A DNA stretch of 64,000 bases from Crassaminicella profunda (GTDB taxonomy: Bacteria; Bacillota; Clostridia; Peptostreptococcales; Thermotaleaceae), in assembly GCF_019884785.1 (NCBI RefSeq), contig NZ_CP082326.1, positions 489,355 through 553,354 on the forward strand, given 5' to 3'. This document shows positions 1 to 64,000 of the stretch, piece after piece. Numbering within the stretch: the stretch's first letter is position 1; each line of letters begins with the position of its first letter. The position numbers were made by a program, and so were the translations under genes. Under the pieces are notes generated by a model. The model worked only from the letters and a program-made list of their open reading frames with translations. It was not told the origin of the DNA and did no database searches.

Positions 1-2
1 AC

Positions 3-362
3 GTAACCGTTTTAGGTGCACTTCAAGTAGATGAAAAAGCGAACCTTGCAAACTGGATGGTTCCAGGAAAAATGGTACCAGGTATGGGTGGTGCTATGGA
101 CTTAGTTGTAGGAGCTAAAAAAGTTATCATTTCTATGACTCATACACAAAAGGGAAAACCAAAAATCTTAAAAGAGTGTAACCTACCACTTACAGCTGCT
201 GGTCAAGTAAATATGATCGTAACAGAAATGGGTGTTATGGAATACACAGATAAAGGATTAGTATTAACAGAAATTAATCCTGAATACAAAGTAGAAGATA
301 TTAAAGCAGTTACAGAAGCAGCATTTGTAGTTGCTGATGATTTAAAAGAAATGGAATTTTAA
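3..362 (+). CDS. 3-oxoacid/acetate CoA-transferase beta subunit, C-terminal part
   Basis: Only the last 119 codons are inside the window; the reading frame is open from base 3 and the true start lies upstream. The visible part has the family features [26 protein letters not shown] and a C-terminal [10 protein letters not shown] stretch, which are typical of the B subunit of class I CoA-transferases (AtoA/CtfB/ScoB). The enzyme moves CoA between short-chain acyl-CoA and acetate or acetoacetate in fermentation. The partner A subunit would be expected just upstream. A strong terminator follows, so this is the last gene of its operon. The exact acyl substrate cannot be told from this part. Family call is firm. 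Confidence 0.9.
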
Positions 363-373
363 ATAGAATTTTT

Positions 374-405
374 AAAATAGGAGCTAATGCTCCTATTTTT
401 TTTTT
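374..405 (+). terminator. Rho-independent terminator of the CoA-transferase operon
   Basis: The stem AATAGGAGC/GCTCCTATT with a TAAT loop is followed by a run of about ten T. It lies 12 bases after the stop codon. Confidence 0.9.
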
Positions 406-541
406 GAAATTAAGTTTGTTATTTTTTCATTGATTTTCTAAAAAACACAAAAAAGATACATTTTGAATATAAAAAAGATAAATTTACTCATTATAATAAC
501 AACTAAAGAAAGACAAATAATAAAAAAAGGAGAGGGTATCA

Positions 542-1153
542 ATGAAAAAAATAATGACAGGTATTTTATTAGGAACAGTAGTACTTACAGCTACAGTTAC
601 GAGCTTTGCAGCAGGAAATGAGAATATAGGGGTGAAAGCAAAAACTTTAATAGAGGCAAAACCTATTATTCAAGCAAAAATGGGAGGATTAGATATAAAA
701 TCACTAGGAAAAAATGATATCATAGAAATCAATGATGAAAATGGTATTATAAAAATTAATGGAATGGATATAAAAAAAATAGATGGAGATATGATTAAAA
801 TTGATGAAGCGGCTTTGAAAGAACTAGGGCTAGATAATGTAGACGTTGCAATAGCTGATAAATTGGAACTACCCAATTTTGAAGAATTTATGAAAGAAAT
901 GAAAGAAGGATTAAAGGATATTAATAAAACCGACTTAAAATCTTTAGAAAAATCGTACAATGAAGCTGTTGATTTAGAAAAAGCTAAGAAGTTTGATGAG
1001 GCTTCTAAGAAGTGGGAAGCTTTCGATAAAATTTTAGGAAAATATTTTAAAGAGGGAGAAATGATAAGTGGGTATGCTATAGAGCTTACTGAAGATGCTA
1101 TGAAAAAAATAGATACAGATGCAATAGAACTTAAAGTAGCAGAAGCTAATTAA
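542..1153 (+). CDS. Exported protein of unknown function
   Basis: A 203-residue protein that I do not recognise. It starts with a clear Sec signal peptide (Lys-Lys, hydrophobic core, SFAAG near residue 22), so it is exported. The mature part is rich in Lys, Asp, Glu and Ile, has repeated short IKI/IEI strands around residues 55-85, and ends in a predicted helical stretch (about 115-165). There is no lipobox and no later membrane segment. The start has a good AGGAGAGG site. It sits alone between two terminators, directly upstream of a two-component system, so it may be a target or modulator of that system, but this is only inferred from position. Confidence 0.75.
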   Translation: MKKIMTGILLGTVVLTATVTSFAAGNENIGVKAKTLIEAKPIIQAKMGGLDIKSLGKNDIIEINDENGIIKINGMDIKKIDGDMIKIDEAALKELGLDNVDVAIADKLELPNFEEFMKEMKEGLKDINKTDLKSLEKSYNEAVDLEKAKKFDEASKKWEAFDKILGKYFKEGEMISGYAIELTEDAMKKIDTDAIELKVAEAN

Positions 1154-1241
1154 GTAGAATTACTAGGATTAAGATAATATATTCAATATATGAAAAAGGG
1201 GTAAATGATATTCATCAAATAGATTTAAAAGGATACACATG

Positions 1242-1274
1242 GAGAAATTCTCAAAAAGAATTTCTCTATTTTTT
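1242..1274 (+). terminator. Rho-independent terminator
   Basis: A perfect 10-bp stem (GAGAAATTCT/AGAATTTCTC) is followed by TATTTTTT. It ends the transcript of the exported protein. Confidence 0.85.
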
Positions 1275-1393
1275 ACAATAATTACAATAAAAAACATAGT
1301 TCATAAATAATAGAAATCTTGCAATTCGTTGAAATATCATACTTATAAATATATAATAAAAATAATAGATTGAAAAAATAAGGGGATGGAATT

Positions 1394-2074
1394 ATGAGTT
1401 ATTCTATACTAGTTATAGAAGATGAAAAAAATATTCGAAAAATCATAGTTGACTATTTTAAATCAGAAAATTATATAGTAATAGAAGCTTGTGATGGAAA
1501 AGAGGGAATCGAAAAATTCGAAAAAGAGCAAGTTGATTTGATTATCCTTGATATTATGATGCCCAAATTAGATGGTTGGGCCGTATGTAGAAGAATACGA
1601 AAAAAGTCCCAAGTTCCTATTATTATGTTAACAGCAAGAACGGAAGAGGATGATGAACTGATGGGCTTTGAGCTAAAAGCAGATGATTATGTGAAAAAGC
1701 CTTTTAGCCCTGCTGTATTAGTAGCAAGAGCAAAGCTTTTATTGAATAGAAAAAAAGATGTATTAAAAGAAAAAGAAGATATAATAAAAAAACACGGTTT
1801 AAAAGTAGACCGATTATCAAGAGAAGTATATAAAGATGAAAAAAGAATTGAATTAACACCGAAAGAATTTGATATATTATATTATTTGATGGAGAATGAA
1901 GGATTGGTTTTTTCAAGAGATCAAATATTAAATCATGTATGGGGATATGATTTTTTAGGAGATACGAGAACTGTAGATAATCATATTAAAAAGCTTCGAA
2001 AAGCATTAAAGGATAAATCTTACTTTATTCGAACTGTATTTGGAGTAGGGTATAAATTTGAGGTGAAGGAATGA
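1394..2074 (+). CDS. OmpR/PhoB-family response regulator
   Basis: The 226-residue protein has a receiver domain (about 4-118) with the acidic pair Glu9-Asp10, phospho-acceptor Asp53 in ILDIMMPK, and the conserved Lys in VKKPF. A winged-helix DNA-binding domain follows (about 130-224) with ELTPKEFDILYYL and DTRTVDNHIKKLRKAL. It overlaps the histidine kinase gene downstream by four bases (ATGA), so the two are translationally coupled. The start has an AGGGGATGG site. A 240-base leader with no gene lies upstream. The stimulus is not evident. Confidence 0.93.
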   Translation: MSYSILVIEDEKNIRKIIVDYFKSENYIVIEACDGKEGIEKFEKEQVDLIILDIMMPKLDGWAVCRRIRKKSQVPIIMLTARTEEDDELMGFELKADDYVKKPFSPAVLVARAKLLLNRKKDVLKEKEDIIKKHGLKVDRLSREVYKDEKRIELTPKEFDILYYLMENEGLVFSRDQILNHVWGYDFLGDTRTVDNHIKKLRKALKDKSYFIRTVFGVGYKFEVKE

Positions 2075-3987
2075 AAAAAAATAAAATTTTCATAAAGCTT
2101 TTTGCTATGACGGCTGGAGTCGTAATGATTCTTTTAGTGATGCAATTTATTTTTCAATATTTTTGGCTAGAAAAATTTTATGTATATAATAAAAAAGAAA
2201 CCATAAGCAATGAGTTAATCATGTTAAAAGGAAAGCTTGAAAATGGTTTTATTAATCAAGAAAATATAAATAAAACTTTAAATCAATATTCAAGGGAAAA
2301 TGATATATTTATTGGTATTTCTAATAGTCAAGGAATACCTCAATATGGACTTGATGGAGAAGGGAGTCTTTCGTATATTGAAATAGAAGATGATCAAAAG
2401 GAAAACTATAAAATTTATATGAATGCATTCTCGAATGAGCAAGACCTTATAGGAGGATTGAAAATATCAAAAAAAATCCAAGTACAAGGGTCAATTATGA
2501 ATACGAAAGAAAAGAATGTCTATCCAGAGAGTATTACGCTAGAAAATAAAAAGTTTTCAGCAAAAAAGGATGGCGAAATAACAAGTGGTATAGTGATAAC
2601 AAAGGATATTGAAATAGATGATGCATTAGTTGTAGGAAACGTTGAAGGAAATTCAATAGAATTGAACATAGACTGGACAGAAATACCTAAGCCTCAAGAA
2701 ATTCGCCTAAAGGGTAGTATTATAGATATGAATTTAATGAGTGAAGATGATTATGGAATAGAATATCGAAGAAGTCAATTATTGCAAGAAATATTCTCGT
2801 TTTTAGGACAACAAAAGGATTTAAATACGATCTTTAGAGAAAATAAAATGATGCAATATACAAAGGTAGACTCCTTTACGGGAATAAAAAATATTATTTT
2901 TGTTCAACCTTTATTTATTAAAAATAAAGAACCTAGGCTAATGTTTGCTGTAAGCTCTCTTCAACCTATAGAAGAAACAACGGATATTATGAAGACTTAT
3001 TTTTTATTTGCATTGATCATAGCCATGCTTGTAGCTATTATGGTATCTTTTTTATATTCTAAAAAATTTACAAAGCCCCTACTCCATCTAAATGGTGTAA
3101 CGAAAAATATGGCGGATTTAGATTTTTCTCATAAGTGCAGGATTCATACAAATGATGAAATAGAGGATTTGGCTGAAAATATTAATAGTATGTCTGATAA
3201 ATTAAAAAGGACTTTAGAGGAAGTAAAAGAATCTAACGAAAAACTAAAGGAAGAGATTATTTTTAAAGAAAAAATGGAGCAGTTCAGAAAGAGATTTATA
3301 GCAGATGCATCTCATGAGTTGAAAACCCCCCTAACGGTGATGAAAGGAATTTGTGAAGGGGTTGTAGATGGTATTTATGATTATAATGATCATGATCATT
3401 TTAAAAAGATGTTAAATGAAATTAATGATATGAGCCAATTAGTATATGATTTATTAGAAATATCTAAATTAGAATCAGGGAAAGTCCCCTTTAAGAAAGA
3501 GATATTTCAATTATGTGATGTAGTATTAAAAATACATGGTAAATTAAAACCCCTTTTAGAGCGAAAAGAATTAAAAGTACAATTAGATCTAGCAGAGGAT
3601 TTTATAATAGGAGATGAAGATAAGATTGAAAGAGTCATACGAAATCTCTATTCTAATGCGGTTCAATACACACCTGAAAATGGGGAAATAAATATTTATA
3701 TACATCATGATCAAGATCATTGTTATGTAAATATAGAAAATAGCCCTGCTAAAATTTCAAAGGATGACTTATCGAAGATTTGGGAACCTTTTTATCGAAT
3801 TGAAAAATCAAGGAATAAAGCATTAGGAGGAACGGGATTAGGTCTTCATATGGTAAAGGGAATTTTAGATAAGCATGATAGTGAATATGGTATAGAAAAT
3901 ACAGAAAAGGGAGTAAAGGTTTATTTTTCATTGCAAAGGATTGTGGAGGAAATAGAAATTGAATCGGAGCTTGAAAAATCTATATAA
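2071..3987 (+). CDS. Membrane sensor histidine kinase with large extracellular domain
   Basis: 638 residues. A membrane segment at about 10-30 and another at about 310-332 enclose an extracellular region of about 280 residues. The cytoplasmic part has a HAMP domain (about 333-385), a dimerisation/phospho-acceptor helix with His415 in ADASHELKTPLTVMKG, and an ATP-binding domain with N-box NLYSNAVQYTP, WEPFYRIEKSR and GGTGLGLHMVKGI. The extracellular part holds short alternating strands around residues 125-225 (for example ITSGIVITKDIEI and ALVVGNVEG), which look like a stacked beta structure rather than a Cache or PAS fold; this is a visual impression only. It pairs with the overlapping response regulator. 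The ligand is unknown. Confidence 0.92.
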   Translation: MKKNKIFIKLFAMTAGVVMILLVMQFIFQYFWLEKFYVYNKKETISNELIMLKGKLENGFINQENINKTLNQYSRENDIFIGISNSQGIPQYGLDGEGSLSYIEIEDDQKENYKIYMNAFSNEQDLIGGLKISKKIQVQGSIMNTKEKNVYPESITLENKKFSAKKDGEITSGIVITKDIEIDDALVVGNVEGNSIELNIDWTEIPKPQEIRLKGSIIDMNLMSEDDYGIEYRRSQLLQEIFSFLGQQKDLNTIFRENKMMQYTKVDSFTGIKNIIFVQPLFIKNKEPRLMFAVSSLQPIEETTDIMKTYFLFALIIAMLVAIMVSFLYSKKFTKPLLHLNGVTKNMADLDFSHKCRIHTNDEIEDLAENINSMSDKLKRTLEEVKESNEKLKEEIIFKEKMEQFRKRFIADASHELKTPLTVMKGICEGVVDGIYDYNDHDHFKKMLNEINDMSQLVYDLLEISKLESGKVPFKKEIFQLCDVVLKIHGKLKPLLERKELKVQLDLAEDFIIGDEDKIERVIRNLYSNAVQYTPENGEINIYIHHDQDHCYVNIENSPAKISKDDLSKIWEPFYRIEKSRNKALGGTGLGLHMVKGILDKHDSEYGIENTEKGVKVYFSLQRIVEEIEIESELEKSI

Positions 3988-4066
3988 AAAGAACCCTATA
4001 AGGGGAACATGAAGTGTTATGATTTAAGTATATGGAAGAGTCTATTAATGGATGTGTATTTATAGA

Positions 4067-4092
4067 AAACCCCTTAAAGGGGTTATTTTTTT
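4067..4092 (+). terminator. Rho-independent terminator after the two-component operon
   Basis: The stem AACCCCTT/AGGGGTT is followed by ATTTTTTT, 80 bases after the kinase stop codon. Confidence 0.8.
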
Positions 4093-4184
4093 GATTAAAT
4101 AGATAGATTTGCAAATGAGAAGGAGTTTTACAAACCGTAAAAATCCTTATATACTAGATAAGAGATGAAGGGTGGGACGAGTAT

Positions 4185-5921
4185 ATGTATGAGACCAATT
4201 GGAAAATTGTAGATAAAGATCAGTCTATAGATGATTTTGATTCAGTAGAAGCTATTATAGAAAAAATACTCATGAATAAAGGGATTACGACAAAAGAAGA
4301 AAGGGAAGAATTTCTTTCTCTAAAGCCTAAAAAGACTTATGATCCCTTTTTATTAAAAAATATGAAGGAAATTGTAGAAATTATAATTACCTATATAAAA
4401 GAAAAAAAGAGCATTTGGATTTATGGAGACTACGATGTAGATGGTATCTCTAGTATTTCTCTTTTAATGGACTTTTTATCAAATTTCACAGAAAATCTTC
4501 ATTATTATATTCCCTTAAGAGAAGAAGAAGGCTATGGCCTTAATTGTGATGCTATAAGAGAGATTAAAAAAAAGGGCGCTGAATTGATTATTACGGTGGA
4601 CTGTGGCTCTACATCTGTAGAAGAAGTATCTTTAGCAAAGGAATTAGGAATGGAGATTATCGTAACGGATCATCATAATTTATCTGATATAGTACCAGAT
4701 TGTTTAATTCTTAATCCAAAGCAGGCGGATTGTACTTATCCTTTTAAATTATTATGTGGATGTGGTATTGCATTTAAGTTGGCACAAGCTATTCAAAAGA
4801 GGACGGGAGCACCTAAGAAAGTTTTGAGTCAAGTCCTTGATTTAGTGGCATTAGCAACAGTTGCAGATGTGGTTCCTTTGGTTGATGAAAATAGAACCTT
4901 GCTAAAATATGGGCTGAAAAAGATCAATAATCCTACAAGATTAGGATTAAAATATTTAATCGAGGCTGTTCGATTAGGAGATAAAAATATTACGGCAGGA
5001 CATATTGGGTTTGTATTAGGGCCTCATTTTAATGCTAGTGGGAGAATTGACGATGCAAGAGCAGGGGTTGAGCTTCTTTTGAGTAAAGAGCGTAACAAAA
5101 TACAAAGACTTGTAAAGCATTTGGTCACTTGTAATGATGAAAGAAAAGAGATTCAAGAAAAAGGACTAGAAATTTGTAAAAACAAGGTTGAAAGTTACTA
5201 TAAGGATGACCTTTTCTTGGTGGTGGATTCAGAAGGTACCCATGAAGGGGTTATAGGAATTGTTGCAGGGCGAATTAGGGATAACTATTATAAACCTACT
5301 TTGGTTGTTACTGCATCTCATGAAGAAGGAATATTAAAGGGCAGTGGACGAAGTATTGATGATTTAGATATATATGAAGAAATGAAAAAGTGCAAGGATT
5401 TATTTATCAAATTTGGAGGACATAAAAACGCTTGTGGTTTTTCTATTGAAAAAAGTAAATTAGACCTTCTTAGGAAGAGATTGAATGAAGAAGCTTTCAA
5501 AATAAAAAAAGAAAGACCAAATACTTTTATTAAGACGGTAAAAATAGAATGTGAATTAAAACCTTCTCAAATAACAGAAGAACTTGTAGATACCTTAGAG
5601 AAAATAGAACCCTATGGTATGGGCAATGAAAAGCCTCATTTTCTTGTAAGAAAGATTAAGGTAGAGAATGATGAAGAAAAGGTAGTTATGGGAAAAAATA
5701 AAGAGCATTTAAGATTAAAAGGTTTATCAGAAATCTATCAAGATTCTACAAGAGTTTCAGCTGTTGGATTTGGATTAGCAGAAAGTTATGTAAAGGGAAT
5801 GAACTGTCCTGAAATTGTAGATATTGTAGGTTTTCCAAATGTGAACGAATGGAATGGCTATAAAAATATGCAGTTGATGATTAAAGATGTAAAGGAGTAT
5901 GGGACTAATTTTTTTGAGTAA
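4185..5921 (+). CDS. recJ: Single-stranded-DNA-specific exonuclease RecJ
   Basis: The 578-residue length is usual for RecJ. DHH-family motifs appear in order: YGDYDVDGISS (about 86-96), TVDCGS, VTDHHN, then the motif around HFNASGRIDDARAG, and in the DHHA1 domain GSGRSIDDLDIYE and KFGGHKNACGFSI. A C-terminal OB-like part follows with PYGMGNEKP. These aspartates and histidines bind two metal ions used in 5'-3' degradation of single-stranded DNA in recombination and mismatch or base-excision repair. The ATG was chosen because GAAGGGTGGG lies upstream. The 3' end overlaps by 17 bases the end of the diguanylate cyclase gene on the other strand. No obvious terminator lies between them. Confidence 0.96.
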   Translation: MYETNWKIVDKDQSIDDFDSVEAIIEKILMNKGITTKEEREEFLSLKPKKTYDPFLLKNMKEIVEIIITYIKEKKSIWIYGDYDVDGISSISLLMDFLSNFTENLHYYIPLREEEGYGLNCDAIREIKKKGAELIITVDCGSTSVEEVSLAKELGMEIIVTDHHNLSDIVPDCLILNPKQADCTYPFKLLCGCGIAFKLAQAIQKRTGAPKKVLSQVLDLVALATVADVVPLVDENRTLLKYGLKKINNPTRLGLKYLIEAVRLGDKNITAGHIGFVLGPHFNASGRIDDARAGVELLLSKERNKIQRLVKHLVTCNDERKEIQEKGLEICKNKVESYYKDDLFLVVDSEGTHEGVIGIVAGRIRDNYYKPTLVVTASHEEGILKGSGRSIDDLDIYEEMKKCKDLFIKFGGHKNACGFSIEKSKLDLLRKRLNEEAFKIKKERPNTFIKTVKIECELKPSQITEELVDTLEKIEPYGMGNEKPHFLVRKIKVENDEEKVVMGKNKEHLRLKGLSEIYQDSTRVSAVGFGLAESYVKGMNCPEIVDIVGFPNVNEWNGYKNMQLMIKDVKEYGTNFFE

Positions 5922-7005
5922 TTGTTTTATTTTTCCCCATTTTTTTAGCAAGATATAAAAGGGCATCAGCACTTTCAAATAAAGATTTTTTATCCATTTC
6001 CTTTTTATATTCCTGAAGACCTATGCTAACAGTGACAGGTCTTCCTTTTAGTTCTTCATGAAAAGTATCTTCTATGAGAATACGAATATGGTCGATATTT
6101 TTATGGGCTTCTGCTAAGGTGATATCTGTAAAAATCACTGCAAATTCTTCTCCTCCATATCTAGAGGGAAAATCATTAAAGGATATATTATTTTTAATGG
6201 TACTTGAAATTCTTTTTAATACTAAGTCGCCCACCCCGTGTCCAAAGGTATCATTTACTTGCTTAAAGTTATCAATATCAAGGATTGCCAAATGAATAGA
6301 GACATTATCTTGCTTTGCTTGCTCAATTAATATATCTAGGTATTCATGAAAAGAACGATGATTGTATAGGCCTGTTAAAGGATCGATTTTAGAATTTTGT
6401 TCCATTACTATATTTTTAATCAATAAATCCTCTTTGGATTTCATAGCCTTGTGGATATGATGAAGCATTTTTTTTTCACGACACATAATTTCTATAGAAA
6501 TCAAAAAACCTATAAATAAGACAAGAACCATAGCTATGAGTTGACCTAAAAAAGTATTTTCAAAAATGAACGGGTGATTAGCATATATGATAAAGAATGA
6601 ACTAAGATTCAAAATAAATGAAAATATGGTTTTTTTTAATTCAAAATAGCCTATAGAGATCAGTATTGGAAGAATATATGCTGTTTGAAGTGCTTGGACA
6701 TCTTCGTGGATAGATACTAATACAGATACGAACAAAGAAGTGATTACAATAATAGTAATATCTCGAAACTTAGTAGAAAAATAATAAATGATTTCTGTTG
6801 TGAGCATGAGTACAAGAAGTATGGTAGTAGGAAGGATTAGATCATATTTTATATAATGTAAATTTTGATCATGACAAAAAAGATAATTTGTGAATGAGCC
6901 CAAAAAAGATAATATCAATGCTAACCAAAAATAGTTTAAAATTTTTCTATTCCATGTATTTTCGTTTATAAACATAGAAAAGTTAAAATTATTTTCTTCA
7001 TTCAT
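5905..7005 (-). CDS. Membrane-bound diguanylate cyclase (GGDEF)
   Basis: About 366 residues. The N-terminal half has roughly six hydrophobic segments (from FWLALILSFLGSFTNYLF to GQLIAMVLVLFIGFLISIEIM), giving a membrane sensor like those of the MASE/7TM group. The C-terminal GGDEF domain has DPLTGLYNHRSF, LDIDNFKQVNDTFGHGVGD and an intact GGEEF active site, so it should make c-di-GMP. The usual RxxD inhibitory site five residues before GGEEF reads SFND here, so feedback control through that site is probably absent. Two start codons are possible: TTG at 7017 or the ATG at 7005 used here. The gene is convergent with recJ and overlaps its end. Confidence 0.9.
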   Translation of the reverse strand: MNEENNFNFSMFINENTWNRKILNYFWLALILSFLGSFTNYLFCHDQNLHYIKYDLILPTTILLVLMLTTEIIYYFSTKFRDITIIVITSLFVSVLVSIHEDVQALQTAYILPILISIGYFELKKTIFSFILNLSSFFIIYANHPFIFENTFLGQLIAMVLVLFIGFLISIEIMCREKKMLHHIHKAMKSKEDLLIKNIVMEQNSKIDPLTGLYNHRSFHEYLDILIEQAKQDNVSIHLAILDIDNFKQVNDTFGHGVGDLVLKRISSTIKNNISFNDFPSRYGGEEFAVIFTDITLAEAHKNIDHIRILIEDTFHEELKGRPVTVSIGLQEYKKEMDKKSLFESADALLYLAKKMGKNKTITQKN

Positions 7006-7241
7006 TATTTTTTTCAATCCTTTCAGCTGGAAGTTCCCAATATGCTCTTGTTATTATTTATATTATACGCTGTGCATACAAATTCCTCCTTAGGGAAAAA
7101 TTGTACATTGAAGTTATCGACAAGTTTCGCTATTTTTTTAAATCTTTATCATATATAATAAAATTTAGATAAGTTCAAGGTAGATGATTGACAGATTGTT
7201 TAAAATAAAATACAATAAGCTAAAATAGGGAAAAGTTTGTA

Positions 7242-7264
7242 TATAATCAGGATAACGTTTTCAT
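7242..7264 (+). promoter_or_regulatory. Promoter -10 and cre-like box in front of glcT
   Basis: TATAAT at 7242-7247 is followed at 7251-7264 by GATAACGTTTTCAT, which in reverse reads ATGAAAACGTTATC and resembles a catabolite-responsive element (cre, bound by CcpA). It would cover the transcription start. The -35 hexamer is poor. The same TGAAAACGTT core recurs in the ptsG promoter. Confidence 0.5.
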
Positions 7265-7275
7265 GGAGGCGGGTC

Positions 7276-8115
7276 ATGGAAAATTATGTTATAAAAAAAA
7301 TATTAAGCAACAATGTGGTACTCGTAGAGAAAGAAAACCAAAATTACATACTGGTTGGAAAAGGAATTGGCTTTGGGAAGAAGAAGGGAATTGTTCTAGA
7401 AAATCCTGAAATTATTGATGAAAAGTTCATATCTTTAAAGGGACTTTCAGAGAATGAGTACGAGAGTTTTTTAAGCCAAGTAGATCCTAAAATCATAGAG
7501 CTTGTTGAAGAAATTATGGTAATGGTTAAGAATGAGCTAGGAGAAGGACTCAATCCAAATGTTCATGTAGGACTGATTGATCATATTAATTTTGCTATAA
7601 AAAGATTAACAGAAGGAATAGAGATTGTAAATCCTTTCTTGTTAGAGACAAAATTATTATACCCTGCAGAATATAATTTAGCTGAAAAAGCCGTTAGTAT
7701 ATTAAAAGAAAATTTGAAGATTCGTATTCCAGAAGCAGAAGTTGGTTTTTTAGCTCTTCATATTTATGGTGGTAGAGGTAATAAGAGCAAAAAAGAAGCA
7801 TTGGAAAGCTCAAAAATGATGAATACAATCATAAGTTATACAGAAAAGAAATTAAATATACATATAGATAAATATTCTTTTGATTATAAAAGATTTATTA
7901 TGCATTTAAGAGGTGTAATAGATAGAGTTTTAAATCATAAGACCATTGAAAATATCCTTTTATCAAAAGTAAAAGAAGAACTAATGATTGAATTTAAAGT
8001 AGCTTATGATGTATCCAAAATAATAGAGAAAACACTAAAAGTAAAGATACCAGAAAGTGAAACAGGATATATTGCACTCCATTTACATAGATTAAATAGT
8101 CAAAGATGTAAATAG
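7276..8115 (+). CDS. glcT: BglG/LicT-family transcriptional antiterminator (GlcT-like)
   Basis: About 279 residues. The N-terminal RNA-binding domain (CAT, about 1-55) starts MENYVIKKILSNNVVLVE and contains GKGIGFGKKKG, both diagnostic. Two PRD regulatory domains follow (about 65-170 and 175-279), each with His residues phosphorylated by PTS proteins (for example VGLIDHINFAI and FLALHIYGG in PRD1, FIMHLRGVIDRV and YIALHLHRL in PRD2). It binds RAT RNA hairpins and prevents termination. Two RAT/terminator elements lie downstream, before ptsG and before ptsH, so both are likely targets. The ATG at 7276 has GGAGGCGGG upstream; an earlier in-frame start at 7237 has none and overlaps the promoter. 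Confidence 0.93.
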   Translation: MENYVIKKILSNNVVLVEKENQNYILVGKGIGFGKKKGIVLENPEIIDEKFISLKGLSENEYESFLSQVDPKIIELVEEIMVMVKNELGEGLNPNVHVGLIDHINFAIKRLTEGIEIVNPFLLETKLLYPAEYNLAEKAVSILKENLKIRIPEAEVGFLALHIYGGRGNKSKKEALESSKMMNTIISYTEKKLNIHIDKYSFDYKRFIMHLRGVIDRVLNHKTIENILLSKVKEELMIEFKVAYDVSKIIEKTLKVKIPESETGYIALHLHRLNSQRCK

Positions 8116-8137
8116 GGTGTTATGAGTTTTAGTAGGA

Positions 8138-8186
8138 ATGCGCTTTGATTTGAATGAGGTTTTATTCAAATCAAAGCGCATTTTTG
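8138..8186 (+). terminator. Rho-independent terminator after glcT
   Basis: A very long stem, ATGCGCTTTGATTTGAAT paired with its complement, is followed by TTTTT. It separates glcT from ptsG transcription. Confidence 0.92.
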
Positions 8187-8279
8187 GATGAATAAAGTTG
8201 ATAAAGGTTGAAATACTAATATAAGAATATTTTTATATGCAAATAATGTAGAAAAAAACAAAAAAAATGCAAATATATA

Positions 8280-8308
8280 TTGCCTGTGAAAACGTTTTAT
8301 GATATCAT
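8280..8308 (+). promoter_or_regulatory. ptsG promoter with cre-like operator in the spacer
   Basis: TTGCCT (8280-8285) and TATCAT (8303-8308) are separated by exactly 17 bases. The spacer carries TGAAAACGTTTTAT at 8287-8300, close to the cre consensus and almost palindromic. Binding of CcpA there would block RNA polymerase. Confidence 0.6.
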
Positions 8309-8339
8309 AAAAACAAGTTAAATAACAAACATGATTTTA

Positions 8340-8363
8340 CGTGTTACTGATTCGATCAGGCAT
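8340..8363 (+). promoter_or_regulatory. RAT antiterminator element before ptsG
   Basis: GTGTTACTGATTCGATCAGGCA has the ribonucleic antiterminator layout bound by LicT/GlcT proteins (core GTTACTG...CAGGCA). Its last bases form the 5' arm of the terminator that follows, so the two structures are mutually exclusive. The same 20-base core recurs before ptsH at 10674. Confidence 0.88.
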
Positions 8364-8429
8364 GAGTAAAAGAATGAAATAAAATAGATCTATATCTATT
8401 TTTATCTTTCTTTTGCTCATGCCTTTTTG
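8359..8429 (+). terminator. Leader terminator controlled by GlcT, before ptsG
   Basis: GGCATGAGtAAAAGAA pairs with TTCTTTTGCTCATGCC and is followed by TTTTTG. Antitermination would occur when GlcT stabilises the overlapping RAT. Confidence 0.88.
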
Positions 8430-8528
8430 TATTTTACTTTGAGAACAATATCCTGTCTTTAAAAGTGATCACAAAAAAGTTGGATGTTCCTATAAAAAAA
8501 TAATGACAAAAGAAAAGGAGAGGTAAAC

Positions 8529-10544
8529 ATGAAAAAAGCTTTTGGTGTTTTACAACAAGTTGGTAAAGCTTTAATGCTACCAGTAGCCTTGTTACCTGCT
8601 GCAGGGATCATTCTAGCATTAGGTGCAACATTACAAAACCCATTTTTATTAGAAAAAATTCCAGCACTTAGTGGAGCAGGATTTCAGCTATTAGCTAGCC
8701 TTATGGCTCAAACTGGTGGTGTTGTATTTGGCAATCTTCCATTATTATTTGCTATCGGTGTAGCTGTAGGATTAGCTGGAGGAGAAGGGGTTGCAGGAAT
8801 TGCAGCAGCTATTGGATATTTGATCATGAACGTTACTATGGGTGTTTTAGTACCAGCCTTCAAACCAGAAATCGCTGAAAATGCTCGTGCATTTACAGAA
8901 ATTTTAGGAATTCCAACCCTTTAGTCAGGAGTATTTGGTGGGGTTATTGTAGGGATTATGGCAGCGAGTCTTTATAAAAAGTATTACAATATAGAGCTTC
9001 CTCCATACCTTGGATTCTTTGCAGGAAAAAGATTCGTCCCTATTATTACAGCTGTATCTTCTATTGTTTTAGGAATAATTATGATTTTTATATGGCCTCC
9101 AATTCAAGGTGGATTAGATGCATTTTCACATAGTATGATTGATACAAATAGAACTTTAGCAGCCTTTGTATTTGGTGTGATTGAAAGATCCCTTGTTCCT
9201 TTTGGACTTCATCATATTTTCTATTCACCATTCTGGTTTGAATTTGGAGAATATACAACAAAGGCTGGAGAATTAGTAAGAGGAGATCAAGCCATTTTCT
9301 TCAAGCAATTAATCGATAATGTACCGTTTACAGCAGGTACCTTTATGACAGGTAAGTTCCCATTCATGATGTTTGGTCTGCCAGGTGCAGCACTTGCCAT
9401 GTACCATGAAGCAAGACCTGAAAAGAAAAAGTTAGTTGCAGGAATTATGGCATCAGCAGCCCTTACATCTTTCTTAACAGGGATTACAGAACCAATTGAG
9501 TTTACATTCCTTTTCTTAGCACCAGGATTATTTGCAGTTCATGCATTATTTGCAGGTTTATCCTTTATGACAATGCATATTTTAAACGTAAAAATCGGTA
9601 TGACCTTCTCCGGTGGTGTAATAGATTATCTATTATTCGGAGTATTACCAAATAGAACGGCTTGGTATTTAGTCATTCCAGTAGGAATAGCATTTTTCGT
9701 AATTTACTATTTTGGATTCCGTTTTGCAATCAAAAAATGGAACATTAAAACACCAGGAAGAGAAGATGATGATGAAAGTGCAGTAAATGTAGAAGTGGAG
9801 GCAGGAGATTTAGCAGTAAATGTATTAGAAGCTTTAGGTGGAAAAGAAAATATCAAAAACTTAGATGCATGTATTACCCGTCTTCGTATAAGTGTAAATG
9901 ATATTAAGGAAGTAGATAAAGCTCGTATAAAAGCTTTGGGAGCTTCAGGAGTGTTAGAAGTTGGAAATAATATTCAAGCCATATTTGGTCCAAAATCAGA
10001 TCAATTAAAATCACAGATGAAAGATGTAATGAATGGAAAGACACCAACAAAAGCTGTTGAGCTTGAAAAGAGTAGTAACGCTGTAAAACGAAATGATGAA
10101 TTCGTGTCTCCTTTAAATGGAAAAATTTTAGCACTAAAGGATGTACCAGATCAAGTATTTTCTCAAAGAATGATGGGCGATGGATTTGCTGTAGAACCAA
10201 GAAATGGAGAAGTGGTATCTCCTGTGAATGGTAAAATCGCAACCTTATTCCCAACAAAGCATGCAATAGGGATTATTGCAGAAAATGGTCGTGAGATATT
10301 GATTCATTTTGGTATTGATACAGTGAAGCTAAAAGGAGAAGGATTTGAAACCCTTGTCAATCAAGATGATATAGTGAAAGCTGGACAACCCATTCTTCGT
10401 GTAGATTTAGACAAAATAAAAACAAAAGTACCTTCTATCATTACACCAGTTATTTTTACAAACCTTTCTGAAAAAGAAAGAATAGTTTTTAAAGCTGGAC
10501 AAAAGGTGAAATGTGGGCAAAAAGATATTGTTCATATCCAATAA
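8529..10544 (+). pseudogene. ptsG: Glucose-type PTS transporter EIICBA, interrupted by an in-frame TAG
   Basis: The whole span reads as one glucose-family PTS permease of about 671 codons, but codon 132 (8922-8924) is TAG. The first part (131 residues) and the rest (from 8925; first ATG 8958) are in the same frame with no missing bases. Around the stop the protein reads GIPTL-stop-SGVFGG, where relatives normally have Gln, so one C-to-T change explains it. The rest is intact: IIC, then IIB (about 420-500) with its phospho-Cys in [10 protein letters not shown], then IIA (about 530-670) with the active His in FPTKHAIGI and [12 protein letters not shown]. As written, the product is truncated inside the membrane domain. 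It could be a true nonsense mutation, amber readthrough or a sequence error. The intact RBS, RAT and domain sequence argue for a very recent change. Confidence 0.85.
8922..8924 (+). other. In-frame amber codon in ptsG
   Basis: TAG sits where the family has CAG or CAA (Gln) before the (S/T)GVFGG motif. TAG is also used as a normal stop in this window (ptsH, fba, pfkA), so general reassignment is unlikely. Confidence 0.85.
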
Positions 10545-10560
10545 TTTGATATAAAAAATG

Positions 10561-10597
10561 GACACCTTCTAGAGAGATAGAAACCTAGAAGGTGTCA
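10561..10597 (+). other. Strong hairpin after ptsG without a U-tract
   Basis: GACACCTTCTAG pairs perfectly with CTAGAAGGTGTC over 12 bp. It is followed by ACCCCCAAAA rather than T residues, so it is not a standard terminator. It may protect the 3' end of the ptsG mRNA or act as a weak terminator. Confidence 0.6.
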
Positions 10598-10612
10598 CCC
10601 CCAAAATGACTA

Positions 10613-10641
10613 TTGACAACTATTTAATACTAGCGTAAACT
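10613..10641 (+). promoter_or_regulatory. ptsH promoter
   Basis: TTGACA (10613-10618), a 17-base spacer and TAAACT (10636-10641) lie just upstream of the second RAT element. Confidence 0.65.
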
Positions 10642-10673
10642 TTTTATAGAGTATAAAAAATAAATTAAAAGAG

Positions 10674-10697
10674 CGTGTTACTGATTCGATCAGGCAT
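10674..10697 (+). promoter_or_regulatory. RAT antiterminator element before ptsH
   Basis: CGTGTTACTGATTCGATCAGGCAT repeats the ptsG RAT base for base over the core, and again overlaps the 5' arm of a terminator. This makes ptsHI a second GlcT target. Confidence 0.87.
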
Positions 10698-10772
10698 TAG
10701 CTAGTGATTTTGGGTAAAAATATATAAAGGGTTATGTATTTTTATCTAATCATTGGATAATGCCTTTTTTTA
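10693..10772 (+). terminator. Leader terminator before ptsH
   Basis: GGCATTA pairs with TAATGCC and is followed by TTTTTTT; a long internal loop lies between. It overlaps the RAT in the antiterminator arrangement. Confidence 0.75.
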
Positions 10773-10895
10773 TTACTTAATATATTAAAAAAAGTAAATG
10801 AATAGAAATTTTGGGATGAGATTGGTTTACTTTTGAATAGGAATAGTAACAGAATAAAAAATAAAAAAGCTAATAAATATTAGGAGGAATGAAAA

Positions 10896-11156
10896 ATGGA
10901 AAGAACAGTAAAAATATTAAATGAGTCAGGAATGCATGCAAGACCAGCAGGAGCTTTTGTAAAAAAAGCAACTGGATTTTCATCAGATATAAATGTTGAA
11001 GTAAATGGGAAAACTTTAAATGCAAAATCTATTATGAATATATTAAGCCTTGGACTTAAAAAAGATGATGAAATAAAAATTGTTGCAACTGGGGATGATG
11101 CAGAACAAGCAGTTGAGGCTTTAGTAGATTTAGTGAATTCAAAATTTGGTGAATAG
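10896..11156 (+). CDS. ptsH: PTS phosphocarrier protein HPr
   Basis: 86 residues, the usual HPr length. The phospho-His is His14 in GMHARPAG, and the regulatory serine lies in NAKSIMNILSLG (Ser46 region), so HPr kinase control with CcpA is possible. It takes phosphate from enzyme I and gives it to EIIA domains. The start has AGGAGGAATGAAAA upstream. Enzyme I follows after 16 bases. A GlcT-type RAT/terminator controls the transcript. Confidence 0.97.
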   Translation: MERTVKILNESGMHARPAGAFVKKATGFSSDINVEVNGKTLNAKSIMNILSLGLKKDDEIKIVATGDDAEQAVEALVDLVNSKFGE

Positions 11157-11172
11157 AGGGAGGGGAGATAGA

Positions 11173-12876
11173 ATGCTATTAGGTAAAGGTGCTTCTCCTG
11201 GAATAACATTAGGGAAAGCACTCATTGTAGAAAATGAGACCTTAAACATAGAAAAGAAGACCATTGAAAATACAGAAATAGAAAAAAATAAATTTTTAGA
11301 AGCCATAAAAACTTCTAAAGAGCAATTGTCAAAGGTTAGAGATAAAGCTTCAAAAGAACTAGGAGAGGAAAAAGCTGCTATTTTTGAAGCACATTTAATG
11401 ATTTTAGAAGATCCTGAAATGGTAGATCAAACAATTAATAAAATTGAAAATGAAAAACTAAATGCAGCTTATGCATTTCAGGAAATTGCTAATCAATTTA
11501 TCATGATCTTTGAAGCTATGGACAATGAATATATGAAAGAAAGAGCGGCAGATATTAAAGATGTATCAGATCGTGTTCTTAGAAATGTTTTGGGAGAGAC
11601 GGTTGTTGATTTATCGATGCTAGAAAAGTCAGTAATTCTTATTGCAAATGATTTAACACCTTCTGATACGGCCACAATGGATAAGGAAAAGGTATTAGGG
11701 TTTTTAACGAATATTGGAGGCAAAACATCTCATACAGCTATTATGGCTAGAAGCTTAGAAATTCCAGCTGTTGTAGGATTAGGAGATATTACAGATAAAG
11801 TAAAGAATAGAGACTTTATTATATTTAATGGAGAAACTGGGGAAGTGATCATTAGTCCTAATGAAGAACAAATTAAGAAGTATAAACGATTAAAGGAAAG
11901 TTATGAAAATGAAAGAAAAGAGCTTGAAAAGTGTAAGGGGAAAAAAAGCGTTACACTAGATGGTAGAGAAGTGGAGCTTGTAGGAAATATAGGAACCCCT
12001 AAGGATATTGAAGGACTTCTCAAAAATGATGCAGAGGGAGTAGGCTTATATAGAACTGAGTTTATCTATATGGATAGAGACAGTATGCCTACTGAAGAAG
12101 AACAATTTGAGTCTTATAAAAAAGTATTAGAAGGGTTAAGGGATAAGCCAGTAGTTATCAGAACATTAGATATTGGTGGAGATAAAAAACTTCCTTATTT
12201 AAAAATAGATGAGGAAATGAATCCTTTCTTAGGCTATAGAGCCATCAGACTTTGTCTTGATAAGAAAGAAATATTCAAAACCCAATTAAGAGCATTACTT
12301 CGAGCAAGTGTATACGGAAATCTTAAGATTATGTTTCCTATGATTTCAAGTTTGGATGAATTATTAGCAGCAAAAGAGATCTTAAGTGAAACCAAGAAAG
12401 ATTTAGATACAGAAGGTATAGCTTATGCACAGAATATAGAAGTAGGTATGATGATCGAAGTGCCATCTGCTGCACTTATTAGTGATCTATTAGCAAAGCA
12501 TGTGGATTTCTTTAGTATTGGTACAAATGATTTAATTCAATATACTACTGCAGTAGATAGAATGAATGAAAAAATTCATCATCTCTATAGCCCATTCAAT
12601 CCTGGTGTTTTAAGACTCATAAAGATGGTCATTGATAATGGACATAAGGAAAACATTTGGGTTGGTATGTGCGGAGAAGCAGCAGGAGATGAAAAAATGA
12701 TTCCAATTCTACTAGGAATGGGACTAGATGAATTTAGTATGAGTGCATCATCTATCTTGCCAGCGAGAAAAATCATTCGTTCATTAAAGGTTGAAGATTG
12801 CAAAAAAATTTCTGATAAAGTTTTAAGTATGGGATCAGCAAATGAAATTGAAAGCTATTTAAAAAATATTTTATAG
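11173..12876 (+). CDS. ptsI: PTS enzyme I (phosphoenolpyruvate-protein phosphotransferase)
   Basis: About 567 residues. The N-terminal domain carries the phospho-His in GGKTSHTAIMARSLEIPAVVG, followed by the swivelling domain and the PEP-binding barrel with GVGLYRTEFIYMDRD, RTLDIGGDK, NPFLGYRAIR, EVPSAALI, SIGTNDLIQYT and the catalytic Cys region GMCGEAAGD. It starts the PTS phospho-relay from PEP to HPr. I placed the start at ATG 11173 (MLLGKGASPGI), preceded by GGAGGGGAGATAGA; the upstream GTG at 11146 lies inside ptsH. It forms an operon with ptsH. Confidence 0.97.
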   Translation: MLLGKGASPGITLGKALIVENETLNIEKKTIENTEIEKNKFLEAIKTSKEQLSKVRDKASKELGEEKAAIFEAHLMILEDPEMVDQTINKIENEKLNAAYAFQEIANQFIMIFEAMDNEYMKERAADIKDVSDRVLRNVLGETVVDLSMLEKSVILIANDLTPSDTATMDKEKVLGFLTNIGGKTSHTAIMARSLEIPAVVGLGDITDKVKNRDFIIFNGETGEVIISPNEEQIKKYKRLKESYENERKELEKCKGKKSVTLDGREVELVGNIGTPKDIEGLLKNDAEGVGLYRTEFIYMDRDSMPTEEEQFESYKKVLEGLRDKPVVIRTLDIGGDKKLPYLKIDEEMNPFLGYRAIRLCLDKKEIFKTQLRALLRASVYGNLKIMFPMISSLDELLAAKEILSETKKDLDTEGIAYAQNIEVGMMIEVPSAALISDLLAKHVDFFSIGTNDLIQYTTAVDRMNEKIHHLYSPFNPGVLRLIKMVIDNGHKENIWVGMCGEAAGDEKMIPILLGMGLDEFSMSASSILPARKIIRSLKVEDCKKISDKVLSMGSANEIESYLKNIL

Positions 12877-12906
12877 ATGTTTCCTTGAGAAAAGAATTTA
12901 TGAAAG

Positions 12907-12959
12907 ATGAATGTGAAAAGAATGTTGATCTATAAGATTTTGTTCTTTTCATATTCATC
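12907..12959 (+). other. Long hairpin between ptsI and pgi
   Basis: GATGAATgTGAAAAGAA pairs with TTCTTTTCAtATTCATC. It has no U-tract, so it may be a processing or stability structure rather than a terminator, leaving pgi connected to the pts transcript. Confidence 0.5.
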
Positions 12960-13009
12960 CTGTAAAATTAAATTTAACAAATAAAAATTGATTGGTAAGG
13001 AGACCTATT

Positions 13010-14335
13010 ATGAAAAATATACGTTTTGATTATTCAAATGCATCTATTAAGGAACATGAAATGGAGTACTTAAAAACACAAATAGTAGAGGCGCATGAAA
13101 TGATTCATGAAAGAACAGGTGCAGGAAATGACTTTTTAGGATGGGTAGATTATCCTATCAATTATGATAAGGAAGAATTTATAAGAATCAAAGAAGCAGC
13201 AGAAAAAATAAGAGGAAATTCTGATGTATTGATTGTTGTAGGAATTGGTGGATCTTACTTAGGAGCAAGAGCTGCTATTGAAGCCCTTAGCCACTGCTTT
13301 TACAATATGATGGATGGAGTGAAGATTTTATTTGCAGGAAATAATATTAGTGGAACTTATTTAAAAAATCTATTAGAAGTAATTGATGGAAAAGACGTAA
13401 GTATCAACGTAATCTCCAAATCAGGGACAACTACAGAGCCTGCTATTGCTTTTAGAGTATTAAAAAAACATATTGAAGAAAAGTATGGAAAAGAGGAAGC
13501 AAGACGAAGAATCTATGCTACTACGGATAAATCAAAGGGTGCCTTAAGAACTTTAGCACAAAAAGAAGGTTATGAAACCTTTGTTATTCCTGATGATGTG
13601 GGAGGAAGATTTTCAGTACTTACCCCTGTAGGGCTACTTCCTATTGCAGTTGCAGGAATAGATATAGAGAAAATGATGCAAGGAGCTAAGGATGCTAGAA
13701 ATCTTTATATGGAAAAAGATTTAGACAAAAATATGTGTTATCAGTATGCAGCTGTTAGAAACATTCTTCATAGAAAAGGAAAAAATATAGAGGTATTAGT
13801 AAATTATGAGCCTAGTCTACATTATATTTCTGAATGGTGGAAGCAGCTATATGGAGAGAGTGAAGGAAAAGACGGAAAAGGCATATTCCCAGCAGCAGTA
13901 GACTTTTCAACAGATTTACATTCTATGGGACAATACATACAAGATGGAAGACGAGATTTGTTTGAAACGGTGCTAAATATTGAAGCACCAAAATTAGATA
14001 TGACCATTGAAGCAGATGAAGATAATCTAGATGGATTAAATTACTTAAGTACAAAAACAATGGACTTTGTAAATAAAAAGGCATTTGAAGGAACATTACT
14101 TGCACATATAGATGGATCTGTTCCAAATCTTATTCTAAATGTACCAAAGATGGATGCATACTATTTTGGAAATCTTATCTATTTCTTTGAAAAAGCATGC
14201 GGAATGAGTGGTTATTTATTAGGGGTTAATCCATTTGATCAGCCAGGGGTAGAAAGTTATAAGAAAAATATGTTTGCACTTCTTGGAAAGCCTGGATATG
14301 AAGATTTGAGAGAAGAATTAGAAAAGAGAATATAA
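13010..14335 (+). CDS. pgi: Glucose-6-phosphate isomerase
   Basis: 441 residues, the size of the short Gram-positive form. Motifs include [34 protein letters not shown] (phosphate-binding SIS fold) and the C-terminal [16 protein letters not shown] with the catalytic Lys. It converts glucose-6-phosphate to fructose-6-phosphate. The ATG at 13010 follows AAGGAGACC. It lies between enzyme I and aldolase, in a sugar uptake and glycolysis island. Confidence 0.97.
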
Positions 14336-14379
14336 GCTGTAAGCAATCATGAAGCATAAAAAACAAAGGAGGAGTAAAA

Positions 14380-15237
14380 ATGCTAGTAACTGGTAAAGAA
14401 ATACTTCAGCATGCCCATGAAAATGGATATGCAGTTGGAGCATTTAACGTAAACAACATGGAAGCAGTACAAGCAATTATTGAAGCAGCAGAGGAAACAA
14501 AATCACCTGTAATCATTCAAGCAAGTCAAGGTGGACTTAAATACGCAGGAGTAGAATATATTGCTGGAATGGGGAAAATTGCAGCAGAAAAGACTTCGGT
14601 TCCTGTTGCTATTCATTTAGATCATGGCACTGATTTTAAACAAATCATGCTATGTATTCGTAATGGATTTACTTCTGTTATGATTGATGGGTCTCACCAT
14701 CCATTAGAAGAAAATATAAATAAGACAAAGCAAATTGTAGAAATGGCTCATGCAGTAGGTGTATCTGTTGAAGCAGAACTTGGAAAAATCGGTGGAACAG
14801 AAGATGATATATCTGTAGATGAAAAGGATGCTACTTATACAGATCCAGATGAAGCCGTTCGTTTTGTAAAAGAGACGGGTGTAGACTCGTTAGCTATTGC
14901 AGTAGGAACAGCCCATGGACCTTATAAGGGAGAGCCAAAGCTTGATTTTGATAGAATTAAAGTAATAAAAGAAAGATTAAATATGCCTATCGTACTTCAT
15001 GGTTCATCTGGTGTACCAGAAGAAAGTATTAAACGCGCAGTTAGTCTTGGAATTAACAAAATCAATATTGATACGGACATAAGAATGGCTTTTCATAAGG
15101 CAGTAAAAGAATTTGTACAAACGAATCCTGATGTTTATGATCCAAGAAAAATCGTAGGACCAGCAAGAGTAGCAATGAAGGAAATCATTGCAGAAAAAAT
15201 GAGAATGTTCGGTGCAGCAGGTAAAGCTTGGAGATAG
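14380..15237 (+). CDS. fba: Class II fructose-1,6-bisphosphate aldolase
   Basis: 285 residues. The zinc ligands are visible in IHLDHGTD (His after Leu-Asp), in ELGKIGGTED, in GTAHGPYKG and in VLHGSSGVP. It splits fructose-1,6-bisphosphate into dihydroxyacetone phosphate and glyceraldehyde-3-phosphate. A GatY/KbaY-type tagatose aldolase is closely related, but the neighbours pgi and pfkA favour Fba. The start has AAAGGAGGAG. The pfkA RBS overlaps its stop codon, so the two are co-translated. Confidence 0.95.
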   Translation: MLVTGKEILQHAHENGYAVGAFNVNNMEAVQAIIEAAEETKSPVIIQASQGGLKYAGVEYIAGMGKIAAEKTSVPVAIHLDHGTDFKQIMLCIRNGFTSVMIDGSHHPLEENINKTKQIVEMAHAVGVSVEAELGKIGGTEDDISVDEKDATYTDPDEAVRFVKETGVDSLAIAVGTAHGPYKGEPKLDFDRIKVIKERLNMPIVLHGSSGVPEESIKRAVSLGINKINIDTDIRMAFHKAVKEFVQTNPDVYDPRKIVGPARVAMKEIIAEKMRMFGAAGKAWR

Positions 15238-16212
<975 letters not shown>

Positions 16213-16217
16213 AGAAA

Positions 16218-16245
16218 AGCATAGTCATTAGACTATGTTTTTTTT
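16218..16245 (+). terminator. Rho-independent terminator after pfkA
   Basis: The stem CATAGTC/GACTATG with an ATTA loop is followed by TTTTTTTT. Confidence 0.9.
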
Positions 16246-16265
16246 GTGTGGAAAATTCTAAAAAT

Positions 16266-16286
16266 ATTACCACATCAATCTGGCAA
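16266..16286 (-). promoter_or_regulatory. MtlR/ManR-type activator site upstream of the PTS IIA gene
   Basis: Read on the minus strand, the site is TTGCC-AGATTGATGTG-GTAA, close to the Bacillus MtlR operator TTGNCACA-N4-TGTGNCAA as I recall it. A matching site lies at 18056-18076. A -10 (TATGAT, 16319-16324) follows, and the -35 is poor, as expected for an activator-dependent promoter; the site is centred near -55. Confidence 0.65.
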
Positions 16287-16371
16287 TAGGAGTTTTAATA
16301 GACTTATTAAAAACGTGCTATGATAAATATAAGAAAAAAATCTATAAGAAAACGATTGGAGAGATGACACG

Positions 16372-16836
16372 ATGGAAAAAATTATCACTACTGATTTGAT
16401 AGATTTAAATTTAAAAGTAGCAACAAAAGAAGAAGCTATAAAGAGAATGGTAGAGAGAGTCAATCAATGTGGAAGACTAAACGATGCAAGTAGCTATTTA
16501 AAGGTTGTGATGGAAAGAGAAGAGATGTCAACTACAGGAATAGGCTTTGGAATAGGGATACCACATGGAAAAAGTAATGCTGTAAAAATTCCAACTTTGG
16601 CATTTGGTAGATGTGAAGATGGAATCGAGTGGCAATCTTTAGATGGTCAAGTTGTAAAGATGATCTTTCTTATTGCAGTACCAGAAGAAGCAGCATCCAA
16701 CCAACATTTAAGAATTTTAGCAGCTTTGTCTAGAAGAATGATGAATGAAGAATTCAGAAATAAACTTTTAGAAATAGGAAATGAGAAAGAACTAATCAAT
16801 TTATTAGAGGATGTTTTAGCAGAAATAGCTGCATAG
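16372..16836 (+). CDS. PTS fructose/mannose-type EIIA protein
   Basis: 154 residues, a stand-alone PTS_EIIA_2 domain. The phospho-His is in GFGIGIPHGKSNAV. It accepts phosphate from HPr and passes it to the EIIB encoded at 18187. It is the first gene of a split PTS whose IIC, IIB, HPr, regulator and manA follow. The start has TTGGAGAGATG upstream. The neighbouring manA and the PRD regulator make mannose the most likely sugar, with fructose the alternative. Confidence 0.93.
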   Translation: MEKIITTDLIDLNLKVATKEEAIKRMVERVNQCGRLNDASSYLKVVMEREEMSTTGIGFGIGIPHGKSNAVKIPTLAFGRCEDGIEWQSLDGQVVKMIFLIAVPEEAASNQHLRILAALSRRMMNEEFRNKLLEIGNEKELINLLEDVLAEIAA

Positions 16837-16924
16837 AAGAATTGCTATGAAGCCTTTTCTTTTATAGAGTCTAAGGGCTTTATATAGAGAACTTATCAAT
16901 AAAATTAAAAAGGGGGATATTTCA

Positions 16925-17983
16925 ATGAAAGATGAAGTGAAAAATGTAAGAACTTATCTTATGACAGGTGTATCTTACATGATTCCAATTGTTGTAATAG
17001 GTGGGGTATTAATTGCACTAGCCATTGCACTAAGTGGGGTAGAAGCTGGAACAGGAGCAAATGTAACTAATCCAATTTTAGAAAAAATGTTAAACATCGG
17101 TGCTAAAGCCTTTGGACTTATGGTACCTGTATTGGCAGGATATATTGCTTTTGGTATTGCAGATCGACCAGGACTTGCACCAGGACTTGTTGGTGGTGCA
17201 TTAGCTAATGAAATAGGAGCAGGATTTTTAGGGGGGATTGTAGCAGGTTTTGTAGCAGGATATACGGCTAAATGGATTAAATCATGGAAAGTACCTACTC
17301 AGTTAAGAGCTATCATGCCAATATTCGTTATTCCTTTATTAACATCATTAGTTGTAGGTACAGTAATGTATATTATTGGAGCTCCAATTAGCAGTTTGAT
17401 GGAATCAATGACAGCCACATTAAAGAGTATGGGAACAGGAAATTCAGTATTTCTTGCAATCATCATGGGTGCAATGATTGCCTTTGATATGGGTGGACCA
17501 GTCAATAAGGTTGCCTTCATGTTTGGAGCAGCTATGATTAGTGAGGGTGTATATACAATTATGGGTCCAGTAGCAGTAGCTATTTGTGTACCACCTCTAG
17601 CAATGGGGGTTGCAACACTTTTAAGTCCTAAAAAATATAGTAAGACAGAAAAAGAAGCAGGTAAGGGTGCTCTTGCAATGGGATTGATAGGTATTACAGA
17701 AGGGGCTATTCCATTTGCAGCAGGAGATCCATTTAGAGTAATTCCGTCTATTGTTGTAGGCTCATCTATTGGAGCAGCAATTGCAGCAATAGGAAAAGTA
17801 GGAGACCATGCACCACATGGAGGACCAATTGTACTTCCTGTAGTAGATAACAGAATCATGTTTATTATAGCTGTATTAGTTGGAGTTGCCATTGCAGCAT
17901 TTATGGTAAATGCATTGAAAAAGGATGTAGTAGAAGAAAGAGAAGAAGAAAATAATGATGAAGAGATTAGTATAGATTTTTAA
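16925..17983 (+). CDS. PTS fructose/mannose-type EIIC permease
   Basis: 352 residues, only the membrane component. It begins VRTYLMTGVSYMIPIVVIGGVLIALAIAL, the diagnostic start of fructose-family IIC, and has GLVGGALANEIGAGFLGGIVAGFVAGY, IMGAMIAFDMGGPVNKVAF, GITEGAIPFAAGDP and HAPHGGPIVLPVV. About nine to ten hydrophobic segments are visible. The tail is acidic. Unlike most FruA proteins the A and B domains are separate genes on either side. The start has AAGGGGGATATTTCA. A terminator follows. Confidence 0.94.
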   Translation: MKDEVKNVRTYLMTGVSYMIPIVVIGGVLIALAIALSGVEAGTGANVTNPILEKMLNIGAKAFGLMVPVLAGYIAFGIADRPGLAPGLVGGALANEIGAGFLGGIVAGFVAGYTAKWIKSWKVPTQLRAIMPIFVIPLLTSLVVGTVMYIIGAPISSLMESMTATLKSMGTGNSVFLAIIMGAMIAFDMGGPVNKVAFMFGAAMISEGVYTIMGPVAVAICVPPLAMGVATLLSPKKYSKTEKEAGKGALAMGLIGITEGAIPFAAGDPFRVIPSIVVGSSIGAAIAAIGKVGDHAPHGGPIVLPVVDNRIMFIIAVLVGVAIAAFMVNALKKDVVEEREEENNDEEISIDF

Positions 17984-17993
17984 TACATATCAA

Positions 17994-18027
17994 GACTAGC
18001 TATTCTTAGAATAGCTAGTTTAGTTTA
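17994..18027 (+). terminator. Rho-independent terminator after the EIIC gene
   Basis: ACTAGCTATTCT pairs with AGAATAGCTAGT and is followed by TTAGTTT. It splits the PTS block into two transcripts, the second with its own operator and promoter. Confidence 0.75.
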
Positions 18028-18055
18028 AAGAAATAAAAATACAATAACATAAATT

Positions 18056-18076
18056 TTGCCACATTGATACGGTAAT
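18056..18076 (+). promoter_or_regulatory. MtlR/ManR-type activator site upstream of the EIIB gene
   Basis: TTGCCACATTGA-TACGGTAAT matches the site at 16266-16286 at 18 of 21 positions in the opposite orientation. The -10 TATAAT lies at 18111-18116, so the site is centred near -57, like the first. Confidence 0.65.
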
Positions 18077-18186
18077 TGTTATGAATTATATAAATGTCTT
18101 AATGTGGTATTATAATGTTAAGAATAAATTGGAATATTTACAAGTATTTTGAAATAAAAAATTACCACAAGTATAAGGAGAGGAAG

Positions 18187-18510
18187 ATGAATATGAAAAT
18201 ATTAGCTGTAACTGCTTGTCCAACAGGTATTGCTCATACTTATATGGCTGCGGAAGCTTTAGAAAAGGAAGGGAAAGTAAAAGGTTTTGAAATAAAAGTA
18301 GAGACTCAAGGATCTATAGGAATTGAAAATGAAATTACAAAAGATGATTTAGAAGGTGCAGATGTAGTTATTTTGACAAAGGATATGGCTATAAAAGGAA
18401 AAGACAGATTTAAAGGAATTCCTGTTGTGAATGTAGCCATTGGAGATGTGATTAAGAAAACGGGCCCATTACTAGATAAGATTGTGGATCATTTAAGTAG
18501 TAAAAAATAG
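18187..18510 (+). CDS. PTS fructose/mannose-type EIIB protein
   Basis: About 107 residues. The phospho-Cys is in AVTACPTGIAHTYMAAEAL, the hallmark of fructose-family EIIB. It transfers phosphate to the sugar bound by EIIC. An upstream in-frame ATG at 18115 overlaps the promoter; the ATG at 18187 has AAGGAGAGGAAG in front and gives the standard N-terminus (a second ATG at 18193 is also possible). It is followed 16 bases later by a second HPr gene. Confidence 0.94.
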   Translation: MNMKILAVTACPTGIAHTYMAAEALEKEGKVKGFEIKVETQGSIGIENEITKDDLEGADVVILTKDMAIKGKDRFKGIPVVNVAIGDVIKKTGPLLDKIVDHLSSKK

Positions 18511-18526
18511 AATGGGGGATTTACTT

Positions 18527-18790
18527 ATGTATTGTGAAGAAGTAATTGTGCAAAATGAAATGGGACTCCATGCAAGGCCAGCGCAGGTATTAGTAAAGGA
18601 AAGTTCAAAGTTTCAATCAGAAATTACAATGGTTAAAAAGGATAGACCGTATAATGCAAAGAGTATTATTAGCGTAATGAGTATGGGAGCAATGAAGGGG
18701 GATAAAATTACTTTAGAAGCTGAAGGGAAAGATGAAAAAGAGGCTGTAAAAGCTATTGCATCCCTTATAAAGAGTGGATTTGGAGAATAA
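18527..18790 (+). CDS. Second HPr-family phosphocarrier protein
   Basis: 87 residues with the phospho-His at His15 in GLHARPAQVLV and a Ser46-like site in NAKSIISVMSMGAMKGD. The ATG at 18527 has GGGGGATTTACTT upstream; the earlier ATG at 18512 is too close to the RBS. It is distinct from the HPr at 10896 and is placed within the fructose/mannose-type PTS operon, so it may be a dedicated carrier for that system. Both HPr proteins keep the His and the Ser, so both could also signal to CcpA. Confidence 0.95.
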   Translation: MYCEEVIVQNEMGLHARPAQVLVKESSKFQSEITMVKKDRPYNAKSIISVMSMGAMKGDKITLEAEGKDEKEAVKAIASLIKSGFGE

Positions 18791-18824
18791 AGGATTAAAA
18801 TACTCCCAATAGAGGAGGAATTGT

Positions 18825-20786
18825 ATGGATCGAATCATGAAAATCACCAAAATTTTACTTGAGCATAAAGAACCCGTTACGATCAACCAAATAGCCTTAG
18901 AGCTTCAGGTATCTAATAAGACAGTACGTAATGATTTGAAAAAACTTCAGGATTTTGTGGAAAGGGAAGGGTTACGATTAAGCAAAAAGACTGGAGTAGG
19001 TACAAGGATTGAAGGGGCTGAAGAAAATAAAGTACAGCTTTTGCAAAGACTCAAAAAAGATATTGATTATGTTGAGCCCTATTCTCGTGAAGGAAGGCAA
19101 AACTATATCTTAAAAAGACTATTTATGAATAGTAAAAGTATCACCATTCAAGAGCTTGCTGATGAATTGTATGTTTGCACGGCAACTATTCATAATGATT
19201 TAAAAGAACTTGAAATGTGGCTTGAGGATTTTCATTTAAAATTAAATAAAAAAAGAAACTATGGGGTAGAGGTTATAGGAGAAGAAGAAGATTACAGGAA
19301 GGCTATTTCAAGTCTTCTTTCTCAGAGCAAGGAAGTTGAGGAACTACAGGAATTATTGTATTCAGCATATAACGGGAGAATTGACTATCCATCTCTGATA
19401 GAGCTTAAAGGATTGATGGATATAGATTATAAAAGATTAGAAGAACTGTTAAATGGGGTAGAGAAACAGCTAAAATTTAGATTTTCTCAGGAAGCCTATA
19501 TTAGCTTAGTAATTCATATTGTTATATCTATGAGACGAATCAAAGAAGGTAAGGATATTTTGTTATCTAGGACCATTTTAAGTAATATCAAAAATACAGA
19601 AGAATTTCAATGTGCAAAAGAAATGAGTAGCAAAATGCAGGAATACTTTAATGTATTAAAACCAGAATCAGAAATAGGATATATTACCCTTCATATATTA
19701 GGAAGTAAAATTCATCAAAAAGATTTAGGGGATTTGAAATTTTCCTTTGAAAAGATTGAAGAGTCAGAAATTGCAGTAGAAATAGGCAAAAGTATTGTAG
19801 ATGTAGCAAGTGATGCATTGAATATGAATTTGAGAGAGGATCAAGCCCTTATTAATGGATTGATTTTGCATTTAAGACCAACAATCAATCGTCTAAAATA
19901 TGGATTGACTTTAAACAATCCTATTTTAGAAGACATCAAAAGTAATTATCCAGATATTTTTGGAGTAGCTTGGATGAGTAGTAGAGTGTTTGAAAAATAT
20001 TTGGATAAAAAGATACCAGAATCAGAAATAGGCTATATAGCCCTTCATCTAGGAGCAGCTGTAGAAAGGAATAGACGACAAATAAAGACCTTGGTAATTT
20101 GCCATAGTGGAATTGGTACTTCTCAATTATTATCAGCAAGACTTCAAAGATGCTTTAAAGAAATTGAGATTTTAGGGATTGTTGCTTCTACAGAATTAAC
20201 AAAGGATATGCTAGATGATGCTGATTTGATTATATCCACCGTTCCTCTTCAAATAGATCGGCTAGTGTTAGTTATTAGTCCTCTTTTTACCCAAGCAGAT
20301 ATAAGAAAGGTAGATCAATATATTTATAAGATTCATCAAAAAATGGTTCATAAGGATTTAAAGGAAAATCCTATTGAAAAAGAGGTTTTTTATAGAAGTA
20401 AAAAAATAAACAACAAAGAAGAAGTAATAAATGAAATGTGCGAATATTTAGAAATAAAACAATATATTAAAAGAAATTTTAAGGAAAGTGTCTTATTAAG
20501 AGAAAATATTATGGCTACAGAAGTAGGAAATGGCATAGCTATTCCCCATGGAGATCCAAAAGAAGTAAAAAAATCTTGTATTGCTCTTACGGTGTTAGAG
20601 CATTCAATGAAATGGGATAAAGAATGGGTAGAATTTATTTTTATGATTTGTATTGCTGAAAAGGATATAGCAAAAACCAAAATTCTTATTAAAAATTTAT
20701 ATAAGAACATGGATAAACCTGAATTTTTAAAGGGATTGAGAGAAGGAGATAAAAATATCAAAAATATGCTAGAAAGATTAGTGTAA
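18825..20786 (+). CDS. PRD-type transcriptional activator (ManR/MtlR family)
   Basis: About 653 residues with the full layout: helix-turn-helix (ITKILLEHKEPVTINQIALELQVSNKTVRNDLKKL by position 1-45), a second winged helix (about 95-130, ITIQELADELYVCTATIHNDLKEL), PRD1 and PRD2 (about 180-400, His in LVIHIVISM, YITLHILG, LILHLRPTI, YIALHLGAA), an EIIB-like domain with Cys in VICHSGIGTSQLL (about 425-515) and a C-terminal EIIA-like domain with His in GIAIPHGDPK (about 520-650). Phosphorylation by the PTS tunes its activity. It lies between the second HPr and manA, matching the manR-manP-manA grouping of Bacillus. Its likely sites are the two operators at 16266 and 18056. Confidence 0.93.
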   Translation: MDRIMKITKILLEHKEPVTINQIALELQVSNKTVRNDLKKLQDFVEREGLRLSKKTGVGTRIEGAEENKVQLLQRLKKDIDYVEPYSREGRQNYILKRLFMNSKSITIQELADELYVCTATIHNDLKELEMWLEDFHLKLNKKRNYGVEVIGEEEDYRKAISSLLSQSKEVEELQELLYSAYNGRIDYPSLIELKGLMDIDYKRLEELLNGVEKQLKFRFSQEAYISLVIHIVISMRRIKEGKDILLSRTILSNIKNTEEFQCAKEMSSKMQEYFNVLKPESEIGYITLHILGSKIHQKDLGDLKFSFEKIEESEIAVEIGKSIVDVASDALNMNLREDQALINGLILHLRPTINRLKYGLTLNNPILEDIKSNYPDIFGVAWMSSRVFEKYLDKKIPESEIGYIALHLGAAVERNRRQIKTLVICHSGIGTSQLLSARLQRCFKEIEILGIVASTELTKDMLDDADLIISTVPLQIDRLVLVISPLFTQADIRKVDQYIYKIHQKMVHKDLKENPIEKEVFYRSKKINNKEEVINEMCEYLEIKQYIKRNFKESVLLRENIMATEVGNGIAIPHGDPKEVKKSCIALTVLEHSMKWDKEWVEFIFMICIAEKDIAKTKILIKNLYKNMDKPEFLKGLREGDKNIKNMLERLV

Positions 20787-20807
20787 GTATAAGTGGGAGG
20801 TGGGTGC

Positions 20808-21809
20808 ATGTATCCACTAAAATTTGAGCATATATATGTAAATAAAGTTTGGGGTGGAAGAAATTTATCAACTTTTAGAGAAGATCTACCCTCAGGGGAA
20901 ATAGGGGAAAGTTGGGAAATTGCATGCCATAAGGATGTAATCAGTATCATTGCAAATGGTAAATATAAAGGGATGAAGTTAGATGAACTAATATTAAAAG
21001 AGCGTGAAGATATTCTTGGGACGGAAATTTCAAAGGAACATTTTCCATTACTCATCAAGTTTTTAGACGCACAAAGTAAATTATCTATTCAAGTGCATCC
21101 TAATGATTTTTATGCCATTGAAAATGAGAATGATTTAGGAAAGACAGAAGCTTGGGTTGTATTAGAGGCTGAAGAGAATGCCAATATGATATTAGGGATA
21201 AAAGATTGCTCTCCTGAAGGTTTTAGAGAAGCTTTAGAAAAAGGAAATTTAGAGCCTTGTCTACATCGTATATCTGTTAAAAAGGGCGATGTATATTTTA
21301 TTCAAAGTGGATTAATTCATACAATGGAAGGTGTTTTGGTAGCTGAGATTCAGCAAAATAGTGATACTACTTATAGAGTATATGACTATAATCGAGGCAG
21401 GGAACTCCATATAAAAAAGGCAATGGATGTGATGGATTTTTCACTTCATGCAAGAAAAGCTTCAGGGCTCTGTACTCAAGGGGAAGGATATGAAAAGACT
21501 TACTATTGCTATGATCATAATTTTTCTTTAGAGAAATATAAGATTGAAAGTAGCTGTATAGAAAAAAGTGATAAAGAAAGATTTTATATTTTTATCTGTA
21601 TTGATGGAGAAGGTTTAATTCGGTATTCTAATGGGATTGAAGAAATTAGAAAAGGGGATACCCTATTCATTCCTGCAGGATTAGGGACATATACCTTAGA
21701 TGGAAATTTCACATTATTAAAAGCTTATGTTCCAAATATAAAAAAACTAGAAAAAGAAATTTTAGGAGAAATTAAATATCTGTCTGATTGTTATGAAGCC
21801 CACTTATAA
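20808..21809 (+). CDS. manA: Class I mannose-6-phosphate isomerase
   Basis: 333 residues. Zinc-binding and active-site motifs are present: SIQVHPND (Gln and His), LGKTEAWVVLEAE (Glu), GLIHTMEGVLVAEIQQNSDTTYRVYDYNR (His and the catalytic Arg region). It interconverts mannose-6-phosphate and fructose-6-phosphate, feeding the PTS product into the glycolytic genes at 13-16 kb. The ATG at 20808 has GGGAGGTGGGTGC; the upstream start at 20793 lies in the RBS. The gene ends within its own terminator. Confidence 0.95.
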   Translation: MYPLKFEHIYVNKVWGGRNLSTFREDLPSGEIGESWEIACHKDVISIIANGKYKGMKLDELILKEREDILGTEISKEHFPLLIKFLDAQSKLSIQVHPNDFYAIENENDLGKTEAWVVLEAEENANMILGIKDCSPEGFREALEKGNLEPCLHRISVKKGDVYFIQSGLIHTMEGVLVAEIQQNSDTTYRVYDYNRGRELHIKKAMDVMDFSLHARKASGLCTQGEGYEKTYYCYDHNFSLEKYKIESSCIEKSDKERFYIFICIDGEGLIRYSNGIEEIRKGDTLFIPAGLGTYTLDGNFTLLKAYVPNIKKLEKEILGEIKYLSDCYEAHL

Positions 21810-21821
21810 AAGTGGGCTTTT
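21796..21821 (+). terminator. Terminator overlapping the manA stop codon
   Basis: AAGCCCACTT pairs with AAGTGGGCTT, followed by TT. The TAA stop lies in the loop, so termination structure and coding end are shared. Confidence 0.8.
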
Positions 21822-21897
21822 ATGGTAGAAATATAGTAAAAATAGTCTGAAAAGTTTATAATAGAAATAAGAATATTATGTTTTTAGGGGGGATAAA

Positions 21898-23763
21898 ATG
21901 CCCAAAATGTTTTCAACAATATATAATGCTGTCATATCCTTATTTAAAAGTAGGAATAAAGAAAAGGAATATATGAAAGAAAAACAAAAAGAAAGAGAAA
22001 CCAGCTTAAAATGTGCAGAAGAAATTGCTAATTTAGGTAGATGGGAATGGGATTATAGGTTGAATCAATTGATTCTTTCTCATGAAGCCTATAGAATACT
22101 TGGAATTGAAAAAGAAGAGTTTAATGGAACTTACCAATGGCTTCTTGAAAATTTAGTTCATAAAAGTTATAAAAAAGATATGGAAGAAGCTATCATAAAA
22201 ATAAGAGATTTTAATGAAGTTGAAAAGGTAGAATTTAAAATCATTAAACCTGATGGAGAAGAAAGTTGGATTAGAAGAAATGGCATGCTTTTATATGATG
22301 AGGATGGGAATAAATTAAAATTGATGGGTACAGTACAGGATATTACAGACTATAAGGAAACAGAATTGGCTATACAGGAAAATTTAAAATTTCTTCAGAC
22401 CCTTATAGATACTATTCCTAATCCGATATTTTATAAGGATGAAAAAATGATTTATAGGCATTGTAATAAAGCTTTAATAGAATATTTAGGACTTAAAAGA
22501 GATGAAGTGATTAATCATGGCGTATATGATACTTATCCAAAAGAGCTTGCAGATATTTATTACAAAGCAGATTGTGAGTTAATGGAGAAAAAGGGAAAAC
22601 AAATTTATGAAGCAAACATTCCGTATAAGGATGGAACTTATCATGATGTCATATTCAATAAAGCTGTTTATATGAATCAAAAGGAAGAAACAAAAGGGAT
22701 TGTTGGGGTTATGGTAGATATTACGGAACGAAAAAAGGCTCAAAAAAAAATACAAAGGTTATTAAAATTAAAGGATGCTATGGCAGAAGTAACCCATGCA
22801 GTTATTGGCACTTTAGATATTCATGAATTATTTGATTTGATACTACAAAAGGCAATCACTACAATGGATGGTGGAGAGAAAGGATCTATATTGCTTTTAG
22901 GAAAAGATGAGCAGATAAGAATTGTTCGATCAAAAGGATATAATAGGGAAGAAGTTAATAAATTTAGTGTTTCACTTCAGGAATCTTTTGTATGGAGAAA
23001 GACGAATGGGAAGCTTGATAGAGTAGTGATTATCAATGATGTTGATAAAATGGTAGATAAAACAGCTTTACTGACGGAAAAAGGATTGTCCATAAAATCT
23101 ATTATTAGTGCGCCCATTACTATAGAAGAAAAATTTTATGGATTTTTAAATGTAGACAGCATCAATAATCATGCTTTTGATGAAGAAGATCTAGAGATTA
23201 TGGAGTATATGAGAAGTCAAATTGAAATTGCTATTAGTAAACATAGACTTTATGAGAGAAGTATTTATTTATCAAGATATGATGAATTAACGAATATCTA
23301 TAATAGAAGTTATTTTGAAGAATTATTTGAAAGCTATATAAAAAAAGCTATTCGCTATGATGAAAGTTTTCTATTATGTATATTTGATTTAAATGGATTA
23401 AAATATGTAAATGATACGTATGGACATTTAGCAGGAGATGCATTAATAAAAAGTTTTGCTACGACCCTAAAGGGACAGATAAGAGATTCAGATATTTTTG
23501 CAAGATATGGCGGTGACGAATTTGTGGGGGTTTTCTTTGAGGCAAATGAGATAAGTCTTACTGAGAAGTTTGAAACCCTCATAAGATATTTTAAAAATCA
23601 TCCGATCATATGGCAAGAAAATGATATAATCTGTAGTTTTAGTTATGGATTTGCTAGTTTTCCAAAGGAAAGTAATGATTATAACGAGTTGGTGAAAATA
23701 GGTGATGAACGGATGTATAGGTATAAACAAAAAATAAAAAATAAAAAAATTCAAACCTATTGA
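21898..23763 (+). CDS. PAS-PAS-GAF-GGDEF diguanylate cyclase
   Basis: 621 residues, no membrane segment, so cytosolic. A first PAS/PAC unit (about 40-155, GRWEWDYRLNQLILSHEAYRI by position, ends MGTVQDITDYKE), a second PAS (about 158-280, DTIPNPIFYKDE to VGVMVDITERKK), a GAF domain (about 300-450, KGSILLLGKDEQI) and a C-terminal GGDEF domain with intact GGDEF in ARYGGDEFVGVFF. RDSD five residues before GGDEF is a complete RxxD inhibitory site, so product feedback is expected. It should make c-di-GMP in response to a signal sensed by PAS or GAF. The start has TAGGGGGGATAAA. Confidence 0.93.
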   Translation: MPKMFSTIYNAVISLFKSRNKEKEYMKEKQKERETSLKCAEEIANLGRWEWDYRLNQLILSHEAYRILGIEKEEFNGTYQWLLENLVHKSYKKDMEEAIIKIRDFNEVEKVEFKIIKPDGEESWIRRNGMLLYDEDGNKLKLMGTVQDITDYKETELAIQENLKFLQTLIDTIPNPIFYKDEKMIYRHCNKALIEYLGLKRDEVINHGVYDTYPKELADIYYKADCELMEKKGKQIYEANIPYKDGTYHDVIFNKAVYMNQKEETKGIVGVMVDITERKKAQKKIQRLLKLKDAMAEVTHAVIGTLDIHELFDLILQKAITTMDGGEKGSILLLGKDEQIRIVRSKGYNREEVNKFSVSLQESFVWRKTNGKLDRVVIINDVDKMVDKTALLTEKGLSIKSIISAPITIEEKFYGFLNVDSINNHAFDEEDLEIMEYMRSQIEIAISKHRLYERSIYLSRYDELTNIYNRSYFEELFESYIKKAIRYDESFLLCIFDLNGLKYVNDTYGHLAGDALIKSFATTLKGQIRDSDIFARYGGDEFVGVFFEANEISLTEKFETLIRYFKNHPIIWQENDIICSFSYGFASFPKESNDYNELVKIGDERMYRYKQKIKNKKIQTY

Positions 23764-23811
23764 CATAAAAAATAACGAGCGTTATTATATATAATAATAA
23801 CGCTCGTTATT
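23760..23811 (+). promoter_or_regulatory. tetR promoter with two palindromic operators
   Basis: TTGACA (23760-23765), 17 bases, TATTAT (23783-23788). Two 16-bp palindromes sit at 23771-23786 (AATAACG-AG-CGTTATT) and 23796-23811 (AATAACG-CT-CGTTATT), 25 bp centre to centre. The first fills the promoter spacer, the second covers the transcription start region. This is the arrangement expected for autorepression by the TetR protein next door. The pair can also fold into one long hairpin followed by TTTTA, so it may double as the terminator of the upstream gene. Confidence 0.7.
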
Positions 23812-23876
23812 TTACTTTTTATGGTTTAAATGGTATATATTTATGTCTGCTAAAGGGGAGTGAGAGAAAGAAAAAA

Positions 23877-24488
23877 ATGATAGATGATGGAAATCCTACA
23901 AAACAAAAAATAATGGAAACTTCTTTACAATTATTCTCAAAAAATGGATATAGTGCTACATCTGTACGACAAATCTCTCGTGAAGCAGGATTTAGAGAGA
24001 GTGTCATATACAATCATTTTGCAGGAAAGTATGACATATTAAAAAATTTATACTTTATTGAAATAAAATCTGTACGTAAGATCTTTTTAAAAGATATAGA
24101 TATGAAATGGATGAAAGAAGATCCAAAGAAATTTTTAATGGTGATTGCGGATAAAATTATGATTTATTCTAATGATGAAGATCGAGCTAAATTTTTAAAA
24201 ATTATTATGATGGAAATGTTTCGAGATCATCAGGCAAAGGAGCTTATCCAAAAGGATGTTTTTGAAAATGGTAAAATAATGCTTGAACATATTTTTTTAA
24301 AGATGATGAAGGTAGGGTTAATCAAGGAAAAAAATCCATTGATTCTTGCAAATGAATTTTTAGGTCCTTTGATATTTTTTAATCTAGATCATCTTCTTTC
24401 AAATTTTAGTGATAAAAATAGAGAATCTAGAGATGATTTGATAAAATCACACATTGACTTTTTTTGGGAAAATGTGAAGATCGATTAA
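23877..24488 (+). CDS. TetR/AcrR-family transcriptional regulator
   Basis: 203 residues. The N-terminal helix-turn-helix (about 8-55) reads KIMETSLQLFSKNGYSATSVRQISREAGF...VIYNHFAGKYDILKN in order, typical of TetR. The C-terminal ligand-binding domain is less conserved. It lies 24 bases upstream of the activase gene with no terminator between, so the two form an operon. Twin palindromes in its promoter suggest autoregulation. The natural ligand may be an acyl-CoA or a related metabolite, judged from the partner gene only. The RBS (GGGGAGTGAGAG) is unusually far, about 15 bases, from the ATG. Confidence 0.92.
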   Translation: MIDDGNPTKQKIMETSLQLFSKNGYSATSVRQISREAGFRESVIYNHFAGKYDILKNLYFIEIKSVRKIFLKDIDMKWMKEDPKKFLMVIADKIMIYSNDEDRAKFLKIIMMEMFRDHQAKELIQKDVFENGKIMLEHIFLKMMKVGLIKEKNPLILANEFLGPLIFFNLDHLLSNFSDKNRESRDDLIKSHIDFFWENVKID

Positions 24489-24512
24489 TCTAAGTAATAG
24501 GGGGATTAAAGG

Positions 24513-27500
24513 ATGAAAAAAGTTCTCAAAGTAGGACTTGATGTAGGTTCAACAACAGTAAAAATGGTTATATTAGATAAAGGATTTGACGTGCTTTATA
24601 AAAAATATGTAAGACATTTTTCAGATATAAAAAATACGGTTGTATCTATGGTAGAGGATGCAAAAGGCGTTTTAGAGGATAATTTTATCACAGCAATGAT
24701 TACAGGTTCTGGAGGACTCAATATTTCAGAAAAACTTGAGATTCCTTTTATACAAGAAGTGATTGCTTGTACCAATACCATTGAAAATATGATTCCAGAT
24801 ACGGATGTAGCTATAGAGCTTGGTGGAGAAGATGCAAAGATTACCTATCTTGGAGAATCTATTGAACAAAGAATGAATGGAACTTGTGCAGGGGGGACAG
24901 GAGCGTTTATCGATCAAATGGCAGCTTTACTCCGAACAGATGCGCAAGGACTGAATGCATTAGCAGGGAAACATAAAATCATCTATCCTATTGCATCTAG
25001 ATGTGGTGTGTTTGCTAAAACAGATATTCAGCCTCTTTTAAATGAAGGTGCTGCAAAGGAAGATATTGCTGCATCTGTGTTTCAAGCAGTTGTCAATCAA
25101 ACCATTAGTGGGCTTGCCCAAGGAAGAGCTATTAAAGGAAATATTGCTTTTTTAGGAGGACCACTACATTTTTTATCAGAGCTTAGAAATCGGTTTATAG
25201 ATACGTTAAAGATAGAGGATAAAAAAGTGATTTTCCCTGAAGATTCCCAGTATTTTGTAGCTATAGGGGCTGCCATTTCTTCTAAAGATGAACAGCCTGT
25301 ACCTTTTAAGTGTTTATATGAAAAGGTACCAAGAATTTATGCTAAGGGGTATGGAGAAAATAAAAAGATTGCCCCTTTATTTTCAAATGATGTAGAATAT
25401 AATTTATTCAAAGAAAGACATCGTAAAGCTAAGGTAAAACGAGTAGATTTAAAAACTTATGAAGGAAATGCATACTTAGGAATCGATGCAGGTTCTACTA
25501 CAACTAAAATTGCTTTAATCGATGAAGATGGAGGACTTTTATATTCTCACTATGGAAGCAATATGGGAAAACCATTAACCTCTACTATTGCTGCATGTAA
25601 AGATCTTTATGGGCAGATGAATGAAAAGACAAAGATCGTAAATTCTACTGTAACGGGTTATGGAGAGCATTTAATTAAAGCAGCATTAAAGATTGATTTA
25701 GGAGAAATTGAAACGGTAGCCCATTACAAGGCAGCTGAGTTTTTCCTTCCAGGAGTAGATTTTGTATTAGATATTGGTGGACAGGATATGAAGAGTTTAA
25801 AAATTCATAATGGTACCATTGATTCTATTATGTTAAATGAAGCTTGTTCTTCAGGCTGTGGTTCTTTTATTGAAACCTTTGCAAATTCATTGAATATGGA
25901 TGTAGCTTCCTTTGCAAAAGAATCTATTAAGTCTCATAGTCCAGTAGATTTAGGGACTAGATGTACTGTATTTATGAATTCAAGGGTAAAACAGGCACAA
26001 AAGGAAAATGTAGATGTAACGGATATTTCAGCAGGAATTTCCATATCTGTTATTAAAAATGCCTTATACAAAGTAATAAGAATGAGGAATCCAAAGGATT
26101 TAGGAGAAAAAATAGTTGTACAAGGGGGAACTTTCTATAATGAAGCAGTCCTTCGTGCTCTTGAAAAAATCATTGGAAAAGAAGTGATCAGACCGGATAT
26201 AGCAGGAATCATGGGTGCATTTGGTGCAGCTTTAGTTGCAAGAGAGCAATTTACAAAGGGATATAAAACCAGTTTATTGAAAGAAAATGAACTTGAGACC
26301 TTTAAAACAGAAACATCTATGAAGCGATGTGGATTATGTGGAAATAATTGTTTGATTACCATTAATCATTTTTCTGATGGAAGAGAATATATTTCAGGGA
26401 ACAGATGTGAAAGAGGAGCAGGGATAGAAAAAGAGGAAAATCTTATTCCAAATCTTTATGAATATAAGTATAAGAGAGTATTTGATTATAAACCTTTATC
26501 AAAGGATGAAGCCAAAAGAGGAATCATTGGAATTCCTAGGGTGTTGAATATGTATGAGGATTATCCATTTTGGGCTACCTTTTTTAAAGCATTAGGCTAC
26601 CAGGTTATTTTATCGGGTCGTTCCTCTAAAAAAATATATGAGTTAGGAATGGAAACCATTCCTTCAGAAAGTGTATGTTATCCTGCAAAGCTTGTTCATG
26701 GTCATATGATGGATTTAATGAATAAAGGGGTAAAAAAGATTTTTTATCCATGTATTCCCTATAATAAAAAAGAAGATCTAGATGCAGGAGATCATTATAA
26801 TTGTCCTGTAGTTACCTCTTATGCAGAGACTATCTATGCCAATATAGATCGTTTAAAAAGTGAAGAGATTGTTTTTTACCATCCATTCCTACCAATAGAT
26901 GATGAAAAGAGAATGGAAAAGCGGTTAGTAGAAGAATTAAAAGGAGAAAACATTCCAAAGACAGAGATTATAAAAGCTGTAAGAATATCTTACAAGGAGC
27001 TTGAACGTTTCCGAGAGGATATAAGAAAAAAAGGGGAAGAGACCTTAAAATATATAGATGAAAATAATATAAAAGGAATTGTCCTAGCAGGAAGACCTTA
27101 CCATGTAGATCCTGAGATTAATCATGGGATTCCACAGCTTATAAAATCTTTAGGGTTTGCAGTACTATCAGAAGATAGTGTAAGTCATATTAAAAAACCT
27201 GAAAGACCTCTTCGGGTGGTAGATCAATGGGTATATCATTCAAGACTTTATGCAGCAGCTACTTTTGTTGCACAGCGTAAAAATATAGAACTGGTTCAGT
27301 TAAATAGTTTTGGCTGTGGACTAGATGCTATTACAACAGACCAAATTCAAGAGATATTAGAAAGATACGGAAAAATCTATACCTTATTAAAAATAGATGA
27401 GATCAATAATCTTGGAGCTGTAAGAATCCGTATAAGATCTCTCCTAGCAGCTATTAAAGAAAGGGATAAGAGAAACTTTTACCCTAAAAGGCTTTATGAA

Positions 27501-28757
27501 AATGATGAAAAAGTATTATTTACAAAGGAAATGAAGAAAAATCATACGATTTTAGCTCCTCAAATGTCTCCTATACATTTTCAGTTTTTAGATGTGGGAT
27601 TTAAAAAGGCAGGATACAATATAGAAATTTTAGGAAAAGTAGGAAAAGGTGCTGTCGATGAGGGACTGACCTATGTACATAATGATGCATGCTATCCAGC
27701 TATTATTACTATAGGCCAGATTATGGAAGCTTTAAAATCAGGAAAGTATGATTTGAACAATACTTCTGTTATCATATCCCAAACAGGTGGAGGCTGTCGT
27801 GCAACCAATTATATTGCCTTTTTAAGAAAAGCATTAAAGGATGCAGGAATGAAGCAGATTCCTGTGATTTCCATGAATGCATCAGGACTTGAGAAAAATC
27901 CAGGTTTTAAATTAAAACCTTCTACATTAGATAATTTAATGATGGGACTTATTTATGGCGATCTTTTAATGAGAGTATTACTTCGGGTTCGCCCTTATGA
28001 AAAAATAAAAGGATCAGCCAATAATTTGTATCATACTTGGGTGAAAAAATGCAAAGAAAGCTTAAAAGTGGGTAGGAAAAAAGACTTCAAAGAAAATATT
28101 AAAAGAATTGTTGAAGATTTTGATGGATTAGAGATTCATGAGGATTTAGTAAAACCAAGAGTAGGTGTAGTAGGAGAAATTCTTGTGAAATTCCATCCAG
28201 ATGCCAATAATCATGTAGTAGATTTCTTAGAAAGTGAAGGGGCAGAAGCGGTGGTACCAGATCTTACGGACTTTTTATTATATTGTGCATATGATCGTAA
28301 AACACAATATGAAAAGTTATCAGGAAATTTTCTATCTATGATTTTTGGAAATATTGCTATAAGAGGAATCGAAAGCTATCGAAAGGATATGAGAAGGGTG
28401 CTACATGAAAGTAAAAGATTTGAAGCACCAAAAGAAATTGAGGAACTAGCCCATGCTGCAAAAAGTCATTTATCCCTTTGTAACCAAACAGGAGAAGGAT
28501 GGTTCTTAACAGCAGAAATGATAGAGCTCATTGAAAGTGGTACAAAAAATATTCTTTGTCTTCAACCCTTTGCGTGTTTACCAAACCATATAACAGGAAA
28601 GGGAATGATCAAAGAACTAAGAAGAAGCTATCCAAAAGCGAATATTGCACCTATAGATTATGATCCAGGGGCTAGTGAAGTAAATCAGATCAATCGTATA
28701 AAATTGATGCTTTCAGTAGCTTTTAAAAACTTAGAAAAAGAAGAAAGTTATGCATAA
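24513..28757 (+). CDS. Fused acyl-CoA dehydratase activase (2-hydroxyglutaryl-CoA dehydratase activator-like)
   Basis: 1414 residues. Two BadF/BadG/BcrA/BcrD ATPase modules come first: [12 protein letters not shown] (about 7-18) with [11 protein letters not shown], then [13 protein letters not shown] (about 325) with [11 protein letters not shown]; in the activase family such cysteines hold a [4Fe-4S] cluster between subunits. A cysteine-rich segment follows (about 605-645, RCGLCGNNC...NRCERGAG), then a DUF2229-like region ([20 protein letters not shown] by position 675) and a HgdB-like reductase part with [11 protein letters not shown]. Short activases have one ATPase module; this long form is a known clostridial architecture whose substrate is not settled. 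It likely uses ATP to drive low-potential electron transfer. It is co-transcribed with the TetR gene and followed by a terminator. Confidence 0.9.
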
Positions 28758-28762
28758 TAAAA

Positions 28763-28797
28763 GGGGCTGTCTCAAAATAACGAGATAGCCTCTTTTG
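28763..28797 (+). terminator. Rho-independent terminator after the activase
   Basis: AGGGGCTGTCTC pairs with GAGATAGCCTCTTTT with a short AAAATAAC loop. Confidence 0.85.
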
Positions 28798-28868
28798 CAC
28801 GTTAAAGGATATAAAATTTTAAAAGAAAGTTTTAAAAATTTATTTTCTAAAAAAGTAAATATTTATTT

Positions 28869-29543
28869 TTATAATACAATATATCCTTGTCTTTTTTTCG
28901 TTTCAATAAAATCCTTTAATCCAATGTTAGTCAGCTTTTTTCGCAAACGATTAATATTTACAGTTAAAGTATTATCATCTACAAAGCTCTCGTCCTCCCA
29001 AAGGCTTCTCATAATCTTTTCTCTGCTGACTACCTTTCCGTTGTTTTTCATCAATATATGAAGAATCTTAAATTCATTTTTTGTAAGTTCTAATTTTTCT
29101 TCATTATAATTTAAAATATTATCATTTAAGTTAAGGACTACTCCATTGTGCTCAAGAACACTTACTTCAGTATTTGAATAAGAATAGGTTCTTCTCAAAA
29201 GGGCATTGACCTTTGCCATAAGAACATCTAAGGAGAAAGGTTTTTGTACAAAATCATCTCCTCCCATATTTACAGCCATAATGATATCCATATTTGTATT
29301 TCTTGAGGAGACGAAGATAATAGGAACCTTTGATACTTCTCTCATTTTATTGCACCAGTAAAATCCATCAAAGGAAGGAAGGTTAATATCCATTAAAACC
29401 AAATGGGGATCGTATTGTATAAATGTATTGAATGTTTCAGAAAAATCTTCTATACACAATCCGTCAAATCCCCACTTTTTTATATTTTCTAAAATGATTT
29501 CTCTGATTTTTACCTCATCTTCAACAATTAATATTTTAAACAT
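28869..29543 (-). CDS. OmpR-family response regulator without an adjacent kinase
   Basis: 224 residues. Receiver domain (about 1-115) with Glu8-Asp9, phospho-Asp52 in LVLMDINLPSFDG, and Lys in VQKPFSLD; winged-helix domain (about 130-224) with ELTKNEFKILHILMKNNGKVVSREKI by position and DDNTLTVNINRLRKKL. The receiver and effector style resembles BceR-type regulators, which normally sit beside a small kinase and ABC exporter, but neither is adjacent. The kinase must be encoded elsewhere or be shared. RBS GAGGA precedes the ATG. Confidence 0.92.
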   Translation of the reverse strand: MFKILIVEDEVKIREIILENIKKWGFDGLCIEDFSETFNTFIQYDPHLVLMDINLPSFDGFYWCNKMREVSKVPIIFVSSRNTNMDIIMAVNMGGDDFVQKPFSLDVLMAKVNALLRRTYSYSNTEVSVLEHNGVVLNLNDNILNYNEEKLELTKNEFKILHILMKNNGKVVSREKIMRSLWEDESFVDDNTLTVNINRLRKKLTNIGLKDFIETKKRQGYIVL

Positions 29544-29807
29544 TAAAAATTCCTCATTTCTAATCGGTTTTATTTATTAGGTCTATTATATAATATTTTT
29601 TGTGAAAGGAATAAATATTATTATAATTTCGTATGAAGATACCATGAGTTTATACATAAATAATGAAAGGGTAAAACACGTATGAAATAATTTCATATAA
29701 GAAAAAAGTTTGATTTTTTGACAAATCATGCTATAATATTACTAAAATTAAAAATAATGTAAAGAAATGTTGTTTTTGAAATGTATGTAAAATGATAAAC
29801 ATCTCAT

Positions 29808-29903
29808 AGTTATGAAAAGAGCAAACTAATTGAAAGATTAGGACGCAAAGTATAGAGTCTAAAGTATAATTTAGTTGATGAGTTATACCATGATTGTCTA
29901 ACT
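29808..29903 (+). ncRNA. Cyclic di-GMP-I (GEMM-I) riboswitch
   Basis: The leader carries the GEMM-I core: GCAAACTAAT-TGAAA-GATTAG (P1b with GNRA-type loop), then GACGCAAAG, GTCTAAAG and a second stem TATAA...TTATA followed by CCATGATTG. These are the conserved c-di-GMP contacts. A terminator stem follows directly, and the next gene is a chemotaxis receptor, a typical target. A promoter TTGATT-16-TATAAT lies at 29710-29737. Confidence 0.88.
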
Positions 29904-29942
29904 GCCATGATGCTTTGATATTATGGCAGTTTTTGTGTTTTT
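29901..29942 (+). terminator. Riboswitch expression-platform terminator
   Basis: ACTGCCATgAT pairs with ATtATGGCAGT and is followed by TTTTGTGTTTTTG. It starts at the end of the c-di-GMP aptamer, so ligand binding can decide termination. Confidence 0.85.
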
Positions 29943-29982
29943 GAAAAAAATTTAAAAATCGATAAAGGGGGATTAGAAATTT

Positions 29983-31800
29983 ATGAAAGCACATAAACAA
30001 AAAAATAAAAGCAATAAAATAAAATATAAAATTATGGCTTCCATTGTGCTAAGTGGACTGATCATTGTATTGTTAACAGCATTTATTGATGTAAGGGCTA
30101 TAAAAGCACAAAACAATAATGAAATGAAATTAATTGAGGAAAAATCTCTTCAAGACTATAATCAAATGATTAAAGATGATGTAAATATAGCATTAGGGAT
30201 GATGCAATATTATTATGATTTGAATCAACAAGGCGTATTAGAGGAAAAAGAAGCAAAGAACCGTGCAATAGAGGCAGTGAAAAGATTAAGATATGGAAAA
30301 GATGATCAAGGATATTTTTGGATAGATGATACACAAGGAAACTTGATAGGACATCCTATGCTTCCTAAAAAAGAAGGAACCAATAGAATTCATATTCAAG
30401 ATCCCAATGGGGTAAAATTAATTGCTGAAATTATTGATACAGCTAAAAAAAATACAGATGGTGGATTTGTGGACTTTATGTGGGAAAAACCTGAAAATGT
30501 AGGAACTGGAGAATTAAGTCCTAAAAGAGCTTATTCTAAATTATTTAAACCTTGGGGATATATTATTAGTACTGGAAATTACATAGATGATATTCATGCT
30601 TCTATCAATTCTCAAAAACTTTTCCTCGAAAAGGAATTGGAAAAGAATATAAAAACGAAAATCATACTAGCAGGTGTGTTTATAATAGGATTAGTTTGTA
30701 TGAGTTTATTTTTAAGTAATAGAATCTCAAAACCTATTATCAAAATGACAAAAAATATTGGAAAAGACGAAAATGGACAAATTAAAATAAATCATCTAGA
30801 AATTCATACAAAGGATGAAATAGGATATTTAGCAGTATCTATCAATGAAATGACAAAGCAAGTGAAGGATTTTTTGAAGGAAACACAAGAGGATACAGAA
30901 TTATTGAATGAGAATATAACAAAAGAAGATGAATTATTATTGAACGTGAATGAAGCCATACATAGCAATACCAACGAAATTTCTATGATAAATGAAGAAA
31001 TTCATTTAGCAGCAGCATCTATTGAAAAAATAGATGAAACATTGTACGAAGTGCAAAAGGCTTTGATGGAAATTGCACAAAAAACGGAAGAAACAACATC
31101 AGTAACTATAGAAGTGAATGAGAGAGCCAATCGTTTGAAAAATGCATCTTTAGAATCAGAAAAAAATACCAAGAACGTTTATGAAGAGGTTAAATACAAT
31201 GTAGAAAAAGCATTAAAGGAAATCGAAACGGTCAATGAAATCAATGTATTAACAGAAAAAATAAATGGGATAGCAGAACAAACAAATCTGCTTTCTCTAA
31301 ATGCATCTATTCAGGCAGCAAGTAGTGGAAGTAATGGCAGTGCTTTTTCAGTTGTTGCCAATGAAATACATAAATTATCAGATAGTGCAAAAGAGACTGC
31401 TAAAAATATACAATTAATTACTGGTAAAATTGTTAATACAGTGAATTATCTAGGGGATAGTACACTAAAGATTATCAATTTTGTTGATCAGGATATATTA
31501 CCTCAATACAATGAAATGGTAATGGCGGCAGATTCTTATTCTAAGGATGCAGAAAATATTCATTATGCAATGGCAGAGTTGAATGCTACTTTTGAAGAAC
31601 TAACAGCATCTTCAAATGAAATATTAGAAAAAAGTAATATAGCAACTGAAAATCTAGTAGATACGACTAAAAGTATGAATCATATAGATCATCAAAATAG
31701 AAAGACTTTAGACCGTATAGTAGAGATCAAACAAAATTCTGGTGATAATTTAAAGAAAATAGCTAGTTTGAAGGAAGTTATAGAGAAATTTAAGCTGTAG
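29983..31800 (+). CDS. Methyl-accepting chemotaxis protein with single Cache sensor domain
   Basis: 605 residues. A membrane segment at about 17-36, a periplasm-side sCache_2 domain (about 40-220) with RYGKDDQGYFWIDDTQGNLIGHP by position and a PWGYIISTGNYIDD ending, a second membrane segment at about 225-246, HAMP (about 247-300), then the coiled signalling domain. The signalling tip reads AEQTNLLSLNASIQAASSG-SNGSAFSVVANEI, where canonical receptors have an acidic Glu and Arg (IEAARAGE-GRGF). These changes may weaken CheA/CheW coupling or mark a special array class. It is controlled by the c-di-GMP riboswitch upstream. RBS AAAGGGGGATT. Confidence 0.93.
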   Translation: MKAHKQKNKSNKIKYKIMASIVLSGLIIVLLTAFIDVRAIKAQNNNEMKLIEEKSLQDYNQMIKDDVNIALGMMQYYYDLNQQGVLEEKEAKNRAIEAVKRLRYGKDDQGYFWIDDTQGNLIGHPMLPKKEGTNRIHIQDPNGVKLIAEIIDTAKKNTDGGFVDFMWEKPENVGTGELSPKRAYSKLFKPWGYIISTGNYIDDIHASINSQKLFLEKELEKNIKTKIILAGVFIIGLVCMSLFLSNRISKPIIKMTKNIGKDENGQIKINHLEIHTKDEIGYLAVSINEMTKQVKDFLKETQEDTELLNENITKEDELLLNVNEAIHSNTNEISMINEEIHLAAASIEKIDETLYEVQKALMEIAQKTEETTSVTIEVNERANRLKNASLESEKNTKNVYEEVKYNVEKALKEIETVNEINVLTEKINGIAEQTNLLSLNASIQAASSGSNGSAFSVVANEIHKLSDSAKETAKNIQLITGKIVNTVNYLGDSTLKIINFVDQDILPQYNEMVMAADSYSKDAENIHYAMAELNATFEELTASSNEILEKSNIATENLVDTTKSMNHIDHQNRKTLDRIVEIKQNSGDNLKKIASLKEVIEKFKL

Positions 31801-31810
31801 TGATAAAAGG

Positions 31811-31842
31811 AAATAAGACTGATGATAGTCTTATTTTTTTTT
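31811..31842 (+). terminator. Rho-independent terminator after the chemoreceptor
   Basis: AAATAAGACT-GATGAT-AGTCTTATTT is followed by a run of T. Confidence 0.92.
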
Positions 31843-31877
31843 GAACCCTTTTTATAAACTTTTATGATGGAGAGTGC

Positions 31878-32084
31878 TTAAGAATTTGTCAGATTGTTTA
31901 TTTCATGATTGATGGCATGTAATGATTCTATTTCTTTCTTTTGTACTTTTAATAGGAGTTCTTTTATTTCAATTTCATCAGCAGAGAGCTTTTGGAGATT
32001 TCTTTCTAAATCTTGTAGGATATGCAATTGATGAGATCTTTTATTTCTTAAATTATTTAAAAGTTCTTCTTTATAGGTACACAA
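31878..32084 (-). CDS. Small coiled protein of unknown function
   Basis: A 68-residue protein, almost entirely predicted helix, with heptad-like Leu spacing (HILQDLERNLQKLS, IKELLLKVQKKE). I placed the start at TTG 32084 because AAAGGAGGG lies six bases upstream; a longer frame from 32168 has no RBS. Its size and helical hairpin recall Spo0E-like phosphatases, but the SxxxD signature of that family is not visible, so I do not assign it. It is a single gene on the minus strand between two plus-strand transcripts. Confidence 0.65.
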   Translation of the reverse strand: MCTYKEELLNNLRNKRSHQLHILQDLERNLQKLSADEIEIKELLLKVQKKEIESLHAINHEINNLTNS

Positions 32085-32269
32085 AAAAATCCCTCCTTTA
32101 AAAAATATATAGTCTTTAAGGTTGATAGCGACTCTATATAATACTAGAGAAAAATATAAATTATGCATTGGAAAATAAAAAAAGTAAAAGAAAGATGAAA
32201 GGAAATAGAGATTTTATAAGGGGTTTATTATTTAATAATAAAACATTATCGTTTTTCAATAAAAATATA

Positions 32270-32298
32270 TTGAAATACATTTTATATCATGATAATAT
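32270..32298 (+). promoter_or_regulatory. Promoter of the DUF2975/Xre operon
   Basis: TTGAAA (32270-32275), 17 bases, TAATAT (32293-32298), located 32 bases before the DUF2975 start. Confidence 0.55.
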
Positions 32299-32330
32299 AG
32301 AACCGTAAAATAATAAAAGGAGGCTTGTCT

Positions 32331-32825
32331 ATGAAGTATTATGGAAAAGGATCTTTAACAAGTGGTCTAAAGATTCTATTAAATATTTTATTAATGATTG
32401 GAGTGGTTATGTTTTTTTATTTATCTATAAAAGTACTATCCACTAATGATCTTGAAATCAGTATATTTCGAAAAAGTATCATCTATAGTTTGTTTGTAAT
32501 AGGAAGTATATCTTTGATGCTGATTATTTTTCATTTAAGAAAAATTTTAGAGTCTCTTATTCATGTGAACCCATTCATAAGAGAAAATGCAAAAAGACTA
32601 AGAAATATTGCTATAGAATGCTTTATTATTACGGGATGCTATCTCATAAACTTTTTTATCAATCCCAAATATGTAGATTTTAATCTTATCACTATCGATA
32701 TGAAAGGTGTTCATACGGATATGGAGTTTTTTATATTTTTCTTTTCAGGATGTTTTATTTTAGTATTATCAAAAGTTTTTCAGCAGGCTGTTGAAGTAAA
32801 AGAAGAAAATGATTTTACCATTTAG
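32331..32825 (+). CDS. DUF2975 membrane protein (YoaS-like)
   Basis: 164 residues with four hydrophobic segments (about 17-40, 55-78, 95-115, 135-155) and no signal peptide. Family features: start KGSLTSGLKILLNILL and the central RKILESLIHVNPFIRENAKRLR stretch, typical of DUF2975. In Bacilli and Clostridia such proteins are paired with a small Xre regulator (YoaS/YozG), and the same pair is present here 11 bases downstream. Function is unknown; a membrane partner that senses or sequesters the regulator is possible. The ATG follows AAAGGAGG. Confidence 0.88.
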   Translation: MKYYGKGSLTSGLKILLNILLMIGVVMFFYLSIKVLSTNDLEISIFRKSIIYSLFVIGSISLMLIIFHLRKILESLIHVNPFIRENAKRLRNIAIECFIITGCYLINFFINPKYVDFNLITIDMKGVHTDMEFFIFFFSGCFILVLSKVFQQAVEVKEENDFTI

Positions 32826-32836
32826 AGGAGGGCGTT

Positions 32837-33052
32837 ATGGGGATTATTGTAAATTTAGATGTGATGATGGCAAAGAGAAAAATCTCCCTTACAGAGCTTG
32901 CAGAAAGAGTGGGGATTACAAATGCCAATTTATCCATACTCAAAAACAACAAGGCAAAGGCCATAAGATTTACAACACTGGAAGCCATATGCAGAGAGCT
33001 TAATTGTCAGCCGGGAGATATACTAGAGTATGCTTCAGAAAAAGATAAATAA
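32837..33052 (+). CDS. Small Xre-family regulator (YozG-like)
   Basis: 71 residues, a single helix-turn-helix: MMAKRKISLTELAERVGITNANLS by position 10-33, followed by LKNNKAKAIRFTTLEAICRELNCQPGDILEY, the usual Cro/C1-type end of this subgroup. It lies directly after the DUF2975 gene, with AGAGGAGGGCG upstream of the ATG. It probably regulates its own operon. Confidence 0.93.
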   Translation: MGIIVNLDVMMAKRKISLTELAERVGITNANLSILKNNKAKAIRFTTLEAICRELNCQPGDILEYASEKDK

Positions 33053-33209
33053 AAATATATATTATTCTGTTTTTACACTAGAAAAATGGGAAAAACATGT
33101 AGAAATAAGATATCTTATGTTAAATGATTTGATAGTAGATGATTTACTAATTTATTTTAATAAGCTAAGTAAAGTTACGGGATATAAAGCTATAAAGGTT
33201 TTAAAATAG
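33030..33209 (+). CDS. Possible small overlapping gene
   Basis: A 59-codon frame begins with an ATG inside the end of the Xre gene (+1 frame overlap of 23 bases) and stops 11 bases before the next gene. The product contains YYSVFTLEKWEKHVEIRYLM and ends TGYKAIKVLK. No clear RBS is present, but the overlap with an upstream gene could give coupled translation. I do not recognise it. It fills the gap between two clear genes exactly, which is the main reason to list it. Confidence 0.35.
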   Translation: MLQKKINKNIYYSVFTLEKWEKHVEIRYLMLNDLIVDDLLIYFNKLSKVTGYKAIKVLK

Positions 33210-33220
33210 GGGGAATTGGG

Positions 33221-34705
33221 ATGAATGATAAAAAGGCGGTAGATGAGAGTAAATCAGTTGGTGAAAAATTAAAAGTGATGGGTGCAGCACTTTTTATAGG
33301 AATACTTTTTAATTACTTTTTCGTTTGGGAAAGCATTGGGGTTTCAGCAAGTATTTTTAGTATGGCTGTTATAGGTGTTGCCCTTTGGATTTATCCAAAT
33401 AGTCAAATAAAAAAGAAATTAAGCTATATATTTTTAGTACCTATTGTTTTCCTATCTATATCTTATTTTATTTACAATAATGAGGTTTTAAGAATGATCA
33501 ATACCATGGCATTAGTTTTACTAATGACATGTTATTTATTTACCATAAGATATGAAAACATAAAAGAAATCAAATTGTTATTTTTTCAAAAAATATTTGA
33601 TAGAGTAGTACCTGATGCAATTGAAGGCATGTTGAAGATTTTTCCATTTACAAAGGATATCTTACATACAAGAAAAGAATCTAACTTAAGTGTAACACAA
33701 AAAAATATTTTAAAGGGAATATTGATTTCTTTGCCACTCTTATTAATTATTATAGGTCTTTTGGCATCAGCAGATGGGGTATTTGAATTTTATATAGAAG
33801 ATATGGGAAATGGATTTACAAATTTAGAGATAGGTAATTTTATGGCACATATGCTCATTATTATTCTTGTAGCCAAGTATATGTTTGGATTTTTATGGAG
33901 TTTCCAATATGAAAATATTGAAGATGGAAATCTTACGAATCAAAAAGGTATACAGTGGGAACCTGTAACCATTATTACAATCATCTTTATGATCAATATA
34001 GTGTATCTATTATTTACCATCATCCAATTTTCATACCTTTATGGAGGGGCTACTCAGCTTCCACAAGGACTCTCGTATTCAGCTTATGCTAGAAAAGGAT
34101 TTTTTGAACTTATTTTTGTTACACTCATCAACTTGACCATTGTGCTAACAAGTATGAAATTTTGTAAAAAGGAAAATATAAAAATTAATAAAATAGCCAA
34201 TTTATCCTATAGTTTACTCATTTTATTTACCTCAAATATGTTGTTTTCAGCAAACTATAAAATGAATCTTTATGAAAAGGCATTTGGTTATACAAGACTG
34301 AGATTATTTGTGCAATCATTTATGTTGCTCATTTTTATACTCCTTGCGATAGCTCTATTAGGTGTATGGATTAAGCGTGTGCCTGTTCTAAAATTGACAA
34401 TGGTTGCAGCTATGAGTGTTTATATAGGTCTTAATTTTATCAATGTAGATAAAATCATTGCTAAGAATAATATTGAAAGGTACCATGTGAATCATAAAAT
34501 TGATATAGCGTATCTTGAAAGCTTATCTTATGATGCAGTAGACGAAATAGTAAAATTAACAGAAGTAAAAGATCCAAAAGTTCAAATAAGTGCTATAAGG
34601 GCTATAAACAAACAGGTGAAAAAGCTCAATGAATCTTATGATCATTGGTATGAATATAATTATTATAAAGAAAAGGTTTGGGAAAATTTTCAGTTAAAAA
34701 AATAA
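33221..34705 (+). CDS. DUF4153/DUF4173 polytopic membrane protein
   Basis: 494 residues with about ten to twelve hydrophobic segments between residues 20 and 410. The family signature is in the C-terminal half: YEKAFGYTRLRLFVQSFML and YHVNHKIDIAYLESLSYDAVDEIVKL, where a soluble tail follows the last membrane helix. The function of the family is not established. It lies downstream of the DUF2975/Xre pair and may belong to the same transcript. It starts with ATG after TAGGGGGAATTGGG and is followed by a terminator. Confidence 0.88.
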   Translation: MNDKKAVDESKSVGEKLKVMGAALFIGILFNYFFVWESIGVSASIFSMAVIGVALWIYPNSQIKKKLSYIFLVPIVFLSISYFIYNNEVLRMINTMALVLLMTCYLFTIRYENIKEIKLLFFQKIFDRVVPDAIEGMLKIFPFTKDILHTRKESNLSVTQKNILKGILISLPLLLIIIGLLASADGVFEFYIEDMGNGFTNLEIGNFMAHMLIIILVAKYMFGFLWSFQYENIEDGNLTNQKGIQWEPVTIITIIFMINIVYLLFTIIQFSYLYGGATQLPQGLSYSAYARKGFFELIFVTLINLTIVLTSMKFCKKENIKINKIANLSYSLLILFTSNMLFSANYKMNLYEKAFGYTRLRLFVQSFMLLIFILLAIALLGVWIKRVPVLKLTMVAAMSVYIGLNFINVDKIIAKNNIERYHVNHKIDIAYLESLSYDAVDEIVKLTEVKDPKVQISAIRAINKQVKKLNESYDHWYEYNYYKEKVWENFQLKK

Positions 34706-34708
34706 AGA

Positions 34709-34736
34709 ATGCTACCAAAAGGGTAGTATTTTTTTT
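34709..34736 (+). terminator. Rho-independent terminator
   Basis: ATGCTACC-AAAA-GGGTAGTAT followed by eight T closes the DUF4153 transcript. Confidence 0.9.
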
Positions 34737-34823
34737 GGGGTTTAAAGGAATTTGTGAAATAGCCTAGAAATTAGTATAATAATATAATTAAATAGATTGG
34801 TAAGGGTCAAAGGATGGTGTAAT

Positions 34824-35300
34824 ATGTGTGATTTACCATTTTCGAAAGATATAAAAATACCTATTATTCGTGTAAATATATACGAACGCTCAAAGGATGG
34901 GGTCATTTTACCTGTTGTAAGTTATAGTGCAGCAGGAAGTCCCTTAAGTACGCAAGAAAGATTTGAGGAAAATATTGTTGTACCTAAAAGGTATGCAAAA
35001 GGCAAAAATGTTATTGCTGTAAAAATAAGAGGGGACAGTATGAAGGATATAGGAATAGATGATGAGAGCGTTGTACTTGTAAAAACCAGTTCAAATTTTA
35101 AAAGTGGGATTATAGGGATTGTTACCCTAGGAGATCAATATGATTTTGGAACCACATGTAAAAAAATTGTGTATGAAAAGGGAAATTATCGGCTAATATC
35201 TTTAAATAGTGAAAAAAATTATGATGATTTTTTTGTAAAAGAAGGACAATTAAGGTATGTAGGGGAAGTTGTTGGAATTTATGAGGTAGAGACGGATTGA
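34824..35300 (+). CDS. Stand-alone S24 (LexA/UmuD-type) peptidase
   Basis: 158 residues. It is an S24 serine peptidase fold with the catalytic Ser72 in KIRGDSMKD and the general-base Lys near 113 in TTCKKIVYEKGNYRLISLN. An Ala37-Gly38 pair in SAAGSPLS matches the self-cleavage site of LexA and UmuD. The usual N-terminal DNA-binding helix-turn-helix is missing; only about 35 other residues precede the cleavage site. This layout is UmuD-like, yet no UmuC/DinB polymerase is adjacent. A truncated repressor is the alternative. Start ATG 34824 has AAAGGATGG upstream; a TTG at 34797 would add nine residues. Confidence 0.85.
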   Translation: MCDLPFSKDIKIPIIRVNIYERSKDGVILPVVSYSAAGSPLSTQERFEENIVVPKRYAKGKNVIAVKIRGDSMKDIGIDDESVVLVKTSSNFKSGIIGIVTLGDQYDFGTTCKKIVYEKGNYRLISLNSEKNYDDFFVKEGQLRYVGEVVGIYEVETD

Positions 35301-35412
35301 TTATGGGGTATGAATAGATTCGTCATATCTTTACAAGGGGTTTTTACATATTTTTTAAATTGCTTATGTTAATATGACAAAAAGGGTATGGACAACCTAG
35401 GGGGGATAATAG

Positions 35413-35547
35413 ATGGAAAATCTAAAAATAGCTGCTAAATGTATGACTTGTGAAAAAGGTTGTAAACAATATATTTTAAGTGGGGATGTAAAATATTGTC
35501 CAAAGTATATAAAATGTAGCAAAGATAAGCATATAAAAATAAAATAA
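35413..35547 (+). CDS. Cysteine-rich mini-protein
   Basis: 44 residues: starts MENLKIAAKCMTCEKGC and has CxxC-x3-C then C and C (Cys 10, 13, 17, 29, 35), which suggests a small zinc- or iron-binding knuckle. The start has AGGGGGGATAATAG. A terminator follows. The last two thirds of this gene occur again, decayed, at 39290. I know of no function. Confidence 0.7.
   Translation: MENLKIAAKCMTCEKGCKQYILSGDVKYCPKYIKCSKDKHIKIK
35462..35535 (+). repeat. Direct repeat, copy A (in the cysteine-rich mini-gene)
   Basis: About 74 bases that match 39290-39363 with only a few substitutions and a small indel. The following terminators are also related. The two copies flank a cassette of about 3.8 kb. Confidence 0.85.
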
Positions 35548-35573
35548 CAGGGGTATTTAGTAGATGAACTTTT

Positions 35574-35611
35574 AATGTCATGATCTATTTTGATCGTGGC
35601 ATTATTTTTTT
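35574..35611 (+). terminator. Rho-independent terminator after the mini-gene
   Basis: AATGTCATGATC pairs with GATCGTGGCATT and is followed by ATTTTTTTT. Confidence 0.85.
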
Positions 35612-35773
35612 TGATAGTTTTAAAATACATATAGATGCTTATATAAAAGGACTAGAGAAAGAATAGTACTTTATTATATCTCAAGGTATTAGAGAAAGAG
35701 TTGTTGGAGAATCTTAAAATTTGAAGAACAATTTTTTTAGAGTATAAAAACTTCAATAATTAATTATTTTGCA

Positions 35774-36058
35774 TTGATTTGTAATTTTTTAAAAGCATTG
35801 GCTCATTATCATATTGATAGTGATGATGTAAGTAAGCCAGTCATTAATAATGGTAAGCTTTATATTTTTACAGGCAATGAAGAATTACATATCTTTGATA
35901 TGAATGATGGTTCTTTGATAAAGTCTATTAGAACAAAACCTTCAAGATGCTACTTACATACTTTAAATGAACCAATGGTTTATGATGATAAATATTGTAT
36001 ATTTATTTCTGAATTGGTACTTTTGGACTATTTGACACTTTTCGCGTTGAAAAATTGA
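35774..36058 (+). pseudogene. Fragment of a PQQ/beta-propeller repeat protein
   Basis: The frame encodes PVINNGKLYIFTGNEELHIFDMNDG and later NEPMVYDDKYCIFISE, the spacing of one and a half propeller blades (strand, aspartate-rich turn, DxxxG). The frame has no RBS, no signal peptide and ends after a poor tail. The surrounding 800 bases (35548-36369) hold no other coding signal. I read it as the remnant of a longer exported propeller protein. An imperfect inverted repeat (CCTGTGA...TCACAGG) lies at 36212-36249. Confidence 0.5.
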
Positions 36059-36369
36059 CTATATATGTATATAATTGTCTGCGGATGTAAAATGTTGTAT
36101 GAATTAGTATAATAACTTATTATTGTAAATTATTTCACATGGAAGATTTTTGTATGAGATAGAGAAATAAAGGATTTATGTCTTATAGGAATATTTGCGT
36201 AGAAATAATGATGCCTGTGATTGAGTTTTTTAAGACTTAATTCACAGGTAATATTATGTATATGTTTGAATATTGCAGTATTCCTTTTGAATAGATGGTG
36301 TTTATTTATAATGTTAGGCAAAGAAGAGGATATGTGTAAAACGATTATGAATAATTGGAGGTTTGTTTT

Positions 36370-36915
36370 ATGAAAAAAGTAATGTCAATGTTTGTACTAG
36401 TATGTTTATTAAGCAGTATGTTAATGGGCTGTGGTGGAGTAAAAGCAGAAGAAACTTTTGTAACATTTAATTGTGAAGATGGCGGGTTTAGTGTAGATTT
36501 TCCAGAAGAACCAAAAGATGAGGTACAAACCCTTCAAACACCACTTGGAAATATAGATTTACATATGTACATAGTTGAAAAAGAAGATATAGCATATATT
36601 TGTATGTATAATGATTATCCTGAAGAACTTATTAAACAAGCAAAAGCAGATGATCTATTAGTGGGTGCATGTAATGGTGCAGTGGCAAATGTTAATGGTA
36701 AAAATCAGAAGGTCACTGATGTTACTTTAGGTGAATATCCTGGTAAAGATTTAACATATGACTTAGAAAAAGATGGACGTAGCGTTAAAGCACATCAAAA
36801 GATTTATCTTGTAGGAAATAGATTGTATCAGATGAATATAGCTACTGACAAGGAAGAAGAGAATAAAGAAAGCATCAATAAATTCTTTGATTCATTTAAG
36901 CTTAATAGTAAATAA
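36370..36915 (+). CDS. Lipoprotein of unknown function
   Basis: 181 residues. The signal peptide ends in a lipobox, LLSSMLMGCGG, so the mature protein should be lipid-anchored at Cys 21-22. The mature part alternates strands and turns (FVTFNCEDGGFSVDFPEEP, GKNQKVTDVTLGEYPGKDLTYDL) and ends NKFFDSFKLN, similar in style to small clostridial lipoproteins with a PsbP/MOG1-like fold, but I do not assign a family. ATG 36370 has TTGGAGG upstream. It lies in the cassette flanked by direct repeats. Confidence 0.82.
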   Translation: MKKVMSMFVLVCLLSSMLMGCGGVKAEETFVTFNCEDGGFSVDFPEEPKDEVQTLQTPLGNIDLHMYIVEKEDIAYICMYNDYPEELIKQAKADDLLVGACNGAVANVNGKNQKVTDVTLGEYPGKDLTYDLEKDGRSVKAHQKIYLVGNRLYQMNIATDKEEENKESINKFFDSFKLNSK

Positions 36916-37082
36916 TAAAATTTATCCAAATATCTAACGCCTAATTTTATACGAACAAAAAAAAGAAAAATATAATTTTGTGTCAAAAATCATTATTCCA
37001 GCCATAAATAGTCTATTGCTATAGGATATTTATAGGCTGGAATTGTAATATAATGGTGAATAATCAAAAAAGGAGTATTTCC

Positions 37083-39284
37083 ATGAAATTAAAAAAAATG
37101 ATGATCATCAGCTTTTGTATATTATATACTCTTTTGTTAACTTCTTGTGGGGATGCAACGCAAGAGGAAAATAGCAAGGCTTATGAATACAATGACAAGG
37201 GTCTTGCATTAATGGATGAGGAAAAAGTAGAGGAAGCTATCGAATATTTCAACAAGTCTTTAAATTGTTTTGAGTGGTATGATAAAGATTTTGAAAAGCT
37301 TACTAAAAACCTAAAAAAAGAAAAAGAGGTATTTGATGCACCTTTAAATAATTTAAGTTGGGCATATACAGAACTTGGAGAATATGAGAAAAGCTTAGAA
37401 TATATAGAATTAGCCCTTTTAGTACTTCCAAACGATGAAGAAGAATATATTAATAAAGCTGATGCCCTCTTTGAGCTGAGTAGATATGAAGAAGCATTCA
37501 AAAATTATGATGAAGCTCTAAAAAAGAATTGTGATAGTATATATGCCCATTTTGGAAAAGGAAAGATCTATTTTGAAAATGAAAAATATAAAGAGGCATT
37601 AGAAGAATTCAATCAATATCTTGAATCTGAAAAGGATGATTTTGAGATAGCTAAATATAAAATCTATTGTCATCTATATTTGAATGAAGAAGAGAAGGCT
37701 TTAAATTATGCGAATAAATTAATCAATGAAAATAAAGATAACTATGATGCATGTAAGGTTAAAGGACTTGTACTTAAGTTGACAAGTGACTATGAAACTA
37801 TCAAAAGCTTTTATGAAGAGGCTGCTAAGAAATTTCCAGAGCATTTAGATGCACAAATAGATTTAGGAAGATTTTATTATAAAGATGAACACTATAATAA
37901 ATCTCTTGATTATTTTACAAAGCTTATAAAGAAATATCCTAAAAATGTTGATTTATATACATGGGTTATTTATAATTATAGTGCTTTAAATCAATATGAT
38001 AAAGCATTAGAATATGGTGAAAAAGCCTTAAAGATCAATAAAGATTCATCTACTTTATATAATGCCATTGGAAATGTATATATAGATAAGACTGCTTACA
38101 TGGAATCTATAAAATATTTTGATGAAGCCATCAAACTTGATCCAAACTATGAAAATGCATATATCAACAAATTATATGCATTGTATACTGGAAAAAGATA
38201 TTCAAAATGTATTGAATTTGGTAAGGCATCAGAGGTTAAATTTCAATCAGTTTATAACATTCCATGGTTTATGGGAGAATCTTATTTAGAATTAGATCAG
38301 TGTCATGAGGCAATAAAGGAATATAAAAAATCATTAGATTTAAAACCAGATAATGATGAAATTTTATCGAGTATTGCCTATGCCTACTTAATCCTTGAGG
38401 ATTATGAAAATGCAAAAGTATATGTTGAAAAAAGTCTTAAAATCAATTCAGAAAATAGTGAGGCACTACATATAAAAGATTTATTAGAGAAAAAACAAGA
38501 AACTATTGGTAAGCAGATCAAAACTTTCTTTTCTGATAACTACTTATATAAGGAGCAATCACAAGATTTAGATAAAAAATTATCAACCTATTTAGACAAA
38601 AATAATATTTCAGGAAGAGAAATAGCTCAAGTAATCTCAAAAGTGAAAATACCAGATGATATATTTACCTTTGTAATAGCTGGGAAAGACTATGATTCCT
38701 TCATAGAGAGTGAAGAGGATGATATAGCATACAAAAGCTATGATAAGGATTTATGTTATATGAGGATTAAAAACTTTAGCTCAAATACAGGGAATAGAGC
38801 TATAGAAATTTTAGATAAAATAAAAGATACAAAAAATAAAACCCTTATCATAGACTTGCGAGAAAACTATGGTGGAGATACAAAAAGTGCAAATGATATT
38901 CTAGATGCATTACTCCCTAAATGTGTAACAAGTACCCTTATATTTAGGGATGGTTATAATTATAATTATTATTCAGATGCATCCCAGGTATCTTTTAAAA
39001 AAATATATATCTTGGTCAATGAAAACTCAGCTAGTGCCTCTGAACTGTTGACATTAGGACTAAAAACGTATCTAAAAAATGTTATTATAATAGGAAGAAA
39101 TACTTTTGGAAAAGGGGTAGGACAGCATGTGTTTGAAGATAAAAAAAGAAAGATTATGGTTTTTGTTGTCAGCCATTACTGGAATGTAAGAGAAACAAAT
39201 ATTATGCAAAAATATGTGAAACCAGATGTTTATATAGAGAGAAATGATTTGAAAGACTTTTTAAATGTAATCAAAGAAAGATAA
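37083..39284 (+). CDS. TPR-repeat lipoprotein with C-terminal S41 peptidase domain
   Basis: 733 residues. Signal peptide with lipobox LLLTSCGD. About ten tetratricopeptide repeats (roughly 40-470) such as NDKGLALMDEEKVEEAIEYF and AIGNVYIDKTAYMESIKYFDEAIKL by position. The C-terminal 200 residues match the tail-specific protease (S41) core: LIIDLRENYGGDTKSANDILDALLP, catalytic Ser in NENSASASELLTLGL, and Lys in GRNTFGKGVGQ. No PDZ domain is evident between them. It may be an extracellular processing protease with a TPR substrate-docking arm. ATG 37083 has AAAAGGAG. The stop lies six bases before direct repeat copy B. Confidence 0.9.
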   Translation: MKLKKMMIISFCILYTLLLTSCGDATQEENSKAYEYNDKGLALMDEEKVEEAIEYFNKSLNCFEWYDKDFEKLTKNLKKEKEVFDAPLNNLSWAYTELGEYEKSLEYIELALLVLPNDEEEYINKADALFELSRYEEAFKNYDEALKKNCDSIYAHFGKGKIYFENEKYKEALEEFNQYLESEKDDFEIAKYKIYCHLYLNEEEKALNYANKLINENKDNYDACKVKGLVLKLTSDYETIKSFYEEAAKKFPEHLDAQIDLGRFYYKDEHYNKSLDYFTKLIKKYPKNVDLYTWVIYNYSALNQYDKALEYGEKALKINKDSSTLYNAIGNVYIDKTAYMESIKYFDEAIKLDPNYENAYINKLYALYTGKRYSKCIEFGKASEVKFQSVYNIPWFMGESYLELDQCHEAIKEYKKSLDLKPDNDEILSSIAYAYLILEDYENAKVYVEKSLKINSENSEALHIKDLLEKKQETIGKQIKTFFSDNYLYKEQSQDLDKKLSTYLDKNNISGREIAQVISKVKIPDDIFTFVIAGKDYDSFIESEEDDIAYKSYDKDLCYMRIKNFSSNTGNRAIEILDKIKDTKNKTLIIDLRENYGGDTKSANDILDALLPKCVTSTLIFRDGYNYNYYSDASQVSFKKIYILVNENSASASELLTLGLKTYLKNVIIIGRNTFGKGVGQHVFEDKKRKIMVFVVSHYWNVRETNIMQKYVKPDVYIERNDLKDFLNVIKER

Positions 39285-39289
39285 AAGAA

Positions 39290-39440
39290 GTAAACAATAT
39301 ATTTTAAGTTGAGATGTAAAATATTGTCCGAAGTATATAAAATGTAAAAAAATAAGCATATACAAAGAAAATAGAACAGTTATTATGTAAATGAATATTC
39401 AATGCCACGATCGAAATAGATTGTGGCATTATCATTTTTA
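39290..39440 (+). pseudogene. Decayed 3' copy of the cysteine-rich mini-gene with its terminator (direct repeat copy B)
   Basis: The first 74 bases match 35462-35535. In the frame of the intact gene, a conserved Cys codon has become AGT and Gly-24 has become TGA, and a frameshift follows, so it cannot make the protein. The 5' part is missing. The hairpin AATGCCACGATC/GATTGTGGCATT at 39401-39430 is the counterpart of the terminator at 35574 and probably ends the TPR-S41 transcript. Confidence 0.75.
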
Positions 39441-39573
39441 TAGTGAATGATTTCAAGTAAAGGTAGATGATTTGAAAATTGAACATTTACAAAACGACCA
39501 TAATAGTGTAAAATTACACTGTAGAATTTAAGGTGAGAGGATAGAGTTAAAAAAGGAAAAGTGGAGGGTAGAC

Positions 39574-40848
39574 ATGGTTACAAATTTATTAAGAAGAATG
39601 ATTTTAAAGAAAAAGGAAAAATTTTTATTTAAAAGATATGAAGAGGGAAATATTGATTTTGATTCTATGAATAATGAAATAGGTATTTATATTCATATTC
39701 CATTTTGTAAAAGCATTTGCCCTTATTGTCCTTATAATAAAGTATTGTATGAAAAAAATAAGGCACAAGAGTATAAAGAAGCATTGATAAAAGAAATCCA
39801 TTTATATAAAGAAAAACTACAGGGTAAAAAAATTACTTCTATTTATATAGGTGGAGGAACTCCTACTCTTTTGATCAAGGAACTTGAAGATATTTTGGAT
39901 GTTGTTAAAGATAATTATGATTTTCATGGAGATATTGGGATTGAAATTTATCCAACAGCGGTGAATGAAGAGCTTCTTAGTAAATTAAAGGAAATGAAAA
40001 TTAATCTAATTAGTCTAGGGGTACAGACATTTGATGATGAAAAATTGAAATTTTTAGGAAGAGCGTACACAGAGAATGAAATCCATAAAGCCATTACGTT
40101 GATAAAATCCTTTGAGTTTCAATGTGTAGATATAGATATAATGACAAATATTCCAGGACAAACATATAAGGACATCCAAAGGGATCTAGAAAAAGTTTAT
40201 GCTTATGAAATAGATCAGTTGTCTATTTATCCATTGATTGTTTTTCCAATGACCCATTTAAGTAGGAGGATCAAACAAAAAGGGCTTACGAGATTTAATG
40301 AATGGGAAGAGAAAAAAATTCTTCAAATGATTGATACAATCTCTAAAGATTATGGATACGAAAGAACTTCCATATGGACCTATGGAAAAAAAACAAAAAA
40401 TAGATATACCTCTGTAACAAGGGAAAGCTTTGTAGGTTTTGGAGGGGGAGCAAGCTCTCATTTTGGGAATTACTTTTACATGAATACTTTTAATATAGAT
40501 GCTTATATAAGTGCATTAGAGGAAGAAAGATTGCCTATCAATATAGTCAACACCATGACAGATCGTGAAACAATGATATTTTGGCTCTTTTGGAGATGTT
40601 ATGATGGAGAGATTCATCAAAAAAGATTTTATGAATTATTTGGGAAGGATATGAAAAAAGAGTTTCAGTTATTATTTATAGTATTAAAGCTTTTTTCATT
40701 GGGAAAAGAGAAAAATGGGAAAGTGATTTTAACAGATTTGGGAAGATTTATTTATCATTATGTGGAAAAACAATATTCTATTCATTATTTAAATTATCTA
40801 TGGCAAAGGTCTATGGAAGAAGCATGGATTGAAGAAATAAAGATATAG
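39574..40848 (+). CDS. Coproporphyrinogen III oxidase-like (HemN/HemW family) radical SAM protein
   Basis: 424 residues. The radical SAM cluster motif CxxxCxxC is in IHIPFCKSICPYCPYNK (about 47-54), followed by GGGTPTLL, ISLGVQTFDDEKLKFLGR and a VDIDIMTNIPGQT motif, all typical of the HemN-like group. The C-terminal HemN domain (about 300-420) is recognisable but weak. It is not a sure heme-pathway enzyme: no other heme gene is near and many such proteins have other roles. It lies 11 bases upstream of a second radical SAM gene, so they likely act together. RBS GTGGAGGGTAGAC. Confidence 0.85.
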   Translation: MVTNLLRRMILKKKEKFLFKRYEEGNIDFDSMNNEIGIYIHIPFCKSICPYCPYNKVLYEKNKAQEYKEALIKEIHLYKEKLQGKKITSIYIGGGTPTLLIKELEDILDVVKDNYDFHGDIGIEIYPTAVNEELLSKLKEMKINLISLGVQTFDDEKLKFLGRAYTENEIHKAITLIKSFEFQCVDIDIMTNIPGQTYKDIQRDLEKVYAYEIDQLSIYPLIVFPMTHLSRRIKQKGLTRFNEWEEKKILQMIDTISKDYGYERTSIWTYGKKTKNRYTSVTRESFVGFGGGASSHFGNYFYMNTFNIDAYISALEEERLPINIVNTMTDRETMIFWLFWRCYDGEIHQKRFYELFGKDMKKEFQLLFIVLKLFSLGKEKNGKVILTDLGRFIYHYVEKQYSIHYLNYLWQRSMEEAWIEEIKI

Positions 40849-40859
40849 AGGGTGAGAAA

Positions 40860-41762
40860 ATGAAGAGTAAAGATTTTTTTTATTTATCTTGGTTTGGTGT
40901 GAAAAGCATATTTTTAAAACAAAAAAAGCCAATATTAGGTACAATTATTCTAACAGATGATTGTAATTTAAGCTGTAAGCATTGTGCAGTGAATAATATC
41001 CAGAAAAAGATGTATTCTTATGAAAGTATTTTAAAAGAAATGGAAAGTTTTTATGATGAGGGTATTCGAATATTATTCTTTTGTGGGGGAGAGACCTTAC
41101 TTTGGGAGGATCAAGGGAAAAATGTTAAGGATTTAATCAAAGTAGCAAGAAAAATAGGTTTTTATATTATCAATATTGTTACAAATGGAACGATTGATTT
41201 AGATCTTCCTGAGGCGGATGTGATTTTTTTAAGTCTAGATGGAAAAAAAGAAACACATAATCTTATTCGGGGAGATACGTATGACAAAATAATGGAAAAC
41301 TTAGAGAAAGCCAAGAATTCTAATATTTGTATCTATATGGCAATTAACAAATTGAATTACAAAGAAATAGAAGATGTAAGTAAGCTTGCAAAGAATCATC
41401 CTCATATACAATCTATATCCTTTAATTTTCATACTCCTTATGAAGGAACAGAATATCTTAGCTTAACAAAGGAAAATAAAAAAGAATCAGTAAACACGAT
41501 AAAAAAAATGATCAAAGAAGGATACCCTATTTTTAATCTATATAGTGCTTTAGACATATATCTAGAAAATAATTGGGAAAGACCTTGTTATCAATGTATT
41601 GTATCAGAAGATTATAAAAGATATATATGTGGTAGATGTGAAGAAGTAAAGGGTTTATGTGAAGAATGTGGGTATTTATTTGCAGTAGAGTTTTCCCTTT
41701 TGTTTAGAGGAAATATTAGGATTATTTTTGAAATGTTAAGAACGTATTTAAGATATGTATAA
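40860..41762 (+). CDS. Radical SAM protein with cysteine-rich C-terminus
   Basis: 300 residues. CNLSCKHC (35-42) is the cluster motif, followed by FFCGGETLLWED, IVTNGT and FLSLDGKKETHNLIRG, matching SPASM-like or HpnH-like radical SAM enzymes. The last 60 residues contain CYQC, CGRC and CEEC, six Cys that could hold an auxiliary Fe-S cluster or zinc. The extreme C-terminus (RGNIRIIFEMLRTYLRYV) could be amphipathic. Coupled to the preceding HemN-like gene. The substrate is unknown; peptide or lipid modification are both plausible. Confidence 0.82.
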   Translation: MKSKDFFYLSWFGVKSIFLKQKKPILGTIILTDDCNLSCKHCAVNNIQKKMYSYESILKEMESFYDEGIRILFFCGGETLLWEDQGKNVKDLIKVARKIGFYIINIVTNGTIDLDLPEADVIFLSLDGKKETHNLIRGDTYDKIMENLEKAKNSNICIYMAINKLNYKEIEDVSKLAKNHPHIQSISFNFHTPYEGTEYLSLTKENKKESVNTIKKMIKEGYPIFNLYSALDIYLENNWERPCYQCIVSEDYKRYICGRCEEVKGLCEECGYLFAVEFSLLFRGNIRIIFEMLRTYLRYV

Positions 41763-41853
41763 GGGGGATGAATAGAAATAAATATCATTGAAATAATCAG
41801 TATTCTAGTTCTAAAGGCTTTATTAGTCTTGAATAATTGTTTGATTTTTACAG

Positions 41854-41879
41854 AAAGGCCCAATGGGTCTTATTTTTTT
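41854..41879 (+). terminator. Rho-independent terminator after the radical SAM pair
   Basis: AAGGCCC-AAT-GGGTCTT followed by ATTTTTTT. Confidence 0.7.
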
Positions 41880-41952
41880 AAAAAAATTTATTTTTTATGT
41901 ACTAAACTTTTATAAAAATTCTCATCTATATAAGTGAAAGGAGGTGATAAAC

Positions 41953-42177
41953 ATGGCAGTAAGTGCAAAATTAGGTCCTTCTAAGGTAAAGATTACCTTT
42001 AGCAATGGAGTAGATGAAAAAGGAAAGGAGAAAAGGAGAAGCAAGTCCTATTCAAACATCAAGCCAGCTGCAAATGATCAAGATATCTATGATGTAGCAA
42101 CTACCTTGATAGGACTACAGAATAGCAAAGCATTAGAGGTTCAAAGGCTAGATGAAAAAGAAATCGTAGAAGCATAA
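41953..42177 (+). CDS. DUF1659 family small protein
   Basis: 74 residues. The pattern VSAKLGPSKVKITFSNGVDEKGKEK followed by SYSNIKPAANDQDIYDVATTLIGLQ by position is characteristic of DUF1659. In Clostridia and Bacilli it is commonly encoded directly before a DUF2922 protein, as here. No function is established. The start is ATG 41953 with AAAGGAGGTGATAA; the GTG at 41944 is part of the RBS. Confidence 0.88.
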   Translation: MAVSAKLGPSKVKITFSNGVDEKGKEKRRSKSYSNIKPAANDQDIYDVATTLIGLQNSKALEVQRLDEKEIVEA

Positions 42178-42209
42178 AGGTAAAAAATAAATGAAAGGAG
42201 GTGATTTTA

Positions 42210-42428
42210 TTGTCAACAAAGAGATTAGAAATGATTTTTAAAAATGAAGGAGGGAAAACAACTAAAATGTCTGTAGACAATGCCAAAGAGGATATTTCAA
42301 AGGAGCAGGTAGAGGCAGCTATGCAGACAATCATTGATAAAAACGTCTTTGAAACAAATAGTGGCGTATTGACAGGTATTGATTCTGCAAGAATCGTTAC
42401 AACAGATATTGATGAAATCATTATATAA
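42210..42428 (+). CDS. DUF2922 family small protein
   Basis: 72 residues, starting with TTG at 42210: MSTKRLEMIFKNEGGKTTKMSVDNAKEDIS by position 1-30, then the conserved VEAAMQTIIDKNVFETNSG. This matches DUF2922. The GTG at 42201 lies in the RBS AAAGGAGGTGATT and is unlikely. It forms a two-gene unit with DUF1659 and is followed by a strong terminator. Function unknown. Confidence 0.88.
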   Translation: MSTKRLEMIFKNEGGKTTKMSVDNAKEDISKEQVEAAMQTIIDKNVFETNSGVLTGIDSARIVTTDIDEIII

Positions 42429-42460
42429 AAAAAGCTTAGGGGAGACCCTAAGCTTTTTTT
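42427..42460. terminator. Bidirectional terminator
   Basis: AAAAAAAGCTTAGGG-GAGA-CCCTAAGCTTTTTTT has A and T runs on both sides, so it can serve DUF2922 and the convergent minus-strand gene. Confidence 0.9.
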
Positions 42461-42476
42461 ATATATATTGCAAATA

Positions 42477-43361
42477 CTATGCTATAGCAGTTCTATGAAT
42501 AAAATTCATTAAAGATTCATAATCTACGTCAACGATAAAATCAAAATCACTATTGATTTCTAATTTATTTTTACTATTGAATTCATGAAGTTCAAATTTT
42601 AGTGAAGCTGTTTTACATTGATCACAATAGATCAATTTACATAAAAAATGTTCATTTTTCTCTAAAGATGGATTTAGAGAAACACTTTCTAATAAAGCAT
42701 TAAATGCTTCTTGATGATCATCTTTAGACAAACTGTTTTCTAATTGGGTAAAAAATCCTTCTCCAGCCATTTTAGGGAAATTGAAAATCTCTTTTTCTTT
42801 TTTATACAATTTACAGGTGTGACAATATGGATGATCTTTTTGGGTACTACCTACAAATAGACATCCTACTATAACTCCTAAATAATCGATCATGGTAAAT
42901 ATCCATCCTACAATGGGATTGGAAACATCTCCAAGAGATTTGTTCTTATAACTAAATGAAACAGGTGTAGTTTCAATCATGTATTTCTTATAGGTTAAAA
43001 AATCCAATTGTCCATATTCGTCTGTATAGTAGTTGCTTACATGATCTCCATCTAGAGAATAAACAATTGCATTTGTCTGAGGGTCTATGCAAGTAATCAC
43101 ATAACTAGAATACTCTACTCCCAAAATACAAATAAGTGAAAGAATTAATCCGATAAAATAGTGTTTACCTGTGATATAGGTATTTGATTTAAATAAACCC
43201 TTGTAATAGCCATATCCACATATATAGCCTATAATTAATGCCCCTATAGGAATGATAAAAAATATTGAAAAATGTAATGCTTCATATCCTATGAAAAATA
43301 AAATTAATACAGGCAGTGCAATACTAACAAATAATGATAATAATCCTAAAATAATACTCAT
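42477..43361 (-). CDS. Membrane protein with cysteine pairs, unknown function
   Basis: 294 residues. Three to four hydrophobic segments (about 4-27, 30-52, 65-85, 150-168) in the first 170 residues, then a soluble tail with HPYCHTCKLYKK (CxxC near 178) and CKLIYCDQCKTASL (near 250), which could bind a zinc ion. A possible extracellular stretch of about 60 residues lies between the third and fourth segments. I do not recognise the family. RBS GGAGGAAAAAG precedes the ATG. It is monocistronic and convergent with DUF2922. Confidence 0.75.
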   Translation of the reverse strand: MSIILGLLSLFVSIALPVLILFFIGYEALHFSIFFIIPIGALIIGYICGYGYYKGLFKSNTYITGKHYFIGLILSLICILGVEYSSYVITCIDPQTNAIVYSLDGDHVSNYYTDEYGQLDFLTYKKYMIETTPVSFSYKNKSLGDVSNPIVGWIFTMIDYLGVIVGCLFVGSTQKDHPYCHTCKLYKKEKEIFNFPKMAGEGFFTQLENSLSKDDHQEAFNALLESVSLNPSLEKNEHFLCKLIYCDQCKTASLKFELHEFNSKNKLEINSDFDFIVDVDYESLMNFIHRTAIA

Positions 43362-43624
43362 CTTTTTCCTCCTTGATTTTCAAATGTAAATATTATCTGT
43401 AAATGTATCAAATTACCTAGGTGATTATATAAAGAATTCAAGATATTGTAAAGCTAAAGGATAGGAAATAGTAAAATATGCCCAATTTGTATGAAGATTT
43501 GATAAATATAGGAGGCTACCAAGATAAAAGTTGAAAATTTCGCAATTTTAAAATTTGCACGAGACGTTAACTACATTATTTGGTATACTATAATTTAAAT
43601 AGAAAAGTATGAGGAGCTGAAGAT

Positions 43625-45115
43625 ATGGTTATAAAATATAAAAGTACAAGAGGAAACAAAGAAAGTAAATCATCAGCAGAAGCTATATTAAAAGGAATTG
43701 CAAAGGATAAGGGGCTATTTGTACCTGATACATTCCCTAAGATTGATAAAAAACTAGAAGAAATGATTTATATGGATTATAAAGAAGTAGCTTTTTATAT
43801 TCTTAAAAAATTCTTAGGTGATTTTAGCGACGAAGATTTAAAGGATGCTATAGAGAAGGCTTATGATGAAAAGTTTGAAACAAAGGAAATCGCACCTATT
43901 GTAAAGGCTGGTGATGCATATTTTCTAGAACTTTATCATGGAAAAACATTAGCCTTTAAAGATATGGCATTGTCTATACTTCCACATTTACTCACAAAGG
44001 CTGCAAAAAAGTTAGGAGAAGATAAAAAAGTAGTAATCCTTGCAGCAACTTCAGGAGATACAGGAAAAGCTGCGCTAGAAGGGTTCTCTGATGTAGACCA
44101 GACAGAAATTATCGTATTCTACCCAGATAATGGGGTAAGTGAAATTCAAAAAAGACAAATGATTACACAAGAAGGGGAAAATACCCATGTAGTAGCCATA
44201 AAAGGAAATTTTGATGATGCTCAAAGTGGTGTGAAAAAAATATTTAATGATGATGGATTAGGAAAAGAAATGGAGAATCATGGGTTTGTCTTTTCTTCTG
44301 CTAATTCTATCAATATAGGAAGATTAGTGCCTCAAGTTGTTTATTATGTATACACATATATTGAATTATTAAAAAGAGGAGATATAAAATCAGGAGAAAA
44401 GATCAATTTTGTTGTCCCTACAGGAAATTTTGGGAATATCTTAGCAGGTTATTATGCGAAGAAAATGGGACTACCTATTCATAAACTGATTTGTGCATCT
44501 AATAAAAATAATGTATTGTATGATTTCTTAAATACAGGGGTATATGATATTAATAGAGAATTTTTCATGACAAACTCTCCATCTATGGACATATTGATTT
44601 CAAGCAACTTAGAAAGATTATTATATGAATTGAGTGATCATGATGAAGATGTAGTCAACACCCTTATGAATCAATTAGATGGGGAAACAAAAAAATATAC
44701 CATTACTCCTAACATGAAAGAAAACTTACAAGGTTTTTATGGAGGATTTACTACAGAAGAAGAAACGATAGCAACTATTCAGACAGTATACGATGAATCA
44801 AAGTATGTACTAGATACTCATACAGCAGTTGCTTATAAAGTATATGAACAATATAAGGAAGAGTCAAAGGATGAAACGAAAACAGTCATCGTATCTACAG
44901 CAAGCCCTTATAAGTTTACAAAAAGTGTGATCAAAGGGGTAGTAGCATCTACTAAAGAAAAAAATGAATTTAAGTTGATTGAAATGTTATCTAAAAATAC
45001 AGGTCTTAGCATTCCAGAACCTATAAAAAATTTAGATAAAAAACCTATTTTACATGATATAAAGTGTGAAAAAGATGCTATGAAAGATACTGTAAAGGAA
45101 ATTCTTCATATTTAG
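43625..45115 (+). CDS. thrC: Threonine synthase
   Basis: 496 residues, the longer clostridial/plant-II-type size. The PLP lysine is in YHGKTLAFKDMALSILP, with SGDTGKAALEGF (phosphate loop) and NSINIGRLVPQ, VPTGNFGNILAGYYAKKMGLP by position and the C-terminal HTAVAYKV. It converts O-phosphohomoserine to threonine. It is alone, with no thrB or hom beside it. RBS GAGGAGCTGAAG; a terminator follows. Confidence 0.96.
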   Translation: MVIKYKSTRGNKESKSSAEAILKGIAKDKGLFVPDTFPKIDKKLEEMIYMDYKEVAFYILKKFLGDFSDEDLKDAIEKAYDEKFETKEIAPIVKAGDAYFLELYHGKTLAFKDMALSILPHLLTKAAKKLGEDKKVVILAATSGDTGKAALEGFSDVDQTEIIVFYPDNGVSEIQKRQMITQEGENTHVVAIKGNFDDAQSGVKKIFNDDGLGKEMENHGFVFSSANSINIGRLVPQVVYYVYTYIELLKRGDIKSGEKINFVVPTGNFGNILAGYYAKKMGLPIHKLICASNKNNVLYDFLNTGVYDINREFFMTNSPSMDILISSNLERLLYELSDHDEDVVNTLMNQLDGETKKYTITPNMKENLQGFYGGFTTEEETIATIQTVYDESKYVLDTHTAVAYKVYEQYKEESKDETKTVIVSTASPYKFTKSVIKGVVASTKEKNEFKLIEMLSKNTGLSIPEPIKNLDKKPILHDIKCEKDAMKDTVKEILHI

Positions 45116-45144
45116 AAAATGAAAAGATATATTTTGAAAAATAA

Positions 45145-45172
45145 AAAACACCTAATTTTAGGTGTTTTTTTT
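45145..45172. terminator. Terminator after thrC
   Basis: AAACACCTAA-TTTTAGGTGTTT then T run, with an A-rich 5' flank, so it can also end the convergent nucleosidase gene. Confidence 0.85.
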
Positions 45173-45177
45173 ATGGA

Positions 45178-46077
45178 TTATTGAATCGTAGTATTGTTAG
45201 TAGATTCATCTTTATATTGAAGAAAATCTTTATTCTGTCTAGCTTGTTGAATTAATTTTTTTGTTACTTTTAGAACAAAATCTTGACAGTATTCTCCTGA
45301 ATTACGATCATAACCTTCATCGTGAATTTCACTATTAGATAATATTCTTATTCCTAGGAAAGGAACTTTATATGTTTTTGCAATTTGAGCAGCTGAAGCA
45401 GTTTCCATCTCTTCTACAGATGTAGCATACTTTTCATGAATCCATTTGATGCGATCTAGTTCACGGTTCCATTGATCAGCAGAACCAATAACTCCTTCTA
45501 CTACTTTTCCTTTTTTATAAGTATTCATTACACTTTTTGCAGTTTCAATGAGTGTAGTATTTCCTTCGAAATCTTTTAATTCTTTTATTTCACCATTGAC
45601 ACTTACATTGATATCCATTGGAATCCAGTTTTCTGCATGAATTCCTTTGTTGTAGTCACTATGTTCAGATCTGAAAGAACCAAAATTTACACTTTTTTTA
45701 CCGATGACAATATCATAACGATGTAAAGCAGGATCATGTCCTCCAGAAGTTCCTTGATTAATAATAGCTAAAGGATTAAACTTTTCAATAGCTAATAGGG
45801 TAGATGCAGCAGCATTTGTCATACCTATTTCTGTTTTTGTAACGACTACAGGGTAATTATCAACGGTTCCTTTAAAAAATAACCAACCGCCGTAAGTGAT
45901 TTTTTCAACATTTTGTAATTGTGCTACTAAGTTTTCTGTTTCTACATCCATAGCTCCTTGAATGATGATGGGTCTAGGAGAAGGTTGAGGATTTTCTTTT
46001 TCCTTTGGGTTTGCAAAGCTTACAAGTGTGAAACTCATTAAAGTTGCTAAAATAAATGCTAAAATTCTTTTTTTCAT
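45178..46077 (-). CDS. Exported nucleosidase of the MTA/SAH nucleosidase (PNP/UDP) superfamily
   Basis: 299 residues, about 65 longer than the cytosolic MTAN enzymes because of a signal peptide (ILAFILATLMSFTLVSFANP) and extra loops. Conserved points: IIIQGAMDVETENL (Glu46, aligned with catalytic Glu12 of E. coli MTAN), GMTNAAASTLLAIEKFNP, INQGTSGGHD and EEMETASAAQIA (Glu225, aligned with Glu174 that holds the ribose). The proton-donor Asp197 of MTAN is replaced by Asn248 in RILSNSEIHDE. Asn is what 6-oxopurine-specific trimeric PNP uses at its purine site, so the substrate may be guanosine or inosine rather than MTA. A guanine-type riboswitch in the leader agrees. RBS AGGAAGAGATGAATC. Confidence 0.88.
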   Translation of the reverse strand: MKKRILAFILATLMSFTLVSFANPKEKENPQPSPRPIIIQGAMDVETENLVAQLQNVEKITYGGWLFFKGTVDNYPVVVTKTEIGMTNAAASTLLAIEKFNPLAIINQGTSGGHDPALHRYDIVIGKKSVNFGSFRSEHSDYNKGIHAENWIPMDINVSVNGEIKELKDFEGNTTLIETAKSVMNTYKKGKVVEGVIGSADQWNRELDRIKWIHEKYATSVEEMETASAAQIAKTYKVPFLGIRILSNSEIHDEGYDRNSGEYCQDFVLKVTKKLIQQARQNKDFLQYKDESTNNTTIQ

Positions 46078-46144
46078 GATTCATCTCTTCCTTTCTTATT
46101 TAAAATAATTTATGTAGCTTACAGCTATGTGTTTTTTATTGAAT

Positions 46145-46184
46145 AAAAAACAAAACACCTTATGAATAAATAGGATAAGGTGTT
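46145..46184 (-). terminator. Riboswitch terminator in the nucleosidase leader
   Basis: On the minus strand CACCTTAT...ATAAGGTG is followed by TTTTGTTTTTT, between the purine aptamer and the start codon. Confidence 0.85.
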
Positions 46185-46212
46185 AGAAAGTCATAGGGAT
46201 GACAAAAAAACA

Positions 46213-46279
46213 CTTATAGCCAAAACTATTTACGGTAGTTGGTAGAAACATTTAGCCCATATTGCTAAATTTATACAAG
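46213..46279 (-). ncRNA. Purine (guanine-type) riboswitch
   Basis: On the minus strand: P1 CTTGTA/TATAAG, P2 ATTTAGC/GCTAAAT with loop AATATGG, core GTTTCTACC, P3 with loop CCGTAAA. These are the purine aptamer loops and junction. The base equivalent to C74 is C (GGCTATA), which pairs with guanine or hypoxanthine rather than adenine. The 3' side of P3 seems two bases longer than the 5' side, so a bulge or altered J3/1 is likely. A terminator follows, so ligand probably represses. Confidence 0.85.
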
Positions 46280-46591
46280 TGAACAATTTTTGTATTTAAT
46301 TATAAAATGTTTACATTTATGGATTATACACTATAATTCTACATATTTCAACAAGTGTTTTTATCTATTTTAATAGATAATGTTAATGAATTCCCGAATA
46401 ATAAGCCTTTGCTAGAAATTGGATAGATGAAATTTTCTAGAATTCATGAGAAAATTATGGAAAGAAAATTAAGAAGGATTCATTTTAGAGATGATTAATT
46501 ATTGAATAATATGGTAAAATATGTAGATCCTTTTGTAATCGTAAAAGGATATACCATAGAGGAGAAAGTTTTTTTTAAGGAGGAGAAAAGT

Positions 46592-47299
46592 ATGGAGCTT
46601 ATAAATATTTTAGTGGTGGAAGATGATGAAGCTATCAATCATCTTATTTGTACGACTTTAAAAAAAGCAGGATATAGGGTAGATACAGCCCTTGATGGAG
46701 AAGAGGCGTTACTTAAATATAAAGAAAAAAATTATCATATGATTCTACTAGATCTTATGCTTCCTAAAATAGATGGGATAGAAGTTATGAGAAGAATAAG
46801 AGGAGAAAGTATAGTCCCTATTATTATATTATCTGCAAAGGATGAGGAGATAGATAAAATCCTAGGACTTAGGATGGGAGCAGATGATTATATGACAAAG
46901 CCATTTTCTACAGCAGAGCTATTAGCAAGAGTAGATTCAACTATTCGGAGAAGTTTTTATTTTAAAGAATCGAATATAGCAAAAGAAGAAAGAATTACTT
47001 ATGGGGATATTTCTTTAGATGTAAATAATTATGAAGCCAGAAAAAAAGGAGAAAACCTTGCTCTTACAAGGAAAGAGTTTGAAATATTAAAGCTTTTTTT
47101 TAAGAATTCTAATAGAGTGTTTACAAAACAACAAATATTTAAATCTGTTTGGGAAGAAGATTATATGGGAGATGAAAATACAGTGATGGTACATATAAGA
47201 AGATTAAGATCAAAAATAGAAGAAAATCCTTCAAATCCTAAAATCATTGTGACGGTTTGGGGCATAGGCTATAAGCTTGGAGAAATAAAAAATGACTAA
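46592..47299 (+). CDS. OmpR-family response regulator
   Basis: About 235 residues. Receiver with Glu10-Asp11, phospho-Asp54 in MILLDLMLPKIDG and Lys in MTKPFSTAEL; winged helix with ALTRKEFEILKLF and DENTVMVHIRRLRSKI. ATG 46592 has AAGGAGGAGAAAAGT; an earlier in-frame start at 46502 has no RBS. It overlaps the kinase start by eight bases. Followed by an ABC exporter, so its likely targets are the genes at 48301-49954, as in bacitracin or lantibiotic resistance loci. Confidence 0.93.
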   Translation: MELINILVVEDDEAINHLICTTLKKAGYRVDTALDGEEALLKYKEKNYHMILLDLMLPKIDGIEVMRRIRGESIVPIIILSAKDEEIDKILGLRMGADDYMTKPFSTAELLARVDSTIRRSFYFKESNIAKEERITYGDISLDVNNYEARKKGENLALTRKEFEILKLFFKNSNRVFTKQQIFKSVWEEDYMGDENTVMVHIRRLRSKIEENPSNPKIIVTVWGIGYKLGEIKND

Positions 47300-48215
47300 G
47301 GGAATTATTTTGATTTTAAGTACCATCTGTATTCTTTTAAGCTTAGTACTTTTTAAGCAAAATAAACAAATCAACAAAATTAATGAAGTATTGATGCAGA
47401 TAGAAAAAGGGAATTTTAATCAAAGAATAAGACTAAATACAAATAATAAAAATATGAAAAGATTATGTGAAAATATGAATGTACTGGTGAATAAATTTCA
47501 AAAAATACTTATTGAATATAAAAAAGTAGAAGAATCAAGGAAAAAAATTATTTCAAATATTTCTCATGATCTAAGAACTCCTCTCACTTCTCTTTTAGGA
47601 TATATAGAAGCTATAAAAAATGATGCTACTTTAAGGTTAGAAGAAAAAGAAAAATATATAGAGGTTGTTTATTCAAAGGGAAAGCTTCTGCATGTACTTT
47701 TAGAAGATTTTTTTGCATTATCAAAAATTGAATCGAATGATGCTTTGTTAAGTTTTAAAAAATTAAATATTTGTGAATTAATAAGAATGAGTATACTTAC
47801 ATTTTATGAAGATTTTACGAAAGTTAGTATTATCCCAGAAATATACTTACCCGATGAAAAGCTATTTATATTAGGAGATGAAAAAAGTATTCATCGGATC
47901 ATCAATAATCTTTTATCCAATGCCTTAAAATACGGAAAAGATGGAGGGCAAATAGGAATCACAGTAAAAAAAGAAAATAAATTTGTAAGGGTCACTGTTT
48001 GGGACAATGGAAAAGGAATTCCCCAAAATGAGATTCATCATATATTTGAACGATTATATACCCTAGAGGAGTCAAGAAATACCCATCTTCAAGGGAATGG
48101 GCTAGGGCTTACTATCGTAAAGAAGCTTATAGAAAAGCATCATGGAACAATCCATGTAAGTAGTATACCTAATAAAAAAACAGGATTTTCATTTATCCTT
48201 CCTTTAGTAGAGTAA
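47292..48215 (+). CDS. Small sensor histidine kinase with one membrane segment
   Basis: 307 residues. One N-terminal membrane helix (about 4-18), no extracellular domain, a short HAMP-like linker, phospho-His92 in IISNISHDLRTPLTSLLGYIEAIK by position, and an ATPase domain with NLLSNALKYGKDG, WDNGKGIP and GNGLGLTIVKKL. Kinases of this size next to an ABC exporter usually sense the exporter or a membrane-bound antibiotic. Overlaps the response regulator upstream. Confidence 0.93.
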   Translation: MTKGIILILSTICILLSLVLFKQNKQINKINEVLMQIEKGNFNQRIRLNTNNKNMKRLCENMNVLVNKFQKILIEYKKVEESRKKIISNISHDLRTPLTSLLGYIEAIKNDATLRLEEKEKYIEVVYSKGKLLHVLLEDFFALSKIESNDALLSFKKLNICELIRMSILTFYEDFTKVSIIPEIYLPDEKLFILGDEKSIHRIINNLLSNALKYGKDGGQIGITVKKENKFVRVTVWDNGKGIPQNEIHHIFERLYTLEESRNTHLQGNGLGLTIVKKLIEKHHGTIHVSSIPNKKTGFSFILPLVE

Positions 48216-48300
48216 AATATGATTTAAGAAATTTGTAAGATTAATGTTAAAGCTATGTAAGTTTTATGGGATATCCTATAATCAGAAGGAAGGGATGTAT

Positions 48301-49221
48301 ATGGAATATGTATTAAAAACGGTAAATCTAACGAAGCAGTATAAAAATAAAAAAGCCGTAGACAACCTAAATATCCATATAAAAAAAGGAGAAATATATG
48401 GATTTTTAGGAGAAAATGGAGCAGGAAAAACAACTACTATTAGGATGATTATGGGACTTGTAAAGCCAACCGGTGGGAGTATTGAAATCTTTGGAGAAAA
48501 CATTACTTCAAAGAAAAATCAATACTTAGAAAGAATTGGATCTATCATAGAATTTCCGGGTTTTTACCCCAATTTAACAGCTGAAGAAAATTTAGAAATA
48601 CATAGAAGACTTATGGGTGTACCAGGGAAAAAATGTATAGATGAATCTTTAGAAGTATCTGGAATACTTCAGGCAAAAAATAGAAAAGTCAAGGAATTTT
48701 CTTTAGGAATGAAACAAAGACTAGGCATTGCAAGAGCGTTACTTCATCATCCAGAGCTACTTATTTTAGATGAACCTACCAATGGACTTGATCCTATTGG
48801 CATAAAGGAAATAAGAGAGCTTGTATTAGCGTTATCTAGTAAAAAGAATATAACGGTTTTAATATCTAGTCACAATTTAAGTGAGATACAGCAAATGGCT
48901 ACTACTATTGGTATTATTCATGAGGGAAGATTAGTAGAAGAGATTGATTTTGATACCCTTCAAGATAAAAATAGACATTATATAAAAATAAAGGTAAGTG
49001 ATGATAAAAAAGCAGCTATGCTTTTTGAAGAAAAACTAGGCATTTCTGATTATATGGTTATTGAAAAAAATATTTTAAGAGTTTACGAAAAACTCTCTGA
49101 TATTGAAAAAATCAATCGAATTTTGATACAAAACAATGTGAATGTGAGCGAGATTGGATTAATGAAAGATAGCTTAGAGGATTACTTCTTAAAAGTTACT
49201 GGAGGTGAGGGGTGTGTTTAA
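48301..49221 (+). CDS. ABC transporter ATP-binding protein (BcrA-like)
   Basis: About 306 residues. Walker A GENGAGKTT (about 38-46), signature FSLGMKQRLGIARALL, Walker B LLILDEPTNGLDP and switch His in LISSHNLSE. The C-terminal tail (220-306) is that of the BcrA/lantibiotic-immunity group. Start ATG 48301 (MEYVLKTVNLTKQY) has GAAGGAAGGGATGT. It pairs with the overlapping permease and is likely under the two-component system upstream. A role in export of, or protection from, a peptide antibiotic is inferred from context. Confidence 0.93.
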   Translation: MEYVLKTVNLTKQYKNKKAVDNLNIHIKKGEIYGFLGENGAGKTTTIRMIMGLVKPTGGSIEIFGENITSKKNQYLERIGSIIEFPGFYPNLTAEENLEIHRRLMGVPGKKCIDESLEVSGILQAKNRKVKEFSLGMKQRLGIARALLHHPELLILDEPTNGLDPIGIKEIRELVLALSSKKNITVLISSHNLSEIQQMATTIGIIHEGRLVEEIDFDTLQDKNRHYIKIKVSDDKKAAMLFEEKLGISDYMVIEKNILRVYEKLSDIEKINRILIQNNVNVSEIGLMKDSLEDYFLKVTGGEGCV

Positions 49222-49954
49222 TCTACTATATACAGAAGTTTTAAAGTTAAAAAGAGCGAAAATTATGTGGTTATTGCCTATTGGAGGCATTCTTCCAAGT
49301 TTGTTGAATTTGATGGTTATTATAGAAAATTCAAAGAGTTACCAAGTTCATTGGGAAGGTGCCTTTAAAAATAATTTTGTATTCATGACTTTGATTATGG
49401 GGGTTGCTTTGTTCTCATTAATTTCAGGATATGTATTTTCAAGAGAGTATACGGAAAATACAGTAAATACCTTATATACTTATCCAGTAGATAAATCTAA
49501 ATTTATTTTTGCAAAATTAGTGGTGATTCTTATTATGATTTATATTACTTTAATCATAAATTATGGATCTTTATTGGCTGGAGGCATGATGGTGATTAAA
49601 GAACCATTAGCAGGAAGCTTACTTATAAACACGATCAAAAAACAATTATTAATTGGTATCATGTTTTTTGCATTATCTCCTGTAGGTGCCCTGTTAGGGG
49701 TAATCGGTAAAAATGTCATCCCTCCTATTGTATTAGGAATTAGTGGGGTGATTACAAATATAGTAGTCATCAATTCAAAATATATAGATATTTTTCCATG
49801 GAGTATTCCAACAGCGTATATTTTTAGAGAGGATGCAGATGATCCTAAATTAGTTTGTATCAAGGCGGGAATTATTTTAACAGGAATGTTTGTTATTTTT
49901 TTGATTGCTTTAATAGGATATTTGAAAAAAACAGATGTTCATGCTGGATCATGA
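49214..49954 (+). CDS. ABC-2-type permease
   Basis: About 246 residues with six hydrophobic segments (about 18-38, 55-75, 100-128, 145-165, 172-190, 218-238) and the ABC-2 pattern ISGYVFSREYTENTVNTLYTYPVDKSKF by position. Start GTG 49214, overlapping the ATPase gene by eight bases after GGAGGTGAGGG; GTG 49205 is inside the RBS. Membrane part of the exporter with the preceding ATPase. Confidence 0.9.
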   Translation: MFNLLYTEVLKLKRAKIMWLLPIGGILPSLLNLMVIIENSKSYQVHWEGAFKNNFVFMTLIMGVALFSLISGYVFSREYTENTVNTLYTYPVDKSKFIFAKLVVILIMIYITLIINYGSLLAGGMMVIKEPLAGSLLINTIKKQLLIGIMFFALSPVGALLGVIGKNVIPPIVLGISGVITNIVVINSKYIDIFPWSIPTAYIFREDADDPKLVCIKAGIILTGMFVIFLIALIGYLKKTDVHAGS

Positions 49955-50189
49955 TGAAAAAAAGAAAAGGTTGATATAGAAAGATAGAGTACTTCGTAAG
50001 GGGGGAAATATCTTTTTTTATTTTTTAATCAAAACATGGAGCGAATCAACTATAATTTACATAAGATGAATGTGATGGTCAATATAAGGGATCGTATAAT
50101 AATAGTAAATTATTGTAATAATTGCAGGAATTTTGGTGAAATTTATAGAATATTCAATAATAGGGTGTATGATTGTGGAGGTGAATATT

Positions 50190-51755
50190 ATGCTATATAA
50201 AAGAAGAAAATATGTACTTCAAATCATTATCATTATAATTAGTTCATTCTTATTGTTTAATGTTTTTTTCTATATACAAATAAAGAGGAGTTATGAGAAT
50301 AGATTTTATGAAATAGGAGATAAGATTACTTCTCAAACTACCAAGGCCTTGACCCATTGGGTGGAGGATCAAATAAAAGTTACTAAGATGATTGCAAAAG
50401 ATCAACGAATTATTAACGCTTGTAGATTTCCTGAAAATGAGGAAATGGTTAATCAAGCCCAGGAATTTTTACAGCATATACATGATCTTTATCCATATTA
50501 TGAAAACTTGCCTTTGAGTATAAAACTAGAAAAACAAATTACAAAGAATGTAAATGGTAAAGTGGTAAAAATTAATCATGGAGAATTTTTAATAGATACA
50601 GTTAATGGAAAAACCATTGGAAAAGGTGGAATGGACTATTCCTATATAAGTGAAATCTTTAAGGGAAAGGATTATTTTGTAAGTGATATTTATCCAAGTA
50701 TCTTAAGGAAAAACCCAATTTTTGTAATTAGTGCACCCGTTAGATATGATTCAGAAATTATAGGCGTTGCAATTATTTCTCCTCAAATTGAGTATTTTAC
50801 AAAAGCGTTTGTAGACAATGTAAATTTTGAAAATACAGGTTATATGTTTTTGATTGATGATCGAGGCATTGCTATAGCCCATCCAGATAGAGAAATGATT
50901 CTTTATAATAGTAAAAAATTTAAATACATCGGGAAAGAAATTTTAGGTAAAATAGCAAAGGGAAATAATTATTTTGAAGCTAATCTTTTGAAAGAAAAAA
51001 AGTTTTATATTTGTACAGATGTAGATATTCCAGCAGAAAATATTATGAACAAGTGGTATATTATATTTACTCAAACCAAAAGAGAAGTTTTAGAAAATGC
51101 TGATAAATATCTTAATATTATTATAATAGCAGGAATCATTGCTACCATTATAGTGGTTTGGGCAATATACCTTGTATTCAATATTAATCAAAGGGAGCTA
51201 TACAAAGAAAAATTAGAAGAGATGAATAAAGCTTTAGAAAAAAAGGTCCAAGAAAGAACCAAGGAATTAAGAAAATTAGCAACAACAGACAGTTTAACCC
51301 AGTTAGACAATCATCAAACAGCATGTGAAAAATTAGAAAAAGCAATCCAGCAATCAATAAAAGAAAAATCACCTTTAATCGTAATGATGGCAGATTTAGA
51401 TAAATTTAAAAGAGTGAACGATACTTATGGCCATCAAGTGGGGGATGAGGTATTAAAATCTACAGCCCATATTATTTCTGATAATATAAGAGAAGGGGAT
51501 ACAGCAGGACGATATGGGGGGGAAGAGTTTATCGTTATTTTACCTAATACGCAGTTAGAGGAAGGCTTGAAAATAGCTAATAGAATCAAAGAGCGTATTG
51601 CAGATGAGATATTTTTTATTGAAAGCTTAAGGGTTACAGTTAGTATAGGAATTAGAAAATGGCAAGGAGAAAATTCTATAGATTTAGTAAAGTATGCTGA
51701 TGAAGCTTTGTATCAAGCAAAAGAGAATGGAAGGAATAGAATAGAGATAGGATGA
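50190..51755 (+). CDS. Cache-domain membrane diguanylate cyclase
   Basis: About 521 residues. Membrane helix at about 8-30, extracellular dCache_1 domain (about 35-320) with DYFVSDIYPSILRKNPIFVISAPV by position 165 and GYMFLIDDRGIAIAHPD, second helix (about 310-335), coiled linker, and GGDEF domain with RYGGEEFIVILPNT. REGD five residues upstream is a complete inhibitory RxxD site. It should make c-di-GMP under control of a small extracellular ligand, often an amino acid or organic acid for this family. ATG 50190 has GGAGGTGAATATT; an earlier start at 50133 has none. Confidence 0.92.
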   Translation: MLYKRRKYVLQIIIIIISSFLLFNVFFYIQIKRSYENRFYEIGDKITSQTTKALTHWVEDQIKVTKMIAKDQRIINACRFPENEEMVNQAQEFLQHIHDLYPYYENLPLSIKLEKQITKNVNGKVVKINHGEFLIDTVNGKTIGKGGMDYSYISEIFKGKDYFVSDIYPSILRKNPIFVISAPVRYDSEIIGVAIISPQIEYFTKAFVDNVNFENTGYMFLIDDRGIAIAHPDREMILYNSKKFKYIGKEILGKIAKGNNYFEANLLKEKKFYICTDVDIPAENIMNKWYIIFTQTKREVLENADKYLNIIIIAGIIATIIVVWAIYLVFNINQRELYKEKLEEMNKALEKKVQERTKELRKLATTDSLTQLDNHQTACEKLEKAIQQSIKEKSPLIVMMADLDKFKRVNDTYGHQVGDEVLKSTAHIISDNIREGDTAGRYGGEEFIVILPNTQLEEGLKIANRIKERIADEIFFIESLRVTVSIGIRKWQGENSIDLVKYADEALYQAKENGRNRIEIG

Positions 51756-51780
51756 AAAACTGAATAAGAATATTCAAATA

Positions 51781-51825
51781 AAAATGTTTAGACAATTTAG
51801 AGATATATGTCTAAACATTTTTTAT
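51781..51825. terminator. Bidirectional terminator between the diguanylate cyclase and cobN
   Basis: AAAATGTTTAGACA pairs with TGTCTAAACATTTT, with A and T runs at each side, serving both convergent genes. Confidence 0.88.
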
Positions 51826-51886
51826 TTAAATGATACTGTAGATATATGATTAGTATGAAGCATACAAGGTAGTAGTGGATTGTTTT

Positions 51887-54800
51887 CTATTGATCTTCAA
51901 TATCACCTTCAAGTTCTAAGAAGGTTTTATGAAGTTCATTGACTTGATCATCACTAGCTTGCCAATAACCTCTTTGTGCATACTCTAGCATTTGTTTGAT
52001 AATTTCAAGATAAGCATAAGGATTATTTTCTTTTAGTTGATTTTTCAAAGCTTCATCCATTACATATTGATCATGTAAGGAATGATAAATCCATTGGTCA
52101 ATTTTATTGGTAGTAGCAGCTAATCCTTGAATATTTTCGAATCTATCAGCAATAGTGGTAGTTCCGTGATATTTATGTTTTAACATTTCTTCAATCCATT
52201 TGGGATTAAGAAGCCTTGTTCTAATACCTCGTTCTATGGATTTTTCAATCTTTTCAGTTTCTATATGATCTGTTGTGGTATCAGAGATGAACATTTCACT
52301 TTTTTTGCCACGAATCGTTTCAATAGATTTTGATAAACCACCAAAGAATTCATAATAATGATCTAAATCAACAATTTGATATTCATGATTGCTTCTTACT
52401 TGTGAGATTAATTCAATCATGGATAAATTCTTCTCATAAAGATTTTCAAAGTGTATGCCACGATAATTTTTACTATAGATATATCTCATACTTTCTATAA
52501 AACTTTTACCAATTTCTGATTCTTCCCTCCAAGACTTATCTTTAATAAGGGAAGTTATTTGAGTTCCGTATTGGGATTGGCTAGGACCAAAAATTCGTGA
52601 ATGTGCTAATTCTGCGGCCATTTCTTTTTCATAGCTCTCATTCAATAGATCATTATATAATTTTTTTGTATGGATATGGAAGTAGTTATATCCATTTTCA
52701 TCTCCTAATTGGTCAATATTTTCAAATATTTCATTAAGGAGGATGATGATATTTTCAAACATATCTCTAAAAAAGCCACAAATATTAACGACAACATCTA
52801 TTCTTGGTCGGTTCAATTCTTCTATAGGGATGATTTCAAATTCAGGTTCCCAAATATTTATGGTATTTTTCATACGAACACCTAGATAATATAAAATTTG
52901 TCCTAAAGTTTCTCCTTGTGTACGGCAAGTTTCTAACCCCCATAATATGACAGAGGTTACTTTAGGATATTTACCATGTAACTCATAATAAGTATTTAAG
53001 GTGTTTTGGGCAATTTTTTGTCCCCTTAACATAGCAACAGAAGATGGGATAAATCGACTATCAAATTGATAGAGATTATAACCAGATGGCAATACGTCTG
53101 GATTCCTAATAGGATCTCCACCTATTTTAGCAGGTAGATATTCTCCATTTAAAAATTTGATGAGTCCTTTATTTTCATGATTTTGTTTAATTTTATTGCA
53201 AATAGATAATCCGTAATCAAAAGTTTTTTGTAGTTCCTTCCCATAGATGCTTAGTAAGGGATTATCTATGGGAGCATTTAAATCAATAGTATCAAGAATT
53301 GTTTTTACTTCTTCATCTAATAATTTTAAGGAATGTATTTGATTTTTATCCATTATTTCATCGTAATTTAAGTGATTCTTCTCAGCAACAATTCTTTTTA
53401 AAGATTTTATCTCTCCTCGATCATATTGAAGGATGGAGGAAAATAAGCTTTTTAATGCTGTATTTGAATAAGCTTTACCAAAGATGTGAAGTCCCTTTGG
53501 CATAAGGGAGGACTTCATTTTATACAATTCTTTTTCAATCGTATCTAAATCTTTTTCAAAATGTAAAGTATCGCCTATTTTAAAAATTGCATCTAATAGA
53601 TCTTTGGACCTATCAGGAGATAAATGAAGAGATTCATGGTATTCACCGATCAAGCTTTCTAATTTTGTATAATCTGCATAGAGATTTGCAGTAGTAAATG
53701 CAGGAGGTTGATAACCAATTAAAACAGCATGGGAGCGTCTTTTAGCAATCATTCCTTCTGATGGATTGCCACAATAATAAATATAGCCATGGGGAATATC
53801 TCCAATCAAATAATCAGAGTAACAAGTTTGACTCATGCCGCATTCCTTTCCAGGTAAAAATTCCAATGTGCCATGAGTACCAATATGAAGGATTACATCA
53901 GCATGAAAATCATTCTTTAGCCACTGATAAAAAGCCAAGTATTGGTGATGTGGCGTCATATTTTTATCATGATAGTTAGCATTTTCATCTTCTATAATTC
54001 CCTTTGAAGGTTGTAGACCAATAAAAATATTTTCATTGATAATTCCAGGTATAAAAAAATCTTTTTCAGTAGCCATAATAGACCCAGGAGCATTTCCCCA
54101 TTCTTTGATTACATCATGAACAGGGGAAAAATTATTTACAGAATCCATATAGTTTTCACTCTTATAATGGATGTAGTTTTCTTTTTCATAAAAATACTTA
54201 GGAGAATTAATAAGCCCTTTCTCTAAAAAAGTATTTTGTAAGGATTGTTCATCTAATTCCTTTAGTTTATACCCTTCTTTTTTTAATGTTTTTAAGATTT
54301 CAGAAATAGATGCAAAAGTATCTAAATAAGATGCATGAAACAAATGATCTTCTCCAGGGGGATAATTGTAGCCAATAATAGCTATTTTTTTTTCGGAATT
54401 CTTTTTAGACTGAAGAGATAGCCAGCTTTTTATGCGGTTTACTAGCTTTTCTACTCGTGCATCAATACATGCCATTTCGTAAGCTTGAGTATGTAGATTT
54501 TTAGCTACTCCCTTTGATGAAAGGGCACCAACAGGATAGGTCTCAATAGCACCATCCATTTCAGGAAGCATAATAGATAGCATAAACTCAGAGCTATGAA
54601 TACCTTGAGAAGACTTTTCCCAATCTTCTATTGTTCTTCTAGAAAGGAAAAAAGGATGAAAAAGAGGTACGTTTAATTCCTTAAATAAATCAACCATTCC
54701 TTCAGCATCTCCGCCCATTGGACCGGCACCGATTCTAAAGGGAAGAAAGCTAATGATCATATTTACCTTTTTATCATAGGTTAAAAGTTTCTTTATTTCC

Positions 54801-55585
54801 TTAGGGTCGTTTCCAGAGGTTTTTGTAAAGCCTATAGGAATGATGTTAGCTAGAGATTTTAGTTTTTCTACGATGTTATGAACAGCAAAGGAAGTATCAT
54901 TCGGATAAGTATGACCATAAAAAAGTATACCTATATTTGGTTTCGTAGGATTATATCCGTAGTTTTTTACATAAGAAGCATAGTTTTTATGAAATTTTCT
55001 ATTAAAGGGATCGCAAATCCCCACATCCATTACGTCTATAGGCTCTTCAGGAATCTGAATAGAGGGAACTTCCCCATAATATTTGAGAAGTAAACAAAGC
55101 ATACTTTCTAATTGCGAGAAAGTTGCGTTTTTAAAGTATTTTGTGATATAGGATAGATTACGCATATCTCTTATTTTTCCTGGAATAATTTTGCCTATTT
55201 TTTCAGCCATTGTGATCATTTTTCTTATTTTTTTCATATCAGGTTTTTTTGTAGATTGCATCATTTTATCATTAGCTTTAAAACTTCCAAGTTTCATAAA
55301 ATCTCGTGCAGACTCTCCAATGGGAATGACTTGTCCCTTATAAGTTTCTAAACTCTCATAAACAATCTCTACAATTTTCTTTGGACTACCCATTAAATCT
55401 ACAATGATTGCATCAGAAGTGCATATATCTTCTTTGATTCTTAAATATTCATCATTAGAAAAATTTGAAGCAGCATAATGAAGATTTAAATCAAGAGGTT
55501 GATTCATTTGTGAATTTATTTTCTCTAGTACAACTGGAATTGTTGTCAGTACAGTTGTTGAAACAGTTATAATACAAAGGTTCAT
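51887..55585 (-). CDS. cobN: CobN/BchH-type cobaltochelatase or magnesium chelatase large subunit
   Basis: 1232 residues, typical for CobN. Recognisable blocks: IGILFYGHTYPNDTSFAVHNIV by position 230, a central HADVILHIGTHGTLEFLPGKECGMSQ by position 575 (porphyrin/corrin-binding and catalytic block), IGDIPHGYIYYCGNPSEG, and TSVILWGLETCRTQGETLGQILY by position 865. It holds the macrocycle while metal is inserted, with AAA+ I and D subunits giving ATP power; both are encoded on the opposite strand 97 bases away. True aerobic cobaltochelatase is not expected in an anaerobe, so the macrocycle here is uncertain. RBS AGGAGGCTGTATCC. Confidence 0.9.
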   Translation of the reverse strand: MNLCIITVSTTVLTTIPVVLEKINSQMNQPLDLNLHYAASNFSNDEYLRIKEDICTSDAIIVDLMGSPKKIVEIVYESLETYKGQVIPIGESARDFMKLGSFKANDKMMQSTKKPDMKKIRKMITMAEKIGKIIPGKIRDMRNLSYITKYFKNATFSQLESMLCLLLKYYGEVPSIQIPEEPIDVMDVGICDPFNRKFHKNYASYVKNYGYNPTKPNIGILFYGHTYPNDTSFAVHNIVEKLKSLANIIPIGFTKTSGNDPKEIKKLLTYDKKVNMIISFLPFRIGAGPMGGDAEGMVDLFKELNVPLFHPFFLSRRTIEDWEKSSQGIHSSEFMLSIMLPEMDGAIETYPVGALSSKGVAKNLHTQAYEMACIDARVEKLVNRIKSWLSLQSKKNSEKKIAIIGYNYPPGEDHLFHASYLDTFASISEILKTLKKEGYKLKELDEQSLQNTFLEKGLINSPKYFYEKENYIHYKSENYMDSVNNFSPVHDVIKEWGNAPGSIMATEKDFFIPGIINENIFIGLQPSKGIIEDENANYHDKNMTPHHQYLAFYQWLKNDFHADVILHIGTHGTLEFLPGKECGMSQTCYSDYLIGDIPHGYIYYCGNPSEGMIAKRRSHAVLIGYQPPAFTTANLYADYTKLESLIGEYHESLHLSPDRSKDLLDAIFKIGDTLHFEKDLDTIEKELYKMKSSLMPKGLHIFGKAYSNTALKSLFSSILQYDRGEIKSLKRIVAEKNHLNYDEIMDKNQIHSLKLLDEEVKTILDTIDLNAPIDNPLLSIYGKELQKTFDYGLSICNKIKQNHENKGLIKFLNGEYLPAKIGGDPIRNPDVLPSGYNLYQFDSRFIPSSVAMLRGQKIAQNTLNTYYELHGKYPKVTSVILWGLETCRTQGETLGQILYYLGVRMKNTINIWEPEFEIIPIEELNRPRIDVVVNICGFFRDMFENIIILLNEIFENIDQLGDENGYNYFHIHTKKLYNDLLNESYEKEMAAELAHSRIFGPSQSQYGTQITSLIKDKSWREESEIGKSFIESMRYIYSKNYRGIHFENLYEKNLSMIELISQVRSNHEYQIVDLDHYYEFFGGLSKSIETIRGKKSEMFISDTTTDHIETEKIEKSIERGIRTRLLNPKWIEEMLKHKYHGTTTIADRFENIQGLAATTNKIDQWIYHSLHDQYVMDEALKNQLKENNPYAYLEIIKQMLEYAQRGYWQASDDQVNELHKTFLELEGDIEDQ

Positions 55586-55682
55586 GGATACAGCCTCCTA
55601 AATTGTATTTACTTTCAAACATTTACATTATATGCTAATATCTATGGAGGAGCAACATTTTTATAAAAAGGGGATGAAACAA

Positions 55683-56705
55683 TTGAACAAAAAAACATAT
55701 CCATTTACAGCTATCGTAGGGCAAGAAAAAATGAAAAAAGCCCTCATACTAAATCTTATCAATCCACAAATAGGAGGGGTATTGATAAGAGGGGAAAAGG
55801 GGACGGCAAAATCAACAGCAGTGAGGGCTTTAGTAGATTTATTACCTACAAAAAAAGTAATAAAGGGTTGCAAATTTAATTGTGAAGTAAGTGGACAAAA
55901 TGGATTTTGTAAAGCATGCAAAGAGCAAATGACTCATAAAGAGTTAGAGACAGAAGATAAAAAAATGAAGGTGGTAGAACTTCCAATAGGGTGTACAGAA
56001 GATAGAACCATCGGTACTCTTGATATTGAACAAGCTATCAAAACAGGAGAAAAAAAGTTTGAAACAGGCATTTTAGCACAAGCAAATGGCAATGTACTTT
56101 ATGTAGATGAGGTTAATTTACTCAATGATCATATTGTAGATGTCTTATTAGATGTTGCTGCAATGGGAGTCAATCATGTAGAACGGGAAGGCGTATCTTA
56201 TGAACATCCATCGAAATTTATTCTAATTGGTACAATGAATCCAGAAGAAGGAGATTTAAGACCTCAATTATTAGACCGATTTGGACTTGTAGTAGATGTT
56301 CTTGGAGAACATAATGTATCGGATCGAGTGGAAGTGATCAAGAGAAGATTATTATTTGAACAAAATCCAGAGGTTCTAATAGAGGAATATAAAGAAAAAC
56401 AAGGTTTATTATCTGAAAAAATAGAAAAAGCAAAAGAACTATTAGATCAAGTTGTCATTGATGATGAATTATTAGCTTTAACGGCTGAAATCGTTATTGA
56501 ATTAGGAGTAGAGGGGCATCGTGGAGATATAACGATTATTAAAACTGCAAAAACAATAGCTGCTTTTGATGGAAGACAGGAAGTTATAAGGGAAGACCTT
56601 TTAGATGCAGCCGAGATGGTTTTACCTCATCGAATGAGAACCTTGCCTTTTGAGGAAGGGGTACTGAGTAAAGATGCTTTGAAAAAATGGATTGAGGAAA
56701 AATAG
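55683..56705 (+). CDS. Chelatase AAA+ subunit I (ChlI/BchI/CobS-like) with a four-cysteine insert
   Basis: About 340 residues. Walker [10 protein letters not shown] (about 34-42), Walker [11 protein letters not shown], and sensor region [22 protein letters not shown]. Between them, after the first ATP motif, is an insert with [17 protein letters not shown] (four Cys), probably a metal-binding knuckle. I chose TTG 55683 because it has AAGGGGATGAAACAA upstream and gives MNKKTYPF, the same start as the next gene (MNKRLYPF); upstream ATGs lack an RBS. It drives metal insertion with CobN and the D subunit. It is divergent from cobN and co-transcribed with the D gene. Confidence 0.9.
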
Positions 56706-56707
56706 TT

Positions 56708-58570
56708 ATGAATAAAAGATTATATCCTTTTATAGCTATGGTAGGAATGGAAGAGGTAAAAAAAGCACTCATACTCAATATGATTAATCCTAAAATAGGT
56801 GGCGTCTTACTTGCTGGAGAAAAAGGTACTGCAAAATCAACGATTGTAAGAGCTTTAGCCCAATTAATGAAAGATAAAAATGTGGTAACCCTCCCATTAG
56901 GAACTACAGAAGATGGATTACTTGGAACGGTTAATATAGAAGAGGCGATGAATAAGGGAAAAAGAGTTTTTGAACCAGGTATATTAGGGAAAGCCCATAA
57001 CAATATTTTATACATAGATGAAGTCAATTTATTGTCAGAAACCTTGATCAATATGATTTTGGATGTGGCAGTTAGTGGTGTAAATAAAGTGGAGAGGGAA
57101 GGAATTTCTTACGAGCATCCTTGCGAATTTATCTTAATAGGAACGATGAATCCAGAAGAAGGGAAATTAAATCCCCAATTATTAGATCGATTTGGCTTTT
57201 ATGTGGAAGTGAAGGGGACAAAGGAAAAGGAAGAGAGAATAGAGATTGTAAAAAGAAGATTAGTTTATGAAAAGGATGCAAATACCTTTTATCATGGATT
57301 TTTAAAGGATGAAATGGATTTAAGAGAACGTATTGTAAAAGCTCAAAAAAACCTTAAGAATATAGCTATAGATGATGATATTTTAGAAAAAATTGCAAAA
57401 CTCAATATGCAAGGACATGTACAAGGACATAGAGGAGATTTAGTATTGACTAGAGGAGCCATAGCTCATACAGCTTTTCATGAAAAAAATAAGGTTACTA
57501 CTGAAGAAATAAAGGCTGTAGCAAATATTACTTTAGGGCATCGATTAAGAGAAGGAAATGAAGGAAGTGGAGAAACAAAAAATCAAAAAGAAGAAAATGA
57601 AATACAACCAGATTCCCCTAATCAAGATCCATTAGAACAAGGCTCGGAACAACCTTCACCAGAATTTTATCCATCCTTATTGGATAATAGGAACGAAGGA
57701 AAGACAAATGATCAAGAGCAATTAGAAAAGAATTTTCATATTGGAGAAGCTTTTGATGCTAGTGGATTGCTACATAGTCTTACAGATCGAAAAATAAGAA
57801 AATGTGGAAGTGGTAAGAGAAGTAAATCTAAAACCTCCTCAAAAATAGGAAGATATATAGGCTATAAAATCCCTAAAAACAAAGTAGAAGATCTATCCTT
57901 TGATGGAACAATTCGTGCAGCAGCACCTTATCAAAAATGGAGAGAGAAAAATGGGCTAGCTTTTGTTATTCGAAAAGAGGATATTAGGGAGAAAATAAGA
58001 GAACAACGTATAGGAAATACTATATTATTTTTAGTAGATGCTAGTGGATCTATGGGCATTGAAAAAAGAATGGTGGAAGCAAAAGGAGCTATTTTTTCCC
58101 TATTGAAGGATGCATATGAAAAAAGAGATCAAGTAGGGATGATGACCTTTAGAGGAAATGATGCTTCAGTAGTTTTACAGCCTACTAGAAGTGTAGACCT
58201 TGCTTATAGATGTCTAAAAGATATAAAATTAGGTGGGAAAACACCTTTAGCATTAGGGCTTATGAAAAGTGTAGCTTATATAAAAGGGTTGAGAACAAAG
58301 GACGCAGAAATCATGCCAGTCATTGTCTTGTTATCTGATGGTCGCGGGAATGTAGGCATAAATAGTAAAGATACACTAAAGGAAATTTTAAGTATAGCAG
58401 GGTCAGTAAAGGACAAAGCAATAAAGTTTATGGTCATAGATACAGAGGGAGGCTTTTTAAGGTTAGGACTGGCTAAAAAATTAAGTGATGCTCTTGGTGC
58501 AGATTATTTTCGTCTTGAAGATATAAGAGGAGGGTTAGCCCAGTGTATTAGAAAATCTTCTAATTTTTAA
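56708..58570 (+). CDS. Chelatase AAA+/VWA subunit D (ChlD/BchD-like)
   Basis: 620 residues. N-terminal AAA+ (about 1-300) with intact Walker [10 protein letters not shown] and Walker B ILYIDEVNLL, a polar linker rich in Glu, Gln, Pro (about 285-345), and a C-terminal VWA domain with MIDAS LVDASGSMG (about 440), TFRGNDA and LSDGRGN. D subunits often have a degenerate ATPase site; here it looks complete and closely resembles the I gene two bases upstream, so the two arose by duplication. Bridges the I ring and CobN. Confidence 0.92.
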   Translation: MNKRLYPFIAMVGMEEVKKALILNMINPKIGGVLLAGEKGTAKSTIVRALAQLMKDKNVVTLPLGTTEDGLLGTVNIEEAMNKGKRVFEPGILGKAHNNILYIDEVNLLSETLINMILDVAVSGVNKVEREGISYEHPCEFILIGTMNPEEGKLNPQLLDRFGFYVEVKGTKEKEERIEIVKRRLVYEKDANTFYHGFLKDEMDLRERIVKAQKNLKNIAIDDDILEKIAKLNMQGHVQGHRGDLVLTRGAIAHTAFHEKNKVTTEEIKAVANITLGHRLREGNEGSGETKNQKEENEIQPDSPNQDPLEQGSEQPSPEFYPSLLDNRNEGKTNDQEQLEKNFHIGEAFDASGLLHSLTDRKIRKCGSGKRSKSKTSSKIGRYIGYKIPKNKVEDLSFDGTIRAAAPYQKWREKNGLAFVIRKEDIREKIREQRIGNTILFLVDASGSMGIEKRMVEAKGAIFSLLKDAYEKRDQVGMMTFRGNDASVVLQPTRSVDLAYRCLKDIKLGGKTPLALGLMKSVAYIKGLRTKDAEIMPVIVLLSDGRGNVGINSKDTLKEILSIAGSVKDKAIKFMVIDTEGGFLRLGLAKKLSDALGADYFRLEDIRGGLAQCIRKSSNF

Positions 58571-58627
58571 GAGAAAAATATTTTTATAAAAACAATAATT
58601 ATATATTTATGGAGGGTAGGAGAAGGG

Positions 58628-58711
58628 ATGATTCATATAAAAATGGCTCAGGGTAGGAGTCCTTTTTATATGCTCTTATTATTGTATAGCAATGCTATTT
58701 CGATATTCTAA
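58628..58711 (+). CDS. Possible tiny gene after the D subunit
   Basis: A 27-codon frame (MIHIKMAQGRSPFY then a hydrophobic LLLLYS stretch) starts after GGAGGGTAGGAGAAGGG, an unusually strong RBS for noncoding DNA. It overlaps the end of the AraC gene on the other strand. It may be a small membrane peptide, a leader, or chance. Confidence 0.3.
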   Translation: MIHIKMAQGRSPFYMLLLLYSNAISIF

Positions 58712-59401
58712 GGGTGTCTTTTTTGTAAATCTTTTAAAAACAATAGAATAATAATTTTGCGTATTGAAGCCAACGGATATTGCCACATCCATAAGAGATA
58801 AATTTGTATTCTCAAGAAAATATTTACTCTTTTCAATGCGATAATTATTTAAGAAGTTAGAAAAAGTAAAGTTTGTTTCTTTTTTAAACACCTTGCAAAA
58901 GTAGCTTTTGTTTACAGATAAATCATTGCATAGTTCATCTAGATTAATAGACTGGGTATAATTTTTATGTATATATTCGATAGCTTTTTTTACATGTACA
59001 CTAAATCTTAAATTACTCATCCCCTTACTAAACTGGCTATCAGAAATATTCAATAAGATAGCAGGCAAATACTGTATGCAGCTATGGGGTTTAAAAGGAA
59101 TAGATATTGTGTTGTTTTCAGTGCATTTAAAAGGTCCTATGATGAAATAGCCTCTATACTTATCAAATCTGGATATGGAAACTACTACAAAGTGAATATC
59201 CTTTGCATAGCTTAAATTACAGCTAAGGGAATTGTCAGAATCAAAATGAATATCTCTAAAAATAGCACAATCATCAAAAAATTTTTCCACTATAGGGGTA
59301 TAACCGATACTACAAATTTTATTAAAATCAATGTCTACTGCTAATATAGGCAGATTGCAACAACTATAGAAGTCAGAAATAATATCGTGTATTACTTTCA
59401 A
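58679..59401 (-). CDS. AraC-family transcriptional regulator
   Basis: 240 residues. The C-terminal 100 residues hold the two AraC helix-turn-helix units: AIEYIHKNYTQSINLDELCNDLSVNKSYFCKVFKKET by position 137-175 and NLSLMDVAISVGFNTQNYYSIVFKRFTKKTPLEYR by position 200-235. The N-terminal half (about 1-125) is a sensor part with a Cys-Cys pair at 14-15 and other Cys, which I do not assign. Start TTG 59401 has GGGAGGTG eight bases upstream. It lies between the chelatase genes and the cobalamin riboswitch, so either may be its target. Confidence 0.88.
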   Translation of the reverse strand: MKVIHDIISDFYSCCNLPILAVDIDFNKICSIGYTPIVEKFFDDCAIFRDIHFDSDNSLSCNLSYAKDIHFVVVSISRFDKYRGYFIIGPFKCTENNTISIPFKPHSCIQYLPAILLNISDSQFSKGMSNLRFSVHVKKAIEYIHKNYTQSINLDELCNDLSVNKSYFCKVFKKETNFTFSNFLNNYRIEKSKYFLENTNLSLMDVAISVGFNTQNYYSIVFKRFTKKTPLEYRNSIAIQ

Positions 59402-59680
59402 AAAAATACACCTCCCTAAAAAATAAGCAATATATAGTTATAAAAAAACAAATATAATGAAGTTTATTTATTGATAATAATATAAAATGTTTGTATAAAC
59501 GACAAATCATACCATCATATTACATATTATTACTTATTAATATAAATTTGTCAAATTTAGGATAAAAAATGGTACTAAAATTGAAGGTAACATAAAAAAC
59601 AGGTGATGTGACATTGTAAAATTAACGAAAATTATGGAATTAAGACAGATGGATTTTGGCGAAAATTAAGAGATGAAATA

Positions 59681-59709
59681 TTTACATTATATTAAATATA
59701 GTGTAAAAT
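59681..59709 (+). promoter_or_regulatory. Promoter upstream of the cobalamin riboswitch
   Basis: TTTACA (59681-59686), 17 bases, TAAAAT (59704-59709). The remainder of 59402-59764 is AT-rich with no gene. Confidence 0.5.
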
Positions 59710-59764
59710 ATGAAAATAAAAGGAAAAATGTTACATTTGGTATATATGTCTAGGAAAAATGAAT

Positions 59765-59935
59765 AGATAGCTTTTAGGTTCTTTTATCGTTAGGATAAAG
59801 GATGAAAAGGGAATCGAGTGAAAATCTCGAACGGTCCGGCCACTGTAAATGGGGAGTGATCCTTCAATCTGCCACTGAAAATTTTTGGGAAGGCGAAGGA
59901 AAACGATAATCCATAAGTCAGGAGACCTGCCAAAA
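59765..59935 (+). ncRNA. Cobalamin riboswitch
   Basis: Conserved elements in order: AGGTTC (59776), GGGAATCGAGTGAAAATC, CGGTCCGGCCACTGTAA, AGTGATCC, GCCACTGAAA, GGGAAGGCGAAGG, and the B12 box AGTCAGGAGACCTGCC (59917-59931). This is the full adenosyl/hydroxo-cobalamin aptamer layout. A terminator lies 90 bases further, before a small exported protein gene. Confidence 0.95.
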
Positions 59936-60023
59936 GCTTTAGGTATATATCCTTCCGAGAAAAGGACCAATACTATATGAAACTTGTTTATAATCAATAA
60001 AATAAGTGAAATTGTATATTATG

Positions 60024-60055
60024 ATCCCTATCTTCTTTGAAGATAGGGATTTTTG
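60024..60055 (+). terminator. Terminator of the cobalamin riboswitch
   Basis: ATCCCTATCTTC-TTT-GAAGATAGGGAT followed by TTTTTG. Cobalamin binding should favour this stem and shut off the genes downstream. Confidence 0.92.
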
Positions 60056-60210
60056 ATTATAATCAAAAGGTGTGTTGTTCATTCCTTGGAAAAATTTGAT
60101 CATTGTTCATTTTAAAAACTATTTCAAGAGCTTAAAAGTAAGTGATGTACTGCTTATTTTTTATAACAAAATGTTAGGCGTATCTAACATCAAAAAAAGG
60201 GGGGAAACAA

Positions 60211-60645
60211 ATGATAAAGTCTATGAAGAAAACATCAGTACTTATAGTAGCGTTGATGATGCTTTTATCATTAAATGTTGTACATGCAGCTTCAGATGTG
60301 AATGTTGCTATTTATAAGGATGGTTCTACTACGAAGCTTTCCATGTCAAATGATACGATTGTTCCAGGATCACAGAAGTTGGTCATGAATGGAGACGAAG
60401 CAATACTTACATTTCATATTCAACCAATGAAGTTTATGGGTATACCTGGAAATTTAGTGAAATTATCAGTTGATTTTGGAGATGGAAATTATATTCCTGC
60501 AAGTTTTGTGGGGGATAAAGTAACACTTAAGTTCCCAGCTTCTAAATTGAAAGATGGTAAGAATTTTTATCCTGCAAAAGTAAAAAGCAATGTATGGGTG
60601 ATTACAATCCCAACTAGTGATGTTGAGTTTTGTATTACAAAGTAA
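60211..60645 (+). CDS. Small exported protein, NEAT-like
   Basis: 144 residues. Signal peptide KTSVLIVALMMLLSLNVVHAAS, so exported without a lipobox. The mature 115 residues are a single beta-rich domain: VNVAIYKDGS, LVMNGDEAILTFHIQPMKFMG, VKLSVDFGDGNYIPAS, KVTLKFPASKLKDGKN, WVITIPTSDVEF. The length and strand pattern resemble a NEAT (heme-binding) domain, but the YxxxY heme motif is not visible, so this is tentative. Being the first gene after a B12 riboswitch, it may bind a corrinoid or related tetrapyrrole at the cell surface. RBS AAAGGGGGGAAACA. Confidence 0.8.
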   Translation: MIKSMKKTSVLIVALMMLLSLNVVHAASDVNVAIYKDGSTTKLSMSNDTIVPGSQKLVMNGDEAILTFHIQPMKFMGIPGNLVKLSVDFGDGNYIPASFVGDKVTLKFPASKLKDGKNFYPAKVKSNVWVITIPTSDVEFCITK

Positions 60646-60691
60646 TAAGGAATAGGATTAAGTTGGTAAAAAAATAAAAAATAGCAAAAGG

Positions 60692-60757
60692 CAAGTAATG
60701 GACCTTTCTTACTTGTGACAAAGGAACTTCAGTAGTTGGCATATGCTGGCTGCTGAA
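60692..60757 (+). other. Two hairpins between the NEAT-like and LRR genes
   Basis: CAAGTAA/TTACTTG (60692-60715) and a near-perfect 13-15 bp stem TTCAGTAG...CTGCTGAA (60728-60757), the latter followed by a moderately T-rich stretch. They may be a partial terminator or an RNA-processing site that sets different levels of the two proteins. Confidence 0.5.
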
Positions 60758-60838
60758 ATTTCTTATTCTTTTTAAATTGTGTTTTAGATAAAAATTGAAG
60801 TAGAAAAATAATTTTTAAAATAAGGGGGTTGTGAATAA

Positions 60839-63800
60839 ATGAAAAGGCTTTACCAGAAAATTTTAAGTGGTTTTTTAGTATTTGCCATGCTATTAACCTT
60901 AATACCACCAATAGCTGTGCATGCTGAAGAATTGCAACTTCCTGATGCAGTTGCACTTGAAAGTACCTTAGGTCAGGAAATTAATGAAACAAATGTGACG
61001 GTAGCAGATTCAGTTTATTCTGTTGAAACAGCTATAACAGTAGAAAATAAAATAGATTCTGTAGCATTAAGTGATTTTCAGATAAAGGATACAAATGCAG
61101 AATTGTACTTTTATGGAACAAACGCAAAAGAGGATGCTAAGAAAAACAGTGAGCCTGTGAAGCTAGAGGCAGGTAAAGATACAACGGTTTATGTGAAAGT
61201 CATAGCAAATGATGGTTCTGCATCAAGCAAGTATACGATTCATATTCATAGAGTTGAAGAGAAAGAAAAGAAGGAAGAAGATACAAACGCAAACGGTATT
61301 GCAGATAGAGTAGAGATCAAGACAGTAGCAGGAAAAACTCCTACGATAATGAGAATACAATATATTAAGGAAGATAACACATATGGAGTTTCAGCAAGTT
61401 TGTCAGTAGAGAGCACAACAGCATCTATAAAAACTAATGATATCGTGTGTATGGATGAAAGTGCGACAGTAAACATTAAGGGTACTGACGATAAAGGAAA
61501 GGAAATACCAATAAAAGAAAAAAGCCTGAAAGCAGGAGAAATGACAATAGTACCTATTCAAGTTGAAGCCGGGGATGGATCAATAAAAAGTTCGTATTTC
61601 CTTATGGTTACAAGAGAAGAAGGAGAAAAAGATACCAATTCAAATGATCTTCCAGATAGAGTAGAAATCAAGACAGTAACAGGAAAAACTCTTACGATAA
61701 TGAGAACACAATATATTAAGGAAGATAACACATATGGAGTTTCAGCAAGTTTGTCAGTAGAGAGCACAACAGCATCTATAAAAACTAATGATATCGTGTG
61801 TATGGATGAAAGTGCAACAGTAAACATTAAGGGTACTGACGATAAAGGAAAGGAAATACCAATAAAAGAAAAAAGCCTGAAAGCAGGAGAAATGACAATA
61901 GTACCTATTCAAGTTGAAGCCGGGGATGGATCAATAAAAAGTTCGTATTTTCTTATGGTCACAAGAGCAGAAGGAGAAGCAGGAGAAGAAGATACAAATG
62001 CAAATGGTATTGCTGACAAAGTAGATATCCAATCAGTATTAGGTAAAACACCTACTATTGATAAAAAAACATATGATGATCAAGATAAAGTATATAAAAT
62101 TGAAGCCTCCTTAACAGTAAATAGTGAAATACAATCTATCTTAGCAAGTGACATCATTGCCGTAAATGAACATGCTGAGGCTCAATTGATAGATAAAGAT
62201 GGAGAGCTAATAAGTAAAGCCATAGAGCTTAAAGCCGGTAAAGACACAATAGTTTACATAAAAGTATGTGCAGAGGATAGCTCAAAGGGCATATACACCA
62301 TTAGGATTAGTAAAGAAAAAGCTAATACAAAAGAAATTAGTAAGTTTGAGGAAATACAATTATACGGTGGAACAATAGATCAACCAGTATATAAAGCAGT
62401 ATATGAGGTAGAAGATTATCTTAATGAAAATTATTCTAAGGTTGTAATATCTAATACAAGTGATACAGTTCCAGTTATCCAATGGAAGAACGAGAAGGGT
62501 TATACTCTGAATACTGCTGGAGACTATATTTTTACTGCACAATTAGGCGAAATTCCAAAAGGATATAGTTTAGGAGAAGGTGTAACGGCAACGGCTGTAG
62601 TTTCTATCCTTGATAAAAATGCTTCAGCAGGTGTTAAAGATCCTGTTTTACAGAAAAAGCTATGTGCTATTTTAAAAGTCGAGGAGAATCATGAGATCAC
62701 TATAGGTGATATGATGGGACTAGAAGGTAAGATAGATTTGTCAAAGCATGATAATGATGGTGCCATTAAAGATTGTTCGGGTTTGGGTTATGGTAAAAAT
62801 ATTACTAAACTAGATATTAGTAGAAATGAATTAGAAAATATTCCAAATTTGGCTCGGTTAACAAAGCTAACGGATTTGAATTTAAGAACGAATAAATTCA
62901 CGTCTCTGACAGTGAAAGATTTACCAGAGCTAACAGAACTTTATGTATGCGATAATGTGCTGACCCATATAGAGCTAAAGGGATTGCCTAAGCTATCGAC
63001 GCTTTCTCTAGGAAGTATTTGGGGGGGAAATAAGTTTACAACTATGCCTGATATTAGTGATCTTACAGGGCTGACAAAAGTTAGTATCTGGAGAAACAAG
63101 TTGACAGATATTACTGGTGATTTTAGTAAACTCACTAAGCTAACAACAATTGATGCATCATACAATCAACTGACGAGCATTTCAGAAAGCCTATGTAGCA
63201 TCACATCCCTTAACGTGTTAAAGCTAGAGCATAATAAGATTGGCGCAATTGATAAAAATATTGCTAAGCTTACAGATTTAACAGCACTTGACTTGAGTAA
63301 CAATAATCTAACCACACTACCAGACCATTTAAGTGGACTTACGAATCTGAAATATTTAGAGCTAGATAATAACCGATTTGAGACAATACCCGATAGCATT
63401 GGAGATTTAACAGGATTGATTAGGTTGGATCTTAATAGTAATTCTTTGAAAACAATGTCTGCTGAGATAGGAAATCTGAAAAAATTACAAGAATTGTATT
63501 TAACTAGGAATCAGCTTTCAAAGTTTCCAAGTGGTATATCAAAGCTAGTAGCTTTAAAGAAAATTGATATGGATCTTAATTTATTAACAGATATAGATGT
63601 GGATTCAGAAGGGAATAAGGTAGATTTAAGTCAGCTTACTAAGGTGGAAAGTATAAACCTATCACGTAATAGAATCAATCAACTACCCATGAGTTTAAAA
63701 ACATTGCTAAATGTAAAAAAACTATGGATGCATTATAATTATATAACCCGTATTCCGAAAGATTATTTAAAGGATATGAAAAAATTAGAAACTTTTATCA

Positions 63801-64000
63801 TTGCATTTAATTATATTGATTGGAACAATGATGCTATATCTAAGGAAGAGATAGAAGGATTTTTAGGTGCGGGTCATTCAGCTCCAAGCTATGAAATGCA
63901 TGGTAAATATGCTACGTTAAAAAAGATTGATACAAGCGTGGGTACTATTGAACTAGAAGATAAAGCTGTAGACGCATATACCGAGAATTTAAAAGCACCT
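60839..64000 (+). CDS. Giant surface protein: cadherin-like repeats and leucine-rich repeats (partial, runs off the window)
   Basis: 1054 codons are visible with no stop. Signal peptide LSGFLVFAMLLTLIPPIAVHAEE. Next come four beta-sandwich repeats of about 115 residues (about 45-145, 148-264, 265-384, 385-500), each ending in a YTI-x-I-x-R type strand as in the cadherin-like family PF12733. Three carry a DxNxNGxxD acidic loop (for example DTNANGIADRVEI), as in calcium-binding repeats. A single Ig-like region (about 500-600) follows, then about twelve leucine-rich repeats (about 625-1000; LTALDLSNNNLTTLPDHL and similar) of the internalin type. The frame was read by hand from ATG 60839 after AAGGGGGTTGTGA. 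It is downstream of the B12 riboswitch, so likely cobalamin-repressed. Confidence 0.9.
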   Translation, partial: MKRLYQKILSGFLVFAMLLTLIPPIAVHAEELQLPDAVALESTLGQEINETNVTVADSVYSVETAITVENKIDSVALSDFQIKDTNAELYFYGTNAKEDAKKNSEPVKLEAGKDTTVYVKVIANDGSASSKYTIHIHRVEEKEKKEEDTNANGIADRVEIKTVAGKTPTIMRIQYIKEDNTYGVSASLSVESTTASIKTNDIVCMDESATVNIKGTDDKGKEIPIKEKSLKAGEMTIVPIQVEAGDGSIKSSYFLMVTREEGEKDTNSNDLPDRVEIKTVTGKTLTIMRTQYIKEDNTYGVSASLSVESTTASIKTNDIVCMDESATVNIKGTDDKGKEIPIKEKSLKAGEMTIVPIQVEAGDGSIKSSYFLMVTRAEGEAGEEDTNANGIADKVDIQSVLGKTPTIDKKTYDDQDKVYKIEASLTVNSEIQSILASDIIAVNEHAEAQLIDKDGELISKAIELKAGKDTIVYIKVCAEDSSKGIYTIRISKEKANTKEISKFEEIQLYGGTIDQPVYKAVYEVEDYLNENYSKVVISNTSDTVPVIQWKNEKGYTLNTAGDYIFTAQLGEIPKGYSLGEGVTATAVVSILDKNASAGVKDPVLQKKLCAILKVEENHEITIGDMMGLEGKIDLSKHDNDGAIKDCSGLGYGKNITKLDISRNELENIPNLARLTKLTDLNLRTNKFTSLTVKDLPELTELYVCDNVLTHIELKGLPKLSTLSLGSIWGGNKFTTMPDISDLTGLTKVSIWRNKLTDITGDFSKLTKLTTIDASYNQLTSISESLCSITSLNVLKLEHNKIGAIDKNIAKLTDLTALDLSNNNLTTLPDHLSGLTNLKYLELDNNRFETIPDSIGDLTGLIRLDLNSNSLKTMSAEIGNLKKLQELYLTRNQLSKFPSGISKLVALKKIDMDLNLLTDIDVDSEGNKVDLSQLTKVESINLSRNRINQLPMSLKTLLNVKKLWMHYNYITRIPKDYLKDMKKLETFIIAFNYIDWNNDAISKEEIEGFLGAGHSAPSYEMHGKYATLKKIDTSVGTIELEDKAVDAYTENLKAP
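61280..61990 (+). repeat. Near-identical tandem repeat in the LRR surface gene
   Basis: Unit 1 (61280-61630, 351 bp) and unit 2 (61631-61990, 360 bp) encode almost the same 117-residue domain; from residue 25 of the unit onward only about three silent base changes are seen over some 90 codons. A diverged third copy starts at 61991. This indicates a recent duplication. Confidence 0.92.

Follow-up and report, generated by a model that had tools for sequence, protein, structure and literature searches.

The window analyzed here is a stretch of 64,000 nucleotides of the Crassaminicella profunda genome (NZ_CP082326.1, positions 489,355 to 553,354). The locus under study lies on its reverse strand and contains an open reading frame that starts with ATG, preceded by a regulatory leader, with the following features in order of transcription:

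46323..46351 (-), sigma-70-like promoter upstream of the aptamer, TTGAAA-17-TATAAT, 11 of 12 consensus matches
46298-46197 (-), guanine-type purine riboswitch aptamer (RF00167), with a P1-to-P1 core at about 46281-46209
46209..46217 (-), 3' strand of P1, AUAAGUGUU, the alternative partner of the terminator 5' arm, i.e. the antiterminator (from folds of growing transcripts)
46145..46184 (-), intrinsic terminator, arms AACACCUUAU and AUAAGGUGUU, then UUGUUUUUU (from sequence and folds)
45178..46077 (-), exported nucleosidase of the PNP_UDP_1/MTAN fold, 299 aa (from the ORF, Pfam, and sequence and structure comparison)
46012..46077 (-), signal peptide, residues 1-22, MKKRILAFILATLMSFTLVSFA followed by NP, likely cut after SFA (from hydropathy and the -3/-1 pattern)
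45940..45942 (-), codon of Glu46, aligned with the catalytic Glu12 of MTAN (from sequence and alignment)
45334..45336 (-), codon of Asn248, aligned with Asp197 of MTAN (from sequence and alignment)

The gene stands alone, with no adjoining purine gene seen, and when the gene neighbors of the 22 family loci described below were inspected by eye, no purine partner was recognized.

The encoded protein matched Pfam PNP_UDP_1 with an E value of 1.7e-36. It missed by a hair the cut-off of TIGR01704, an MTA/SAH nucleosidase equivalog model (73.7 versus 73.8 bits), and scored below those of NF004079, another MTA/SAH nucleosidase equivalog (112.4 versus 169 bits), and of the futalosine hydrolase model TIGR03664 (56 versus 124.7 bits). 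Four of the six relatives scanned (L004, L026, L033 and L035) reached the TIGR01704 cut-off and none reached that of NF004079, and it is as MTA/SAH nucleosidases that the relatives are named in public records. The nearest solved proteins by sequence were the 5b7 entries of Aeromonas hydrophila (E 4.8e-81). An AF2 model of the window protein, built on four sequences, had a mean pLDDT of 69.5, a pTM of 0.75 and six low segments. It was superimposed on the Aeromonas structure 5b7q with a Z score of 24.2 and an rmsd of 2.4 over 198 aligned residues (50% identity) and on E. coli MTAN (1nc3) with a Z score of 21.9 and an rmsd of 2.8 over 200 residues; Foldseek overlays gave rmsd values near 10, reflecting the low segments of the model. 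A mean pLDDT of this level is too poor for docking. An earlier, sequence-only reading of this DNA had noted MTAN-like fold motifs and had proposed structure prediction and overlay on MTAN as a check, and both the Pfam match and, within the quality of the model, the overlays agree with it.

That reading had also recognized a signal peptide, which inspection and hydropathy placed as given above, and export of the window protein is well supported in silico. Export calls were made with a hydropathy script, motifs and inspection, with start codons chosen by hand. Hydropathy and motifs indicated an export signal in 19 of the 22 family members, while hydropathy gave none for L027, L029 and L030; a lipobox was seen in five members (L004, L006, L024, L032 and L035), and L022 was ambiguous. 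The genome additionally encodes an MTAN with Asp at the purine site and without an evident signal peptide.

The residues of the presumed purine site were compared in an alignment of 57 proteins, in which the family was represented by the window protein and 22 loci, i.e. 23 rows but 22 distinct proteins, as those of L005 and L031 are identical. The futalosine hydrolase set comprised every locus above the TIGR03664 cut-off in 249 genomes (19 loci in 19 genomes), and the MTAN set (n = 13) all non-family TIGR01704 matches at E 1e-20 in 61 genomes; L056, a futalosine match below the cut-off, was dropped, and so were L058 (a duplicate of the genome's own MTAN) and L069 (the same gene as L026) from the MTAN count. 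At the position of MTAN Asp197, where the sequence-only reading had pointed out an Asn, the window protein has Asn248. By this alignment, all 23 family rows, the Aeromonas structure and each of the 19 futalosine hydrolases have Asn at the site, and the 13 MTANs without exception have Asp; the local letters are LSN in the window protein versus SD in the MTANs. Judged from these sequences, the Asn signature is well supported in silico as a fixed feature of the sampled clade. Glu12 of MTAN is catalytic and Glu174 binds ribose, and both sites (Glu46 and Glu225 of the window protein) are Glu in every family row. Arg244 (MTAN Arg193) is kept in 23 of 23 rows and Ser247 (MTAN Ser196) in 22 of 23, while Gln108, His114 and Asp115 are each invariant. 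Trp203 is likewise found in all 23 rows and Asn204 in 22 of them, at positions where the MTANs have Phe (11 of 13) and Ile or Val (13 of 13), respectively. PNPs of the DeoD type carry a phosphate-binding Arg at the position of MTAN Glu12. The hexameric-type PNP of the same genome (DeoD, the sole one compared) has this Arg, whereas the family has Glu, and a phosphorylase reading was rejected because the phosphate site holds Glu rather than Arg.

As a precedent for the Asn, the earlier reading had named trimeric PNPs, in which an Asn serves 6-oxopurines, and the letters SCMTNMAAG are common to the trimeric-type PNP of this genome and its nearest solved relative. A closer precedent than that one is futalosine hydrolase, whose product is hypoxanthine and which has the Asn in all 19 sequences. 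Beside the trimeric-type PNP gene (locus L013 of the same genome) lie a deoB-like ORF and, at 2340-3626, an ORF that by eye resembles an amidohydrolase of the MTA/SAH deaminase type.

A maximum-likelihood tree with a midpoint root was built from 56 proteins, leaving out DeoD and L031 (the same protein as L005). The family including the Aeromonas structure formed one group in it (23 rows, support 100/99) and the futalosine hydrolases a separate one (19 rows, 100/99). The 13 MTAN rows made up the third group, which with a support of 92/57 is less firm. With this rooting, the MTANs were the nearest group to the family; the deeper joins of the tree carry a long-branch warning, and the joining point of the futalosine group was left unused. 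The candidate identity of a futalosine hydrolase proper was rejected on account of the TIGR03664 score given above and the separate group in the tree.

In the leader, the promoter match is weak by itself, because the region holds nine such sites versus a mean of 8.9 in shuffled sequence. The aptamer scored 77.3 bits with RF00167 (gathering cut-off 37; E 4.7e-12 for the window) and keeps both the specificity base C74 and U51. Its P1 stem starts near 46281, so the edge at 46279 adopted in the earlier reading clips P1. The J3/1 junction reads GGCUA versus the consensus GACUA, a change (A73G) located beside specificity base 74. The terminator has its arms at 46184-46175 and 46163-46154, a loop of 11 and a U-rich tail at 46153-46145, and it was absent from the list of a generic terminator scan that covers loops of 3-8 only. 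The score, C74 and the terminator seen in the folds corroborate what had been read by eye, namely a purine aptamer and terminator with C at the specificity base.

The folds were computed as unliganded lowest-energy structures of growing transcripts of the window leader. In transcripts of 116 and 131 nt the aptamer was formed, whereas at 144 and 153 nt AACACCUUAU captured the 3' strand of P1, so that the antiterminator appears in these folds as soon as the terminator 5' arm has been transcribed. At 161 nt the aptamer and the terminator were both present, and at 172 nt the antiterminator pairing was again lowest (-27.5), about level with the separate aptamer and terminator (-26.5 in a shorter construct). 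A classical OFF arrangement is predicted for this leader, and the leaders of L004 and L005 contain the same elements. Purine control of the gene is well supported in silico, and the presence of aptamer, antiterminator and terminator lends support of the same kind to repression by transcription termination, in line with the earlier suggestion that the gene is switched off when purine is plentiful. The leaders of Bacillaceae (L006, L024 and L034) differ in sequence from the clostridial ones; for L006 and L024, the free folds had the 3' side of P1 captured by a downstream stretch, with the terminator still formed (shortened in L006), and the free fold of L034 gave no clean alternative. The off-switch logic predicted by folding is clear in the clostridial leaders only.

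We also compared 11 aptamers, for which the J1/2 letters were read from Rfam alignments. C74 and U51 were present in all of them, and position 73 was A in seven, G in three (the window, L004 and L005) and C in the one before the genome's own xpt. A ligand changed via position 73 was set aside, because the own xpt aptamer has C there and the variant classes consulted in the literature carry other changes, and we regard a ligand change due to this position as less likely.

An aptamer at gathering score was found upstream in six of the 22 distinct family loci (the window, L004, L005, L006, L024 and L034), and these six fall in two separate parts of the tree; L005 and L031, the latter also carrying an aptamer, were counted once. 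The remaining 16 loci had no purine riboswitch at the gathering score, and none of the three Gammaproteobacterial family loci had a purine aptamer. About 1.5 kb of upstream flank was searched, and absence is less sure at L019, where the contig extends only about 420 bases upstream of the gene. The genome of the window has six purine aptamers in 4.59 Mb. Treating the 19 other loci as independent gives a chance value of about 1e-13, which is far too small because the loci are related, and counting two events only gives about 2e-6. All five other aptamers of this genome have C74. At L007 and L012 they precede NCS2-type permeases of the Xan_ur_permease family, and at L008 they precede xpt, behind which lies the gene of a PnrA-like Bmp protein that by eye has a lipobox. 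The aptamer of L009 stands before a PbuX-like permease, which scores 406 of 414 bits with TIGR03173 and exceeds the cut-off of the NCS2 superfamily, and that of L010 before IMP dehydrogenase. This remainder of the purine-riboswitch regulon is compatible with base salvage, and an exported nucleosidase would provide the bases for its permeases to take up. At L007 (1501-1686), a Guanidine-I match scoring 66.6 bits (cut-off 63) directly succeeds the purine aptamer and overlaps it by 16 bases, and the two may form a tandem riboswitch of the ykkC kind.

We consider it probable that the window protein is an extracytoplasmic 6-oxopurine nucleosidase, i.e. a secreted MTAN-fold hydrolase whose products supply base permeases and whose gene is shut off by guanine. 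Of the earlier proposal of an extracellular purine-salvage enzyme, the export, the repression and the purine-site Asn hold up in silico and the regulon fits base salvage; the ligand, the substrate, hydrolysis as opposed to phosphorolysis and the destination of the products are what we infer. The sequence of events would be as follows. Under guanine shortage, the P1 stem of the aptamer would open and its 3' strand would pair with the 5' arm of the terminator, allowing the gene to be transcribed. The nucleosidase would be exported via its signal peptide and, outside the membrane, would hydrolyze guanosine, inosine or the 2'-deoxy forms of these to the base and the sugar, with Asn248 taking the proton on N7 and donating to O6, where the Asp of MTAN would serve a 6-amino group. 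The freed bases would enter through the permeases of the same guanine regulon, and Xpt and other transferases would convert them to nucleotides. With guanine plentiful, the aptamer would hold P1 and transcription would stop.

On this sequence evidence, the adenine-compound label of the relatives (MTA/SAH nucleosidase) is likely wrong, since the pocket Asn points to guanine- or hypoxanthine-type bases. We put this as likely only, because the Aeromonas relative with the same Asn has been published as a periplasmic MTA/SAH nucleosidase, according to the title of that paper and to sentences citing it (Xu et al. 2017, Biochemistry 56:5347; PDB 5b7g, 5b7n, 5b7p and 5b7q). It is cited as a periplasmic MTA/SAH nucleosidase in an excerpt of one review (PMC6302742), as an MTA/SAH nucleosidase in that of another (PMC6371041), and is so treated in the available portion of a docking paper (PMC9862385).

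This published identity, the names in public records, the four of six scanned relatives that reached the TIGR01704 cut-off and the position of the MTANs as the nearest group on the midpoint-rooted tree all speak for a genuine MTA/SAH (or adenosine) nucleosidase outside the cell. In this reading, the Asn would leave the adenine chemistry intact, the riboswitch would report purine need and the adenine would be salvaged. A guanine riboswitch also suits an adenine-releasing enzyme, and therefore the substrate is not settled by the riboswitch. We nevertheless hold an MTA/SAH nucleosidase to be rather unlikely, given that the MTANs have Asp in 13 of 13 cases, that MTANs of E. coli and H. pylori with an Asp-to-Asn mutation hold the uncleaved substrate, being listed with MTA or SAH itself in the titles of PDB entries 1z5o, 4p54 and 4oy3, that the window protein misses both TIGR01704 and NF004079, and that the genome already has an Asp-bearing MTAN without an evident signal peptide. 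Another 6-oxopurine substrate, such as xanthosine, 5'-methylthioinosine or S-inosylhomocysteine, or a deazaguanine nucleoside, seems to us improbable: xpt and a PbuX-like permease belong to the regulon, and the amidohydrolase-like ORF (MTA/SAH deaminase type by eye) adjoins the trimeric-type PNP, but nothing was found tying such compounds to the cell exterior. A role in binding purines or nucleosides without catalysis, as is said of some plant relatives in the superfamily, would fit the replacement of a residue with a catalytic role in MTAN, but is very improbable in view of the retention of Glu46, Glu225 and Arg244 in 23 of 23 rows and of Ser247 in 22 of 23.

If the protein is a 6-oxopurine nucleosidase, as we prefer, outside nucleosides would become a guanine source in some Bacillota, and the guanine riboswitch regulon would gain an extracellular base-releasing step. 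Throughout the MTAN fold, a single residue would then distinguish the nucleosidases of 6-oxopurines from those of 6-aminopurines, providing a simple rule for correcting automatic labels, and the published MTA/SAH nucleosidase would merit a second look. The broader proposition, that the whole clade including the crystal structure is misnamed and consists of extracytoplasmic guanosine/inosine-type nucleosidases derived from the MTAN fold by an Asp-to-Asn change, in some Bacillota under a guanine riboswitch, appears to us evenly poised between true and false; should the MTA kinetics of the Aeromonas enzyme be solid, the Asn rule would fail for the clade.

Among known systems, futalosine hydrolase MqnB (TIGR03664) resembles the window protein in its MTAN-like family, the Glu at the Glu12 site and the Asn at the Asp197 site, and its leaving group is a 6-oxopurine, as proposed here, but it belongs to a separate clade, the window protein misses its cut-off, and MqnB acts in the menaquinone pathway. 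E. coli MTAN/Pfs (1jys, 1nc3) shares the fold and the residues Glu12, Glu174, Arg193 and Ser196, whereas its Asp197, Phe151 and Ile152 are replaced by Asn, Trp and Asn; unlike MTAN, the window protein is exported and its gene stands under a guanine-type riboswitch. The Aeromonas enzyme is of the same clade, is described as periplasmic and has the same Asn, Trp-Asn, Gln-Gly-Thr and His-Asp letters, but differs in its Gram-negative host and in its published substrate, MTA/SAH. With the guanine-I riboswitches (RF00167, as before xpt and pbuX) the leader has in common the three-way junction, C74, U51, the GG/CC loop letters and, by prediction, the OFF-type terminator/antiterminator platform, and it differs from them in preceding an exported nucleosidase and in the G at position 73. 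According to PMC9295807, 2'-dG-III aptamers, which are also of the purine class, occur only before purine nucleoside hydrolase genes, deviate in all three junctions and are predicted to be ON switches, whereas the window leader is near-canonical with one junction change (A73G) and predicted OFF. In the portion of PMC11477304 available, four C. difficile purine riboswitches are placed before guaA, two permeases and xpt, with a nucleosidase not among them, and in the titles and abstract beginnings of the open-licence literature we recognized no paper linking a guanine or purine riboswitch to such an enzyme.

The clade is widely spread, with members in Clostridia and Bacillaceae and in records from Pantoea, Acinetobacter, Photobacterium and Aeromonas. 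Its distribution is patchy: at E 1e-30, a match was present in 14 of 398 genomes of a phylum sample and in 3 of 198 of an order sample, each including the genome of the window, and no family match was present at this threshold in two further genomes of the window's genus in the order sample. Further genome searches around G237 and G355 brought no new family members. Eight of the 11 plasmid-collection records with a match belong to the family by identity (42.9-49.8%) and derive from Pantoea, Metabacillus, Acinetobacter (five) and Photobacterium; the remaining matches (H9-H11) have about 30% identity. The protein of L031, from a genome of the window's genus, is identical to that of L005, which was deposited as a Marinisporobacter MAG. 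Four members (L018, L019, L021 and L022) have a C-terminal extension of about 110 residues, and in the two that were profile-tested, L018 and L022, a C-terminal Cu_amine_oxidN1 domain was found. In L023 (about 2200-2561), the frame seems broken directly behind LSN, and a second ORF encodes the C-terminal part.

Elsewhere in the window, a c-di-GMP-I riboswitch (29810-29909, + strand, 67.4 bits) precedes an ORF of 605 aa (29983-31800) that by eye is methyl-accepting chemotaxis protein-like, and a Cobalamin riboswitch (59759-59948, + strand, 124.9 bits) precedes one of 144 aa (60211-60645) for a small, probably exported protein. The ORF at 51887-55585 on the reverse strand is CobN/magnesium chelatase subunit H-like by eye.
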